A stretch of DNA of 64,000 nt from a gamma proteobacterium HTCC5015 (GTDB lineage: Bacteria > Pseudomonadota > Gammaproteobacteria > HTCC5015): assembly GCA_000155715.1 (NCBI GenBank), contig DS990598.1, positions 379,705 to 443,704 of the forward strand, read 5' to 3'. The notes beneath the pieces are model-generated. The model saw only the letters and a list, made by a program, of their open reading frames with translations. It was not told the DNA's origin and made no database searches. The translations under genes were made by a program, and so were the position numbers. The first letter of the stretch is position 1. Each line of letters begins with the position of its first letter. This document shows, piece after piece, positions 1 through 64,000 of the stretch.

Positions 1-682
1 GTCAGCATGGACATGTGGAACCCTACCGGGCAGCGGTCAAGGCTGTGCTGCCCAGGCCCGTATCGAGGTCGATAAGTTCCATGTGGTGCGCATGGCCAAC
101 GATGCCCTAGAGAGAGTGCGCAAGGGCCTCAGAAAGGAGCTGAAGCCGTCCCAGAGCCGGACTCTCAAGGGAGACCGGAAAATCCTGCTGAAACGCGCTC
201 ACGAAGTCTCAGACCGGGAGCGCCTCATCATGGAGACCTGGACAGGTGCGTTCCCGCAACTGCTGGCCGCCTACGAGCACAAGGAGCGCTTCTACGGCAT
301 CTGGGACGCCACCACACGGCTCCAGGCAGAAGCCGCCCTGGACGAGTGGATAGCCACCATCCCGAAGGGCCAAAAGGAAGTCTGGAGCGATCTGGTCAGG
401 GCAGTGGGAAACTGGCGCGAAGAGACCATGACCTACTTCGAGACGGACATGCCCGTCACCAACGCTTACACGGAGTCCATCAACCGACTGGCCAAGGACA
501 AGAACCGTGAAGGGCGCGGTTACTCCTTCGAGGTGATGCGGGCACGAATGCTCTACACCACGAAGCACAAGAAGAAGGCACCGACTGCGAAGGTCTCTCC
601 TTTCTACAAGAAAACCATCGGTTACGGACTGCCGGACTTCGCAGAGGAACTCAACTACGGAGTCGATCTATCAACCATCTGA
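1..682 (+). pseudogene. ISL3-family transposase, 3' part, frameshifted
   Basis: This is the C-terminal part of a DDE transposase of the ISL3 type; the gene begins before the window. Intact frame from about 56 to 682 reads ARIEVDKFHVVRMANDAL, a typical ISL3 core, and continues through the conserved NAYTESINR segment near 450-490 to a TGA stop. The upstream coding continues in other frames: SMDMWNPY switches frame at about 22-24, and the piece reading YRAAVKAVLP switches again at about 51-55. Each switch is explained by loss of one C from a run of Cs. No full protein can be made, so it is probably an inactive copy, unless these are base-calling errors near a contig end. A possible right inverted repeat ends near 740 (CCGTATACCC), before an A-rich stretch. 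Confidence 0.8.
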
Positions 683-750
683 GGGTGGTATCAGATTGAT
701 GGGGTGAAGGTGCCCCATCAACCATTAAATCCGTATACCCAAAAAAACGA

Positions 751-942
751 GTCATTCCCGCGAAGGCGGGAATCCAGCGTCTTTGAGTGAGCGGGGTAGT
801 AAAGCTACTAGGCTCCCACCTGCGCCTCCTCAATGAGGCTCCCTCTCCCCTCAATCCCTCTCCCAGTATGGGAGAGGGGTGAATAATACACTCTGCGATA
901 TCTGTGCATTCGGTCTTCTTTGTGTTCTCTGTGGCTAAACAC
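751..942. repeat. Cluster of three REP-like dispersed repeats
   Basis: Three short repeat types sit side by side. At 754-772 is a palindrome ATTCCCGC-gaa-GGCGGGAAT followed by CCAG, a form widespread in proteobacterial intergenic DNA. At 856-878 CCCTCTCCC pairs with GGGAGAGGG around a five-base loop. At 917-940 is a unit resembling TTTGTGTTCTCTGTGGCTA, which recurs in variant form near 18590, 21341 (inverted) and 30259. No gene is visible between the transposase stop and the terminator at 943. Confidence 0.7.
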
Positions 943-972
943 AAAAAAGCCCGCCGGGATATGGCGGGCTTC
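943..972 (-). terminator. Rho-independent terminator of the aminotransferase gene
   Basis: GCCCGCC (949-955) pairs with GGCGGGC (963-969); on the minus strand the stem is followed by a run of T (complement of 943-948). It lies 26 bases past the aminotransferase stop. Confidence 0.85.
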
Positions 973-997
973 TTGAGCCTAGTTAAAACGGTTTTAA

Positions 998-2182
998 TTA
1001 ACTTAAAGCCGCTTTAATGCGTTTTAAGGCTTCTTTGAGCGCTTCATCGCTGGTAGCGAAGGAGAGGCGCATATGGCCGTCTAGGCCAAAGGCAGAGCCG
1101 GGGACTAGGGCGACTTCGGCGTTTTCTAACAGATAGGAGCTTAAGTCCATGTCCGTTTCCACGCCGTCGATTTTGGCGATAGCGCCTTCAACATTGGGGA
1201 ATAGATAGAAAGTGCCATCGCCGGCGATGCACTCAAAACCGGGAATGTCGTTTAAGCCTTCGAGCACAAAGTCGTGACGGCGCTTAAAGGCGGCGTTCAT
1301 GGTGTCGATGCAGCTCTGGTCGCCATCGAGAGCGGCCTCGGCAGCGCGCTGTGAAATGGATGTGGGATTGGATGTGCTTTGCGACTGCACTTTTTTCATC
1401 GCTTTAATCACATCCTCGGGGCCCGCCGCGTAGCCGATGCGCCAGCCGGTCATGGAGTAGCACTTGGAGACGCCGTTCATGACGATAGTGCGATCGTATA
1501 GGTCGGGGCAGGCCATAACGATGTTGTAAAAGTCGTTGCCCGGCCACATGATTTGCTCGTACATATCGTCGGTGGCGATCAGGATGTCGGGGTATTTTTT
1601 CAATACTTCACCGAGCGCGACGAATTCTTCGCGCGTGTAGGCGGTGCCCGCGGGGTTGGAGGGACTGTTGAGCACAACCACGCGCGTTTTGTCGGTAATC
1701 GCCGCATCGAGTTGTTTCGCGGTGATTTTAAAGCGCTGAGACTGATCGCCTTGCACGATGACGGGAACGCCGTCAGCGAGTTTGACCATGTCGGGGTAAG
1801 ACACCCAGTAGGGTGCGGGAATCACGACTTCGTCACCGGGATTGATAACGGCCTGAGCCATGTTGAAAAAGCTTTGCTTGCCGCCGCAGGAGACGAGAAT
1901 TTGCTCCGCTTTGTACTCCAGCTGATTGTCGCGCTGGAATTTGCCGATGATGGCTTTTTTCAGCCCAGGTGTCCCGTCGACGGGAGTGTATTTGGTGAAG
2001 CCTTCGTCGAGGGCGTCCTTGGCCGCTTGCTTGATGTGGTCGGGGGTGTCGAAATCGGGCTCACCGGCGCCGAGTCCAATCACATCTTTACCCTCGGAAC
2101 GCAGTTGCGCCGCCAGTGCGGTGATTGCCAGCGTGGGCGAGGGTTTTACATTTTGTACGCGATTTGAAAGCTTGATTGCCAC
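998..2182 (-). CDS. Class I PLP-dependent aminotransferase (aspartate-aminotransferase type Ib)
   Basis: This 394-residue cytosolic enzyme moves an amino group between an amino acid, most likely aspartate, and a 2-oxo acid using pyridoxal phosphate. Family marks include GLGAGEPDFDTPDHI near residues 36-50, the cofactor-contacting NSPSNPAG segment near 170, and SKCYSMTGWRIGY near 240, where the lysine forms the Schiff base (alanine is more usual where Cys stands). Length fits AspAT of subgroup Ib. Start is ATG at 2182. The gene is divergent from uvrB and has its own terminator. The substrate (aspartate, prephenate or another amino acid) cannot be settled from sequence. Confidence 0.9.
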   Translation of the reverse strand: MAIKLSNRVQNVKPSPTLAITALAAQLRSEGKDVIGLGAGEPDFDTPDHIKQAAKDALDEGFTKYTPVDGTPGLKKAIIGKFQRDNQLEYKAEQILVSCGGKQSFFNMAQAVINPGDEVVIPAPYWVSYPDMVKLADGVPVIVQGDQSQRFKITAKQLDAAITDKTRVVVLNSPSNPAGTAYTREEFVALGEVLKKYPDILIATDDMYEQIMWPGNDFYNIVMACPDLYDRTIVMNGVSKCYSMTGWRIGYAAGPEDVIKAMKKVQSQSTSNPTSISQRAAEAALDGDQSCIDTMNAAFKRRHDFVLEGLNDIPGFECIAGDGTFYLFPNVEGAIAKIDGVETDMDLSSYLLENAEVALVPGSAFGLDGHMRLSFATSDEALKEALKRIKAALS

Positions 2183-2307
2183 AATTACAATCCTGTTTTA
2201 TCGAAATTAAAAAAGTGCTCGTGCCATTTTGATGGGGCGATTTTGAATCGCACCTAAAATCGGTGAGAGCGACCGCGTATACTACCCGATCTGACACGGG
2301 ATTTCAC

Positions 2308-4341
2308 ATGAAGCAACGCATCGGTAAGCCGTTTAATATTCATAGCCAGTACCAGCCAGCGGGGGATCAGCCCGCGGCGATCCAGAATCTGCGCGCGGGT
2401 TTTGAGTCGGGTTTGCTGCGGCAAACGCTGCTTGGGGTAACGGGCTCGGGCAAGACCTTTACCATGGCCAATTTGGTGCAGGATTTGCAGCGTCCCGCCT
2501 TGATCTTGGCCCACAATAAAACGCTTGCGGCTCAGCTCTATGGCGAGATGAAGGAGTTTTTCCCCGAGAATTCCGTCGAGTACTTTGTCTCATATTACGA
2601 CTACTACCAGCCCGAAGCCTATGTGCCGTCCTCGGACACTTTTATCGAGAAAGACGCCAATGTAAACGAACACATTGAGCAAATGCGTTTGTCGGCCACC
2701 AAGGCGTTGATGGAACGGCGGGATGTCGTGATTGTCGCCACCGTTTCGGCGATTTACGGCCTAGGCGATCCCAACTCCTATATGACCATGATGCTGCACC
2801 TCGTGGTGGGCGATATGATCAATCAGCGCGATATACTGCGCCGTTTGGCCGAGCTGCAGTACACGCGCAACGATATGGAGCTGCGCCGCGCCACCTACCG
2901 CGTGCGCGGTGAGGTGATCGATGTGCATCCGGCGGAGTCCGAGCGCGAGGCCGTGCGCATTGAATTGTTTGACGACGAAGTCGAGAACTTAAGTATTTTT
3001 GACCCGTTGACTGGCGAGGTACTGCGTAAGCTCCAGCGCGTGACAGTGTATCCCAAGACCCACTATGTCACGCCGCGTGACACCCTCGTGGAAATGATCG
3101 ACAAGGTCAAAGCCGAGCTTAAAGAGCGGTTAGAACATCTGCGCAGCGTGGATAAATTGGTAGAAGCACAGCGCCTTGAACAGCGCACCATGTATGACAT
3201 GGAGATGATTCAAGAGCTGGGTTACTGCAACGGCATTGAAAACTACTCGCGCTATCTATCGGGGCGAAACCCCGGCGAACCACCACCCTGTTTACTGGAT
3301 TACCTGCCCGACGACGCCTTAATGATTATCGACGAGAGCCATGTCACGGTGTCTCAGGTGGGGGCGATGTACAAAGGCGATCGCTCGCGCAAAGAGACAC
3401 TGGTGGAGTACGGTTTCCGATTGCCGTCGGCTTTGGATAATCGGCCGCTGCGTTTTGATGAATTTGAAAACACCATTGGTCAAACGCTGTTTGTATCGGC
3501 AACGCCAGGCCCCTATGAGGAGGAGCACGCCGATGCGGTGGTCGAGCAGGTGGTTCGTCCCACGGGGTTGGTCGACCCCGAGTTGGAGGTTCGCCCCGTT
3601 GCGACACAGGTCGACGATTTGCTCTCGGAAATTCACAAGCGGGCGGCGGTCGACGAGCGCGTCTTACTGACGACATTGACCAAGCGCATGGCCGAGGACT
3701 TAACCGATTATTTGATGGAGCACGGGGTAAAGGTGCGCTATCTGCACTCGGATATCGACACGGTGGAGCGCGTGGAGATCATACGCGATCTGCGTTTAGG
3801 AGAGTTTGATGTGTTGGTCGGCATCAACTTACTGCGGGAGGGGCTGGACATGCCCGAGGTGTCGCTGGTTGCCATTCTCGATGCCGATAAAGAGGGTTTT
3901 TTACGCTCCGAGCGCTCTTTGATTCAAACCATCGGTCGCGCGGCTCGCCATGTGAATGGCCGCGCTATTTTGTACGCCGACAAAATCACGGGCTCCATGC
4001 AGCGAGCTATGGATGAAACCGAGCGCCGCCGCGATAAACAAATGGCCTTTAATCGCGAACACGGCATCGAGCCGAAAACGGTGAAGCGCTCGGTGGAAGA
4101 TATACTCGATGCGGGCTACACTCCTGGCAAGCCGGGCAGTGATCGCAAGAAGGTGGCGGAGCAGGGCGAGGATTACTCGGGTCTGTCACCTGCTCAAGCG
4201 AGTAAAGAGATCGAAAAACTGGAAAAACGGATGTTTGAGCACGCCCGCAATTTAGAATTTGAAGAAGCGGCTCAACTGCGTGATCAAATGGACACTCTGC
4301 GCAAGCAGGCCCTCGATTTGCCAAAAAATCTTGAAGTTTGA
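2308..4341 (+). CDS. uvrB: Excinuclease ABC subunit B
   Basis: UvrB is the damage-verifying DNA helicase-like subunit of nucleotide excision repair; it is loaded by UvrA and recruits UvrC. The 677-residue protein has a Walker A motif GVTGSGKT at residues 43-50, the beta-hairpin region [21 protein letters not shown] near 95-115, the helicase DESH box near 340, helicase motif VI-like QTIGRAARH near 540, and a C-terminal UVR domain that binds UvrC. An upstream in-frame start at 2263 would add 15 residues that are not family-like, so ATG 2308 is preferred. A TATACT -10-like hexamer sits at 2278-2283. I could not make out a convincing LexA box. Confidence 0.97.
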
Positions 4342-4446
4342 ATTCAATGGCGCCGAAGGGCGACGTGAGGGCGCGTTTTTGGCCAATACCCCGTCAAGGC
4401 TGTGATACTTTTCAGGAACGGCCAAGATTATAAAAAGGTGGTTACT

Positions 4447-6060
4447 GTGTCTCAGCCAGAATTTGATTACATTATTGTCGGTGCGGGCTCGTCGGGCTGC
4501 GTACTGGCCGCTCGTTTAAGTGAAGATCCCGCTATTCGAGTCTGCCTATTGGAGTCGGGTGGAAAAGACAGCAGTGTTTTGATCCATGCGCCCGCGGGTG
4601 TGGTAGCTATGGTGCCTACCAAAATGAACAACTGGGCCTACGAGACAACGCCCCAGCCCGGATTAAATGGTCGCCGTGGTTTTCAGCCGCGAGGCAAAGT
4701 GTTGGGTGGGAGCTCCTCTATCAATGCCATGCTGTATGTGCGTGGCCACCGCTGGGATTACGACCACTGGGCAGCGCTAGGTAATAGCGGTTGGTCCTAT
4801 GAAGAGGTTTTGCCCTACTTTAAAAAATCCGAGTGCAACGAAGCTATCCAAGACGAGTACCACGGTGTGGATGGCCCGCTGCATGTGTCCGACCCCACCG
4901 ATGCCAGCGACTTGAACCAACGCTTTATTAAAGCCTGTGAAAACCATGGAGTGCCCGAGATCCGCGACTGCAATGGCGCCGATCAAGAAGGCGCTTTCAT
5001 GTACCAGCGCACGGTGAAAAATGGCGAGCGTCACAGTAGTGCCAAGGGCTATCTAACGCCCAATCTCGATCGCCCCAATCTGACTGTCATCACTCATGCA
5101 CACAGTGAGAAGGTGTTGTTTGAAGGTAAGCGAGCGGTGGGAGTCCAGTTTCAACAAAAAGGCCAGTCGCAACAAATTCGAGCAAAACGAGAAGTCATTC
5201 TCAGTGCTGGTGCTTTCGGCTCTCCCCAGTTGCTGATGCTGTCTGGCGTAGGGGCTTCCGAGGAATTGTCGCGCCATCACATCGACGTGGTGCAGGATTT
5301 GCCCGGTGTGGGGAAAAACCTACAAGATCATATCGACTATGTGCAAACTTACCGAGTGTCGAGTAAAGCGCAGAGTTTCGGCCTCTCTCTGCGCGGCAGC
5401 TTGAAGATGATGAAAGCCATATGGCAATGGAAAAAGCGCCGTCGTGGCTTAATTACGAGCACCTTCGCTGAGTCGGGCGCCTTTTTTAAATCCACGCCGG
5501 ATAAAGCCATCCCCGATGTTCAATTGGTCTTTGTCGTCGGCATTGTAGACGACCACGCGCGAAAAACGCACTGGGGCCACGGCTATAGTTGCCACATCAC
5601 ATTGCTGCGGCCTAAAAGCTGTGGTGAGGTGGCGCTAGCCAGCGCCGACCCCCGAGAGCCGCCACTTATCAATCCCGCTTTTTTGCAGGAAAAAGAAGAC
5701 ATTGAAACGTTGTTAAACGGCGCTAAAACCATGCAGTCTATTTTGGAGGACAGCGCCTTTGACGATGTCAGAAAGGAAATGCTCTATTATGTCGAAAAGA
5801 ATGATAGAAAGGGTATGGAAGCCGACATAAGGAGCCGCGCCGATACTCAGTATCATCCAGTGGGTAGCTGCCGCATGGGGCCTGACAGCGATCCTCTCGC
5901 CGTTGTTTCGCCCGATTTAAAAGTGAAAGGCGTCGAGGGGCTCAGAGTTGTCGACGCCTCTATCATGCCGACTTTGATCGGCGGTAACACCAATGCGCCC
6001 GCAATTATGATTGCGGAAAAAGCCGCAGATATGATTCGAAACGCGCACAAGCAATCATGA
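4447..6060 (+). CDS. GMC-family FAD-dependent alcohol/choline dehydrogenase
   Basis: This is a flavin dehydrogenase of the glucose-methanol-choline family, about 537 residues. The FAD-binding GAGSSG is at residues 12-17, followed by the ADP-contacting acidic residue in LLESGG, the family signature [14 protein letters not shown] near 95-110, the second signature [15 protein letters not shown] near 260, and the C-terminal HPVGSCRMG and [19 protein letters not shown] segments that hold the catalytic histidine and FAD contacts. GTG 4447 is chosen because AAAAAGGTGG just upstream can act as ribosome-binding site; GTG 4402 is also open. It is followed after 14 bases by a zinc alcohol dehydrogenase, suggesting joint alcohol/aldehyde metabolism. 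The substrate is unknown; BetA-like and AlkJ-like roles are both possible. Confidence 0.88.
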
Positions 6061-6074
6061 ATTGATGGAGTCAC

Positions 6075-7097
6075 ATGTCGCAAAATAGCATCAAAGCTTG
6101 GGCCGCCGCGTCGGCGGGCGATGAGTTAAAACCCTTTGAATACGATCCGGGGCCCTTGGCGCCAGAGCAGGTCGAGATCGAAGTGACGCACTGCGGTTTG
6201 TGTCACTCGGATTTATCCATGCTCGATAATGAATGGGGCGTTTCTCAATACCCGCTGGTGCCTGGTCACGAGGCGGTGGGGCGCGTGGTGGCCCTGGGGG
6301 ATGCCGCCCAAGATAAAGGCTTGTCGATTGGGCAGGCCGTGGGCGTCGGTTGGCTGAGTGGCAGTTGCATGCACTGTAACTCCTGCTTGTCGGGCGACCA
6401 CAACTTGTGTGCTGACAACGAGGTAACGATCGCTGGCCGCTATGGTGGCTTTGCCGATCGCCTGCGCGCCCACTGGGCGTGGGCGATTCCGCTGCCCGAG
6501 TCACTGGATATGGCCAGTGCAGGGCCGCTTTTTTGTGGCGGTGTGACTGTCTTTAACCCCATTGTCGAGTTGGATATTAAGCCAACGGATAGAGTGGGCG
6601 TGGTCGGTATCGGGGGGCTTGGCCATCTGGCGTTACAGTTTCTCAATGCTTGGGGCTGTGACGTTACAGCGTTTACCTCTTCCGAGGCCAAACGCGAGGA
6701 GGCAATGTCGCTGGGGGCGCACCACGTAGTGACCAGTACGGACAAAGCGTCTTTGAAGGCCGTGCGGGAATCATTGGATTTTATTTTAGTGACAGCCAAT
6801 GCCTCTCTGGATTGGCGGCAATTTATCAATGCCCTAGGTCCTAAAGGCAAACTGCACTTTGTCGGCGCGGTACTCGAACCCATCCCCGTTTCGGTGTTTG
6901 ATTTGTTGGGCAAGCAACGCAGCGTCTCGGCCTCTCCAGTAGGGTCGCCGGCTCGCTTGCGCCAAATGCTCGACTTCTGCGCGCGCCACGGTATTGAAGC
7001 CCAAGTGGAGCCGTTTCCCATGTCGCAAGTGAATCGGGCGGTGGCGCATTTGAAATCGGGCAAAGCGCGCTACCGCGTGGTGCTAGAAAACACCTGA
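6075..7097 (+). CDS. Zinc-dependent NAD(P) alcohol dehydrogenase (Ahr/YahK-like)
   Basis: A 340-residue medium-chain dehydrogenase/reductase resembling E. coli Ahr (YjgB) aldehyde reductase. Catalytic zinc ligands are seen in HCGLCHSDL (Cys and His near residues 40-45) and GHEAVG near 64-69; the structural zinc cluster is the Cys-rich stretch from CMHCNSC to NLC near 95-110. The nucleotide-binding GIGGLGHLA motif lies near residues 180-188. It probably interconverts alcohols and aldehydes using NADPH. It is 14 bases after the GMC dehydrogenase gene and very likely co-transcribed with it. Confidence 0.9.
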   Translation: MSQNSIKAWAAASAGDELKPFEYDPGPLAPEQVEIEVTHCGLCHSDLSMLDNEWGVSQYPLVPGHEAVGRVVALGDAAQDKGLSIGQAVGVGWLSGSCMHCNSCLSGDHNLCADNEVTIAGRYGGFADRLRAHWAWAIPLPESLDMASAGPLFCGGVTVFNPIVELDIKPTDRVGVVGIGGLGHLALQFLNAWGCDVTAFTSSEAKREEAMSLGAHHVVTSTDKASLKAVRESLDFILVTANASLDWRQFINALGPKGKLHFVGAVLEPIPVSVFDLLGKQRSVSASPVGSPARLRQMLDFCARHGIEAQVEPFPMSQVNRAVAHLKSGKARYRVVLENT

Positions 7098-7167
7098 TGT
7101 TTATCAAATATATAGATGGGTAATGCGTTCGCCGTGAACTCATCTGTGCTTTTGTGGTCTTTTTCCT

Positions 7168-7941
7168 ATGAACTCTATGCCTAAAAAATCTTTTGTACTG
7201 ATTCTGTTGGCTTCCTTGAGCGCCCTCTCTGCGTGCGACAGTGGCGGTGGCTCTGGGGAATCGTCAGATAGCGACAGTCGCCGAGTGGTGAAAATGACCG
7301 CCACCAACACCACAGCGGGCGGCGTCGACGTGTTTACTTTCGAGTACGATGACGCGGGCAACCTTAAAGCCTTTACGCCTCCGCCTAATGCGGGCTCTGA
7401 GTATTTGAAGGAGTCTTATCAGTATTCGTCCAATCAAACGCTGCAATCAGGTCGCGAACTCAATGCGTCAGGCCAAGCGGTGTCCAGTATTCGCTACCGC
7501 TTTAATCCTGTTGATCTTGTCAATGTTATCGCCTACCAAGCCGAGGGGGAAAGCTACGAGCATCTTCGTATAGATTACGAGTACAACAGTACGGGGAGAG
7601 TGTCTCAGGAGCGCCAGTCGAATTTTACCCTGCTCGCCTCGGGTCAAGTTCAAAAGTCCAGCGAAACAACGCTAGCGTATAGCTACGACACCTATGGCCG
7701 TATTGAAACGGTATCGGAATTGGATAATACCAAGCCCGAGGGCGAGCGAGAGACGAAAGTGCGGTCTTATCAATACCCTCAATCGAGTTTCGCGCCCAAT
7801 AAAATGCTTGAATACGATGCCAGTGAAGCGGTTGTGGCCGAATACCGGCTGGCGTTCGAATACGAAGAGGCTCGCTGTAATGTCGATGGTGTGCAGCTTC
7901 CGCAAAAACCACAGTGGCGCTTTGTATGCTTGGAGAACTGA
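7168..7941 (+). CDS. Hypothetical lipoprotein
   Basis: A 257-residue protein with a lipoprotein signal: a short basic N-terminus (MPKKS), a hydrophobic stretch, and the lipobox LSAC at residues 20-23, followed by a Gly/Ser/Asp-rich linker. The rest has repeated tyrosine-rich strands such as FEYDDAGNLKAF and LAYSYDTYGRIETV, which resemble YD/RHS-type repeats in spacing, though too few and too divergent to assign the family. It should sit in the outer membrane or periplasm. Function is not recognised. It is a single gene between an alcohol dehydrogenase and tRNA-Val. Confidence 0.75.
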   Translation: MNSMPKKSFVLILLASLSALSACDSGGGSGESSDSDSRRVVKMTATNTTAGGVDVFTFEYDDAGNLKAFTPPPNAGSEYLKESYQYSSNQTLQSGRELNASGQAVSSIRYRFNPVDLVNVIAYQAEGESYEHLRIDYEYNSTGRVSQERQSNFTLLASGQVQKSSETTLAYSYDTYGRIETVSELDNTKPEGERETKVRSYQYPQSSFAPNKMLEYDASEAVVAEYRLAFEYEEARCNVDGVQLPQKPQWRFVCLEN

Positions 7942-7949
7942 CATATCTC

Positions 7950-7978
7950 TTGTCAGAAGCCATGAAAGGGGCTAATAT
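7950..7978 (+). promoter_or_regulatory. Sigma-70 promoter of tRNA-Val
   Basis: TTGTCA at 7950-7955 and TAATAT at 7973-7978 are separated by 17 bases; transcription would begin near 7985, a few bases before the tRNA. Confidence 0.65.
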
Positions 7979-7992
7979 CCGCGCCCTAATTA

Positions 7993-8069
7993 AGTCGCGT
8001 AGCTCAGCTGGTTAGAGCACTACCTTGACATGGTAGGGGTCGGTGGTTCGAGTCCACTCGCGACTACCA
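7993..8069 (+). tRNA. tRNA-Val (anticodon GAC)
   Basis: A 77-base cloverleaf with encoded CCA. The acceptor stem is AGTCGCG/CGCGACT, the anticodon stem CTACC/GGTAG closes the loop TTGACAT, giving anticodon GAC (valine codons GUC and GUU). The T-arm has TTCGAGT. A terminator follows at once. Confidence 0.96.
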
Positions 8070-8076
8070 AGTTTAA

Positions 8077-8107
8077 AAGCCCGTCGGAAATCCGACGGGC
8101 TTTTTTT
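8077..8107 (+). terminator. Terminator after tRNA-Val
   Basis: AGCCCGTCGGA pairs with TCCGACGGGCT around a two-base loop and is followed by a T run. It begins 8 bases past the tRNA CCA end. Confidence 0.88.
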
Positions 8108-8238
8108 GTTGCGCGCAGTATCGATATCGCGCATTTGGGTCGGCGTGTGAATGATGGACAGATTGCTTCGCTGCACTCGCAATGGCGAATTGGCGCTCGC
8201 AAAATGGGTTTGCGGCGATGTGCATTTGTGCGCGGTTT

Positions 8239-8958
8239 TTAACGGGGAAATAACTGTCCAATCAGCGTGGGGATGGCGGTTTCTACAGTAAGAATGCGTT
8301 GTCCCATATTGACGGCTTGAAAACCGATGGACTCGAGTTTTTCGATTTCATAGGGGATGAAGCCACCCTCGGGGCCGATGGCTAACGTGCTCGCTTGAGC
8401 GCCGAGGTTCATAGGGCAGGGGGCGTTGCCCTTGGGGTGGGCGACCAGTTTGACGCTTTCTTTTGCTAGCGCGCCGAGTTCGTCTTCCACAAAGGGTTTA
8501 AAGCGTTTTCTTTGGCTGATTGTTGGCATGATCGTGTCGACAGCTTGCTCCAGCCCCAATTGTAAACTGTGCTCGATACTGGCCGATTCAAGTAGCGGGC
8601 TTTGCCAATAGCTTTTTTCGACGCGCCACGTGTTGATCAGGATGATGTGTTTGGCGCCAAGGCTGCTGAGGTTTTGCAGCGTACGGCGCAGCACCTTGGG
8701 CCGGGGCAAAGCCAGTATCAGCGTCAGTGGAAGAGCGGGCGGCGGTGGCGTGTCGAGGGCGTAGCTGAGTTCGACGCTGTGACTTTGAAGGTCTTCGACA
8801 ATGGCCGAGCCGATTGAGCCATTGATGACGCCCAGTTTTAAGCGATCGCCTACTTGGGCGCGATGCACTTTTGTTATGTGCTCAAATCGGCGGTCGCTGA
8901 GTCGAATGCGTTGTGGCGATACGGCGTGCTCGCGCTCAGAGAGCAGAATTAAATTCAT
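8239..8958 (-). CDS. rsmE: 16S rRNA (uracil-1498-N3)-methyltransferase
   Basis: RsmE methylates N3 of U1498 in 16S rRNA within the 30S subunit. The 239-residue protein shows an N-terminal PUA-like part (RRFEHITKVHRAQVGDRLKLGV) and a C-terminal SPOUT-fold methyltransferase with a trefoil knot: LALPRPKVLRRTLQNLSSLG near 90-110, AIGPEGGF near 195, and the terminal MGQRILTVETA. Start ATG at 8958 is chosen because the much longer open frame running to 9975 is only the opposite strand of thrS. The gene is divergent from thrS. Confidence 0.93.
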   Translation of the reverse strand: MNLILLSEREHAVSPQRIRLSDRRFEHITKVHRAQVGDRLKLGVINGSIGSAIVEDLQSHSVELSYALDTPPPPALPLTLILALPRPKVLRRTLQNLSSLGAKHIILINTWRVEKSYWQSPLLESASIEHSLQLGLEQAVDTIMPTISQRKRFKPFVEDELGALAKESVKLVAHPKGNAPCPMNLGAQASTLAIGPEGGFIPYEIEKLESIGFQAVNMGQRILTVETAIPTLIGQLFPR

Positions 8959-9096
8959 GGTATTGGGCGTTTTATCGTGTTGTGAGTGGCTGTATAATCG
9001 CCGCTTTGCTCGGCGGCGGCTCGTGTGGTTCGGCGCTGGTTCGACATCATAAACCATGTGGCCTTTGGTAGGGGTCACCACTGGAAGGAGAAAACA

Positions 9097-11010
9097 ATGC
9101 CCATCATCACGCTCCCCGACGGTACTCAAAAGCCTTTTGACGCCCCCGTCAGTACACTGGAAGTTGCCCAGTCGATTGGACCCGGTTTGGCCAAGGCAAC
9201 GATTGCGGGCCGAGTCAACGGCCAGCTGCGCGATGCCAAATTGCCGATTGTCGAAGACGCCGAGCTGCAAATTATTACCGATCGCGATGCCGAGGGCTTG
9301 GAAATCATCCGCCACTCCTTTGCGCACTTGATGGGGCATGCGGTGAAACAATTGTACCCCGAGGCCAAAATGGCGATCGGCCCGGTGATTGACTACGGCT
9401 TTTACTACGACATTGATTATGAGCGTCCCTTCACGCCAGAGGATGTCGAGGCGATTGAGCAGCGCATTAAAGCGCTGACAAAAAAAGATTACGAAGTCGA
9501 AGTGGTGGTATCGAACCCCCAAGAGGCAGTCGACACGTTTAAGCAGCGCGACGAGCCCTACAAGGTAGAGATTGCCTCGGAGATTCCCGAGGGGGAGGAG
9601 GTTAAGCTCTACCACCACGAAGAATATACCGACATGTGCCGTGGCCCCCACGTGCCCAACACGCGCCACCTGCGCCACTTTAAATTGATGAGTGTGGCGG
9701 GGGCCTACTGGCGGGGCGATTCCGATAACAAAATGTTGCAACGGATTTACGGCACGGCGTGGACCAATAAAAAGGATTTGAAGGCTCACCTCACCATGCT
9801 GGAAGAGGCGGAAAAGCGCGACCATCGCAAGCTGGCCAAGTCCTTGGATTTGTTCCACATGCAGGAAGAGGCGCCCGGGATGGTGTTCTGGCACGACAAG
9901 GGCTGGCAGATCTATGTACAAGTACAGGACTATATTCGCCAGTTGCTGCGGCAGCACGATTATCAAGAAGTGCACACGCCGCAGGTAGTCGATCGCGTGT
10001 TATGGGAAAAATCCGGTCACTGGGACAAGTTCGGCGATATGATTTTCTCTACCCACTCGGAGAATCGCGACTACGCCGTAAAGCCCATGAATTGCCCCTG
10101 TCACGTGCAAATTTACAATCAGGGGCTTAAGTCTTATCGCGATCTTCCCCTGCGTATGGCGGAGTTTGGCTCTTGCCACCGCAACGAGCCCTCGGGCACC
10201 TTGCACGGTCTGATGCGCGTGCGCAATTTTGTGCAGGACGACGCCCACATTTTCTGCACCGAAGATCAGATTCAGTCGGAGGTGTCGGCTTTTATCGATC
10301 TTGTGTTCCAAGTGTATAAAGACTTTGGCTTTGAAGAAGTGCAAGTCGCGCTGTCGACTCGCCCCGAAGAGCGTGTTGGAGAAGATGCCCTGTGGGATAA
10401 AGCCGAAAACGCCCTAGAGGTCGCTCTGAACAATAAAGATCTGGACTTCACGCTCCAGCCTGGCGAGGGCGCATTTTACGGCCCCAAAATTGAGTTTGCC
10501 CTGAAAGACTGCCTGGGGCGCGTCTGGCAGTGCGGCACCATTCAAGTCGATTTCTCGATGCCCACGCGTCTCGAAGCGGATTATGTGGCCGAGGATGGCA
10601 GTCGCAAGACACCGGTGATGTTGCACCGCGCGATTCTGGGTTCGCTAGAGCGTTTTATTGGCATTTTGATTGAAGAGCACGAGGGGCGCTTCCCCGTTTG
10701 GTTGGCTCCCGTGCAGGCGGCAATCCTCAATATTACCGATAAACAGGCGGATTTTGTCGAGAAAGCCCGACAAACCCTTGAAAATCAAGGTTTAAGAGTG
10801 GTTTCTGACTTGAGAAACGAGAAGATCGGCTTTAAAATCCGCGAGCACACTTTGCAACGAGTCCCCTATTTATTCGTTGTGGGCGACCGCGAAGTGGAGA
10901 ATGAGTCCGTTGCCGTGCGCACGCGCTCTGGCGAGGATCTCGGCACTATGACTGTGGACGAGGCCGTCCAGCTGATTAAGCGCGCCGCCGAGCAACGGGA
11001 AACAGTTTAA
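9097..11010 (+). CDS. thrS: Threonyl-tRNA synthetase
   Basis: ThrS charges tRNA-Thr. The 637-residue protein has an N-terminal TGS domain ([13 protein letters not shown] onward), the HxxxH editing domain with [10 protein letters not shown] near residue 70, the class II catalytic core with the zinc-binding Cys in [10 protein letters not shown] near 333 and the motif 2 arginine region, and a C-terminal HGTP anticodon-binding domain. The start is ATG 9097, preceded by GGAAGGAG at good spacing; an upstream in-frame start would add 24 residues. It is first gene of the thrS-infC-rpmI-rplT-pheST-ihfA cluster. A TATAAT at 8993-8998 may be its -10 element. Confidence 0.97.
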
Positions 11011-11030
11011 AAACATAGAGGACAATCGTC

Positions 11031-11576
11031 ATCGCAGCACCGAGAAGAAGACCGCCGCAGCAAAAAGATCAAAATCGCATTAACGATCAAATTCGTATCC
11101 CCGAGGTACGACTTATTGGCGCAGACGGTGAGCAGGTGGGCATTGTGTCCACTGATGAAGCGAAAAAGATTGCCGAGGAGGCCGCTCTCGATTTAGTCGA
11201 GATCGTGCCCAACGCGAAGCCTCCGGTTTGCCGGGTGATGGATTACGGCAAATACAAATTTGAGCAAAGCAAAAAGGCCAATAACGCCAAGAAAAACCAG
11301 AAGCAAATCAAGGTTAAAGAGGTTAAGTTCCGCCCCGGTACGGACGATGGCGACTACAACGTCAAACTCAACAACCTAAAGCGCTTTTTGGAAAAGGGTG
11401 ATAAGGCCAAAGTGACATTGCGTTTTCGCGGTCGCGAGATCACCCACCACGAGTTGGGACGCGATTTGTTGAAGCGTATCGAGGGCGACCTTGAGGAGTA
11501 TGCCTCTGTCGAGCAATTTCCAAAAATGGAAGGCCGCCAGATGATTATGATCCTCGCGCCCTTGAAAAAGAAATAA
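11031..11576 (+). CDS. infC: Translation initiation factor IF-3, ATC start
   Basis: IF-3 binds the 30S subunit, keeps it free of 50S and checks the start codon. No ATG or GTG gives a full-length protein: the first GTG (11136) would remove about 35 residues of the N-domain. The reading frame runs back to ATC at 11031, with AGAGG at 11017-11021 nine bases ahead, giving 181 residues, close to E. coli's 180. Conserved marks are [19 protein letters not shown] near 26-44 and the [14 protein letters not shown] and [10 protein letters not shown] segments. Rare start codons (ATT in E. coli) let IF-3 repress its own translation, so the same autoregulation is inferred. ATC 11025 is the alternative but sits too close to the AGAGG. 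Confidence 0.92.
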
Positions 11577-11659
11577 GCCGCTTGCGGCTTTGGCGTCGGC
11601 GTTGGGCAGGGCATTGCCTGCGTCGTCACTGTATAAACCTTGAAAATTAGGAGAGAAAA

Positions 11660-11860
11660 ATGCCCAAGATGAAAACCAACCGCGGCGCGGCGAAGCGTTT
11701 CCGTGTAACCGGAAAAGGCCAAGTCAAACGCGCTCAATCTCACCGCCGTCACATCCTGACGAAGAAGAGCACCAAGCGTAAGCGTCACCTCCGCAGTGAC
11801 ATCCAACGCATTCACAAAGTGGATGTGCCTTCTGTTAAAAGCATGTTGCCCTACGCATAA
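11660..11860 (+). CDS. rpmI: 50S ribosomal protein L35
   Basis: L35 is a small, very basic protein of the large ribosomal subunit; 66 residues here. [19 protein letters not shown] at the N-terminus and the Arg/Lys-rich [14 protein letters not shown] stretch are diagnostic. AGGAGAG precedes the ATG. It lies between infC and rplT. The infC-rpmI gap (11577-11659) contains a small hairpin (AAGCCG/CGGCTT at 11575-11588), in the place where L20 autoregulation acts in E. coli; that role here is only inferred. Confidence 0.97.
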
Positions 11861-11874
11861 GAGGAGATTGAGTC

Positions 11875-12234
11875 ATGGCAAGAGTTAAACGCGGCGTTAC
11901 TGCCCGTGCCCGTCACAAAAAAGTCCTCGCCAAAGCCAAAGGCTATTATGGTGCCCGTTCACGCGTTTATCGCGTTGCTAAACAGGCGGTCATTAAGGCC
12001 GGCCAGTACAGCTACCGCGACCGCCGTCAGCGCAAGCGTCAGTTCCGCCAGCTTTGGATCGTGCGTATTAACGCCGGTGCGCGCAGCAACGGCCTGTCCT
12101 ACAGCCAGTTTATGAACGGTCTTAAAAAAGCGGAAATTGCTTTGGACCGCAAAGTGTTGGCTGATTTGGCGGTGAATGACAAAGCGACTTTTACCCAATT
12201 GGTAGAAAAGGCTAAGTCTTCCCTCGCAGCGTAA
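11875..12234 (+). CDS. rplT: 50S ribosomal protein L20
   Basis: L20 binds 23S rRNA early in 50S assembly and, in other gammaproteobacteria, represses rpmI-rplT translation. The 119-residue sequence opens [18 protein letters not shown], followed by [19 protein letters not shown] and [15 protein letters not shown], all standard. It starts 14 bases after rpmI with a GAGGAG ribosome-binding site. Confidence 0.97.
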
Positions 12235-12300
12235 AAGCATAGCGGGTATCCACGAGGTACCAAACGGCAATCGATCGATGACGACTCCGATTGCTGTACA

Positions 12301-12329
12301 AAGGGGAAGCCTTCGGTTTCCCCTTTTTT
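12301..12329 (+). terminator. Terminator/possible attenuator between rplT and pheS
   Basis: GGGGAAGCC pairs with GGTTTCCCC around a short TTC loop, followed by six Ts. A second inverted repeat (CAATCG/CGATTG) lies just upstream at about 12271-12294. In E. coli pheST is controlled by attenuation at this place, but I see no short leader peptide rich in phenylalanine codons ahead of the hairpin, so partial termination after rplT is the simpler reading. Confidence 0.75.
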
Positions 12330-12349
12330 GTGAATACATCTTTGAATAG

Positions 12350-13387
<1,038 letters not shown>

Positions 13388-13405
13388 GCACACACTGGCG
13401 GCACT

Positions 13406-15778
13406 ATGATTATCAGCGAGCAGTGGCTCAGAGAGTATGTAAATCCCGATCTAAGCACCGAGACGCTGGCCGAGCGCCTGACGATGCTGGGCTTGGAAGT
13501 CGACGGCATTGAACTCGCCGCCCCCGCATTTAGCGGTGTAGTGGTCGGTGAAATTGTCGAGATTGAAGCGCACCCCGATGCCGACAAACTGCGGGTGTGC
13601 CAAGTGGCCGGTGGCGACGATGTCGTGCAAGTGGTGTGCGGCGCAAAAAACGCGGCTAAAGGCTTAAAAGTTCCCTTTGCAATGGTGGGGGCTAAACTGC
13701 CTGGCGATTTTAAGATCAAGCGCGCTAAGCTGCGCGGCGTTGAGTCACTGGGCATGTTGTGTGCTGCGGCGGAGCTCGGTTTGGCGGAGTCCTCTGAGGG
13801 ACTGTACGAACTGCCAGATGACGCTCCGGTAGGCACCGACTTTCGCGAGTATTTATCCCTCGACGACGCACTTATTGAGGTGGATTTGACGCCGAACCGT
13901 GGCGACTGTCTGTCTATGGTGGGCGTGGCTCGCGAAGTGGGTACGGTGACACACCAAGCGGTGAACTACCCAGCGCTCGAGGCCATCGAGGCCCAAATTG
14001 ACGAGACATTGCCCATTCGTATCGAAGCCGCTGACGCATGCCCACGCTATGCGGGCCGTGTGATTCGCGGTGTTGACGCGGCGGCGACAACGCCCCTGTG
14101 GCTGTCTGAGCGATTGCGCCGCGCCGGCGTGCGCCCGCTCAGCGCGGTAGTGGATATCACCAATTATGTGATGCTAGAGCTAGGGCAGCCCATGCATGCC
14201 TTCGATCTCGATAAGCTCGAAGGTGGCATTGTGGTGCGCAAAGCGGCTGACCAAGAGGCGCTGACGACACTGGACGGCAACGAGCTGAGCTTGAAGGAAG
14301 GCTCGCTGGTCATCGCCGACGAAGCTAAGGCCGTGGCGCTGGCGGGTGTGATGGGAGGCGAGCAAACGGCTGTGGCTGACTCCACGGCAGCGGTATTCCT
14401 AGAAAGTGCTTTCTTCGATACGGACGCCATGGCAGGGGAAGCGCGTCGCTACGGCTTGCACACCGATTCATCGCATCGCTTTGAGCGCGGCGTAGACCCA
14501 CAGCTGCAAGAGCGCGCAATTGAGCGCGCCACACAGCTCATTCTCGAAATCTGTGGCGGCCAGCCTGGCCCCGTGTCCCTTGAGCACGACGAGCAAAAAG
14601 TACCCCAGCGCCCTGCGGTGCAGCTGCGCGCCGAGCGCATTGAGCGCCTGCTGGGATTGCGATTTGAAAAACAGGAAGTGGTCGATATTCTACAGCGCCT
14701 TGGCATGGGCGTCGCTGTGCTGGAAGAGGGGTGGCGAGTGACGCCGCCGAGTTTTCGCTTTGATATCAACATCGAAGCAGACTTAATCGAAGAGTTGGTG
14801 CGCATCTACGGTTACGACCGCGTGCCGCGCACCTCAGCGGCGGCCTCGCCTGCGATTCAACGCCGCGACGAGGCGGCGCGCCCCGTTCAGCGCTACAAAG
14901 AAGTATTGGTCGAGCGCGGCTACCAAGAAGCCATTTGCTACAGCTTTATCGCCCCCGACTGGTTCAAGCGTTTTGACCCCGATGGCGAGGCCATCGCTTT
15001 GGCAAACCCCATTTCATCAGAGTTGGGTGTCATGCGTTCTAGCTTGGTTCCCGGGCTGGTGAAAACGTTGCAATACAACTTAAACCGCCAACAAAAGCGC
15101 TTGAAACTATTTGAAGTCGGTTTGAGCTTTGTGTCGCAAGGCTCTGAAACAGTTCAAAAAAATAAAATTGCCGGGTTGCTGTGTGGCGAGATTTTGCCGG
15201 AGCAGTGGAACCACGAAGCCCGCGCCGTCGACTTTTTTGATGCCAAGGGCGATGTCGAGGCGCTGCTCGCCTTGACCGGTATCGACAATTATCGATTTGA
15301 AGCGGCAGATCTTTCCATTTTACACCCCGGTCAGAGTGCTTTTATCGTGCGCGATGGCGTGCGCATTGGCTATGTCGGGGCTTTGCACCCGCAGCTCGCT
15401 CGAGGCATCAAGCTCAAACAGCGCACCTTTGTGTTTGAGCTCGATATAGCGGCGATTCAAACGGGGCGCGTCGCAAAATTTGAGGGATTGTCGGAATTTC
15501 CGGCGACACGCCGCGATATTGCGGTGGTTGTCGATGCCGAGGTTAGCGCCCAACAGTTGATTGATGCGGTGATGGCCAGCGATGTCCCCCAATTACAATC
15601 CGTTCGCGTGTTTGATTTATACCAGGGCGAGAACTTAAAAGCTGGTTCAAAAAGCGTGGCTTTAGGCTTGATTTTACAAGACTTTTCTAGCACTCTTACC
15701 GAACAAGAGATTGAAGCTGCAGTTGAACGGGCTGTTGCAGGTCTTGAAAACAAAGTGGGCGCCGCGTTGCGGGAGTAG
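13406..15778 (+). CDS. pheT: Phenylalanyl-tRNA synthetase beta subunit
   Basis: PheT holds the editing site and tRNA-binding parts of the synthetase; 790 residues. Domains in order: N-terminal part, EMAP/OB-type tRNA-binding domain ([22 protein letters not shown] near 45-66), B3/B4 editing domain (about 200-400, with [12 protein letters not shown]), B5 domain, a class II-like core without catalysis, and a C-terminal anticodon-binding FDX domain ([12 protein letters not shown] near 698). The TAG stop is 5 bases before the ihfA ATG, so coupling is likely. Confidence 0.97.
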
Positions 15779-15783
15779 TGAAT

Positions 15784-16083
15784 ATGACACTCACAAAGGC
15801 CGAAATGGCAGAATGCCTGTTCGATGAATTGGGGCTAAATAAGCGCGAAGCTAAAGAGCTTGTCGAGTTGTTTTTCGACGAGATTCGCGAAGCTCTAGCA
15901 GAGGGGGAGGATGTTAAGTTGTCTGGGTTCGGCAACTTTACGCTGCGCGAAAAAAGCCAGCGCCCCGGCAGAAACCCAAAAACTGGCGAAGAAATTCCGA
16001 TTTCCGCTCGCCGCGTGGTGACCTTTAGACCAGGTCAAAAGCTTAAATCACGAGTAGAGGCTTATGCTGGAGCCGAGCAATAA
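15784..16083 (+). CDS. ihfA: Integration host factor alpha subunit
   Basis: IhfA pairs with IhfB to bend DNA sharply, assisting sigma-54 promoters, recombination and nucleoid structure. The 99-residue sequence matches the family closely: [30 protein letters not shown], then the DNA-inserting arm with [14 protein letters not shown] and [20 protein letters not shown] 15784 gives the usual length; GTG 15778 overlaps the pheT stop and is less likely. Its end overlaps the next gene by 20 bases. IHF is a known helper of NtrC-sigma-54 promoters of the kind proposed later in this window. Confidence 0.97.
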
Positions 16084-16420
16084 TAACGAATTACCGCCGA
16101 TTCCAAGCAAACGCTACTTCACAATTGGTGAAGTGAGCGAGCTTTGTGCGGTCAAGCCCCACGTGCTTCGCTATTGGGAGCAGGAGTTTTCCCAGCTCAA
16201 GCCGGTTAAGCGCCGTGGCAACCGCCGCTACTATCAGCGTCACGATGTGATTCTTATTCGTCAGATTCGTAGCTTGCTGTACGATCAAGGTTTTACGATT
16301 GGCGGTGCGAGACAACAGCTCTCTGGTGAACAAGCGAAAGACGACAGCAATCAAAGTCAGCAGATTGTTCGTCAATTGCGCGTTGAGCTAGAAGACGTGT
16401 TAGATATTCTTAAGCGATAG
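16064..16420 (+). CDS. MerR-family transcriptional regulator
   Basis: A 118-residue regulator with an N-terminal MerR winged-helix DNA-binding domain: [27 protein letters not shown] at residues 17-43 and the wing [13 protein letters not shown] near 49-61, then a short coiled-coil tail. The form without an effector domain, placed right after ihfA, is common in gammaproteobacteria; its targets are not known to me. Its start lies inside the ihfA end (20-base overlap), so the two are translationally coupled. Confidence 0.9.
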
Positions 16421-16503
16421 CACGCCGTTTTCATTCGCTTTATCGCGTTTGACTCGGTTCTCTTTCGATTCTAGGTCGATATCAAAAAACCGCCCATTTA
16501 CCC

Positions 16504-16532
16504 TTGGATTTACCGCCATATCTCTGTATTAT
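16504..16532 (+). promoter_or_regulatory. Sigma-70 promoter of tRNA-Pro
   Basis: TTGGAT at 16504-16509 and TATTAT at 16527-16532 are 17 bases apart. A G+C-rich stretch (CGCGCTCCCGC) follows the -10, the sort of discriminator seen at stringently controlled stable-RNA promoters. Confidence 0.6.
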
Positions 16533-16554
16533 TCGCGCTCCCGCTAAGGGTCGT

Positions 16555-16631
16555 CGGAGTATAGCTCAGCTTGGTAGAGCACCGTCATGGGGTGGCGGGG
16601 GTCGTAGGTTCGAATCCTACTACTCCGACCA
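16555..16631 (+). tRNA. tRNA-Pro (anticodon GGG)
   Basis: A 77-base cloverleaf with encoded CCA. Acceptor stem CGGAGTA/TACTCCG; anticodon stem CCGTC/GGCGG encloses ATGGGGT, giving anticodon GGG for proline codons CCC and CCU; T-arm GTAGG-TTCGAAT-CCTAC. A tRNA-Pro after ihfA-merR is a conserved arrangement in pseudomonads as well. No terminator is visible before recJ, which starts 18 bases later, so tRNA and recJ may share a transcript. Confidence 0.96.
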
Positions 16632-16649
16632 ATTTTAAAGCAGTCTATT

Positions 16650-18398
16650 GTGACGCATTCTCCCCACTCAGCCACTCGTATTGTTCGACGCCATCTTTCA
16701 GGCGATCGCCCCCTCGAAGATCCTTCACTACCGCCGCTGGTCGATAGAATTTTGCGCACCCGTGGCGTCTCGACAGTCGAGCAGTGCCAGTACACTTTAA
16801 AGCGCTTGCATGCGCCAGATTTGCTGGGGATGGAGCGTGCTTGTCAGCGTTTGTACGAAGTTTTAGAGCAGCAGCAGTCGGTGATAATCGTGGGAGATTA
16901 CGATGCCGACGGGGCCACGAGTACCGCGGTTTTGATTCGGGCACTTAAGGCGCTGGGCTTGAAACGCATCGATTATCTGGTGCCCAATCGCTTCGACTAC
17001 GGCTATGGCCTCTCTCCAGAAATTGTCGAGGTCGCGGCTCAGGGCAAGCCCGATGTTTTGATCACGGTTGATAATGGCATTTCCAGTATTGAAGGCGTTG
17101 CTAGGGCCAATCAGTTGGGCATTGATGTGATTGTGACGGATCACCATTTACCCGGCTCGGTCCTGCCACAGGCGCTGGCTATCGTGAACCCAAACCTTGA
17201 AAACGATCCTTTTCCCAGCAAGCATCTTGCGGGAGTCGGTGTGGTCTTTTATTTATTGATTGCCCTGCGGGCTTATCTTCGCGATAACGGCTGGTTTGAG
17301 GCGAGAGGTGTGGCGCCGCTCAATTTGGCGGAAAGTCTCGATCTTGTGGCGCTGGGCACTGTAGCGGATGTGGTTCGGCTTGATGAGAACAACCGCATAC
17401 TGGTCGATCAGGGCTTAAAGCGTATTCGCTCTGGTCAGTGCTGCCCGGGCATCAATGCGTTGCTGCAAGTGGCCAAGCGCAAGGCCAATCAGCTACAGGC
17501 GGCGGACCTCGGGTTTGCCGTGGGGCCTAGGCTTAATGCGGCAGGGCGCTTGGACGATATGTCGCTGGGTATTGAGTGCTTGCTGACCGATGACGCCAGC
17601 CGCGCCGAGGAAATTGCGGCGGCGTTGGATGGCATCAATCACGAGCGTCGTCAGATCGAGCAAACTATGAAGGATCAGGCCTTTAAAGCGCTAGAGCGCT
17701 TAGAGGCTTCACTAGAAGGGCAGGCGTTGCCCGCAGCGCTAAGCGTGTTTGAAGAGAACTGGCACCCCGGTGTGGTGGGGATTGTGGCGGCGCGGGTCAA
17801 GGAGCGCTTTCATCGCCCCGTGATTGCCTTTGCGCGCGAGTCAGACGATGTGGTGAAAGGCTCGGCGCGCTCCATCGCGGGTTTGCATATTCGCGACGCG
17901 CTGGAGCGCGTTAACTCGCAGCACCCGGGCTTGATCCAAAAGTTTGGTGGTCACGCTATGGCGGCGGGCTTGAGCTTGCCTGAGAAAAATCTAGCGTCCT
18001 TTCGCCAAGCGTTTGCCGCGGTGGTAGCCGAACAGTTGGGGGAATCCGTCGGTCAACGCGAACTGCACACAGATGGCGGTTTGTCGGGCGATGAGATGAC
18101 CTTGTCTATGGCGGAGTGCTTGCAGCAATACGGCCCCTGGGGGCAAGGCTTTCCCGAGCCGCGCTTTGATGGCGAGTTTGAAATAGTCGATCAGCGCATT
18201 GTGGGGCAACACCATTTAAAAATGGTGCTGCGCCACCCCGATGGGCCGAGCATTGATGCGATTGCCTTCAACGAAACGGGCGAACATTTGACCGGCGCCC
18301 AGCGCATCCGCGCCGTCTATGCACTCGATATCAACGAATTCCGCGGCCAGCGATCTGTTCAATTAAAAATCGACTACCTTGAACCGAGACCAGCGTAG
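16650..18398 (+). CDS. recJ: Single-strand-specific 5'-3' exonuclease RecJ
   Basis: RecJ degrades single-stranded DNA 5' to 3' in RecFOR recombination and mismatch/base-excision repair. The 582-residue protein has DHH phosphoesterase motifs: IIVGDYDADGATSTAVL near residues 76-92, the metal-binding VTDHHLPG near 160, and the DHHA1 domain with KFGGHAMAAGLSL near 430, then an OB-fold end. The start is GTG 16650, 18 bases after tRNA-Pro; the ribosome-binding site is weak (TAAAG). Confidence 0.95.
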   Translation: MTHSPHSATRIVRRHLSGDRPLEDPSLPPLVDRILRTRGVSTVEQCQYTLKRLHAPDLLGMERACQRLYEVLEQQQSVIIVGDYDADGATSTAVLIRALKALGLKRIDYLVPNRFDYGYGLSPEIVEVAAQGKPDVLITVDNGISSIEGVARANQLGIDVIVTDHHLPGSVLPQALAIVNPNLENDPFPSKHLAGVGVVFYLLIALRAYLRDNGWFEARGVAPLNLAESLDLVALGTVADVVRLDENNRILVDQGLKRIRSGQCCPGINALLQVAKRKANQLQAADLGFAVGPRLNAAGRLDDMSLGIECLLTDDASRAEEIAAALDGINHERRQIEQTMKDQAFKALERLEASLEGQALPAALSVFEENWHPGVVGIVAARVKERFHRPVIAFARESDDVVKGSARSIAGLHIRDALERVNSQHPGLIQKFGGHAMAAGLSLPEKNLASFRQAFAAVVAEQLGESVGQRELHTDGGLSGDEMTLSMAECLQQYGPWGQGFPEPRFDGEFEIVDQRIVGQHHLKMVLRHPDGPSIDAIAFNETGEHLTGAQRIRAVYALDINEFRGQRSVQLKIDYLEPRPA

Positions 18399-18699
18399 GT
18401 CATTTAATCCTGCATCGGTGACAATATCGGCATGGGCGTCGGGCTGGAGTACCCTGAAGGGCATAAATCCGACCCACAGTGCTCCCTGCTGATTTCAAAA
18501 TCTTTGTTTGGGGAAGCCAGCCCTGCTGGTGAATAGGCGTGTGCCGCCATCGGTCTTCGTCTGATTAAAATACTCTATGACCTCAGTGTTCTCTATGTGC
18601 TCTGTGTTTTATCGGCCAAGTATCCCTGCTAACCCTCGCAATGGCAGGTCATGTCCTCTAAAATTGCGCCTTTCGACCGATCAGGCAGATTGACACACT
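18399..18699. repeat. Intergenic stretch with dispersed repeats, recJ-prfB
   Basis: No gene is seen. At 18449-18470 is ACCCTGAAGGGCATAAAT, an inverted copy of the TTTATGCCCTTTAGGGT element found near 30281, 40539 and 40647. At 18575-18612 is a variant of the CTCTGTG-type repeat (CTCAGTGTTCTCTATGTGC). The prfB start follows at 18700. Confidence 0.6.
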
Positions 18700-19795
18700 A
18701 TGGAAATCAACCCGCTCCTTAATGCGATTAAAGATCTCACAGAGCGCAGCGACGCGCTAAGGGGGTATCTTTGACTACGAGCACAAGAGTGAGCGACTAG
18801 AGGAAGTTGAGCGCGAGCTTGAAGTCCCCGATGTTTGGAACGACCCCGATCGCGCGCAGGCGCTGGGGCAAGAGCGAGCCAAGCTCGAGCTCGTGGTGCG
18901 CGGTTTAGACCGTATCACCAGTGGTTTGGGCGATGCGGGTGACCTGATAGAAATGGCCAAGGAAGAGGGCGATGAAGAGACGTTAGCGGCCGTCGAAGAC
19001 GATATTGCCGAGTTGACCGACGCGGTTGAGAACTTGGAGTTTCGTCGCATGTTTTCGGGCGAGATGGACGAGAAAAATGCCTATCTCGATATTCAAGCGG
19101 GCTCGGGCGGCACCGAAGCTCAAGATTGGGCCAATATGCTGTTGCGCATGTATTTGCGCTGGTGTGATCAACACGGCTTTAAAAACGAGATTGTCGAGCT
19201 CTCTGAGGGCGATGTGGCAGGCATAAAATCAGCCACCATCCATATTCAGGGTGACTATGCGTTTGGTTGGTTGCGCACAGAGACGGGCGTACACCGCCTC
19301 GTACGCAAATCGCCGTTCGACTCGGGCGGCCGTCGCCACACCTCGTTTGCCTCGGTGTTTTTATCCCCAGAAGTCGACGACAGCTTTGACATTGATATTA
19401 ACCCCGCCGATTTGCGCGTTGACACCTACCGCTCCAGCGGCGCTGGTGGCCAGCACGTGAATACGACGGATTCGGCGGTGCGCATCACCCACGCGCCGAG
19501 CGGTGTGGTGGTGTCTTGCCAAAATCAGCGCAGCCAACACGCCAACCGCGACTTTGCGATGAAACAGCTCAAAGCCAAACTGTGGGAGCTGGAAATGCAA
19601 AAGCGCAATGCGGTTAAGCAAGAGGCTGAGGACAATAAGGCCGATATCGGCTGGGGCAGCCAAATTCGCTCCTATGTATTGGATGCCTCGCGCATCAAAG
19701 ACCTGCGCACCGGCGTAGAAACCGGCAACACGCAAGCCGTACTCGACGGCAGTTTAGATCCATTCATCGAAGCCAGTTTGAAGTCTGGCCTATAG
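18700..19795 (+). CDS. prfB: Peptide chain release factor 2, programmed +1 frameshift
   Basis: RF2 ends translation at UGA and UAA. The gene is in two frames: ATG 18700 through codon 24, then TGA at 18772-18774, then the main frame from GAC at 18773 to 19795, giving about 364 residues. The shift site is the classic one: AGGGGGTAT then CTT TGA C, with the Shine-Dalgarno-like AGGGGG just upstream and C after the stop. Low RF2 lets ribosomes slip on CTT into +1. The main frame has the GGQ catalytic motif in [20 protein letters not shown] near residue 250 and the SPF stop-recognition motif ([12 protein letters not shown]). Confidence 0.96.
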
Positions 19796-19829
19796 CCCCA
19801 TTAGTCCATCGATACAGTGTGAGACAACT

Positions 19830-21332
19830 ATGTCAGAGCAAGACAACAACGCGCCTATTAGCCAAGAAGAAGAGAACAAGCTGATTGCCCAGCGCCGTGA
19901 CAAATTGGCGGCAATTCGCGAGAGCAGCGAGATTCCTTTTCCCAACGACTTTAGACGCAGTGACTATGCGCAATCGCTTCAGGAACGCTATGCAAACGAC
20001 AGTAAAGAGTCGCTAGCGGAGTCGGGCGAGCGCGCCGCTGTGGCGGGACGCTTAGTGCTTGATCGCAACGCGTTTAAAGTCATTCAAGATGTCAGTGGTC
20101 GCATACAAGTGTATGTCGATCGCAAGACACTGCCCAAAGACAAGTTAGCCGAAATTAAAGCTTGGGATTTGGGCGATATTGTTGGCGTAGAGGGCACGCT
20201 TCAACGCTCGGGCAAAGGCGATCTGTATGTTTCGATGGAGCGCGCCGAGTTGCTGACTAAATCGTTAAGGCCGCTACCTGACAAGCACAAGGGCTTGTCC
20301 GACACTGAGCAGCGCTATCGCCAGCGCTATGTCGATTTGATTGTGAATGAAGAATCGAGAAAAGTATTTCGTCTGCGCAGTCAGATTATTCAATACATTC
20401 GCCGCTATTTAGACGGGCGCGACTTCCAAGAGGTGGAAACGCCCATGATGCAAGTGATCCCAGGTGGTGCGACGGCGCGCCCCTTCGTTACTCATCACAA
20501 CGCTCTAGACATGGACTTGTACTTGCGCATTGCCCCCGAGCTTTACTTGAAACGCTTAGTGGTGGGCGGTTTTGAGCGCGTTTACGAGATCAACCGCAAC
20601 TTCCGCAATGAGGGGCTATCGACACGCCACAACCCCGAATTCACCATGCTTGAGTTTTATCAGGCCTACGCCGACTACCACGACTTGATGGATTTGACGG
20701 AGTCGATGCTGCGCGGCATCGCCGAAGACGTCATCGGTAGCACGACGATTGAAGCCGAGGGTGAGCAGTACGATTTTGAAAAAGCGTTTGCACGCATGAC
20801 GGTGAAAGAATCTATCTTGCACTTCAATCGCGATATCAGCGAAGCGGAACTGGACGACTTAGACAGCGCCCGCTCTCTGGCCGAGCGCTTGGGCATTCCG
20901 CTTAAGGATTCTTACGGTTTAGGCAAAGTGCAAATTGAAATTTTTGAAAAGACTGTCGAACATCGCTTGATGCAGCCGACTTTTATTACCGAATATCCCA
21001 CGGAAGTGTCGCCACTGGCACGCCGTCTCGACGCCAACCCCTTTGTCACCGAGCGCTTTGAATTTTTTGTCGGCGGCCGCGAAGTGGCCAATGGTTTTTC
21101 GGAGTTGAATGACGCCGAAGATCAGGCCGAACGCTTCAAAGCCCAAGTGGCGGAAAAAGATGCAGGTGACGACGAGGCCATGCACTACGATGCCGACTAC
21201 ATCCGCGCCCTAGAGTACGGTTTACCGCCCACTGCGGGTGAGGGCATCGGCATTGATCGCTTGGTCATGCTGTTCACGGACAGCGCGTCTATTCGCGACG
21301 TCCTGCTGTTCCCGCATATGCGTCCCGAATAA
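19830..21332 (+). CDS. lysS: Lysyl-tRNA synthetase (class II)
   Basis: LysS charges tRNA-Lys. The 500-residue protein has an N-terminal OB-fold anticodon-binding domain ([26 protein letters not shown] near 70-95), class II motif 2 with [25 protein letters not shown] near 250-274, and motif 3 with [18 protein letters not shown] near 470-487. It follows prfB by 34 bases; prfB-lysS is a conserved pair. Confidence 0.97.
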
Positions 21333-21718
21333 GCGGTTTTTAGCCACAGAGAACACCGAGAGCACAGAGGCTGAGCGGTTATTCCAGATAGGCACTGTCA
21401 GAAAATTCCTACAGAGATATCGGACAAGTGCTATTTCTGTAAAGGCCTTCATTCGAGAAGATAAGCACAGCAGGGACGCGACGGCACAGGAAGTGCCCAG
21501 TAGATGGATCTAGCCTTTCTACACCCTGCGCCTCGTTGTAACGACAAGGATTTCTGCGCAGCGAGAGCCCCCATCTTCGGATGGGGGCTTTTTATTGTCT
21601 GTTTGCGTCGTTTGCTGAGGTCGAGTATGCGGGAGGAGCTTGAAGGCAGGCCAATGGCATTATGCAGATAGTACCGATGGCCACGCCGACGTGTGGGAGT
21701 GTTCTCTCTCTATTGTTT
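21333..21718. other. Intergenic region after lysS with repeat and terminator
   Basis: No gene is seen in these 386 bases. 21341-21371 holds TAGCCACAGAGAACACCGAG, an inverted copy of the CTCTGTG-type repeat. A plus-strand terminator is at 21565-21594. Confidence 0.6.
21565..21594 (+). terminator. Rho-independent terminator downstream of lysS
   Basis: AGCCCCCAT pairs with ATGGGGGCT around CTTCGG-type loop bases and is followed by five Ts on the plus strand. It is about 230 bases past lysS, so the transcript would have a long tail or another short transcript may end here. Confidence 0.8.
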
Positions 21719-22099
21719 TTAGGTCAGTGACTTAAATGCCAGAATCACGTCGCTGACTATTTTTTTCTTGTCGGCTGGTAAATCTAGGTAGGTTCTTAGC
21801 ACTTCATATTCGTTTGCAGGGATACCTGCGTACCAAGGTTTTTCTTGTTTAGAGCCTTGAATCGTGAGGCCGTACCTAAGTTCATTGGCATCTACTTGAA
21901 GCCAGTCTGCCAGAACCATTAATTTGTCTTGTGAGGGGATAGCCTCCCCGCGAAGCCAGCGCCTCACTCCTTGTAGTGTGACGGAGCGACCTGGGTATCG
22001 GATGTTGAATTGTTTTTCAACGACACTGGGTTTGGCCTCATAGCCCAAGGCCTCGATTGCTTCGATTAGCCTAGCAGAAAACTTTTGTGTCTGATCCAT
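21719..22099 (-). CDS. Putative HTH DNA-binding regulator
   Basis: A 126-residue protein. Residues about 10-75 look like an XRE/phage-repressor helix-turn-helix domain: VTLQGVRRWLRGEAIPSQDKLMVLADWLQVDANELRYG has the expected recognition-helix and third-helix pattern. The rest (about 85-126) is a short acidic/hydrophobic tail without a known name. It is transcribed away from an outer-membrane protein gene; the 118 bases between them carry repeated GTTTA/TAAAC half-sites that could be its operator. Codon use and base content are more AT-rich than in neighbours, hinting at transfer. Confidence 0.72.
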   Translation of the reverse strand: MDQTQKFSARLIEAIEALGYEAKPSVVEKQFNIRYPGRSVTLQGVRRWLRGEAIPSQDKLMVLADWLQVDANELRYGLTIQGSKQEKPWYAGIPANEYEVLRTYLDLPADKKKIVSDVILAFKSLT

Positions 22100-22142
22100 C
22101 GCTACATGATGAACTTTTGTTAATTGCTAGGGTTGAATATGT

Positions 22143-22171
22143 GTTTATTTAATAGGTAAACTTAATGTTTA
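22143..22171. promoter_or_regulatory. Possible operator: three GTTTA/TAAAC half-sites
   Basis: GTTTA (22143-22147), TAAAC (22157-22161) and GTTTA (22167-22171) alternate in orientation, the last two with starts 10 bases apart. They lie in the divergent gap between the HTH gene and the outer-membrane protein gene. Binding is an inference from position. Confidence 0.35.
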
Positions 22172-22217
22172 GTTTTGTCAAAAGTATTTGAATCAGGACG
22201 AACATGGCGGTGCGGCA

Positions 22218-22745
22218 ATGAGACTCTGGAGAAACCAAATTTTTAATCGGCTAGTAGGGATAGCTTTTCTGGGCTTCACAGCAGCCTCTTTTGCGGGTCC
22301 ATCGCAATATGGTTTATTTTTGGGGAGAATGGAAGCTACTTCGCTGGCCTATACTGAGAAAAACGAGGTAGACTTTGCTCAAGTGAGACTAAGTAGCAAA
22401 GCTGAAGAAGATGACAAGATTTCAGGTGGGGTGAAATTAAGCTATGGTGCAGGGGAGCTCCTCGATGACTCACTGTACAGTTTTGGGTTATTCGGTAGGT
22501 ATGACTTTTTCTTAGAGCAGCGTTTTACGCCTTACTTTTTAGCGGGTGTGGATGCATTTTATGCTGAGGGTTCTGTTGTGGGGACCTCCCCCTCTCTTGG
22601 CTTGGGGCTAGGTTTAGATTTTAGCTTGGGCGAGAGTACTCACTTAAATGTTGAGTATCAAGGTTGGTCGAACATGAGGAAAATTCAACGGGACCCATAT
22701 CGACATACGAAAACCCTTTTTATCGGTGTTTCTGAAAGCTTTTAA
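22218..22745 (+). CDS. Outer-membrane beta-barrel-like protein
   Basis: About 175 residues with a signal peptide (MRLWRNQ basic start, then hydrophobic LVGIAFLGFTAASFAG). The mature part alternates polar and hydrophobic residues in strands such as YGLFLGRMEATSLAY, YFLAGVDAFYAEG and SLGLGLGLDFSLGE and ends in Phe (SESF), the usual last residue of outer-membrane barrels. It resembles small OmpA-like/OmpW-like eight-stranded barrels, but I cannot name a family. ATG 22218 is chosen since it begins the signal peptide; TTG 22188 is open upstream. Confidence 0.7.
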   Translation: MRLWRNQIFNRLVGIAFLGFTAASFAGPSQYGLFLGRMEATSLAYTEKNEVDFAQVRLSSKAEEDDKISGGVKLSYGAGELLDDSLYSFGLFGRYDFFLEQRFTPYFLAGVDAFYAEGSVVGTSPSLGLGLGLDFSLGESTHLNVEYQGWSNMRKIQRDPYRHTKTLFIGVSESF

Positions 22746-22810
22746 TGAGGGGGGTGGAGTACTCAGTGGCCATAACACATGTAGTTTCCAACGATGAAGA
22801 TAATTTTCCA

Positions 22811-22842
22811 AAAAAAAGCCCACATATTCTGTGGGCTTTTTT
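22811..22842. terminator. Bidirectional terminator between convergent genes
   Basis: AAAAGCCCACA and TGTGGGCTTTT form the stem with a run of A before and T after, so it can end transcription from both the barrel gene and the minus-strand DUF2505 operon. Confidence 0.88.
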
Positions 22843-22862
22843 ACGTGAGCAGAGCGGCTGTT

Positions 22863-23357
22863 CTATTGAGCTAAAAACGCTTTGATCCACTCGTGCTCGC
22901 CATCCATCGACTTTTGTGAATCGCCTGCGACGAATTCCTCGGCTTTTTTGCCGACAATGGGAATGGCGCAGACAACTTTGAGCTCGATATCGTTGAGACT
23001 GCCGTCGCCATCGGGTTGAACGACCATATGGCCCTGCATTTCGACGGGAAGGCCGCTGATGCGAACGCTGAATTCGCAATCGTAAATGCCATCGCCTTTG
23101 ACTGTCCAAGTCTCGCGTTGCTCGACACTGTTCCACTCTTTAGCAAACTTGGCTAGCGCTTTGGGGACGTCGGCTTTGACTTCGCGTTTGGTGTTGACGG
23201 TGTAAGTGTCGCCGTTTTGCTCGCACTTCAGCACTTGGACATTGCGTGCGCCGATGCCTTCGTAGCGCTGGGGAATCCAGTCTTCTGTGACATAGATTTT
23301 GAACAAGGCCTCTGAGTCTTGAGGATAGCGGTGTTTTTCCTGAATCACTTGAGTCAT
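22863..23357 (-). CDS. DUF2505 family protein (SRPBCC-like fold)
   Basis: A 164-residue protein that I assign to DUF2505, a family with a helix-grip, START-like ligand-binding fold. The opening PQDSEALFKIYVTEDWIPQRYEGIGARNV and the middle EWNSVEQRETWTVKGDGIYDCEFSVRISGLPVEMQG are typical. No signal peptide, so cytosolic. It is the last gene of an operon with an epimerase/dehydratase and an acyltransferase (one-base overlap with the epimerase), which hints at a lipid or hydrophobic ligand. The function is not established. Confidence 0.75.
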   Translation of the reverse strand: MTQVIQEKHRYPQDSEALFKIYVTEDWIPQRYEGIGARNVQVLKCEQNGDTYTVNTKREVKADVPKALAKFAKEWNSVEQRETWTVKGDGIYDCEFSVRISGLPVEMQGHMVVQPDGDGSLNDIELKVVCAIPIVGKKAEEFVAGDSQKSMDGEHEWIKAFLAQ

Positions 23358-24307
23358 TATTTCAAAAGCTCTTTTTGCTGGCGATAGTAGGTGAAAATTT
23401 CTTGATAGCTGTGCTTGGGCTTGTAGTTAAATGTTTTCTCAAACAAGGAGCCATCTAGCACGACCGGGTATTTAAAATAGTTGATGAGATAGCTGGGAAA
23501 TGCGCGCCAGCCCATCAGCTTGCTAATGGTCAGTGGCAGCGCAGGGGGCACCGAGGGTAGAGGCGCTTTTTTACAGCCACTGGCAGAGAGCGCGTCTTGA
23601 TAGGCAATGTAGTCCTCGGGAGCCACATTGTAGACGCCAGGTTTGTTGCCTTTGTAGGCCGCGGCGATGGCCTCGCCCATATCGTCGACATGGATAAATT
23701 GCATCATAGGCGAAAAGCCCATCAGCACGGGAGCTCGCTGGCTGGAGAGCAGCGTACTCATGCTGTTGCGCACGCCGGGCCCGGCAATGTGGCAGGGGCG
23801 CAAAATGGTAATGTTGAGTTCGGGATACTTGTAGAGGTAGATGTTGGCTAAATTTTCTAGCTCTACCGCATCGACGAGGTCGAGTGTCAGTTCGGCGGCC
23901 TTAAAGGGCGTGTCTTCATCGAGCAGGGCGGGGTTGTAGGCGTCCGCACCATAGACAAAGAAGGTCGACATCACGAGCACTTGTTTAACGCCGTATTTAC
24001 GGCAGCGGTCAAACAGGCGCTGGGTACCGATAACATTGGTGTTGTAGCGGCTGCGGCGATTGGAGCTGTGAGTGCCAACGCGCCCCATGTGAATCACGCC
24101 GTCAATTTTGTGATTGCGGAAAATATCCTCAAAGCCGCGTTTCGTAATGTCGACTAAGTAACTGGGAATGTCTTTGCCCAGTTTGATTTGTCGGCGAAAG
24201 TCGACGGCGACGATGTTGTAGTCGTGCTGCAACAGGGTAATGACTTTTTTGGCGGTGGCGCCGCCGGCGCCGGTGACCAAAATAGTGGGTTTGTCAGAGT
24301 TCGCCAT
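23357..24307 (-). CDS. NAD(P)-dependent epimerase/dehydratase-like SDR protein
   Basis: A 316-residue extended short-chain dehydrogenase. The nucleotide-binding motif VTGAGGATAKKVI is at residues 11-23; other marks are GVIHMGRV near 70, the MSTFFVYG strand near 112, and the NITILRPCHIAGPG segment. The usual YxxxK catalytic pair is not clear where expected, so it may bind a substrate in an unusual way. It lies between an acyltransferase (2-base gap) and a DUF2505 gene in one minus-strand operon, suggesting a role in lipid or envelope metabolism. The substrate is unknown. Confidence 0.8.
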   Translation of the reverse strand: MANSDKPTILVTGAGGATAKKVITLLQHDYNIVAVDFRRQIKLGKDIPSYLVDITKRGFEDIFRNHKIDGVIHMGRVGTHSSNRRSRYNTNVIGTQRLFDRCRKYGVKQVLVMSTFFVYGADAYNPALLDEDTPFKAAELTLDLVDAVELENLANIYLYKYPELNITILRPCHIAGPGVRNSMSTLLSSQRAPVLMGFSPMMQFIHVDDMGEAIAAAYKGNKPGVYNVAPEDYIAYQDALSASGCKKAPLPSVPPALPLTISKLMGWRAFPSYLINYFKYPVVLDGSLFEKTFNYKPKHSYQEIFTYYRQQKELLK

Positions 24308-24309
24308 GG

Positions 24310-25122
24310 TTAAAACACACTCTCGCGTTTGCTCAGGCCCTCGGCGATGAGGGCGCGAATTTTGTCTTTGACCAGCTCGACTTTTTGGGTGATTTCTTCT
24401 TCCGTGTCGGCGGGCTCAAAATACAGGGGCTCGCCAAAGTGAATACTCACGCGAGCGGGCAATGGAATGGGGGTAGTGATGGGAATGTAGGGCACGCCCA
24501 GTGCTTTGGCCAGCGGCTTGATGTTGTACAAAGCGGGCATGGTTTCTTCACAGCCAACGATACCCACTGGGACAATCGGGGTTTTGTGGTTGATGGCCAA
24601 GTGCATAAAACCGTTGCCGAAACGCTGAAGTTGATAGCGTTTCTCGTAGAGTTTGCCAGAGCCGCGAACGCCCTCGGGAAATACGATAACCGCCTCGCCA
24701 TTCTTCAACATTCGAGCGCAGTTGAGGGGATCGCCAATCACAGCGCCGATGGCGTTGAGCATATTGCCCAGAAACGGCACTGTGGGGAAAAAGCGCTCGA
24801 TCATGGCGCGGGCAGCGCGCGGCTCACTATCGCGGGTCGCGATGGCGTAGCCGGTGAGAACGCCGTCGAGGGGGAGCTGGCCACTGTGGTTGGGGATAAT
24901 TAACACGGGGCCGTCGGATGGCACGTTTTCTACGCCATAGGCCTGTACGCGAAAGTATTCTTCGTACAGGGGCTTGAAGAGGCTCATGGCGACTTTGGCG
25001 GATTCCGTATTAAAACCCCAAGCGTCGTAGCCGTAGCTGCCTACGGCCTTTTTGAACTGGTTGACCTGATGGTCGATCTCTTCGGTTACTAGGGCTTTTT
25101 TTAGCAGACCCATAACACTCAT
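24310..25122 (-). CDS. 1-acyl-glycerol-3-phosphate acyltransferase-like protein
   Basis: A 270-residue member of the PlsC-like acyltransferase family. The catalytic motif NHSGQLPLD (NHX4D) is near residue 78-86, and FPEGVRGSGK (the FPEGTRS-type phosphate-binding motif) near residue 150. No clear membrane-spanning segment at the N-terminus. Such proteins move acyl groups onto lysophospholipids or related acceptors at the inner membrane. It is first gene of the operon with the SDR and DUF2505 genes; start ATG 25122, with another in-frame ATG three codons in. Confidence 0.85.
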   Translation of the reverse strand: MSVMGLLKKALVTEEIDHQVNQFKKAVGSYGYDAWGFNTESAKVAMSLFKPLYEEYFRVQAYGVENVPSDGPVLIIPNHSGQLPLDGVLTGYAIATRDSEPRAARAMIERFFPTVPFLGNMLNAIGAVIGDPLNCARMLKNGEAVIVFPEGVRGSGKLYEKRYQLQRFGNGFMHLAINHKTPIVPVGIVGCEETMPALYNIKPLAKALGVPYIPITTPIPLPARVSIHFGEPLYFEPADTEEEITQKVELVKDKIRALIAEGLSKRESVF

Positions 25123-25239
25123 TATGGCAGTACCATCCTAATCGCTGTGTGTGAAGCGCGCCCCTACATCCTCGCGCCGAAACCTTTATTGTATAGATGC
25201 AGGGGTGGGATTCAATAAAGCCCTCCGCTCAATTTCGCG

Positions 25240-25683
25240 TTATAGGCGGATTTGTCGGAAATTGGGGTCGGGTTTTGAGGCGTTCCATATCTCTTGAAAT
25301 TGTTGCCCCAGCATTTTCGCCAAGTTGCCGTGGGCACACTCGGCCAAGCCATCATAGCGATCGGCTTGAGAGCGGTAGATGGCGGCGCGCTGATCGAATA
25401 GGGCAAAGCTTTCGTTAAAGCTGCGAAAATCGTCGCTGATAATGCGCACTTCGATATAGCTGCTGAGTCGCTGCGCTAGGCGGTGTACTGCATGGTGTTG
25501 GCGAATGGCGTCGACGCTATCGTGTATTAAAAATCGAATGTCGCTGTGACGGCCGGCGGTGGCGAGCTCAAACAGCGGTTTTTCAAAGCCTTCGTGGTCA
25601 AACAGTTGGCGGTCGAGGTCGCGGCCGATAAACCAGAATTGGCGCCGAGTCTGTCCGAGCAGGTGATCCATCACAGCGGACAC
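25240..25683 (-). pseudogene. DUF7931-like segment, split from upstream GNAT gene
   Basis: The 147 codons from GTG 25683 encode a domain with QTRRQFWFIGRDLDRQLFDH near the start and IRFLIHDSVDAIRQHHAVHRLAQRLSS in the middle, which I recall as the DUF7931 domain often joined to the C-terminus of a GNAT acetyltransferase. Here it is in the same frame as the GNAT gene upstream, separated by TGA GTC TAG at 25753-25761 and 23 sense codons that still read like the linker and domain start (PQRFDLTTASQVSAVMDHLL). No good ribosome-binding site precedes GTG 25683. It may be a broken fusion gene or a real stand-alone gene with a weak start. The domain name is from memory. Confidence 0.55.
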
Positions 25684-25758
25684 TTGGCTGGCGGTTGTGA
25701 GATCAAATCGTTGAGGTGTACCTAATCTGGGCGGCTTGGAGTGTTTCAGCGTCTAGAC

Positions 25759-26190
25759 TCATAAATCGAGATACATTTTTTGATGGGGGATATCGACTTC
25801 CAAAAATGTGTCGCCCTCGGCGGTAAAGCCAAAACCACGATAAAAATGGCAGGCGTGGCACTGGGCGTGTATGTCTATGCGTGATAAGCCGCGCTCCCTA
25901 GCGGCCTCTAATAAAGCGTGAAGTAGGGCCGTGCCAATGCCGCGTTGACGGTAGGGCTTGAGCACGGCCATGCGCCCGATGTGGCTGTCGCGGCTCAGTC
26001 GGCCCGTGGCGACGGCCTGTCCATCGATGACGACGAGGGCGTGTACGGCAAAATCGTCGAGTGGGTCCCACTCCTCGTGTTCGGGGACGCCTTGCTCTTC
26101 GATAAACACCTCGCGGCGAACGGACTCGGCGAGGGGCTTGACGCGGCTCCAGTCGAGCAGTTGTACATCAAAGGCGGTGGCTTCAGTCAT
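25759..26190 (-). CDS. GNAT family N-acetyltransferase
   Basis: About 143 residues, an acetyl-CoA-dependent acyltransferase of the GNAT fold. MAVLKPYRQRGIGTALLHALLEAARERG contains the acetyl-CoA-binding Q/RxxGxG/A motif, and HAQCHACHFYRGFGFTAEGDTFLEVDIPHQKM is the C-terminal family pattern of the ElaA/YjcF-like branch. ATG 26190 overlaps the roxA stop by 8 bases, so they are translationally coupled. The stop TGA at 25759-25761 is followed in frame by TAG one codon later and then by a DUF7931-like segment (see that entry). The substrate is unknown. Confidence 0.85.
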   Translation of the reverse strand: MTEATAFDVQLLDWSRVKPLAESVRREVFIEEQGVPEHEEWDPLDDFAVHALVVIDGQAVATGRLSRDSHIGRMAVLKPYRQRGIGTALLHALLEAARERGLSRIDIHAQCHACHFYRGFGFTAEGDTFLEVDIPHQKMYLDL

Positions 26191-27406
26191 TGTCATCCTC
26201 CGCCTCTTCATGGCCGAGCTCATCCTGCCACAGCCAAAAACCGTGTTGGTAGCCTTTTGCGAGCCAAGCGAGGAGTTCGGCGTCGGCAATAAAGGGCTTT
26301 AAATCCGTGGTGTTGGCGTCAAGTTGCCTTAAAGCGCACAAGTCGGGGAGTAGCGGGCTGTCGAGGTAGTGCTCTTGGCCGTTGATAAATGCCCAGTAGC
26401 CACCGCGCTCGGAACGGGTGAAATTTAAGCGCACAAAGGGGTTTAACTGTAAGCAGCGACCCGATTTTAGCTCGCTGGCGATATCGATGGCATCGACGGG
26501 CTCGTCCTGGGCGATGGCGGGAAATTCACACGCTTGCTGGCTGACGGCGCTGCCGAGCCAGCGCTGCAAGGCCTCGTCGTCTAGCGTGAGTAGGTTTTGC
26601 AATTGTTCGCGCACGCGATGAAGACTGGCGCTGCTCAGTTCGGCGGGATTGCTTTGTCGTGGTAGATCACCGTCGTGGTAGCGCTGGCTCTCGTCCAGAT
26701 CGGCACAGGCGGTATCGACTAAATCAAGCGCTAAGCTGGCCCAGCTGGGGGCGCGAAAGCCGATGGACCAAGTCATGCAGTCGTCGTCTTCGGCGACGCC
26801 GTAGTGAGCGATGCCGGGGGGTAGATAGAGCATATCTCCGGGCGCCAGCAACCACTCCTGTGTGGGCTGAAACTGCTCGAGCAACTTGAGCTCCAGACCT
26901 TCAATGATGGGCGCTTCGCTGCGCTGCTCTTCAATCTGCCAGCGTCGCTGCCCCGCAGTTTGTAGAAGAAAAACATCGTACTCATCTGTGTGTTTGCCTA
27001 CCGAACCGCCACGAGGGGCGTAGCTCACCATGAGATCGTCGATGCGCCAGTCGGGAATAAAGCGAAAGGGCGCTAGATAGGTAGCAAAGTCGGGCAGATG
27101 CTTTTCGATATCTGAAACCAACAGGCTCCAATGGCTATCGGGGAGCTGGCTAAAGCGGCTCTCGGCAAAGGGGCCGTGCTCGACACGCCACTGGTTGTCG
27201 CGATGACTGCCGAGAATTAAGCGCGAGTTGATGCCTTCTTCAAGGGCGAGGCCCGCAAGTTCGTCAGGCGAGAGGGGGTTGCCCCCCTTTTCAGCGAACT
27301 CGGGGAACGCCCCGCGAATGAGCAGGGGCTTTTTTTGCCAGTAGTCCCGTAAAAACTCTTCCGCAGTCAGTCCGTTTAAATGCGTTTGAGGCTGGCTGAA
27401 ATCCAT
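26183..27406 (-). CDS. roxA: JmjC-type ribosomal oxygenase (L16 arginine hydroxylase-like)
   Basis: A 407-residue cupin/JmjC Fe(II)- and 2-oxoglutarate-dependent oxygenase like E. coli RoxA (YcfD), which hydroxylates Arg81 of ribosomal protein L16. N-terminal LNGLTAEEFLRDYWQKKPLLIRGAFP is the family opening; the iron-binding HxD is in GKHTDEYDVFLLQ near residue 130, and the distal His is in PPGIAHYGVAEDD near 195. A winged-helix-like C-terminal part ends the protein. It begins directly after the purB stop (no gap), as part of purB-roxA-GNAT. Confidence 0.9.
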   Translation of the reverse strand: MDFSQPQTHLNGLTAEEFLRDYWQKKPLLIRGAFPEFAEKGGNPLSPDELAGLALEEGINSRLILGSHRDNQWRVEHGPFAESRFSQLPDSHWSLLVSDIEKHLPDFATYLAPFRFIPDWRIDDLMVSYAPRGGSVGKHTDEYDVFLLQTAGQRRWQIEEQRSEAPIIEGLELKLLEQFQPTQEWLLAPGDMLYLPPGIAHYGVAEDDDCMTWSIGFRAPSWASLALDLVDTACADLDESQRYHDGDLPRQSNPAELSSASLHRVREQLQNLLTLDDEALQRWLGSAVSQQACEFPAIAQDEPVDAIDIASELKSGRCLQLNPFVRLNFTRSERGGYWAFINGQEHYLDSPLLPDLCALRQLDANTTDLKPFIADAELLAWLAKGYQHGFWLWQDELGHEEAEDDND

Positions 27407-29175
<1,769 letters not shown>

Positions 29176-29202
29176 TTGAAAATAGCTTTAAAGCTATATA
29201 GT
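29176..29202 (+). promoter_or_regulatory. Toxin-antitoxin promoter with palindromic operator
   Basis: TTGAAA (29176-29181) and TATAGT (29197-29202) flank a perfect 16-base palindrome ATAGCTTTAAAGCTAT at 29182-29197, which fills the spacer. A dyad inside the promoter is the usual place for the antitoxin to repress its own operon. A further AGCTATAT lies at 29208-29215. Confidence 0.65.
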
Positions 29203-29230
29203 ATGTGAGCTATATCCATGGAAGGTGCCT

Positions 29231-29584
29231 ATGTGGGAAATAAGGACGACAGATATTTTTGATGCATGGTTTGATGGTCTTGATGCTGTGGACAGGGAGA
29301 ATGTGATTGCAGCCATGATGGTCTTGCGCGAGCTAGGGCCGACCCTGCCGCGTCCTTATGCGGATTCAGTGAAGGGGTCTGAACACAAAAATATGAAAGA
29401 ACTCAGGGTACAAAGTCGGGGGAATCCCATACGAGCACTTTTTGCTTTTGATCCAAAAAGAACGGGTGTTTTGCTTTGCGCTGGTGAGAAAGTAGGAAAA
29501 GAAAAAAGGTTTTACAAGGAGCTGATTCCAGTGGCTGACCGTGAGTTTACGGCCCACTTGGAGAGGCTGCATAAAGGTGAATGA
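29231..29584 (+). CDS. RelE/HigB-like toxin (phage Gp49-like)
   Basis: A 117-residue putative mRNA-cutting toxin: MWEIRTTDIFDAWFDGL opens like the HigB/Gp49 family, followed by LGPTLPRPYADSVKGSEHKNMKELRVQ and RALFAFDPKRTGVLLCAGEKVGKEKRFYKELIPVAD, the family core. ATG 29231 has GGAAGG 5 bases upstream; GTG 29225 is possible. The XRE-type antitoxin gene starts one base after its stop. Activity is inferred from family and context. Confidence 0.88.
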   Translation: MWEIRTTDIFDAWFDGLDAVDRENVIAAMMVLRELGPTLPRPYADSVKGSEHKNMKELRVQSRGNPIRALFAFDPKRTGVLLCAGEKVGKEKRFYKELIPVADREFTAHLERLHKGE

Positions 29585-29585
29585 G

Positions 29586-29888
29586 ATGGCTAGAACACTT
29601 GACCAAATTCTGGAAGCCGAAGATCCGAAAATTGTTGCCGATGCCAAGGCGAAAGCCGAGACCATCCTGTTGAATATCCACTTGGCCGAGATTCGTGCTC
29701 TGATGGAAAAAACCCAGGTCGAGATGGCCGAGGCGTTGGGTATTAAACAGCCAACTGTGGCAGGAATGGAAAAAGCCGGGAAAGATGTAAAGCTGTCATC
29801 CCTTAAACGTTATGTAGAGGCGGCTGGGGGTAAGGTTAGGCTGGACATTGAATTGCCCGATGGACGCCATCACGGGTTCTCCCTTTAA
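29586..29888 (+). CDS. XRE-family antitoxin (HigA-like)
   Basis: A 100-residue antitoxin partner. The helix-turn-helix is at residues about 35-65: RALMEKTQVEMAEALGIKQPTVAGMEKAGKDVKLSSLKRYVEAAGG. The N-terminal acidic helix (LDQILEAEDPKIVADAKAKAE) could be the toxin-binding part. It should bind and neutralise the toxin and repress the shared promoter through the palindrome at 29182-29197. The toxin-first order is typical of HigBA. Confidence 0.88.
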   Translation: MARTLDQILEAEDPKIVADAKAKAETILLNIHLAEIRALMEKTQVEMAEALGIKQPTVAGMEKAGKDVKLSSLKRYVEAAGGKVRLDIELPDGRHHGFSL

Positions 29889-30387
29889 ACCTGTGGGTAG
29901 GACAGTCGTCTCGGTAGTAACATGTCAGGTGATCGGGTCAGTGTTGTTGCGGCTTTTTGATGGTAACTTCGGGCGCGTTCTGCCACCAGCGCGAGCAGGG
30001 CAGGGAGTGATTGCTGGTGTCTTTAGCGTTTAGAAGTCTCTCACCCGTGAGGGGCTTGGTCACTTGATGGTGCGAGCGGAATCAGCGAGCTGTCTTTAGT
30101 GACTTTCTTTTCGTTGTAGAAAAAAGTCCCCCCCTCAATTAAACAATAAATCAGTAGACTTCGGATCAAACAGATGGCCGCGTCGGTTATGCCTCCTCGC
30201 CATGACGGGTCTATGCGTTCCTACACGGGAGCGTGAGAACAAGGCAAAATCGTAAAAACCTCTGTGTCCTCTGTGGCTATTTATGCCCTTTAGGGTGCTG
30301 TGTTACAAAAACAAACGCACTGGGCATTCGCCTGCAGGGCAGGCTCCTACGGTGAAATAATTTCCCGCGTGCCTAAAAAAATCATAA
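29889..30387. repeat. Intergenic region with dispersed repeats before acnB terminator
   Basis: No convincing gene in about 500 bases. At 30259-30280 is CCTCTGTGTCCTCTGTGGCT and immediately after it, 30281-30300, TTATGCCCTTTAGGGTGCTG: the two dispersed repeat families of this window occur here joined. GCAGGGCAGGCTCCTACGG at 30333-30351 resembles the flanks of REP-type elements. Confidence 0.6.
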
Positions 30388-30420
30388 AAAAAAGCCGAGG
30401 CGGTTGCCTCGGCTTTTTTG
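30388..30420 (-). terminator. Terminator of acnB
   Basis: AAGCCGAGGC pairs with GCCTCGGCTT around a GGTT loop; A run before and T run after allow termination in both directions. It lies about 20 bases past the acnB stop. Confidence 0.88.
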
Positions 30421-30440
30421 TGTGGGGTTGCTATAAACGC

Positions 30441-33065
30441 TTAGGCGATATAGCTAACACCCACTTTCTCAAGATCAATATTGCTCTTCACTTCATTGGC
30501 CGCTTCTTGGAAGGCGTCCATTTTGTCGAAGTTGAGGTAGCGGTAGATCTCAGCCGACATGCTGTTGATGTCTTTGGCGTATTCCATGTACTCCTCGGGG
30601 CTGGGTAGCTTGCCGAGGATGGCGCCAACGGCGGCGAGTTCGGCCGATGTCAGGTAGACATTGGCGCCGTCACCGAGGCGGTTGGGGAAGTTACGCGTCG
30701 ATGTCGACAGCACCGTAGATTGAGCTTCCACGCGAGCTTGGTTACCCATACACAATGAGCAGCCAGGCATTTCTGTGCGGACGCCAGCGCGGCCGTAGAT
30801 GTTGAAGTAGCCTTCTTCCATCAATTGGGCCTGATCCATCTTAGTGGGAGGTGACATCCACAAGCGTGTCTTCATAGGTTGCGTGTTTTGATCCAACAAC
30901 TTACCTGCGGCGCGGAAGTGGCCGATGTTGGTCATGCAAGAACCGATAAAGACTTCGTCGACTTGGTTGCCCGCCACGTCAGACAACAGCTTGGCATCGT
31001 CGGGGTCGTTGGGGCAGCAGACGATAGGCTCTTTGATTTCGTTCAAGTCGATGTCGATGGTGGCGAAGTATTCGGCGTCGTCGTCGGCTTCCATCAAGCT
31101 GGGGTTGTCGAGCCACTCTTCCATTTTGCGCGCGCGGCGCTCTAGGGTGCGGGCATCGCCGTAGCCTTCGCTGATCATCCAGCGCAGCAGCGAGATGTTT
31201 GAGCGCAGGTACTCGGCGACAGAATCTTCAGACAGCTTGATGGTGCAGCCAGCGGCGGAGCGCTCTGCGGAGGCGTCTGACAACTCAAAAGCTTGTTCAA
31301 CGGTCAGCTCTTCCAAGCCTTCAATCTCTAAAATACGACCCGAGAATTCGTTGATTTTGCCTTTTTTCTCAACCGTTAATAGACCTTGCTTGATGCCGTA
31401 GTAGGGAATCGCGTGCACCAAATCGCGCAGCGTGATACCGGGCTGCATCTCGCCTTTAAAGCGAACGCGAACCGACTCGGGCATGTCTAGGGGCATAACG
31501 CCTGTTGCAGCGGCAAAGGCCACGAGGCCAGAGCCGGCGGGGAAGGAAATGCCCATGGGGAAACGCGTGTGAGAGTCGCCGCCAGTACCGACTGTGTCGG
31601 GCAACAGCATACGGTTCAACCAACTGTGAATAATGCCATCGCCAGGGCGCAGAGAAACGCCAGAGCGGTTTTTGATGAAGTCGGGCAGGGTGTGCTGCAT
31701 TTCTACATCAATGGGCTTGGGATAGGCTGCCGTGTGACAGAAAGACTGCATCACCAAATCGGCTTGGAAGCCGAGGCAAGCCAAATCTTTCAACTCGTCA
31801 CGCGTCATGGGCCCCGTGGTGTCTTGAGAGCCCACGGTGGTCATTTTGGGTTCGACGTACATGCCGGGGCGAACGCCATCCATGCCGCAGGCTTTACCGA
31901 CCATTTTCTGGGCCAGTGAAAAACCTTTGCCGTTGTCTTCGGGTTGCTCGGGCTTGCGGAATACATCGCTGTGATCTAAGCCCAGAGCTTCGCGAGCGCG
32001 GTTTGTTAAGCCGCGGCCGATGATTAAGTTGATGCGACCGCCTGCGCGCACTTCGTCGAGGATCACGTCTGATTTGTATTGGTATTCGGACAGAACTTCG
32101 CCCGTTTCCGCATTTTTGATAACGCCCTCAAAAGGATAGATGTCGATGACGTCGCCAGACTCAAGCTTGTCGACGGGGGCTTCAAAGACCAAAGCGCCTG
32201 CGTCTTCCATGGTGTTAAAGAAAATGGGGGCCACTTTGTTGCCGATGCAAACACCACCCGCTCGCTTGTTGGGGACGCCGGGGATATCGTCACCGATGTA
32301 CCACAAAACCGAGTTCGTGGCCGATTTGCGTGAAGAACCTGTACCGACGACATCGCCGACGAAGGCGAGGGGGTGGCCTTTGGCCTTCAGTTCTTCAATT
32401 TGCTGAATGGGGCCGATCTCGCCGGGCTTTTCAGGTTTGATGCCATCGCGTTCCATCTTGTACATGGCCAGCGCGTGCAGGGGGATGTCGGGGCGCGACC
32501 AAGCGTCGGGGGCGGGAGAGAGGTCATCTGTGTTGGTTTCACCCGTGACTTTAAAGACTGTGTTGGTGATTTTTTCAGCGACATCGGGGCGCTGAGTAAA
32601 CCACTCGGCATCGGCCCAAGATTGCATGACGGCTTTGGCGTGCTCATTGCCCGCTTTGGCTTTTTGTTCTACGTCTAAAAAGGCATCGAAAATCAGCAAT
32701 GTGTGCTTGAGTTCCTCTGCGGCGAGGGACGCCAAATCGCCGTCGTCGAGTAGCTCGACGAGTGTTTCGATGTTGTAACCACCGTGCATGCCGCCGAGTA
32801 ATTTAACGGCGTGGGGCTTGTCGATCAGGGGAGATTCGGCCTCGCCTTTCACGATAGCGGTTAAGAACGCGGCTTTCACGTAGGCGGCTTGGTCAACACC
32901 AGCGGGAACGCGGTCAGTGACAAGCTCTAAGAGAAAATCTTCCTCGCCGGCGGGCGGGTTTTTCAGCAGATCAACCAAACCGGCGGTTTGCTCGGGGTTG
33001 AGTGGCTGAGGGACGACGCCTAGGGCGGCGCGCTCTTCGACATGTTTACGGTAGGCTTCTAACAT
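30441..33065 (-). CDS. acnB: Aconitate hydratase B
   Basis: AcnB interconverts citrate and isocitrate in the TCA cycle using a [4Fe-4S] cluster, and in E. coli the apo form binds mRNA. The 874-residue protein has the AcnB-specific N-terminal HEAT-like domain (1-160), the swivel domain with FVGDVVGTGSSRKSATNSV near 235, GTGGDSHTRFPMG near 500, and cluster-binding cysteines in GSCMTNIG and GCSLCMGNQ near 710 and 770. Monocistronic by spacing, with its own terminator. Confidence 0.97.
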   Translation of the reverse strand: MLEAYRKHVEERAALGVVPQPLNPEQTAGLVDLLKNPPAGEEDFLLELVTDRVPAGVDQAAYVKAAFLTAIVKGEAESPLIDKPHAVKLLGGMHGGYNIETLVELLDDGDLASLAAEELKHTLLIFDAFLDVEQKAKAGNEHAKAVMQSWADAEWFTQRPDVAEKITNTVFKVTGETNTDDLSPAPDAWSRPDIPLHALAMYKMERDGIKPEKPGEIGPIQQIEELKAKGHPLAFVGDVVGTGSSRKSATNSVLWYIGDDIPGVPNKRAGGVCIGNKVAPIFFNTMEDAGALVFEAPVDKLESGDVIDIYPFEGVIKNAETGEVLSEYQYKSDVILDEVRAGGRINLIIGRGLTNRAREALGLDHSDVFRKPEQPEDNGKGFSLAQKMVGKACGMDGVRPGMYVEPKMTTVGSQDTTGPMTRDELKDLACLGFQADLVMQSFCHTAAYPKPIDVEMQHTLPDFIKNRSGVSLRPGDGIIHSWLNRMLLPDTVGTGGDSHTRFPMGISFPAGSGLVAFAAATGVMPLDMPESVRVRFKGEMQPGITLRDLVHAIPYYGIKQGLLTVEKKGKINEFSGRILEIEGLEELTVEQAFELSDASAERSAAGCTIKLSEDSVAEYLRSNISLLRWMISEGYGDARTLERRARKMEEWLDNPSLMEADDDAEYFATIDIDLNEIKEPIVCCPNDPDDAKLLSDVAGNQVDEVFIGSCMTNIGHFRAAGKLLDQNTQPMKTRLWMSPPTKMDQAQLMEEGYFNIYGRAGVRTEMPGCSLCMGNQARVEAQSTVLSTSTRNFPNRLGDGANVYLTSAELAAVGAILGKLPSPEEYMEYAKDINSMSAEIYRYLNFDKMDAFQEAANEVKSNIDLEKVGVSYIA

Positions 33066-33326
33066 TATTCCTCATCTCCTCATCGCTCGTCGTAATACAT
33101 TGCGAGCTGGTTATAAGACTGGCGCTTAAAAACGGTGCTGTATTTTAACTGAAAATGAGCTTTTCTGCTAAATAAATGACAGTGATATTGGCTATATCGA
33201 GGCTTCATGCCCTTGTGGTGGCAGTGACCATAGGCACTATTGGAAAGGGTTTAAATCGTTTAGTTTATGTTCCAATAAAAGAAATAATTTGCTAAATCAT
33301 TGCTGGCTAGGCCAGCTGGGGTCGCT

Positions 33327-35780
33327 ATGAGATTAATGAATCGTTTTCTAGTTGTGGTTGCTGCGGGCTTGATGCTCAGTGCCTGTGCCGACCAAGGTAT
33401 GGATAACTACAACAACTCGTCACTGTCGGGCTCGGCAACCAAGGGCGTGATGATGAACTCCGATGTTGTCTTATACGGCTTTGAGGACGGTCAGCCCTTT
33501 GTGTTGGGTCGCTCTAATACAGATGCTCAAGGCGATTATGAGCTCAGTATTACGGGCACCTATCGCGGCCCCGCTAAGTTAGTGATCTCTGGGGCTCAGG
33601 ATGGCAGTAGTACGATGATTTGCGATGCTCCCGCAGGTTGCGGTTCCACCGATTTTGGTGAATCCATGTCGGTGTCATCGGCGATGAAGCTCACGGCTTA
33701 TCAGCGCGAAGTGCTTCCCGGCCAACCCGTCACTTTGCACGCCACGCCTTATACGCATTTGGTTGCAGGCTTGGTGGAGGCCGATGGCGTCAGTGCGGCC
33801 TCGATTGCCGAAGCAACACGTCAAGTTTCCGATCTATTCCAGTTGCCCGGGGACTTTGCCGCCATGAAACCCGTCAATGTTGCTGATGCTGATGCAGTCG
33901 CCGCAGCGGATAGTGCAGAGCTGCGGTACTCGGCGTTGACCGCCGCCTTTGCGGGTGGTGGCGAAAGTGATATGGCCGATCGCTTGGAGAGTTATCGGGA
34001 GACTTTGGCCAGTCTGGGTGGCCAGTTGGAAGAGAGCAGTAGCAATCCCGCAGCGCCGACGTTGGCGGCTCTCTATAGCAGCGCTAAGGATGTGGCAGAT
34101 CAGGTTAATTCGAATTTGTTGAGGGCGGAGTTTGATTCCGTACTGGCCAATCTCGATGAGGGTGAAACAACTGATGCAGGCGGTGATGGCAGCAATGCGG
34201 ACAGTTATGACGAGCTGATCGCCGCGTCGCTGGACGACGCCGACCGCCTTTCCAATATGTTATCGGGTGAAGCGCTCGACTTGTATTGGAATTCTCAAGT
34301 CAATCAGTTGGACTGGGTGCTCACCGACGATCTCGTTCCCTCCATTATGGTGGGTGTCGATGTATTCAAATTGGTGCTAGTGGCAGCGCTGGCGAATGAT
34401 GTCGCTCAAGATAATGCCGATATCAATGGCGAATTAGACATGACGGATCTCGTTGCGCAAAGCGGTATGGCGGCCACCTACAATGTCAACACGCAAACCC
34501 TGCGTTACTTCACCCCCGCTGCTCCGGAGGGCTTAGGCGTAGACATCCAAATTGATGTGACTCCAGTGATTAACGGCTTATTGCCCGCCCGTGCGGATGG
34601 CGCTTTGACCTATACATTGAAAGAGGGCAGTTACTTACACAATCCTTCGTTTAGTGTGGACTTTGTCAAAGAGAGCCACGTGCGCTTGGAATTTGCCGAG
34701 CAGGATGATTTCAGTCCCGCGCAAATCGCTTTTAAAATGCTGATGGAGCTGGGTGATCCCAATCAGCTTCAAGCGGAGTTGGGTGGTAATGATGTGATTT
34801 CTACGTGTTTTCAAGAAGCCAATAACGACCCGAATATCAGCAGTAATGATGCGCCTCTTTACGCCATTGATTGCGTCGCCAGTGACTTCCTTCAGGGCCT
34901 CAACGCCAGTGGTGAGCTAGGCTTTGGCGTGACAGTGACTAAGGCAGATGAAACGCAGCAATTTGATATCGATTTCCTAGGCTACGGCGATGTCAACTTA
35001 ACCAACCCCGATGCGCCGACACTGGTGAACTTAGAGATCCGCGATGGTCATCTCTACGCTCCCAACGGCGATGCGATTTATACGATTGAGCAAGACAAAG
35101 GGCTCGTACTGAATTTGGGCAATAGCGACAATGCTATGTACGCGCATTTTGGCGTGGAGTCCGATCTGGTGCCTACCACCGAAGTGACGCTCAGTACCCA
35201 ATTTCACGATCTGCAGAACTACCTCGATCTTTTGAATGGTTCGAGTTTAGATTTCGACTTTGAGCGTCTGCAGATTGGCAACCTCGTCGACGCTCCGCTA
35301 ACGACTTTAATGGATTTGTTTAACGCAGCGACGCAAACCGGTGCGATTACCGATTTCTTTGATTATCTGTTAGCCGATACGACACCACAGGACTATGTTC
35401 ATAGCATGAACATGGGCTTAGATGTTGCGGCGGATGAAGAGTGGCCTTCGCGCAATTACCAAGTGGACTTCCAGACTGATATCATCGAGTTAGTGAATCA
35501 AGACGGCGTGCGCTTTAAGTTCACGGCCGAGCGCGGTGCCATACTGAGTCGTATTGCGATTGATGGTAACGACATTTTAGAAATCCGTGTCACTCAAGAG
35601 GGCACAGAGGTCATCGATATCGAAGATGCGGTCACGATCGATACAGAGGCGGTGCCAGTGGATCGCATTATGTCGCTGTTTGCTCGCCTCGATATTCTGA
35701 TCGATCTTGATCTAGAAGCTCGCGCACTGCTCGCTCAGTACGAGTTTCCTCTAGAGAGTGGCGAACCCATGGCTTTTTAG
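33327..35780 (+). CDS. Large hypothetical lipoprotein
   Basis: About 817 residues. The N-terminus MRLMNRFLVVVAAGLMLSAC is a lipoprotein signal with lipobox LSAC, then a Gly/Ser/Asn linker and GSATKGVMMNSDVVLYGFEDGQPFVLG, a carboxypeptidase-regulatory/Ig-like start common to surface lipoproteins. The rest is acidic (many Asp, Glu, Asn), with few cysteines and no catalytic motif that I recognise. ATG 33327 begins the signal; TTG/GTG-type starts upstream add nine unlikely residues. It is a single gene with a terminator right behind it. Probably an outer-membrane-anchored surface protein, of unknown function. Confidence 0.75.
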   Translation: MRLMNRFLVVVAAGLMLSACADQGMDNYNNSSLSGSATKGVMMNSDVVLYGFEDGQPFVLGRSNTDAQGDYELSITGTYRGPAKLVISGAQDGSSTMICDAPAGCGSTDFGESMSVSSAMKLTAYQREVLPGQPVTLHATPYTHLVAGLVEADGVSAASIAEATRQVSDLFQLPGDFAAMKPVNVADADAVAAADSAELRYSALTAAFAGGGESDMADRLESYRETLASLGGQLEESSSNPAAPTLAALYSSAKDVADQVNSNLLRAEFDSVLANLDEGETTDAGGDGSNADSYDELIAASLDDADRLSNMLSGEALDLYWNSQVNQLDWVLTDDLVPSIMVGVDVFKLVLVAALANDVAQDNADINGELDMTDLVAQSGMAATYNVNTQTLRYFTPAAPEGLGVDIQIDVTPVINGLLPARADGALTYTLKEGSYLHNPSFSVDFVKESHVRLEFAEQDDFSPAQIAFKMLMELGDPNQLQAELGGNDVISTCFQEANNDPNISSNDAPLYAIDCVASDFLQGLNASGELGFGVTVTKADETQQFDIDFLGYGDVNLTNPDAPTLVNLEIRDGHLYAPNGDAIYTIEQDKGLVLNLGNSDNAMYAHFGVESDLVPTTEVTLSTQFHDLQNYLDLLNGSSLDFDFERLQIGNLVDAPLTTLMDLFNAATQTGAITDFFDYLLADTTPQDYVHSMNMGLDVAADEEWPSRNYQVDFQTDIIELVNQDGVRFKFTAERGAILSRIAIDGNDILEIRVTQEGTEVIDIEDAVTIDTEAVPVDRIMSLFARLDILIDLDLEARALLAQYEFPLESGEPMAF

Positions 35781-35805
35781 CGTTCGTCAGAGAGCTGTTA
35801 ACATA

Positions 35806-35832
35806 GCGCCCTCCTAGTGAGGGCGTTTTTTT
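35806..35832 (+). terminator. Terminator abutting the trmJ start codon
   Basis: CGCCCTC (35807-35813) pairs with GAGGGCG (35819-35825), followed by seven Ts that end exactly at the trmJ ATG (35833). The GAGGG in the right arm is also the only Shine-Dalgarno-like sequence for trmJ. Confidence 0.8.
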
Positions 35833-36567
35833 ATGAGTCATTTATCTGTGCGCGTCGTTATGGTGCGCACCTTTCAATCGGAAAACATCGGTGCGGTTGC
35901 CCGCGCCATGAAAAATATGGGGCTGAACGATTTGGTACTCGTCGCGCCCCGAGATTGGCCTAGCGACGTGGCGCGTAACCGCGCCGCCGGTGCAGTCGAT
36001 GTGCTAGATAATATTGCGCTAGCGGATTCCGTCGAAGAGGCGATTGCCGACTGTCACTGGGTGGTGGCCACGAGTGCGCGGCGTCGCGGTTACGAGTGGC
36101 CCATGAGCAACGCCAGGCAGAGCATGAGCGAGGCCTACCGGCGCAGCCAAGAGGGACAGCAAGTGGCTATTTTGTTGGGGCCCGAACGCTCGGGGCTCGA
36201 CAGCGACAGCTTGCGATTGTGTGATCAGCACTGTTATATCAGCGCCAATCCCGATTACCCCGTGTTGAATGTGGCACAAGCGGCGCAGGTGCTCACTTAC
36301 GAGTTGTACCAAGCGAGCGAAGCGGGCGGTGAGCTGCCCGAAACGCCCGACAGCAATCGTCCGCGCTATCCCAAACACGAGGCGGTAGAGCACTTCTATC
36401 AACACTTGGAAAGCGCGCTGACCCACATTGGCTTTCTCCGTCCCGAGCATCCTGGCGACACTCTGGTGAAACTGCGCCGTTTGTTGACGAAGGCTCAAAT
36501 TGAAGACAGCGAACTCAACATGCTCAGAGGCATCTTAAGCGCCATTGAGCGGCTAGAGCGTCCCTAG
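35833..36567 (+). CDS. trmJ: tRNA (cytidine/uridine-2'-O-)-methyltransferase TrmJ
   Basis: TrmJ methylates the 2'-O of position 32 in several tRNAs using SAM. The 244-residue SPOUT/TrmH-type protein has VRVVMVRTFQSENIGAVARAMKNMGLNDLVLVAPRDW at the N-terminus, ILLGPERSGL near residue 117 and PDYPVLNVAQAAQVLTYELY near 138, all SAM/knot motifs. Two oddities: its ATG directly follows a terminator T run, and its stop TAG is made of a TA target-site base pair plus the first G of a MITE, so the original C-terminus may have been longer. Confidence 0.93.
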   Translation: MSHLSVRVVMVRTFQSENIGAVARAMKNMGLNDLVLVAPRDWPSDVARNRAAGAVDVLDNIALADSVEEAIADCHWVVATSARRRGYEWPMSNARQSMSEAYRRSQEGQQVAILLGPERSGLDSDSLRLCDQHCYISANPDYPVLNVAQAAQVLTYELYQASEAGGELPETPDSNRPRYPKHEAVEHFYQHLESALTHIGFLRPEHPGDTLVKLRRLLTKAQIEDSELNMLRGILSAIERLERP

Positions 36568-36830
36568 GGCCTGTTACCACAAATTTGATGGTCACTGTTG
36601 TGACTAAAAAAGCGCCAATCAAGGCGCAAGGAGCGTGGTTTGGTGAATCCAAATGAGCGACGAGCAACGATGAGTGGCGCTTTTTTAGCCACAACCCGAA
36701 GGGCTGGAGCTATTTTCCGCCCAGCTGCGTTATCCGTTGTTTGTGTAGGCGTACTACACGGCACTCCTTCTGCCTTGCTGGGCAGAAAATGGCTTCCAGC
36801 AGAGATCATAAAATTTGTGGTAACAGGCCC
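36567..36830. mobile_element. 264-bp MITE with 20-bp terminal inverted repeats and TA duplication
   Basis: The left end GGGCCTGTTACCACAAATTT (36567-36586) is the exact reverse complement of the right end (36811-36830). TA flanks both ends (36565-36566 and 36831-36832), as in IS630/Tc1-type insertions. Inside are two more inverted repeats: 36600-36617 with 36675-36692 (17 of 18 paired, around AAAAAAGCGCCA) and 36711-36725 with 36777-36790. There is no transposase frame, so it would be moved by an enzyme elsewhere. The RNA would be highly folded. Confidence 0.82.
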
Positions 36831-36873
36831 TATTTGCCCCACCTCCGAACCTCCGAAGGGGGGCGACGCTCGA

Positions 36874-37374
36874 TTATTTTTCTTTTAAACGTGGTGCGAG
36901 CATAGCGAGATTGCAAGGTTTGGTATCGCTGTTGAGTTGGTGGTGAATGATCTTGTCCCACGCCGTTTCGCAAGCACCGGTAGACCCGGGTAGACAGAAT
37001 ATAAACGTGCCGTTGGCAATGCCGGCAAGGCATCTCGATTGCAGCGTTGACGTGCCGATGTCCTGGTAGGAAAGGGCGCGAAATAGTTCGCCAAAACCAT
37101 CGATAACCTTATCCAATAGCGGGGCTACTGCTTCGGGTGTACCGTCGCGTCCCGTTAGCCCGGTACCGCCCGTGCTAACGATGGCGTCGACTTTGGGGTC
37201 GGCAATCCACTGCGAGATCACCGCGCGGGTGAGATATCGGTCGTCGGGTATCAATTGTCGATCGGCGAGCCGATGCCCCGAGGCTTTGAGTCGAGCCACG
37301 AGACAATCGCCCGAGGTGTCGCTCTCTAACGTGCGGCGATCCGATAGTGTCAGTACGGCAATATTTAATGTCAT
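36874..37374 (-). CDS. moaB: Molybdenum cofactor biosynthesis protein B
   Basis: A 166-residue MoaB/Mog-type protein that adenylylates molybdopterin before molybdenum insertion. [17 protein letters not shown] near residues 9-25 and the motif [16 protein letters not shown] near 70-85 are the family's ATP/MPT-binding signature. ATG 37374 overlaps the moaC stop (ATGA). It is shorter than the larger frame open to 37512, whose extra 46 residues are the shadow of moaC. Confidence 0.92.
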
Positions 37375-37862
37375 GTGGTGGGGTCCTCGCGGTGATAGGT
37401 GCCTGATTGGCCACCGGATTTGTGGCGCAGTTGCACTTGTTGAATCGTCATACTGCGGTCGATGGCTTTGCACATGTCGTAGATGGTCAGCAGGGCGATT
37501 TGCACGGCGCACAGCGCTTCAATTTCAACGCCGGTTTTACCGTTGACCGCAACCTCTGCTCGACAGTGAACGCCGTTCTGAATAGGGTCTGACTCGAGAT
37601 CGAGTTGCACGCGGTTGAGCATAAGCGGGTGGCACAGAGGGATGAGCTCAGCGGTGCGCTTGCTGGCCATGATGCCGGCAATGCGAGCAATACCTAATAC
37701 ATCGCCCTTCTTGTGATTGCCTTGCACAATTTTGGACAGCGTTTCGGGTGCCATTTCAATAAAGCCTTCAGCAATGGCGATGCGCTGGCTGTTGCTCTTT
37801 GCACTAATATCGACCATATGGGCTTCGCCTGCTTCATTGAAGTGCGTCAGTGTTTTGCTCAA
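37371..37862 (-). CDS. moaC: Cyclic pyranopterin monophosphate synthase
   Basis: MoaC makes cyclic pyranopterin monophosphate from the MoaA product, the first stage of molybdenum cofactor synthesis. 163 residues with TTG start: [13 protein letters not shown] near the N-terminus, [18 protein letters not shown] near 70, and [25 protein letters not shown] near 115-139. TTG 37862 is chosen because GGAGGAG sits 6 bases upstream; GTG 37877 lies within that Shine-Dalgarno and would waste it. It is divergent from moaD. Confidence 0.93.
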
Positions 37863-37975
37863 AGTGAACTCCTCCACGGATTCTGGTGCTTGTGTTGCGC
37901 CGTTAAAGGCGTTTTATCGAATTGGCTTAAATTTTGCTCAAATCGTTTTAAGACCTATGCAAAGGTGCAGGAATA

Positions 37976-38206
37976 ATGCCAATTCAAGTAAAAGTATTTG
38001 CAGAGTACCGAGAACGTTTCGGTTTTGATCAACGCGAAGTAGGCCACAGCGAGGGAATTGATCCCCAAACCGTGTGGCGTTTAATGGGGGGTGGTGCACT
38101 GCCCCAGAATCTTTTGTGCTCAATCAATTGGGACTATGTGTCTCTCGACACAGTGTTAAATGAAGGTGATGAGCTGGCGTTTTTCCCACCTGTGAGTGGA
38201 GGCTAG
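37976..38206 (+). CDS. moaD: Molybdopterin synthase small subunit
   Basis: MoaD is a ubiquitin-like sulfur carrier: 76 residues ending in the required Gly-Gly (FFPPVSGG), whose C-terminus is made a thiocarboxylate. IQVKVFAEYRERFG at the N-terminus and NEGDELAFFPP near the end fit. It is 2 bases from moaE. The 113-base divergent gap with moaC (37863-37975) should hold both promoters; I see no molybdenum-cofactor riboswitch there. Confidence 0.92.
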   Translation: MPIQVKVFAEYRERFGFDQREVGHSEGIDPQTVWRLMGGGALPQNLLCSINWDYVSLDTVLNEGDELAFFPPVSGG

Positions 38207-38208
38207 CA

Positions 38209-38631
38209 ATGATAGAGGTGAGTGATCGACCGATAGCGCCTTATTCTCTATTGTCTAATTGGCACAAAACACTCAGCTTAGGGAGCAGTGGGGCTCAGTG
38301 TCATTTTATCGGCACGATGCGTGATATGAACTTAGGCGATGCCGTCTCGGAAATGCACATGGAGTGCTATCCCGAAATGGCCACCCGAGAGTTTGAGCGC
38401 TTAGTGGCGCAGGCCAAGCGACGCTTTGGCGTGGAATCGGCGTTACTGGTACATCGCTATGGGCATTTAATGCCCGGAGACCCGATTGTGGTGATTGCCG
38501 TTGCCACCGAGCATCGCGGTGAGGCTTTTGACGCCTGTCGGTTTTTGATAGAAGCCCTCAAATCGTCGGCGCCTTTTTGGAAGCGTGAGCAGACACAGGC
38601 GTCGGGGTCGCGCTGGGTGGCGTCTGCCTGA
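38209..38631 (+). CDS. moaE: Molybdopterin synthase catalytic subunit
   Basis: MoaE with MoaD adds two sulfurs to cyclic pyranopterin monophosphate, making molybdopterin. The 140-residue protein has GAQCHFIGTMRDMNLGDAVSEMHMECYPEMA near residues 28-55 and LLVHRYGHLMPGDPIVVIAVATEHRGEAFDAC near 80-110. Next gene mobA starts 34 bases on. Confidence 0.93.
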   Translation: MIEVSDRPIAPYSLLSNWHKTLSLGSSGAQCHFIGTMRDMNLGDAVSEMHMECYPEMATREFERLVAQAKRRFGVESALLVHRYGHLMPGDPIVVIAVATEHRGEAFDACRFLIEALKSSAPFWKREQTQASGSRWVASA

Positions 38632-38665
38632 TGGGAACTGTAGTCCTATTCGAGCGGGTGCGGCA

Positions 38666-39235
38666 ATGGATGGATTGATCTTGGCGGGCGGCATGGCGCG
38701 GCGCATGGGGGGTGTTAATAAAGCCGAGCAACTGTGGCAGGGGAAAAGTTTAATACAACACGCCTACCAGCGCGTGGCGCCGCAGGTAGAGCGAGTGGTA
38801 GTGGCGGCCAACCGTATCAATGATGGCGCGTGTTGGCCCCGCGATATCTATGTGCAGCCCGATTGTTTTTGCTGGCGTTATCAAGGGCCTTTGGCCGCGC
38901 TGGAGGCGGGGTTGTCGGCGACTACGGCGGAGTATTTGTTGATGGTGCCCTGCGATGCACCTCGCGTACCTGTAGATTTGCGGGTGCGTTTACAGCGTGC
39001 GACCTCCCATGCAACTCGTATCTGTTACGCGTACGATGGTCGACGCCACCAACCGCTGTTTGCGCGGGTGCATCGCTCGGTGCACGAGCCACTGAAGCGC
39101 TTACTCTCCAATGAGGGAGGCTCCCGACGAGTGATGGATTTTTACGAGCAACAAGGTGCTCAGGCAGTGGACATGAGTGCCTGCACGGGGGCGTTTATGA
39201 ATGTGAATCGATTGGAGCAATTAGTCTTAACATGA
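38666..39235 (+). CDS. mobA: Molybdenum cofactor guanylyltransferase
   Basis: MobA adds GMP to the cofactor, forming the Mo-bisMGD used by the DMSO-reductase family, including the nitrate reductase in this window. 189 residues: LILAGGMARRMGGVNKAEQLWQGKSLI at the N-terminus is the nucleotidyltransferase loop with its GGxxRRMGG and Lys, and LMVPCDAP near 92 holds the metal-binding Asp. ATG 38666 begins that motif. Its TGA overlaps the moeA ATG. Confidence 0.9.
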   Translation: MDGLILAGGMARRMGGVNKAEQLWQGKSLIQHAYQRVAPQVERVVVAANRINDGACWPRDIYVQPDCFCWRYQGPLAALEAGLSATTAEYLLMVPCDAPRVPVDLRVRLQRATSHATRICYAYDGRRHQPLFARVHRSVHEPLKRLLSNEGGSRRVMDFYEQQGAQAVDMSACTGAFMNVNRLEQLVLT

Positions 39236-40470
39236 GTTGTGATGAACCAGACCCCGTATTGATGGATTGGCAGCAAGCGAGGCAGCATTTGATCGCGGCC
39301 ACCGAACCCGTTGTTGAGACTGAGAGGGTGGCGTTAGAACACGCCACGGGCCGTTATTTAGCGGTGACACCACAGGCGCAGTGCGATATGCCGCCGTGGG
39401 ATAATTCGGCGATGGATGGGTTTGCTCTGTGCGCAGAGCCCGAGCAGAACATCGTAGCAAACCGCGTATTTGATGTGGTTGGCGAGGCGCTGGCAGGGCA
39501 CCCGTTGTCGATCACACTACAAGCAGGGCAGTGCGCCCTCATCACCACGGGCGCTCCCATTCCTAAAGGCACGACGGCTGTTGTGCCGGTCGAGAAAACT
39601 CAGCGAGCGGGACAGAGCGTGCAGATAACGAGCGAGATCACATGCGGCGCTAACATCCGCCGGCAAGGTGAAGATGCGCGTAAAAGCGAATTTCTGCTTA
39701 GGCAGGGGAAGCGCTTAAGTGCTTTGGATGTGGGAGCTGTTGCTGCCTTGGGTGTGGATCGTCTAAGCGTGTACCGTCGTTTGAGAATCGGGCTATTGAG
39801 TACCGGCGATGAACTGTGCAAGCCCGGTCAGGGACTGAGAGCCGGACAAATTTACGACGCCAATGGGCCACTGCTCAAAGCAGCGCTAGAATCGATGGGC
39901 TATCTTGTGGAGTTACTGCCGCCACTGCCCGATCAGCTCGATACTGTCAGGCGGGTTCTGTCGAAGGCCAGCGATCAATACGATGCACTGATTAGCTCCG
40001 GAGGTGTGTCCGTCGGGGAGGCCGATCATTTGAAAACGGTGTTGGCCGAGCTGGGTGCCGTGGATTTTTGGAAAGTGGCGATAAAGCCGGGCAAGCCATT
40101 TGCCGCTGGGCGCATCGGTGATTGTCGGTTTTACGGGCTGCCCGGCAATCCTGTGTCGGCGGCTATCACACTGATTGCTTTGGCTTCTGCGGGATTAGAG
40201 TGCCAAGCGGGGGGCGAGCCGTCGTCGAGCTTGCCCTACTATCAAGCGCGCGTTTCAAAGGCCTTTAAAAAGCGTGTGGGACGCACGGATTTTCAGCGCG
40301 CGCGCCGCTATGAAGCGCACGGGCAAATATGGGTAGAGCCATTGGTATCTCAAGGCTCCCATCAGATACAGATGTTGGCATCGGCGGATTGCTTGGTGGT
40401 GTTGCCGAGAGAGTCCGAGGGTTTGGCCGAAGGTGAGTGGGCGACAGTGTTGCCCCTGTCAATGTGCTAG
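39232..40470 (+). CDS. moeA: Molybdopterin molybdotransferase
   Basis: MoeA inserts molybdate into adenylylated molybdopterin. 412 residues: PPWDNSAMDGFAL near 53-65, the ITTGAPIPKGTTAVVPVE segment near 104, STGDEL near 189, and SSGGVSVGEADHLKTVLAELG near 258, then KPGKPFAAGRI and GLPGNPVSAA. ATG 39232 overlaps the mobA stop by 4 bases. Confidence 0.95.
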   Translation: MSCDEPDPVLMDWQQARQHLIAATEPVVETERVALEHATGRYLAVTPQAQCDMPPWDNSAMDGFALCAEPEQNIVANRVFDVVGEALAGHPLSITLQAGQCALITTGAPIPKGTTAVVPVEKTQRAGQSVQITSEITCGANIRRQGEDARKSEFLLRQGKRLSALDVGAVAALGVDRLSVYRRLRIGLLSTGDELCKPGQGLRAGQIYDANGPLLKAALESMGYLVELLPPLPDQLDTVRRVLSKASDQYDALISSGGVSVGEADHLKTVLAELGAVDFWKVAIKPGKPFAAGRIGDCRFYGLPGNPVSAAITLIALASAGLECQAGGEPSSSLPYYQARVSKAFKKRVGRTDFQRARRYEAHGQIWVEPLVSQGSHQIQMLASADCLVVLPRESEGLAEGEWATVLPLSMC

Positions 40471-40924
40471 GGGGTTAAGACTCAGACACTGCTGAAGACG
40501 GATTTCTTTCGTCATTATTCTGTAGGGGAGCGCCTTTGTGCCCTTTAGGGTGCTCGGGTCGAGATTTTGTATTGGGTCGGGCCGATGCGACCTTCCCGCA
40601 GGTCTGTTTTCGAGTTGTCGATATGTCTTCTGTTGTAGGAGGCCGCCTTTATGCCCTTTAGGGTGCCCGGGCCGACAGCCACAGGCTAGGTTCACCGTCG
40701 ATCAAGCACTTTACTGACTCTCATTGACATCAATGGAAGCCAACACAGAGAAACATAAAACAACCTCATCGCTTTAAATTTGATCCAGAGCTTTCCCATC
40801 GATGCCGTGATTTAGCTGGTGTTGTCGGAATAAATTCCGACCTACAGCCACCTGTGCGGGAACGACGGTAGCGTGACTCGCCCGCGCCCTGCGCATTTTT
40901 AGTGCTGCACTGTTTTGTGTCGAC

Positions 40925-40941
40925 TGTGCGTTCGCGGTGCA
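40925..40941 (+). promoter_or_regulatory. Candidate NtrC enhancer site before narK
   Basis: TGTGCG, five bases, then GGTGCA; 9 of 12 positions fit the NtrC dyad TGCACC-N5-GGTGCA. It is centred about 98 bases before the predicted start of transcription. A similar dyad precedes nirB. Confidence 0.4.
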
Positions 40942-40965
40942 CAAGTGGCACTAATAAAAAACACG

Positions 40966-40988
40966 AAACCCTATATCTCAGGGTTTTT
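40966..40988 (+). terminator. Terminator upstream of narK
   Basis: AAACCCT (40966-40972) and AGGGTTT (40980-40986) form a stem with a T tract. It sits between the NtrC-like site and the sigma-54 promoter and would block read-through from moeA. Confidence 0.65.
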
Positions 40989-41004
40989 CGGGATCTTTCT
41001 TAGT

Positions 41005-41020
41005 TGGCATGGGCATTGCT
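41005..41020 (+). promoter_or_regulatory. Sigma-54 promoter of narK
   Basis: TGGCATGGGCATTGCT matches the sigma-54 consensus TGGCACG-N4-TTGCW at all but one position, with GG (41006-41007) and GC (41018-41019) at the strict -24/-12 spacing. Transcription would begin near 41031, 29 bases before narK. Confidence 0.8.
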
Positions 41021-41059
41021 CTAGGGGTGATTAATTATTCATCTAACGAGCGATTGATC

Positions 41060-42523
41060 ATGGAAAAATTGAATGTTTTAGATTGGCGTCAGCCTCGAAT
41101 TCGTTTGCTACACCTATCGTGGTTTGCCTTCTTTTTAACCTTTGTCGTGTGGTTTAGCCACGCCCCACTTATGGTGTATCTAAAAGAGGCTCTCAATCTC
41201 GATAATGATCAAGTTAAGGCACTGTTGATTTTAAACGTCGCCCTAACGATTCCCGCCCGCATCGTGGTGGGGATGCTGGTGGATCGCTTTGGACCGCGCT
41301 TGGTTTTTACGGGGCTGCTGTTGTCGGGTGGCGCGGTGTGCATGGTTTTCTCTATGGCGCAAACTTTTGAGCAGGCGGCTATTTTACGGTTCCTGCTCGG
41401 TTTCATCGGTGCTGGCTTTGTCATTGGCATTCGTTTAGTCGGCGAGTGGTTCCCCGCGCGGCAAGTGGGGGTGGCCGAGGGCATTTACGGCGGCTGGGGT
41501 AATTTTGGCTCGGCGGCAGCGGCAATGAGTTTGCCGACCTTGGCTTTGCTCTACGGAGGCGATGACGGTTGGCGTTACGCCATTGCCACTACGGGGTTGG
41601 TGGCTATGCTGTACGGCGTATTTTTCTACTGGCGCGCTCACAATACACCCAAGGGGGCGACGTACTTTAAGGCCAAAAAAGGAGGGGCGCTTGAGGTGAC
41701 CAGCCGTGGCGATTTTATATTGCTGTTGTGCATGAATGTGCCTATGTATGCGGCACTGGGCGTGCTTACCTGGAAGTTGTCACCGAGTAATATTGGCTTG
41801 CTATCAAGTGCGGGGGCTTGGTCGATCGGTGTGGGCTTGTTGCTGTTGTTTGTTGTGCAAACCATTCAGGTTTATCGCGTCAATAAAGAAAACATTACAA
41901 CGCCCGTACCCGAAATGCATCGCTATTCGTTTCGCCAAGTGGCGATTCTCAATGTGTCCTATATGGTGACCTTTGGCTCCGAGCTGGCGGTAGTTTCTAT
42001 GTTGCCGTTATTTTTTATGGATACTTTTAGCTTGGAACCTGTTCACGCGGGCTTAATGGCTTCGGGCTACGCCTTTATGAACTTGGCGGCGCGCCCCGGC
42101 GGTGGCTGGTTGAGCGATCGATTGGGACGCCGTAAAACGCTGTCAGTGTTAATTGCCGGTTTAACCGTGGGCTATGTGGTGATGTCGCAAATTGATAGCA
42201 GTTGGTTGTTGCCTTTGGCGGTAGTGATGACGATGTGCTGCTCCTTTTTTGTGCAGGCGGGCGAGGGCGCCGTATTTGCCATGGTGCCACTGGTAAAGCG
42301 CAGCATGACAGGTCAAATCGCTGGTATGACGGGAGCCTACGGCAATGTGGGTGCAGTGATATTTCTCACCGTGTTGTCCTTTGTTGATCCGTCGGTATTT
42401 TTCTTGGTGATTGCCGCTTTTGCCGCCGTGGTATTTGTTTGCGTGCAATTTTTGCAGGAGCCTAAAGGACACACTGCAGAAATTAATGAGGACGGGTCGG
42501 TTGAGCTTATCGAAGTCTCCTAA
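41060..42523 (+). CDS. narK: Nitrate/nitrite transporter, major facilitator superfamily
   Basis: A 487-residue inner-membrane protein with about twelve predicted helices, imports nitrate (named nasA in some species). Family marks: the first helix [18 protein letters not shown], the [14 protein letters not shown] loop, the nitrate signature [16 protein letters not shown] and [15 protein letters not shown] near 145-160, and the second NNP-type motif [15 protein letters not shown] near 440. ATG 41060 follows the sigma-54 promoter. It is first gene of the nitrate-assimilation operon; the kinase gene start overlaps its end. Confidence 0.93.
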
Positions 42524-44300
42524 ACACGCCCTCTCTATTCAGGCGGATTCGAGTTTGGCATGGCAACAGGCACCGCACAGCGGTGCCTTAGTCGTCTCTG
42601 CGGGGCAGTGCAGCCGAGCGGGGGTCGATGGGTACAATCAAGACAGCTTGGGTATTTGTATACCCGAGTCAGAGCCGCGTCTGTCCCGTGGTGTGGTTGC
42701 AGCTATCGCCGATGGAGTGAGCAATTCCGAAGGGGGGCGCCTCGCCAGTGACTCCTGTGTGCGTAGCTTTATCGACGACTACTACAGTGCGCCAGAATCG
42801 TGGTCTATCAAAACTGCTGGCCAGCGTATTTTGACGGCACTGAATCGCTGGTTGTATGCCCAGGGACATTCACAAAGGGTGGCTCACCGCGGTTGCGTGT
42901 CGACGCTATCCTCACTGGTTATCTGCGGTCGTTGTGCACATTTATTTCACATCGGTGATAGTCGCATTTATTTGTATAGAGAGGGTGAACTCCGCGCTCT
43001 CACCAGAGATCACAGCACACCCGTTTCGGTGGACACCGCTTATCTTAGTCGCGCCATGGGAATGGATGTTGCCATCGATGTCGACTACCGAACGCTGGCG
43101 ATAACACCCGGAGATGTGTTTTTTCTGAGTACCGATGGTGTGCACGATGTACTCAGCGAAGTGATCATCACCCAAAGCCTAGAATCCATTCAAGATCCCG
43201 AGGAGTGCTCGCGCCATTTGGTGGAGCGTGCGATGGAAGAGGGCGGCAGCGACGACGCCAGCTGTCAAATTTTGCGCATTGATTGCATTCCCGCTGAACA
43301 CTCGGAGTTAGAGGCGCAGCGAGCAAGTGAGTTGCCAGTGCCCCCACTGCTGGCGCCAGGGCAGATCATTGATGGTTACGAGGTGATCGAAGTGGTTTTT
43401 GAATCACCGCGCAGCCAAGTGTATTGGGTGGAGGATCGCGAGTCGGGGCAGCGTTACTCTATGAAAACACTCGCACCGAGAATGGCGCAGGACGAGGCTT
43501 ACCTACACGCTTTCTCGATTGAAATGTGGGTGGGGCAACGCTTGAATAGTCGCTATGTCGTCAGGGCTGTAGAGCCGCTGCGCCGCCCCCGATGGTTGTA
43601 TGCTTTGTGTGAGTGGGTGCCCTCTGTGAGTTTGCGCCAACATTTAGACGAGCGGGGCCGCTTGTCTGTCTCTCACACTTTAGCGCTGGCGGAATCATTG
43701 GTGCCAGCGATTCGCTCTTTGCACCGTGCTGAGATTCTACACCGAGATATTCGTCCAGAAAACATACTGCTGGCAGACAGTGGAGACATCAAACTGATTG
43801 ATCTTGGTTCATGCTATGTGGCCGGTGTTCACGAGTCTGCACCATTGGCGGCGCAAAGTGCCGAGGGTTTGATGGCTCTCGAGTACGCGGCGCCCGAGCT
43901 GTGGTTGGGGGAGGTGGGGGCCAATGCTTCCGATCAATACTCACTGGCTTGTGTGTTGTACGAGTGTCTTACAGGAGCGCTACCTTACTCGCAGTCAGGT
44001 GTAGGAGTGCGGTCAGCGCGCGGTCTCAGTCAACTCAAATATGTGCCCGCCTATCACCGCAACCCGATGGTGCCTCTGTGGTTTGACGGTGCTTTGAAAA
44101 AAGCGCTGGCGCCGCGGTCCCAGCAGCGCTACGAAGCGTTATCCGAATTTTTGCTCGATTTGAAAAAGCCCAACCCTCATTTTATGAACCACCGCAGCGT
44201 GCCATGGGTCGAGAAAAATCCTCTGAGATTCTGGCAGGCGTTGAGTGGCTTGTTGTCGGTTCTACTGATGTTTGCCGTGTGGATGCTGACACAGACTTAA
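42486..44300 (+). CDS. PP2C phosphatase - Ser/Thr kinase fusion with C-terminal membrane anchor
   Basis: About 604 residues. Residues 30-260 are a PP2C-type phosphatase: [35 protein letters not shown] and GGSDDASC keep the metal-binding Asp residues. Residues about 295-570 are a kinase: Lys in [16 protein letters not shown] (catalytic Asp kept, Arg for the usual Lys), DLGS in place of DFG, and YAAPELW; the glycine-rich loop is degenerate. [19 protein letters not shown] at the end is a membrane helix. Its place between narK and nirB is shared with Pseudomonas. It could switch a nitrate-uptake or reductase protein on and off. ATG 42486 overlaps narK by 38 bases; TTG 42501 is an alternative start. 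Confidence 0.88.
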
Positions 44301-44342
44301 GGCGATAGACGTGCTCCGATATTGTGCCTAGACAGGCGTGTT

Positions 44343-44359
44343 TGTGCCAAGTCGGTGCG
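44343..44359 (+). promoter_or_regulatory. Candidate NtrC enhancer site before nirB
   Basis: TGTGCC, five bases, GGTGCG: 9 of 12 fit to the NtrC dyad, centred about 120 bases before the predicted start. Another TGTGCC is exactly 20 bases upstream (44323-44328), so a second site on the same DNA face is possible. Confidence 0.45.
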
Positions 44360-44444
44360 ACTTTAAGTCGGCTTGATGGGAGAAATACGCGTTTATGCCC
44401 CATTTATTCGCTGAAACCTTGTCTTGCACTCATTTTAATCAAGT

Positions 44445-44460
44445 TGGCACGCATTCTGCT
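44445..44460 (+). promoter_or_regulatory. Sigma-54 promoter of nirB
   Basis: TGGCACGCATTCTGCT fits TGGCACG-N4-TTGCW with one mismatch, and correct GG/GC spacing (44446-44447, 44458-44459). Transcription would begin near 44471. It gives nirBD and the nitrate reductase a start independent of narK. Confidence 0.8.
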
Positions 44461-44549
44461 TTTTAGCTCATCAAATAGACGCATTGGATACACCGTGAAT
44501 CTCGGTTTGGCGCTGTTGGCGAAAACCATAGAACGCGATTGAGGATGAT

Positions 44550-47084
44550 ATGAGTAAGCAGCAACTGGTAGTGATTGGTAACGGCATGGTCGGTCATAAT
44601 TTTTTGACCAAAATTGTTGAAGCGGGAGGATTGGATCAATACGAGATAACCACCTTCTGTGAAGAGCCGCGAGCTGCCTATGACCGAGTGCACCTGAGTG
44701 AATACTTTGGCGGGCGCAGCGCAGACGATTTGTCGATGGTTGAAGGGGACTTCTTTAACGACAACGGCATTACCTTGCATTTAAACGATCGCGCGGTTCG
44801 GATTGATCGCGAAAACAAAATCGTGCATTCCAGTCAGGGGTTGGCCCTTCAATACGACAAAGTGGTATTGGCAACAGGTTCCTATCCCTTTGTACCACCT
44901 GTGCCGGGCCACGATCGCGAGCACTGTTTGGTCTACCGCACTATTGAAGATCTCGAGGCGATTATGGCCTCGGGCCAACAAAGCAAAGTGGGTGCCGTTG
45001 TCGGTGGCGGGTTGCTGGGCTTAGAAGCCGCCAATGCGCTTAAACAGATGGGCTTGGAAACCCACGTAGTGGAATTTGCACCTCGCTTGATGATGGTGCA
45101 GGTCGACGAGGGTGGTGGTGCATTGCTGCGTCGCAAGATCGAAGATCTGGGCGTCTCGGTGCATACGTCTAAGAATACTCAGAATATTGGCGATGGAGAG
45201 CGCTGTCGCCACAAGATGGAATTTGCCGATGGCGAAGTGCTAGAGACCGATTTGATCTTATTCTCGGCGGGCATTCGCCCTCGTGATGATATTGCCCGCG
45301 AAGCCGGGTTAAAGGTTGGCGAGCGTGGCGGTATTGAAATCGATAATTGCTGCGTCACTTCCGATGACGATATTTACGCCATTGGTGAATGCGCCCTTTG
45401 GGATCAGCGCATTTTTGGCTTGGTCGCCCCCGGTTATCAAATGGCTCAAGTGGCCGTGGATCAATTGCTAGGGAAGTCAGAGAGTGTATTCACCGGTGCG
45501 GACATGAGTACTAAGTTGAAACTCATGGGTGTCGATGTGGCGAGCATTGGCGATGCCCACGGCAATACGCCGGGCGCGCTGACTTATGAGTTTAGCGATG
45601 GCCCGAATCAAATTTACAAGCGCATCGTGATCAGTGAAGACAGTAAAAAGCTGCTGGGTGCTGTACTCGTAGGCGATGCCAGCGACTATGGAAACTTGTT
45701 GCAGGTGTATCTCAACGGCATCGACTTGCCCGAACACCCCGATGGCTTGATTTTGCCCCAGCGCGATGGCGCCAGCAGCGCGGCCATTGGTGTAGATGCG
45801 CTACCAGAAACGGCGCAAATTTGTTCCTGTCACGCCGTCAGTAAAGGCGATATTGCCGCAGCTATTGATGGCGGTGCCTGCTGTATGGGCGATGTCAAAG
45901 AGGCCACTAAGGCCGCGACGGGTTGCGGTGGCTGCGCCGCACTCACTAAGCAAGTACTAGATGCGGAGTTGATGCAGCGCGGTGTGGAAGTGAATACCGA
46001 TATTTGCGATCACTTTCCCTACACTCGGCAGGATCTCTACAACTTGGTTCGCGTTGGCGAGATCAAGAGCTTTCAAGAATTGCTCGACAAGCACGGCAAA
46101 GGTCACGGTTGTGAAATATGCAAACCGGCGGTCGCCAATATTTTGGCCTCTTGCTGGAATGAGCACATTCTTCAGCCCATGAATGTGGGCCTGCAAGACA
46201 CCAACGATATTTATCTCGGCAATATGCAAAAAGACGGCACTTACTCAATTGTGCCGCGTGTAGCGGGTGGAGAGATTACGCCAGAAAAACTGATCGTGCT
46301 GGGCGAGGTCGCTAAAGAGTACGGCCTCTACACCAAAATTACGGGCGGCCAGCGAGTGGATTTGTTTGGCGCGCGACTTGAACAGCTACCAGAAATTTGG
46401 CGCAAACTGGTGGATGCGGGATTTGAAACGGGACACGCCTACGGCAAATCGGTGCGCACAGTGAAATCTTGTGTCGGTAGCACTTGGTGTCGCTACGGTG
46501 TTGACGACTCCGTGGGCTTGGCGATTGATATTGAACATCGCTACAAGGGGTTGCGTTCGCCGCACAAATTGAAATTCGCCGTGTCGGGTTGTACGCGCGA
46601 ATGCGCCGAGGCCCAAAGTAAAGATATTGGCGTGATTGCCACAGAAAACGGTTGGAATCTCTATGTCTGTGGCAACGGCGGCATGAAGCCGCGTCACGCG
46701 GACTTGTTCGCCAGCGACCTGGATCGAAAAACGCTGGTGCAATATATCGATCGCATTCTGATGTTTTACATTCGCACCGCAGATCGTTTGCAGCGCACCT
46801 CGGTGTGGATGGATAACTTAAAGGGCGGCTTGGACTATCTGCGTGAAGTGATCATCGAAGACAAACTGGGCATTGGCCAAGAGTTAGAAGAGGAAATGGC
46901 CCATGTTATCTCAACCTACGAGTGCGAGTGGAAGGCCGCGATTGAAGACCCAGAGAAAGTGAAGCGTTTTCGCTCGTTTATCAACAGCGAGGCTCAGGAT
47001 GAGAATATCTTGTTTGTAGAGGAGCGCGATCAAATTCGCCCCGCTACGCCCGAGGAAAAAATTGAACTCAAGCAAAGCGCATAG
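44550..47084 (+). CDS. nirB: Assimilatory nitrite reductase, large subunit
   Basis: NirB reduces nitrite to ammonium with NAD(P)H, using FAD, [2Fe-2S], [4Fe-4S] and siroheme. The 844-residue cytosolic protein has the FAD site VVIGNGMVGHNF at the start, an NAD site GAVVGGGLLGLEAANAL near 150, the BFD-like cysteine cluster CSCHAV...ATGCGGCAAL near 430-475, and the siroheme/[4Fe-4S] cysteines in SCVGSTWCRYG and SGCTRECAEAQSKD near 650 and 690. Strong GAGGATGAT ribosome site. NirD follows 11 bases later. Confidence 0.96.
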   Translation: MSKQQLVVIGNGMVGHNFLTKIVEAGGLDQYEITTFCEEPRAAYDRVHLSEYFGGRSADDLSMVEGDFFNDNGITLHLNDRAVRIDRENKIVHSSQGLALQYDKVVLATGSYPFVPPVPGHDREHCLVYRTIEDLEAIMASGQQSKVGAVVGGGLLGLEAANALKQMGLETHVVEFAPRLMMVQVDEGGGALLRRKIEDLGVSVHTSKNTQNIGDGERCRHKMEFADGEVLETDLILFSAGIRPRDDIAREAGLKVGERGGIEIDNCCVTSDDDIYAIGECALWDQRIFGLVAPGYQMAQVAVDQLLGKSESVFTGADMSTKLKLMGVDVASIGDAHGNTPGALTYEFSDGPNQIYKRIVISEDSKKLLGAVLVGDASDYGNLLQVYLNGIDLPEHPDGLILPQRDGASSAAIGVDALPETAQICSCHAVSKGDIAAAIDGGACCMGDVKEATKAATGCGGCAALTKQVLDAELMQRGVEVNTDICDHFPYTRQDLYNLVRVGEIKSFQELLDKHGKGHGCEICKPAVANILASCWNEHILQPMNVGLQDTNDIYLGNMQKDGTYSIVPRVAGGEITPEKLIVLGEVAKEYGLYTKITGGQRVDLFGARLEQLPEIWRKLVDAGFETGHAYGKSVRTVKSCVGSTWCRYGVDDSVGLAIDIEHRYKGLRSPHKLKFAVSGCTRECAEAQSKDIGVIATENGWNLYVCGNGGMKPRHADLFASDLDRKTLVQYIDRILMFYIRTADRLQRTSVWMDNLKGGLDYLREVIIEDKLGIGQELEEEMAHVISTYECEWKAAIEDPEKVKRFRSFINSEAQDENILFVEERDQIRPATPEEKIELKQSA

Positions 47085-47095
47085 AGGTGAGCAAC

Positions 47096-47452
47096 ATGAG
47101 TATAAAAGTGGAAGTTTGTCAGTTAGACGATCTCGTGCCTTACAGTGGCTGCTGTGCTCTGGTTGAAGGCCAGCAGGTGGCTCTGTTTCGCGTCGATGAG
47201 GGCGAGACCGTGTACGCCATCGGCAACTATGACCCCATTGGTGACGCCAACGTATTGTCGCGGGGACTGCTGGCGGAGGTGAATGGCGTGATAACCGTCG
47301 CCTCTCCGCTTTATAAGCAGCACTATTGCTTAACAACAGGACAGTGTTTGGACACGGAGAACGTCCGCGTGCCCGCCTATGCGGTCTCGGTAGAAGATGG
47401 CGCCGTCTATGTATCGATACCCCAAGCTGACGATAAAGCCAAGGCGGCCTAA
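47096..47452 (+). CDS. nirD: Nitrite reductase small subunit (Rieske-like)
   Basis: NirD, 118 residues, is the Rieske-fold small subunit of NirBD, here without a full Cys-His cluster: SGCCALVEGQQVALFRV, YAIGNYDPIGDANVLSRG and ASPLYKQHYCLTTGQCL fit the family. ATG 47096 with GAGGTGAG ahead; GTG 47087 is possible. Its TAA shares one base with the next ATG. Confidence 0.93.
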   Translation: MSIKVEVCQLDDLVPYSGCCALVEGQQVALFRVDEGETVYAIGNYDPIGDANVLSRGLLAEVNGVITVASPLYKQHYCLTTGQCLDTENVRVPAYAVSVEDGAVYVSIPQADDKAKAA

Positions 47453-48705
47453 TGCAGGGAGCGGCGCGTAAAAAGCTGGTGATGGTGGGCAACGGCATGG
47501 CGGGTGTTCGCACGCTGGAAGAATTATTGGCGCTGGCGCCGGATCAGTACGATATCACCGTTTTTGGCGCTGAACCTTACGGCAACTACAACCGCATTAT
47601 GTTGTCGCCAGTGCTTGCCAACGAAATGACCATCGATGACATTATCACCCACGATTTTGATTGGTATCGCGAGCGCGGTATTCGATTACTCGCGGGCCGT
47701 ACCGTGGTAGAGATCGATCGCCACCGACAGCGTGTCATCGCCGACGATGGCACCGTGGTGGAATACGATCGATTGTTAATGGCCACGGGGTCGACCCCAT
47801 TTATTTTGCCGGTACCGGGCAATGATTTAGAGGGCGTCATTAGCTATCGCGATATCCACGATGTGAATACGATGATGGAGACCGCACAGCGTTTTAAAAA
47901 AGCAGTGGTTATCGGTGGTGGACTCTTGGGGTTGGAGGCGGCTAACGGCTTAAAAAATCAAGGAATGGATGTCACGGTTGTCCACATCTCAAAAACATTA
48001 ATGGAGCGCCAGCTCGATGCCGTCGCCGGTGGTTTGTTACAAACCTACCTCGAAGATCAAGGCATTCAATTTGCTATGGAGGCGTTTACCGCCGAGATAA
48101 AAGGCCGCGATCGCGTTGAGACCGTGTGCTTTAAAGACGGGCGCGAAGTCGAGGCCGATCTCGTGGTAATGGCGGCGGGTATTGTCCCCAATGTTGCGGT
48201 GGCCAAGCAGGCGGGACTGCCTTGTGAGCGCGGCGTTCTAGTCAATGACACTTTACAGACGTACGACCCCAAGATTTACGCCGTGGGCGAGTGCGCTCAG
48301 CACCGCGGTATTGCCTATGGCCTCGTCGCGCCTCTATTCGACCAAGGCAAGGTTTGCGCCAATCATTTGGCGGAACACGGCATTGCCCGCTACGAGGGCA
48401 CGGTGCTCTCAACCAAACTCAAAGTCACTGGCGTTAAGTTGTTTTCAGCGGGCGATTTTAGCGGTGGTGACGGGTGCGATGAGTTGATCTACAAGGATAT
48501 TTCCCAGGGCGTTTACAAAAAGTTAGTGATCAAGGATGACCGCTTAGTGGGCGCGGTTCTCTACGGCGATACCCAGGATGGCCCTTGGTATTTTGAATTG
48601 ATTCAATCGGCTGGCAGCGTGGCATCGTTGCGGCAAGACTTAATTTTTGGTCGCGAATTTGCACAAGAAGAAAACGCCACTGAGAACATCGCCGAAGCGG
48701 CCTAG
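47452..48705 (+). CDS. FAD/NAD(P) reductase, NirB N-terminal-like (nitrate reductase electron donor)
   Basis: A 417-residue flavoprotein matching only the first half of NirB: KLVMVGNGMAGVRTLEELL at residue 6, YDRLLMATGSTPFILPVPG near 103, and KKAVVIGGGLLGLEAANGL near 148. It has no iron-sulfur or siroheme part. In this operon the likely job is to pass electrons from NAD(P)H to the nitrate reductase that follows, like NasB-type subunits. It shares one base with nirD, and the reductase gene follows 39 bases later. Confidence 0.87.
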   Translation: MQGAARKKLVMVGNGMAGVRTLEELLALAPDQYDITVFGAEPYGNYNRIMLSPVLANEMTIDDIITHDFDWYRERGIRLLAGRTVVEIDRHRQRVIADDGTVVEYDRLLMATGSTPFILPVPGNDLEGVISYRDIHDVNTMMETAQRFKKAVVIGGGLLGLEAANGLKNQGMDVTVVHISKTLMERQLDAVAGGLLQTYLEDQGIQFAMEAFTAEIKGRDRVETVCFKDGREVEADLVVMAAGIVPNVAVAKQAGLPCERGVLVNDTLQTYDPKIYAVGECAQHRGIAYGLVAPLFDQGKVCANHLAEHGIARYEGTVLSTKLKVTGVKLFSAGDFSGGDGCDELIYKDISQGVYKKLVIKDDRLVGAVLYGDTQDGPWYFELIQSAGSVASLRQDLIFGREFAQEENATENIAEAA

Positions 48706-48744
48706 CCAGTACAACAGTGACAGCAGTAACAAAAAGTGAGCTTT

Positions 48745-51411
48745 ATGAAGAGTGTGCCCGATTCGGTTAAAACCACCTGTCCCTACTGCGGTGTAGGCTG
48801 CGGCGTTTTGGCGTCAGTCGATGGCGATGACTTAAGGGTACAGGGCGATAAAGAGCACCCTTCGAACTTTGGCCGTCTCTGTTCTAAAGGATCGGCACTG
48901 GCTGAAACCGTCGATTTAGACGGGCGATTGTTGAACCCATCAATCGATGGCAGAGACGTGACTTGGGATGTGGCACTTGAAAAAGTGGCCAGTGGCTTGT
49001 CACAGACGATTGAGAAGTACGGCCCGAATGCCGTGGCTTTTTATGTCTCGGGTCAGTTACTGACTGAAGATTACTACGTGGCGAATAAACTCATGAAGGG
49101 GTTTATTGGTAGCGCCAACATCGACACCAATTCGCGACTTTGCATGTCCTCGGCAGTGGTCGGCTACAAGCGCGCCTTTGGCGCTGATAGTGTTCCCTGC
49201 AGCTACGAGGATTTGGAGCAAACGGATTTGTTAGTGCTCACGGGTTCTAACACCGCTTGGTGTCACCCCATTCTGTTTCAGCGCATTATCGCCGCAAAGG
49301 AACAGCGCCCGAATATGAAGGTGGTGGTGATCGATCCAAGACGCACTTCGAGTTGCGACATCGCCGATTTGCATTTGCCGATTAAGCCCGGTTATGACAC
49401 CACGTTGTTTAATGGATTACTGTCGTATTTATCGCGTTTTGAAAAACTTAATAGCGAATATATCGAGCGCTATACCGACGGTTTTGAACAAGCGTTGGAG
49501 GCGGCATCCCACTATTCGGATATCGAAGTCATTGCGCAGGACTGTGGCTTAGATGTCAGTGATGTCGAGTGCTTTTACCAGTGGTTTGCGCAGACGGAAA
49601 AAGCGATTACTTTTTACTCCCAAGGCGTGAATCAATCGACTTCGGGCAGCGACAAATGCAATAGCATTATCAATGTTCACCTCGCCACAGGGCGCGTTGG
49701 AAAAGTTGGATCGGGGCCGTTTTCCATCACGGGGCAGCCCAACGCCATGGGCGGTCGAGAGGTAGGGGGACTGGCCAATCAAATGGCTGCGCATATGGAT
49801 TTCGCCAACGAGGCAGATCGCGATCGCGTAGCGCGCTTTTGGAAAGCGCAGAACATGGCCACAGAGAACGGTCTGAAAGCCGTTGAACTGTTTGATGCGA
49901 TTGAGGCGGGTAAGGTTAAGGCCGTTTGGATCATGGCCACCAACCCCATGGTGAGCTTGCCCAATGCCGATCGCATGCGCGAGTTGTTGAAGTCTTGCGA
50001 CTTAGTCGTGGTGTCGGATTGTATGGCGAGAACGGATACGACGGAGTGCGCCGATATCTTGTTGCCCGCTACGACTTGGGGCGAGAAGGAGGGCATGGTG
50101 ACTAACTCGGAGCGACGCATATCGCGGCAGCGCGCGTTTCGGTCTAAGCCGGGGCAAGCTCGCCACGATTGGGAAATCGTCTGCGATGTCGCCCAGCGCA
50201 TGGGCTTTGAAGGCTTTAACTACGATAGCCCTGCCGCTATTTTTCGCGAGCACGCGGCTTTGTCGAGCTTTGAAAACCACGGCCAACGGGATTTTGATCT
50301 CGGAGGAATGGCCGATATGTCCGATTCAGAATATCAGGCCTGGGTGCCCGCACAGTGGCCGATTAGCACGCGGGGTATGTCGACACCGCGTTTGTTTGAA
50401 GAGGGGCAGTTTTTTACAGCCAATCGCCGCGCGCAGTTTGTGCCGATTCATCCAGCGCCACCGATTCATGCCACGGATGACCGCTACCCCCTTATTTTAA
50501 ATACCGGTCGCGTGCGAGACCAATGGCACACGATGACGCGCACGGGAAAGTCGCCGCGTCTATCGGCGCATATACTGGAATCCTTCGTGCAAGTGCACTC
50601 AAAGGATGCTGAGGGCTATGGCTTGGAAGAGGGCGGCTTAGCCAAAGTGACGAGTCGCTGGGGTGAAGTGGTGGTCAGGGTGAGTATCACCGATGATCAG
50701 CAGCGCGGGTGTCTTTTTGTGCCGATTCATTGGAGCGACCAATTTGCCCATCGCGCCCGCGTTGGCGCGGTGGTAAATCCCGTGGTTGATCCCCTGTCGG
50801 GGCAACCGGAATTTAAACACACCCCCGTCGATATCAAGCCCTATCCCGCGCGGTGGTACGGTTTTGTATTGAGTCATAACGAGCTCGACTTTGATCGAAG
50901 TCACTATGCCAGCAAGGCTCGAGGCCGGCAGTTTTGGCGCTATGAGCTGGCTGGCGATGAAGCGGTGAATGGTTGGTTGGATTGGATTCAGTCGGTCGTC
51001 CCTCGCGCAACACAAGACGAGGGCGACTGGCTGTATTACGAAGACCGCAATACGGGGCGGTTCCGCGCTGGCTTAGTGGTGGATCAGCGTTTGTCTCTGG
51101 TGTGTTTCATTGCCCCCTCTGTGGATTTGCCGTCGCGAAGTTGGCTGGCGCAGCTGTTTGCTGAACCCGAACTCGATAGCGTCATGCGCCGTGGTCTGCT
51201 GGCGGGGCGGCCCGCTCAAGGGGGCTTCGATGGCGGCGAAACGATTTGTTCGTGTTTTGGCGTGGGTGAAAATACGATTATCGATGCCATTAAAGAACAA
51301 TCACTGTGCACGCCAGAGGCTGTCGGTCAGTGTTTGAAAGCGGGCACTAACTGCGGCTCTTGTGTACCCGAATTGCGCAAGCTAATCGACGCCCACAGCC
51401 ACTCTGAATAA
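48745..51411 (+). CDS. nasA: Assimilatory nitrate reductase, molybdenum catalytic subunit
   Basis: The 888-residue enzyme reduces nitrate to nitrite (named nasA, nasC or narB in different species). The N-terminal [4Fe-4S] ligands are Cys12, 15, 19 and 46 (TTCPYCGVGCGV, GRLCSKGS). Cys133 in SRLCMSSAVVGYKRAFG is the likely Mo ligand. The Mo-bisMGD domain carries GPFSITGQPNAMGGREVGGLAN near 335 and TNPMVSLPNADR. The C-terminal 60 residues add a BFD-like [2Fe-2S] domain with TICSCFGVGENTI and AGTNCGSC. ATG 48745 or GTG 48736 may start it. It needs the cofactor made by moaA-E, mobA and moeA nearby. Confidence 0.95.
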   Translation: MKSVPDSVKTTCPYCGVGCGVLASVDGDDLRVQGDKEHPSNFGRLCSKGSALAETVDLDGRLLNPSIDGRDVTWDVALEKVASGLSQTIEKYGPNAVAFYVSGQLLTEDYYVANKLMKGFIGSANIDTNSRLCMSSAVVGYKRAFGADSVPCSYEDLEQTDLLVLTGSNTAWCHPILFQRIIAAKEQRPNMKVVVIDPRRTSSCDIADLHLPIKPGYDTTLFNGLLSYLSRFEKLNSEYIERYTDGFEQALEAASHYSDIEVIAQDCGLDVSDVECFYQWFAQTEKAITFYSQGVNQSTSGSDKCNSIINVHLATGRVGKVGSGPFSITGQPNAMGGREVGGLANQMAAHMDFANEADRDRVARFWKAQNMATENGLKAVELFDAIEAGKVKAVWIMATNPMVSLPNADRMRELLKSCDLVVVSDCMARTDTTECADILLPATTWGEKEGMVTNSERRISRQRAFRSKPGQARHDWEIVCDVAQRMGFEGFNYDSPAAIFREHAALSSFENHGQRDFDLGGMADMSDSEYQAWVPAQWPISTRGMSTPRLFEEGQFFTANRRAQFVPIHPAPPIHATDDRYPLILNTGRVRDQWHTMTRTGKSPRLSAHILESFVQVHSKDAEGYGLEEGGLAKVTSRWGEVVVRVSITDDQQRGCLFVPIHWSDQFAHRARVGAVVNPVVDPLSGQPEFKHTPVDIKPYPARWYGFVLSHNELDFDRSHYASKARGRQFWRYELAGDEAVNGWLDWIQSVVPRATQDEGDWLYYEDRNTGRFRAGLVVDQRLSLVCFIAPSVDLPSRSWLAQLFAEPELDSVMRRGLLAGRPAQGGFDGGETICSCFGVGENTIIDAIKEQSLCTPEAVGQCLKAGTNCGSCVPELRKLIDAHSHSE

Positions 51412-51475
51412 GCGAGGGCTTGGTGGCGCATGTTGAAAGGTCATAAGACAATAGAGCCTAACAGAAGGTGATGAT

Positions 51476-52297
51476 ATGTCTGATGGTTTAAAAACACTGC
51501 GTGTGGCGCTTCCAGAAACTCGACAGCTCGATGCGCTGGCTCGTTTATTGGAGCACCGCGGCGCTGATGTACAGCGTTGCCCCTTGGTATCGATTCACGA
51601 TAGTCCCGAGCGGGAAAAGGTCGAGGCCTGGCTCGATCGCTTCATCGAACAACCGCCGAGTGTCTTGGTGATCTTAACCGGTGAGGGCATTCGCCGTTTA
51701 ACGGGCTTTGCCGAGCGCTCAGGGCGACTGGCTGCATGGCAACAGGCGCTTGGGCAAACATTGAAGCTGGCGCGTGGTCCCAAGCCGGGTAAGGCTCTGC
51801 GCGAGTTGGGATTGCGTTCGGATGTGCTGGCCGATCGGCCCACCACAGAAGGCGTTATTGAGACGCTGAAGCAGCATTCTTTGAAAGGGCAGCGCGTGGG
51901 CGTTCAGTTGTACGGAACAAACCCCAATACGCCGTTAATGGCGTACTTGGCAGAGCGCGAGGCCGAGGTCGATACGGTAGCGCCCTATGTCTATGCCAGC
52001 GAATTGGAAAGTGAAGCCGTTGAACAGCTGATTTTGGATTTGGCGAGCGGCGAGTACGACCTACTGTGCTTTACCTCTCAGCCGCAATTGAAACGATTAC
52101 ATCAAGTGGCTCACAAAAGCGGCTTGGAAGCAGAGCTGGCAGCGGGCTTAAAAGAAACCGCACTAGCCGCCATCGGCCCAGTGATGGCGGGGGTTCTCAA
52201 CGCAGAGGGCTATAGCGTGGCAGTGCAGCCACAGAAGCACTTTTTCATGGGCGATTTAGTCAGCGCGATCGAAGCGTGGTGGCAAGCACCGCCGTAA
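51476..52297 (+). CDS. Uroporphyrinogen-III synthase-like protein (HemD family)
   Basis: A 273-residue HemD-fold protein: RVALPETRQLDALARLLEHRGADV at the start, PPSVLVILTGEGIRRL, GLRSDVLADRPTTEGVIETLK near 118, YGTNPNTPLMAYLAEREAEVDTVAPYVY, and DLLCFTSQPQLKRL near 200. The enzyme closes hydroxymethylbilane to uroporphyrinogen III, precursor of siroheme in NirB. This is likely a specialised copy rather than the housekeeping hemD. It lies between the reductase and ANTAR genes. Confidence 0.82.
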   Translation: MSDGLKTLRVALPETRQLDALARLLEHRGADVQRCPLVSIHDSPEREKVEAWLDRFIEQPPSVLVILTGEGIRRLTGFAERSGRLAAWQQALGQTLKLARGPKPGKALRELGLRSDVLADRPTTEGVIETLKQHSLKGQRVGVQLYGTNPNTPLMAYLAEREAEVDTVAPYVYASELESEAVEQLILDLASGEYDLLCFTSQPQLKRLHQVAHKSGLEAELAAGLKETALAAIGPVMAGVLNAEGYSVAVQPQKHFFMGDLVSAIEAWWQAPP

Positions 52298-52315
52298 TGG
52301 CAGGAAGGTAGTAGC

Positions 52316-52909
52316 GTGTCGAATATTAGAACCGTCGTCATCAATGAAACCCATCAATGTCAGAAGCTCGTTGAACAGGCTTTCGCTAAGGCTGATTGCT
52401 ATTCCATTGGCGTTGGCGACAGTCTAGCGGAGCTTATGCCGCTGCTGTCGCAGCAGCGCGCGGAATTGGCTGTTTTGTTTTTACGCAAAGTCGAGCCGCA
52501 GCATCTCAGTTATTTGAAAGTCCTTGTAGAAGAGCATCAATTACCCACCATTTTGATCTCACCCAATATGGACATCGAGTTGCAGGTGCAGGCGGTGCGC
52601 GCAGACATCAGTGTGTTGTTAGAGGACTTTCAAGTAGAGCGATTTCGTGTGCAGGTCGCACTGTCGATTGCGCGCTATCACGAAATCAAACGTTTGCGCT
52701 CTAACATTCAAGACAAGCAGAGACGGCTTGACGAGCGTAAATTGGTAGAGCGTGCCAAGGGATTGTTGATGGCGCGCTATGGTTTAGAGGAGGGTGATGC
52801 CTATTCCACGATGCGTCGGTCTGCCATGAATCACGGTAAGAAGCTCGTCGATATTGCACAAACAACCATTTCTCAGCTAGATAACCCTAAACCAAATGCG
52901 GTGATTTAG
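52316..52909 (+). CDS. ANTAR-domain antiterminator (NasT-like)
   Basis: A 197-residue protein with a receiver-like N-domain (residues 1-120) and an ANTAR RNA-binding domain at about 135-190: ERKLVERAKGLLMARYGLEEGDAYSTMRRSAMNHGKKLVDIAQTTI, with the Ala/Arg core kept. The receiver's phosphoacceptor Asp is not where expected (RAELAVLFLRK), so it is probably a pseudo-receiver, as in NasT, which is controlled by NasS protein binding. No NasS gene is seen here. It should relieve termination in leader RNA of nitrate genes. Start GTG 52316 has AGGAAGG upstream. Confidence 0.85.
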   Translation: MSNIRTVVINETHQCQKLVEQAFAKADCYSIGVGDSLAELMPLLSQQRAELAVLFLRKVEPQHLSYLKVLVEEHQLPTILISPNMDIELQVQAVRADISVLLEDFQVERFRVQVALSIARYHEIKRLRSNIQDKQRRLDERKLVERAKGLLMARYGLEEGDAYSTMRRSAMNHGKKLVDIAQTTISQLDNPKPNAVI

Positions 52910-53138
52910 CGCGCATTGATGTGATGGGGCAGATGGCGGCTGTCTCTTAACGCAGCGTCATCTTAAAGGCGGCAATGGTTAACACCGCCGATCGTTAAAA
53001 AACATAGGTGGTGGCGCGCAGCTGTTCCTATGAAAGCGGACGGCACCTCAAATGAAGTCATCACACCGAGACACCCATTCGATACAAAGTGGCAAACATC
53101 TTGCAGGTTGTGTGCCAAACACGAGTGAGAGGTTCAGT

Positions 53139-54128
53139 ATGACGGAGTGGGTAGATGCCTTCGGGCGCAAAGTAACGTATGTGCGCTTGTCGGTGACAGA
53201 TCGCTGTGATTTGCGTTGCCGCTACTGCATGCCCGAGGGGTTTTCTGATTATCATGTCCCCGATCATTGGTTGTCCGTCGATGAGTGGCTGCACCTTGTT
53301 GGTGCGCTTGCACGTGGCGGCGTGCAAAAAGTGCGCATCACTGGGGGCGAGCCTTTGCTGCGGCGGGAGTTGCCCGAGCTAATAGAGGGCATTAGCCAGA
53401 TAGAAGGGATTGAAGATATTGCCCTAAGCACCAATGGCGTGCGCCTTAAACAGCACGCCCGGCGCTTAAAAGCGGCGGGTTTGAATCGACTAAATATCAG
53501 CCTCGACACCCTCGACCCCGAGCGTTTTGCAGCGATTACTGGGGGCAAGTTATCAAAGGTGTTATCGGGGATTGATGCCGCGTTAGAGGCGGGCTTTGAA
53601 CCGATAAAAATCAATGCCGTCTGGATGCCCGACAGCCGCGGAGAGGATGTTGAGGGCCTGCTTGGCTATTGTCTTGAGCGCGGTTTGTTGCTGCGTTTAA
53701 TTGAAGCCATGCCGATTGGCGACACTGGGCGCGAGCAGCAAACTCGCGACGGTAGTGTGCAGGCGCTACTTAAAGCTTGGCAAAATGATTACGGTTTGGT
53801 GCCCAGTGTCAATCCCGGGCGTTTAGCGGGTGGCGGCCCCGCGCGCTACTGGCAATTTCCCGACGGGGGGACTGTCGGGGTGATTACGCCCATGTCGGAT
53901 CGCTTTTGCGCCAGCTGTAACCGTATCCGCATTGCGGTCGACGGCACACTTTATCCTTGCTTGGGACAGAATGATGCGACACCGCTTCGCGAGTGGTTGC
54001 GTGAAAATCCCTCCGATCGCGCGCTAGATCAACAGCTTCAAACCGCCATTTGGCGCAAGCCTGAGCGCCATCACTTTAACGAACGGCCCGAACAGGTCGT
54101 GCGTTTTATGTCGATGACGGGCGGTTAG
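53139..54128 (+). CDS. moaA: GTP 3',8-cyclase (radical SAM)
   Basis: MoaA makes 3',8-cyclo-GTP, the first step of molybdenum cofactor synthesis. The 329-residue protein has the radical SAM CxxxCxxC cluster in DRCDLRCRYCMP near 20-31, the GGEP motif in RITGGEPLLRRELPEL near 68, SLDTLDPERFAAITGG near 130, and the C-terminal second cluster CASCNRIRI and LYPCLGQ. ATG 53139 has GAGAGG six bases ahead; an upstream frame adds 29 unrelated residues. It ends the nitrate/cofactor island. Confidence 0.94.
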   Translation: MTEWVDAFGRKVTYVRLSVTDRCDLRCRYCMPEGFSDYHVPDHWLSVDEWLHLVGALARGGVQKVRITGGEPLLRRELPELIEGISQIEGIEDIALSTNGVRLKQHARRLKAAGLNRLNISLDTLDPERFAAITGGKLSKVLSGIDAALEAGFEPIKINAVWMPDSRGEDVEGLLGYCLERGLLLRLIEAMPIGDTGREQQTRDGSVQALLKAWQNDYGLVPSVNPGRLAGGGPARYWQFPDGGTVGVITPMSDRFCASCNRIRIAVDGTLYPCLGQNDATPLREWLRENPSDRALDQQLQTAIWRKPERHHFNERPEQVVRFMSMTGG

Positions 54129-54159
54129 CCTGGGAGTGTGTGCCCCGCCAAAGCCGCGA

Positions 54160-54262
54160 GTTTTCCCCCTTGGGGGAGAGGTTTTCTTTACGCTTTTTTG
54201 AAAGTTTGAATTGCCGTCCCCCTCTCCCTTGGTGGGAGAGGGGCTAGGGGAGAGGGGACAAT
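54160..54262. repeat. CCCTCTCCC-type repeats after moaA
   Basis: TCCCCCTTGGGGGA at 54166-54179, then CCCTCTCCCTTGGTGGGAGAGGG near 54222-54243 and GGGGAGAGGG at 54249-54258. The same element as 856-878; may also act as a terminator for moaA. Confidence 0.6.
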
Positions 54263-54267
54263 GTGCC

Positions 54268-54864
54268 TTAGGGATCAAGACTAAACGAGGCCTTGCCCTG
54301 TTCGACTTCAGATAGCGACCAGTCGCCGGGTTCGGGAGGCGGTGTCTCGTCTTTGGGGGGCGCTGGAATGGTCGACCCCTCGGCGGCCAGGTCGGCGTCG
54401 ATGGCGTCCGGCGCGGGTGGGTCACCGCTGTGATCCTCGGGCTCGACAAGAAATCCGCCACTGTCGCGTAGACTGAGATCGTCGGGACTGCTCTGGGGTT
54501 GAATGTCGACTACCGTTTGCGGTGCGCCTTCCTGCGCAGTGGGAGCGGCGGTCGGTGCACTGTTGGGGGCGCTCTCTGCGGCGGGTGGTGGCGCTGCCTC
54601 TACCGTTTCTACTTTGGGTTCAGGCGCGGGGGCGTCCATGTTTTGGGCGTAGGCGATAGCGCCAGCTTTGGCCAGAGCGTTGACAAATTTTTGCGCCGTC
54701 GCTTCGTCGACGCCCTTTTTAATCGTAATGCGTTTTCCCGAAAACAGGGCCTGAGTTTTGGCAGCATCGGCCTTGAACAGTGCGCCCACTTTTTGCTGGA
54801 CAGCCTCGGCGTCTTGCCCATCTTGAATCTCGCCCTGAAAGACGACGGCGTAGCGATCACTCAT
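54268..54864 (-). CDS. Hypothetical protein, N-terminal folded domain plus Pro/Ala-rich tail
   Basis: A 198-residue protein. Residues 1-75 form a compact domain: RYAVVFQGEIQDGQDAEAVQQKVGALFKADAAKTQALFSGKRITIKKGVDEATAQKFVNALAKAGAIAY is mixed alpha/beta and resembles a domain often fused to DUF805 or zinc-ribbon proteins, without a name I can fix. The rest is a low-complexity acidic tail rich in Pro, Ala, Glu and Asp. No signal peptide or membrane helix. Function unknown. It is divergent from the small membrane-protein pair. Confidence 0.7.
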   Translation of the reverse strand: MSDRYAVVFQGEIQDGQDAEAVQQKVGALFKADAAKTQALFSGKRITIKKGVDEATAQKFVNALAKAGAIAYAQNMDAPAPEPKVETVEAAPPPAAESAPNSAPTAAPTAQEGAPQTVVDIQPQSSPDDLSLRDSGGFLVEPEDHSGDPPAPDAIDADLAAEGSTIPAPPKDETPPPEPGDWSLSEVEQGKASFSLDP

Positions 54865-54996
54865 GGTGTTTTTCCCCTGTTTGTCTTTTAATCCCGCAGA
54901 ATGTATTTGCTATAAACTTATATAACACACAGACTTAATAAGTCGAATGAAAGCCTTACAAAATCGAGTAAACGGCTGACGCGCGGAGGAAGTTCA

Positions 54997-55404
54997 GTGG
55001 CGACAACACTATTCGTTTTATACAGCCTTGTGATCAGCTGTGGCCTGTTGGCAGTGGCATTACAGGCGCGACGATTACAAAAGCGAGTACACCAGTTGCA
55101 AATGCAGGTGGCGACCGACACCAGCGCCCCATTGGCGGTGCAAACTGCATCCAAGCGAGCGGAAACCTTCAAGGATGAAGGTGTGCGCCTAGAAGTTCAT
55201 ATCGACAACCCCGTTACTGTGGCTCAAGGCGAATCGCCGATAGCGGGCGTAATCGGTTCGGTAGCGCCCTCACTGGTACACAAACGGGTGTTCCAGGAAG
55301 TGCAAAAGCAACTGGCCGAAGAACTTTCATTGAGAGGTGTGGCAGCTCGGGTTCGAGTGGTCGGTTTGCCCGCTAGTGTGGCGGGTTCCGAGGTGAAGTC
55401 ATGA
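54997..55404 (+). CDS. Hypothetical single-helix membrane protein
   Basis: A 135-residue protein with an N-terminal membrane helix (LFVLYSLVISCGLLAVALQ) followed by a short coiled coil (RRLQKRVHQLQMQV), then a soluble part with VHIDNPVTVAQGESPIAGVIGSVAPSLVHKRVFQEVQKQL. GTG start. It overlaps the next gene by four bases; both have the same topology, so they likely work together, for example in a membrane complex. Function unknown. Confidence 0.68.
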   Translation: MATTLFVLYSLVISCGLLAVALQARRLQKRVHQLQMQVATDTSAPLAVQTASKRAETFKDEGVRLEVHIDNPVTVAQGESPIAGVIGSVAPSLVHKRVFQEVQKQLAEELSLRGVAARVRVVGLPASVAGSEVKS

Positions 55405-55916
55405 GCATTTTATGGATCGCTTTGGCCGTGCTTGGGGGCGTCACCCTTGTGGTAGCTCTGTCTTTCCAGCGCCAGCTCGCCCAATCGATGGATGAACTGG
55501 ATCAAGGCCTTAAAGGGCTTTCGAAGAGTATTGCTCAAGAGCAGGTGCGTATTGAACAAATGCTGGAGGTCACGACAACTTCGGTGGAGGATATGCATCG
55601 CGCTATTTCGGATGTGTCCTTTGATATTTTGGAGGCCATCCCGCGCACTCGCGAAGCGGGCAAGCGGATGCGCAACGTTCACGATACCTATGCCGGCAAT
55701 CTCTATGGTGGCGTGCGCGTATTGAGCAAGGGGCTCGGTGTGCTGCGCGAGCGCTCCAAACGCCGTGGAACCACCATTGAGAGCTCGTCGAATACGCCGA
55801 AAATCAAAACCATAGAAGGGCGCTATGAACCCCTAGGCTCGCTTGAAAAGGGCGAAGAACACGCCATAGACTCTAAGCGTGTTGGGCCGAGTAAAAAGCC
55901 CGACGATTCTGATTAA
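55401..55916 (+). CDS. Hypothetical membrane-anchored coiled-coil protein
   Basis: 171 residues: an N-terminal membrane helix (ILWIALAVLGGVTLVVAL), a coiled coil (SMDELDQGLKGLSKSIAQEQVRIEQML, then TTTSVEDMHRAISDVSFDILEAIPRTREAGKRM), and a charged, disordered tail. ATGA overlap with the previous gene. No enzyme motif is seen; function unknown. Confidence 0.7.
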   Translation: MSILWIALAVLGGVTLVVALSFQRQLAQSMDELDQGLKGLSKSIAQEQVRIEQMLEVTTTSVEDMHRAISDVSFDILEAIPRTREAGKRMRNVHDTYAGNLYGGVRVLSKGLGVLRERSKRRGTTIESSSNTPKIKTIEGRYEPLGSLEKGEEHAIDSKRVGPSKKPDDSD

Positions 55917-55931
55917 TGGATGGAGATTCCC

Positions 55932-56513
55932 ATGTCTGCAGTTCGCGTCCTTGCCTTTGCGGGTAGCTTGCGCAAAGGCTCTTACAACAAAAAACTGGCC
56001 AAACAATTTGCCGCCGCCGCTGAGCGAGCGGGAGCCCAAGTCACAGTGCTGGATTTGGCCGATTATCCCATGCCCATTTTCGACGAAGATGTCGAGGCCG
56101 AGCAATTCCCCGAGCGGGCGGCCGCCTTTAAGGAGCAGTTACGGCGACACGATGCTTTTATTATTGCCTGCCCTGAGTACAACAGCTCGATTACCGCCGC
56201 CTTGAAAAATGCGATCGACTGGGCCTCGCGCAAAACCACCGACGATGAAGCACCACTGGAGGCCTTTAAAGGCAAAGTGGTCGCACTGGCCGCCGCCTCA
56301 CCGGGTGGCTTTGGTGGCTTGCGTGGTCTGGTGCCCGTGCGCATGTTGTTGGGCAATATCGGCTGTTTGGTTCTGCCCCAGCAATTGGCCATTCCCCATG
56401 TTCAGAAAGTCATGGCAGAGGATGGTTCTATTGGCGAGGAAGCCATTCAGAAGCAGGTCGATAGCATCGCTCAGGCTTTAGTGGACACCGCGACCCATCA
56501 GCGAGCCGGCTGA
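55932..56513 (+). CDS. NADPH-dependent FMN reductase family protein
   Basis: A 193-residue flavodoxin-fold reductase: VLAFAGSLRKGSYNKKLAKQFA near residues 5-25 is the FMN phosphate loop, and CPEYNSSITAALKNAIDWASR near 80-100 the flavin-contacting PEYN motif. Reduces FMN, quinones, azo dyes or chromate in relatives; the substrate here is unknown. ATG 55932 is chosen with TGGAG ahead rather than ATG 55920. Confidence 0.9.
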   Translation: MSAVRVLAFAGSLRKGSYNKKLAKQFAAAAERAGAQVTVLDLADYPMPIFDEDVEAEQFPERAAAFKEQLRRHDAFIIACPEYNSSITAALKNAIDWASRKTTDDEAPLEAFKGKVVALAAASPGGFGGLRGLVPVRMLLGNIGCLVLPQQLAIPHVQKVMAEDGSIGEEAIQKQVDSIAQALVDTATHQRAG

Positions 56514-56597
56514 TCTAGCAGCCTGGCGAGCCACCACAAGACCGCCCAAGACAGAAGCTTTCTTTTGTTGAGCGCTTAAAAAAATCCCTTCAAACCC

Positions 56598-56625
56598 CTT
56601 GAAAGCGTTTCAAGTGTCCCTATAA
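56598..56625 (+). promoter_or_regulatory. Sigma-32 (heat-shock) promoter of grpE
   Basis: CTTGAAA at 56598-56604, 14 bases, then CCTATAA at 56619-56625: good fit to the sigma-32 consensus CTTGAAA and CCCCATnT. grpE starts about 50 bases later. Confidence 0.72.
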
Positions 56626-56673
56626 AGCGGCTACTCCGAATGTATTGCGTTCAGAACCAAGAGTGAGAAACGA

Positions 56674-57270
56674 ATGACTGAGCAAGAATCGAAGCAGCCT
56701 GAAGCAGTGGCCGAAACCGATACGGACCAAGTAGAGGCGGATCAAGTCGACGCGGTTGAAGCGACAGAAGATGCCTCAGCAGAGAGTGCCGTCGAAGCCG
56801 AAGCGCCAACGGTAGAAGCGTTGGAAGAGGCTCAGAAGAAAGCCGAGGAAAACTACGACCTCGCGCTCCGCACCAAAGCCGAGATGGAAAATCTCAAGCG
56901 TCGCACTGAAAAAGATATCGATAGCGCCCGCAAGTTTGCGCTGGAAAAAATCGCCAACGAATTGCTTGGTGTGCGCGATTCGATGGAAATGGGGCTCGAC
57001 GCTGCCCAGAGCGACGATGTCGATATCGCCAAGTTGCGTGAAGGCTCGGAGCTGACGCTGAAAATGCTGTCGAGCTTGATGGAAAAATTCAACATTGAGC
57101 CGGTGGATCCTACGGGTGAGAAATTTAACCCCGATTTTCACCAGGCCATGCAGATGATTGAGAGCGAAGAGCACGAACCCAACACCGTGATCAACGTGCT
57201 TCAAAAGGGCTACACACTGAATGGCCGTTTGTTGCGTCCCGCATTGGTGATGGTGGCAAAAGCTCAATAG
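56674..57270 (+). CDS. grpE: Nucleotide exchange factor GrpE
   Basis: GrpE releases ADP from DnaK in the chaperone cycle. 198 residues with an acidic disordered N-terminus (about 1-50), a long coiled-coil helix (EEAQKKAEENYDLALRTKAEMENLKRRTEKD), and a beta-wing end with PTGEKFNPDFHQAMQMIESEEHEPNTVINVLQKGY and NGRLLRPALVMVAK, the family signature. It is followed by dnaK with its own promoter. Confidence 0.96.
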   Translation: MTEQESKQPEAVAETDTDQVEADQVDAVEATEDASAESAVEAEAPTVEALEEAQKKAEENYDLALRTKAEMENLKRRTEKDIDSARKFALEKIANELLGVRDSMEMGLDAAQSDDVDIAKLREGSELTLKMLSSLMEKFNIEPVDPTGEKFNPDFHQAMQMIESEEHEPNTVINVLQKGYTLNGRLLRPALVMVAKAQ

Positions 57271-57303
57271 CTAGATGGATGTTTGGGGATCGCGTTCTCA
57301 GCC

Positions 57304-57331
57304 CTTGAAAGCGCAGTGAACGCCCCTAAAT
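57304..57331 (+). promoter_or_regulatory. Sigma-32 promoter of dnaK
   Basis: CTTGAAA at 57304-57310, 12 bases, then CCCCTAAAT at 57323-57331, in the 115 bases between grpE and dnaK. Fits the heat-shock consensus. Confidence 0.75.
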
Positions 57332-57385
57332 AAGCCTCATCACGTTAAACGAATTTATTGTTACTTTGATTAGAGGGTAGAAACC

Positions 57386-59299
57386 ATGGGAAAAATTATT
57401 GGTATTGACCTCGGCACGACCAACTCTTGTGTCGCTGTCATGGAGGGCGACAAGCCCCGTGTTATTGAGAACGCCGAAGGCGATCGCACCACGCCATCAG
57501 TGGTGGCATTTGCCGACGACGATGAAGTGTTGGTGGGCCAGCCCGCCAAGCGCCAAGCGGTGACCAACCCCGAGAACACGCTGTACGCTGTTAAGCGTTT
57601 GATCGGTCGTCAGTTTGAGGAAAGCGCCGTTCAGAAAGACATCGATTTGGTGCCTTATAAAATCATCAAGTCGAATAACGGTGACGCTTGGGTGCAAGTG
57701 AAAGACAAGCAGATGGCCCCGCCTGAGATTTCTGCGCGCGTGCTGCAGAAAATGAAGAAAACGGCTGAGGAGTATCTCGGTGAGACGGTGACGGAAGCTG
57801 TCATCACGGTGCCCGCTTACTTTAACGACTCTCAACGTCAGGCCACCAAAGACGCCGGTAAAATTGCGGGCTTGGATGTGAAACGCATCATCAACGAGCC
57901 CACGGCAGCGGCACTGGCCTACGGCATGGACAAGCAGGGCGGCGATAAAAAGATTGCCGTTTACGACTTGGGTGGCGGTACCTTTGACGTCTCGATCATT
58001 GAAATCGCCGATATGGATGGCGAAGGCCATCAGTTTGAAGTGCTGGCCACTAATGGCGACACCTTCCTCGGTGGTGAAGACTTTGACATGCGCTTGATCG
58101 ACTACCTAGTCGATGAGTTCAAAAAAGACCAAGGCGTTGATTTGAAAGGCGACGCACTGGCTATGCAGCGCTTAAAAGAAGCTGCAGAGAAAGCCAAGAT
58201 CGAACTGTCTTCGGCGCAGCAGACCGACGTCAATCTGCCCTACATTACTGCGGATGCCTCTGGCCCCAAACACTTGAACATTAAAGTGTCACGCGCCAAA
58301 TTGGAGTCGCTGGTGGAGGAGCTGATCAAGCGCACAATCGACCCCTGTCGCACAGCACTTAAAGATGCGGGCCTCGCCGTGGGCGACATTACTGATGTCA
58401 TCCTAGTCGGCGGTCAAACGCGTATGCCGCAAGTACAAAAAGTGGTCAACGACTTCTTTGGTAAAGAGGCGCGTCGCGACGTGAACCCCGACGAGGCCGT
58501 CGCCCTCGGTGCTTCGATTCAAGGCGGTGTACTCGGCGGTGACGTTAAAGATGTACTGCTCCTCGATGTCACGCCTTTGTCGCTCGGTATCGAGACCATG
58601 GGCGGTGTCATGACCAAGCTGATCGACAAGAACACGACGATTCCCACCAATGCGAGCCAAGTGTTCTCGACGGCGGAAGACAACCAGCCCGCGGTGACGA
58701 TTCACGTGCTGCAAGGTGAGCGCGAAGTGGCCAGTGGCAACAAGTCGCTGGGTAAATTTGATTTGGCCGATATTCCGCCCGCACCGCGCGGCCAGCCTCA
58801 GATCGAAGTTACTTTCGATATTGATGCCAACGGCATTATGCACGTGTCGGCCAAAGACAAGGCCACAGGTAAGGAACAGTCGATTCAGATTAAGGCGTCT
58901 TCGGGCTTGTCTGACGACGAAGTCGAGCAAATGATTCAAGACGCCGAGGCCCACGCGGAAGAGGACAAAAAAGTTCGCGAATTGGTCGAGGCGCGCAATC
59001 AGGCCGATGGCATGATCCACGCCGTGGAAAAATCCATCGAAGAGCTGGGTGATAAGGCGACTGATGAAGAGAAACAGTCGGTCACGACAGCCATCGATGC
59101 GCTGAAGGAAGCGGTGAAAGGCGATGACCTTGAAGATATTCAAGCGAAGACCGAAGCGCTGACCCAAGCGATGGGCCCCATCACGCAGAAGGCCTACGCG
59201 GAGCAGGAAGGTGAAGCGGGTGCCGAAGGCGACGCCGCCGAGGGCGGTGATGATGTGGTCGATGCCGACTTTGAAGAAGTCAACGACGACAAGAAGTAA
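57386..59299 (+). CDS. dnaK: Chaperone protein DnaK (Hsp70)
   Basis: DnaK is the ATP-dependent Hsp70. 637 residues: [18 protein letters not shown] (first phosphate loop) at the start, [16 protein letters not shown] near 192, [11 protein letters not shown] near 341, then the substrate-binding domain and an acidic, Gly/Ala-rich tail ending [12 protein letters not shown]. The N-terminal domain carries the extra segment typical of gram-negative bacteria. It precedes dnaJ by 60 bases. Confidence 0.98.
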
Positions 59300-59359
59300 G
59301 AGTAATGGTGGCGGTGCCGAGCACGGCTTGGCGCCGCGATCAAATGCCAACGGTGAACT

Positions 59360-60499
59360 ATGTCTAAGCGAGATTACTACGAGGTTTTAGGGGTATCGAA
59401 AGGTGCCGACGACGGTGAGCTGAAAAAAGCCTACCGCAAGTTGGCCATGAAGTATCACCCCGACCGCAACCCCGATAACGAAGAAGCCGAGATCAAGTTC
59501 AAAGAGGCCAAAGAAGCCTACGAGGTATTAACCGATCCCCAGAAGCGACAAGCGTACGACCAATTTGGTCACGCCGGTGTCGATGGCTCTGCGGGCGGTG
59601 GCTTCGGTGGTGCCGGAGGCTTTGGCGATATGGGCGATGTTTTCGGCGACATCTTCGGCGATATCTTCGGAGGTAGTCGTCGCGGTGGCGGTGGTCCGCG
59701 ACGATTTCGCGGTGCCGACCTGCAATACAATTTAGACCTTTCTCTAGAAGATGCTGTGCGCGGCACCGACACGAAAATTCGTGTGCCGACCCAAGTGCAC
59801 TGTGAAGTGTGTAATGGCTCTGGTGCTAAGCCAGGTAGCTCGCCAGAAACCTGTGGCACCTGTAACGGAATCGGTCAGGTGCGTATGCAACAGGGCTTTT
59901 TCTCAGTACAGCAAACCTGTCCCACCTGCCGCGGTACAGGGCAGACGATTTCTGACCCCTGTACGTCTTGCCACGGCCGAGGCCGCAAAGAGGAATCTAA
60001 GACACTGTCGGTTAAAATTCCAGCCGGTGTTGATACGGGCGATCGCATTCGCTTAAGTGGCGAGGGCGAGGCGGGAGAAAACGGCGGTCCCGCTGGCGAT
60101 TTGTTTGTGCAGGTGCACGTTAAGCGTCACGCCATTTTTGAGCGCGACGGCGCCAACTTGATGTGCGCGGTTCCCGTCAGTTTCACGACCGCAGCGCTAG
60201 GGGGAGAGTTAGAAGTGCCCACGCTCGATGGCCGCGTGAACTTAAAAATTCCCGCGGGTACACAATCGGGACGGCAATTCCGCTTGCGCGGCAAGGGGGT
60301 AAAACCCGTGCGCGGCGGCAGTGTCGGCGATATCTTGTGTCGGGTCGATGTGGAAACGCCCATCAATCTCACCAAAAAACAGCGCGAAATCTTGCAAGAC
60401 TTTGAGCAATCAGTAGAAGACGGCGGCTCAAAACACAACCCCAAATCGGGGAGTTGGATGGATGGCGTGAAACAGTTTTTTGACGATTTGAAGTCTTAA
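59360..60499 (+). CDS. dnaJ: Chaperone protein DnaJ
   Basis: DnaJ delivers substrates to DnaK and stimulates its ATPase. 379 residues: J domain with HPD ([14 protein letters not shown] near 33-46), Gly/Phe-rich linker with repeated [10 protein letters not shown] (about 75-110), four CxxCxGxG zinc repeats ([32 protein letters not shown]) at about 143-210, and C-terminal substrate domains. Followed by a terminator. Confidence 0.98.
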
Positions 60500-60520
60500 T
60501 GACTCTGGTTTGGAACGACA

Positions 60521-60546
60521 AAAGCCCGCATCGCGGGCTTTTTTTA
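60521..60546 (+). terminator. Terminator of dnaJ
   Basis: AAAGCCCGC pairs with GCGGGCTTT around ATC, followed by a T tract; begins 22 bases past the dnaJ stop. The preceding As allow use by the minus-strand gene as well. Confidence 0.85.
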
Positions 60547-60559
60547 TGGTGCTTTGGAT

Positions 60560-62020
60560 CTAATTGCTGTGGCTTTGGAAAAAGTGCCATATATGGTCGA
60601 TGGCTTCGATGTCATTATTCTGATCACGGTAATCGTCTGGCGTGATAAATTCGCGACTGGGCAAGTTGTGCTTGCCGCCATCAACACGAATGACTTCGAG
60701 CGCTTTTCCCGTGGTGCTATTGCTGTAGGAATAGGTAGTGGCAGTCGAGCCGTCGTCTAACACGAGGTCGGTGTGGCCTGTGGTGGTGGCGGACGTTCCG
60801 GTGCCTAAAATGGTTTGCCACTGGCTAATGGTGTCATCGCCACTGACGACGGAGCCGAGAACGAGAGGGTAAAAACTGGGCGGTGGTGGCGTGCCGCCAC
60901 TCTCTTCAATCATCGCCTCAAGTAGTGCGATTCCAGGGTTGCCGCCCGCATAGGGCATAATCGTGTCTGCGGTGCTAAATAGCATCAGCATGCTGGGGGC
61001 TTGATTAGCTGTGGGGGTGGCGCAGGGTTCTGAACCACTGGCACTCTGGGGCTCATTGGCGACAGTCGCAGCTATGGCATTCCAATCTAGGGTAGACTCG
61101 CGAGCGATGCGATAGCTCATCATGCCGCCGTTGGAAATTCCCATCACAAATAAGTTGGCGCTGTCGATTTTGCCCGACGTCAACGCGTTAATTTCGCTAG
61201 GTAGCGCGTCGATAAAAGCCAAATCGTCACGACTGCGTAGTTGATCGCCTCGACAATCGTTCCAAAATAAGGTGCTCGTTTCAGTGTCATCATCCCCAAT
61301 ACCTAGGCCATTGGGGAAGGCGACAATAACGCCTTGTTCGTCGGCAATTTGTAGCCATCGTCGAGTCGGTGGATCGACATAGAAGCCCGCTTCGGGTTCT
61401 AGAATTTCGTGTTGTTCATTTTTATTGCCAAAGGCGCCGTGGAGAACGAGAACCAGCGGCATGGGAGACGAGTAACCGCTGGGTACATAGTAGTCATAGT
61501 GTCGGGTCAAGTCGTTTCCACTGCCATCCGATTGCGTCCACTCTTGATCCAGTACCATCGCGCCCTGTGCAGAGTAGGGGGCTACATCCACGTTGAATTG
61601 TGCATTGGCTGTGGTGCCGTCGCTATCTTCAACGGTGACGGTGACCGTTGTATTCGAGATAACGCCCTCAACGCCAGAGAGTGTGAGCTCGCCAAATTCG
61701 TCAATCGCGGCGTTAATGCCGCCCGCTGCGTCTAAAGAGACACTGAAGCTATTGCCTCCACTACCACCTTCGGTACTGATGGTGTGCGTTTCGGGTAAAA
61801 AGGCGAGGCCTCTACTGAGATCGTCAGGTAAGCTGGTAATTGATAAGGGCGTCTCATCACCCGAGCCGGGCCCAGGGACTTCTCCTGTAAAGTCGGGTGT
61901 ACTAGAACCGTTATCGGGAGCCGCTGTCGCGGGATCCGTTGGGTAAAAGCTTGAACTTTGATCACACGCATTGAGAAACAAAGCGCTGCTGAAAATGAAA
62001 AGAATATAGAGTAGCTTCAT
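60560..62020 (-). CDS. Lipoprotein with PHB depolymerase-like esterase domain
   Basis: A 486-residue protein. The signal ends in the lipobox LNAC near residue 19, then comes a Pro/Ser/Thr-rich linker, an Ig/cadherin-like domain of about 80 residues (GLAFLPETHTISTEGGSGGNSFSVSLD; TVTVTVEDSDGTTANAQFNVDV), and from about 180 an alpha/beta-hydrolase of the LpqC/PHB-depolymerase esterase type: LVLVLHGAFGNK (oxyanion loop), GISNGGMMSY (nucleophile elbow GxSxG), and GGKHNLPSRE (His). Likely a cell-surface esterase for a polyester or polysaccharide side-chain. Monocistronic. Confidence 0.85.
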   Translation of the reverse strand: MKLLYILFIFSSALFLNACDQSSSFYPTDPATAAPDNGSSTPDFTGEVPGPGSGDETPLSITSLPDDLSRGLAFLPETHTISTEGGSGGNSFSVSLDAAGGINAAIDEFGELTLSGVEGVISNTTVTVTVEDSDGTTANAQFNVDVAPYSAQGAMVLDQEWTQSDGSGNDLTRHYDYYVPSGYSSPMPLVLVLHGAFGNKNEQHEILEPEAGFYVDPPTRRWLQIADEQGVIVAFPNGLGIGDDDTETSTLFWNDCRGDQLRSRDDLAFIDALPSEINALTSGKIDSANLFVMGISNGGMMSYRIARESTLDWNAIAATVANEPQSASGSEPCATPTANQAPSMLMLFSTADTIMPYAGGNPGIALLEAMIEESGGTPPPPSFYPLVLGSVVSGDDTISQWQTILGTGTSATTTGHTDLVLDDGSTATTYSYSNSTTGKALEVIRVDGGKHNLPSREFITPDDYRDQNNDIEAIDHIWHFFQSHSN

Positions 62021-62164
62021 CGTTAAATCGCCTGCTTTTTTGCAATACTGAAGCGTTTTATGTGACGACGAAAGTGGCCATAGTCATGGGTGGTGTGACC
62101 ATATCCCTATAGGTCGCGGGTGCGAAGGTTGGTAAGTTTCGGTAAAAAGTGTGAGGAGAAAATC

Positions 62165-63163
62165 GTGAAACAACTTTTAAATAGTTTGCCACTCGTGCTA
62201 TTGGCGTTGCTGAGTGCTTGTGCCAGTGCGGATAAAAAGACATCGACTGAAGACCCCAATGTGGGATTGATGAATTCCTTTGTGTCCCAAGAGCGCACGT
62301 GGGCGGGCTTACAGTCAAAACGCATTTTTCTAAGCGATCAGCAAATGGAATTAACCTATTCAGTCGGTGGTATTGCGGGGCGACCCACCCTCGTGTTGCT
62401 CCACGGCTTTTCAGGTGACCGCAATAATTGGAACCGCGTGGCTCAGCAGCTGCAACAAGACTATCGGCTGATTATTCCCGATTTGCCCGGGCACGGGGAG
62501 AGCAGTTTGCACCCGCGCGATGATTACAGCTCTGCTGAAATGGCTTCCATTCTGCGCGATTTTATCGATCAGCTCGGCATTGAGCGTTATTTCATAGCGG
62601 GTCACTCTATGGGCGGAGGCTTGGCCGTGCAGTGGAGTGTTTTCCGTCCCCAGCAGGTTCAGGGGCTCATCCTAATCAATAGTGCGGGCATCTATGAACA
62701 CAATGGCTCGGCTGTTATGGCTCAAATTGAGCGGGGCAATAACCCGCTATTAGTGCAGAAGGCGGGAGATTTGAAGCGCGTATTGGATGTAGTGACTTAC
62801 CAGCCGCCGTTTATCCCCAAGCGTTTGTTGGGTGAGTACGAAGCTCAGCAAATTGCCCGCGCGGCGACCTACCAAAAGGTGATGGACAGCCTGATGAAAA
62901 CGCAAGAGCACTTGGGCGCTTCCATGTTTCACCGTGCACTGGCTGCGATTCCCAGCCCGTCTCTTGTCGTGTGGGGTCGAGAAGACGCTATTTTTGATGT
63001 GGGCGTAACCGAAGAGCTGCTTGAGGCGCTGCGCGATCCGACGCTGGTGACCTTTGATCGCGTTGGCCATATGTCGCTGCTTGAAGCGCCATGGCGCACG
63101 GCGGATGCCATTCGCCAGTTTGTCGAAAAAACGCGAGCCGCCACAGGCGAGAACGCGCTGTAA
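62165..63163 (+). CDS. Alpha/beta-hydrolase lipoprotein
   Basis: 332 residues. GTG 62165, with AGGAG six bases ahead, gives MKQLLNSLPLVLLALLSAC, a lipoprotein signal with lipobox LSAC. The fold is alpha/beta-hydrolase: LVLLHGFSGDRNNW (oxyanion loop) near 82, IAGHSMGGGLAVQ with nucleophile Ser near 160, an Asp in VVWGREDAIFD near 270, and His in VGHMSLLEAPW near 303. Esterase or lipase of unknown substrate. Second surface hydrolase beside the PHB-depolymerase-like gene. Confidence 0.86.
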   Translation: MKQLLNSLPLVLLALLSACASADKKTSTEDPNVGLMNSFVSQERTWAGLQSKRIFLSDQQMELTYSVGGIAGRPTLVLLHGFSGDRNNWNRVAQQLQQDYRLIIPDLPGHGESSLHPRDDYSSAEMASILRDFIDQLGIERYFIAGHSMGGGLAVQWSVFRPQQVQGLILINSAGIYEHNGSAVMAQIERGNNPLLVQKAGDLKRVLDVVTYQPPFIPKRLLGEYEAQQIARAATYQKVMDSLMKTQEHLGASMFHRALAAIPSPSLVVWGREDAIFDVGVTEELLEALRDPTLVTFDRVGHMSLLEAPWRTADAIRQFVEKTRAATGENAL

Positions 63164-63230
63164 ATAGAGGGGTGTCTGTGCCCCGTTGCTGGTCTGCGTT
63201 ATCATGCCGCTTTCTTTTGGATCTCGGTGA

Positions 63231-64000
<770 letters not shown>

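Follow-up and report, generated by a model that had tools for sequence, protein, structure and literature searches.

A GNAT–DUF7931 gene junction in gamma proteobacterium HTCC5015 and a probable frame shift in its DUF7931 gene

The GNAT and DUF7931 genes and their neighbours

We examined the junction between two genes on the minus strand of the window, which is the whole 64,000-nucleotide stretch of DNA that was analysed. The first gene (25759-26190) runs from ATG to TGA and encodes a GNAT acetyltransferase of 143 amino acids, with both of its profile matches above the Pfam cut-offs (Acetyltransf_10: E = 9.1e-17, 61.7 bits, cut-off 23.6; Acetyltransf_1: E = 3.2e-16, 60.1 bits, cut-off 20.7). 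Its frame, 26190-25759, closes with TGA (25761-25759), which is followed by GTC and then by TAG (25755-25753). Past the TAG this frame continues open over 25752-25240, giving 170 codons without a stop, and residues 21-167 of this stretch match DUF7931 (PF25559: 116.7 bits, cut-off 27, E = 9.2e-34) over profile positions 2-148 of 149. The initial annotation had described two stops one codon apart in a frame which carries both domains; the letters are as it described and both domains are real. As TGA and TAG lie between them, the window does not hold a GNAT-DUF7931 fusion in one open frame. From 25752 to a GTG at 25683-25681 the DUF7931 frame is without ATG, GTG or TTG, and this GTG, its first standard start codon, falls at residue 24, with the domain beginning a few residues before it. 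No purine-rich ribosome site was seen by eye upstream of it. A promoter and terminator scan gave results at chance level only.

The genes upstream are packed as tightly as the GNAT/DUF7931 junction. A cupin/JmjC gene which is RoxA-like (26183-27406, minus strand; JmjC_2: E = 5.1e-37, ROXA-like_wH: E = 3.9e-07) shares 8 bases with the start of the GNAT gene, and purB, encoding adenylosuccinate lyase (27407-28774, minus strand; NF006764: E = 4.1e-233), abuts the cupin gene. This gene order is common to relatives: among the 126 loci described below, 56 have a purB relative upstream, and 37, the window being one of them, have a cupin relative there.

DUF7931 loci in related genomes

PF25559 matched 124 of the 273 genomes which were drawn from the class, and the DUF7931 protein of the window had matches in 23 of 55 genomes, one of them its own. 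We gathered 134 loci, of which 126 remained after the removal of 8 repeats, the window being counted in. GNAT and DUF7931 share one open frame, as a true fusion, at 13 of these 126 loci; a separate GNAT gene lies upstream on the same strand at 37, including the window; and no GNAT was found at 76 in the upstream stretch available, which was usually about 1.4 kb and less at contig ends. Three of the 37 loci have doubtful GNAT neighbours, one with a weak match (L058) and two with the GNAT gene far upstream (L081 and L111). Locus L111 (genome G133, contig C179, 5300-7773) contains two tandem DUF7931 frames downstream of its GNAT gene.

Judged by eye, 20 of the 36 other loci with a separate GNAT have a candidate in-frame DUF7931 start at most 15 bases from the GNAT stop, and 4 of the 36 have an ATGA junction (L020, L048, L093 and L097). 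A split arrangement in which the second gene has its start at the junction, which the initial annotation had set against its own reading, is thus common in relatives, but the nearest of these is only 36% identical to the window's DUF7931 protein. A start codon in the DUF7931 frame ahead of the domain is present in 122 of the 123 loci which could be scored (11 of the 122 being fused frames; 3 of the 126 loci were not scorable), and the window is alone in being without one.

The order to which the genome belongs was represented by only 4 genomes. No unshifted near-identical gene was found, and no close relative was confirmed by protein pattern in the genome contigs or viral contigs scanned, while a search with a typed consensus gave 2 loci. 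Of 36 well-conserved columns, the window protein departs from the consensus at 12 (one because of sequence trimming) and the 40 others at 0-13, which is not decisive as to relaxed constraint. A search for DUF7931 among the papers available gave no match.

The overlapping ATG and the place of the probable frame change

The initial annotation had reported that there was no start codon by the break. This proved to be incorrect: an ATG at 25762-25760 overlaps the GNAT stop at 25761-25759, forming ATGA, and is offset by one base from the DUF7931 frame. The frame which it opens (25703-25762, minus strand) has 19 codons and then a TGA at 25705-25703, and the ATG is the probable true start of the DUF7931 gene. 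No clear ribosome site was seen before it by eye. It should be noted that an ATG over a TGA stop requires only a preceding A, so the overlap alone is weak evidence and is not rare by chance.

We compared the codon use of the two frames at the junction, with training on the 277 open frames of at least 200 amino acids found on 443,704 bases of the contig. For codons 2-13 of the ATG frame the score is 6.36 bits, a value which was reached by 38.8% of 3852 in-frame windows of 12 codons and by only 0.4% of 7704 out-of-frame windows of that length. The nine codons of the DUF7931 frame at 25752-25726 score -2.17 bits. The TAG is what results when codons 3-4 of the ATG frame (CTA GAC) are read out of frame. 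Because codon use in the ATG frame is gene-like, the two stops are probably an out-of-frame reading of the first codons of gene two.

These results bear on the idea that a GNAT-DUF7931 fusion was recently cut by two stop mutations. The fused loci among the relatives make this a reasonable proposal, and in the window both domains do share one frame. However, it requires two stops within three codons, it has to treat as coincidences both the ATGA overlap and the fact that codons in the ATG frame are used as in genes, and the codons directly after the TAG have the negative score given above; we regard it as very unlikely. The initial annotation was correct that a gene is broken here insofar as DUF7931 appears to be frame-shifted, but not in seeing a fusion cut by stops. 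It had also offered read-through of the UGA, with which ribosomes would pass both UGA and UAG to make a fusion protein. The first stop is indeed a UGA and the frame is open beyond the second, but two different stops one codon apart would both have to be passed and there is no stable RNA structure at the junction (z-score +1.07), so that read-through seems to us extremely improbable.

The place of the frame change was narrowed down from three features. In the DUF7931 frame, sequence resembling that of relatives is found only from about 25725 onward. An LG dipeptide at 25725-25720 in this frame is about where relatives carry one, LG being 12 residues ahead of the domain-model start in 61 of 123 loci and 11 ahead in the window, a departure from the usual place which counts against a shift here. 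The coding signal of the DUF7931 frame starts at about 25707. Taken together, the codon use upstream, the LG and the signal from 25707 place a net +1 frame change probably between 25726 and 25706 on the minus strand. A rare AGG codon, which makes up 27 of the 15605 codons in the window training set, is found at the probable junction. Against an N-terminal profile made from 98 relatives, the sequence scored 149.7 bits when given the ATG-frame leader, 149.2 when given the in-frame one and 148.5 when given none; the profile cannot separate the leaders, as 20 shuffled leaders gave 148.0-149.5 bits.

We consider it likely that this is an ordinary two-gene junction in a purB-cupin-GNAT-DUF7931 run, in which the DUF7931 gene carries a net +1 shift at about 25726-25706. 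As judged from the anatomy of the junction, the unshifted form would have given GNAT and then DUF7931 from one message, with ribosomes ending GNAT at the TGA and restarting at once at the overlapping ATG. In the present sequence the same restart would yield a peptide of 19 residues and then meet a stop. As the ATG frame stops after 19 codons, production of the full DUF7931 protein probably fails, or is weak and depends on an internal start. Both the in-frame join to GNAT and the TGA-GTC-TAG pair would be by-products of the shift; about one frame shift in three would be expected to place gene two in the GNAT frame. A single frame shift behind an ATGA overlap can thus mimic a fused gene cut by tandem stops. 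A two-gene form had been among the options of the initial annotation and is the best supported of them, although the start expected is ATG 25762 rather than GTG 25683, and the shift had been missed.

Coupling of genes at overlapping stop and start codons, by termination-reinitiation, has been described (PMC6728339). Like the pairs described there, the window has a gene-one stop which overlaps the ATG of gene two, within a putatively coupled gene run; unlike them, gene two leaves the frame of its start after about 13-19 codons, so that this start is not in frame with the DUF7931 product. Frame shifts which are not shared between prokaryotic genomes and which were confirmed by BLASTp and Pfam have been described as likely sequencing errors or pseudogene indels (PMC3711429). 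The window resembles these "singleton" cases in having its shift in a conserved gene and in one genome only. It differs from those described in that, with the shift placed immediately ahead of the Pfam domain, the two sides are bridged by codon use and gene layout and not by a Pfam match.

DUF7931 might instead work from an internal start, such as GTG 25683, GTG 25674, ATG 25671 or the non-standard CTG 25749, its N-terminal tail having been lost or replaced. The 170 codons are free of stops and the frame keeps its 116.7-bit match to the family profile, and infC in the window likewise lacks a standard start at the point where coding sets in. The tail may also be dispensable, since residues 1-20 have very low confidence in our structure model of the protein (made with 3 sequences; pLDDT 55.4, low confidence). 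However, no ribosome site was seen before any of these codons, a start at GTG 25683 would cut into the opening turns of the first helix predicted (residues 21-32), and the gene-like codon use ahead of the break belongs to the ATG frame. We therefore think an internal start unlikely.

Other apparent frame shifts on the contig and the DUF7931 fold

Two further genes on the contig (C30) appear to be shifted. The first is hisD, at about 254.7-256.0 kb (L155:1204-2512), which is split by +1 over two overlapping or abutting frames. Its pieces match positions 1-250 and 242-393 of the TIGR00069 profile and are the sole hisD matches in the genome. The second is a gene without a name at about 229.8-231.0 kb (L153, shift at ~230.6 kb), which is apparently +1 shifted relative to a gene of genome G001, with 33% and 39% identity on the two sides of the shift. 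This comparison drew on 1,596,896 bases of G001 and extended over 157,605 bases of the contig; an ambiguous tblastn pair at 208 kb was left out of the shift count. The shifts in DUF7931, hisD and the 230.6 kb gene are all of the same sign (+1), and no shared sequence was seen at the three junctions.

The hisD split may be an assembly error or a real break; the data suggest base-level errors in the assembly, with real indels as the alternative. Since hisD, which lies on this contig, shows an apparent +1 split too, an assembly error or a recent indel is an economical cause of the DUF7931 shift, and probably the actual one. The DUF7931 case matters little by itself, but it warns against counting either DUF7931 or hisD as lost or recoded in this genome before the reads have been checked.

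We also scanned for coding signal ahead of the first start codon. Within the window this flagged prfB and infC, which indicates that the scan is able to detect such cases, as well as many short or antisense stretches. The prfB gene (18700-19795, plus strand), with its programmed +1 frame-shift site at about 18750-18780, served as a control. The infC gene (11019-11576, plus strand) shows no ATG, GTG or TTG at the onset of its coding signal, and infC is known for its non-standard start. DUF7931 itself was not flagged because its signal starts late. Run over the contig, the scan raised 9 flags of the "no start" type and 10 of the "pair" type. Four of the former were inspected: at 34.9 kb an ordinary ATG stands nearby, 255.5 kb is hisD, and 69.1 and 89.3 kb are ambiguous; further flags on the contig include 241.9, 276.1, 341.8, 45.0, 295, 346 and 434.8 kb.

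The programmed +1 shift of prfB (RF2; PMC12421855) resembles the DUF7931 shift in being a net +1 change near the 5′ end of a gene, and it differs in having a site to which nothing at the DUF7931 junction is comparable and in that the window's shift is not common to relatives. Programmed frameshifting could in principle link the ATG frame to the DUF7931 frame, for which the AGG codon and the three apparent shifts of one sign might be cited. However, the shift is not conserved, with in-frame starts at all other scorable loci, and the junction has neither a prfB-like site, nor stable RNA structure, nor a sequence which it shares with the other two junctions. We judge programmed frameshifting to be highly improbable. 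The same holds for a recoding specific to this lineage, in which restart at the ATG and a +1 step near the AGG would make DUF7931, with hisD and the 230.6 kb gene as further cases in a lineage which makes use of +1 shifts or tolerates them. Neither read-through nor recoding has positive support.

The sequence TCTAGA occurs in the window at 25752-25757, at a distance of some 26-50 bases from the zone of the DUF7931 shift, and it is also found near the hisD shift (L155, ~2047). As a shared cause of the shifts it was rejected: on the 443,704 bases it occurs 43 times, 35 of them within open frames of at least 200 codons, that of hisD included, and the 230.6 kb gene has no copy within 2 kb. Its nearness to the DUF7931 and hisD shifts is probably a coincidence.

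The fold of DUF7931 was also compared with known structures, using the low-confidence model described above. Foldseek gave no match at E ≤ 0.001, with TrmBL2, an archaeal TrmB-like protein, ranked top. Against phospholipase D folds, VIA-align gave for this low-confidence model a best Z of 10.1, to Zucchini (rmsd 3.0 over 123 residues). The PLDc_2 profile matched 10 of 41 DUF7931 members at E up to 1 (best 3.4e-4), the window protein not being among them. HxK(x)4D is the catalytic motif of phospholipase D, and it was found nowhere in the 41 aligned members (alignment A1). The last D of the motif is nevertheless kept in all 41, as an invariant column, with N seven residues before it in 24 and A five before in 28, and we infer that this column corresponds to the catalytic site of the phospholipase D fold. 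DUF7931 (25240-25722, minus strand) may have a phospholipase D fold in which the catalytic motif has been lost, the D being kept and N-x-A standing most often at the two other motif positions.
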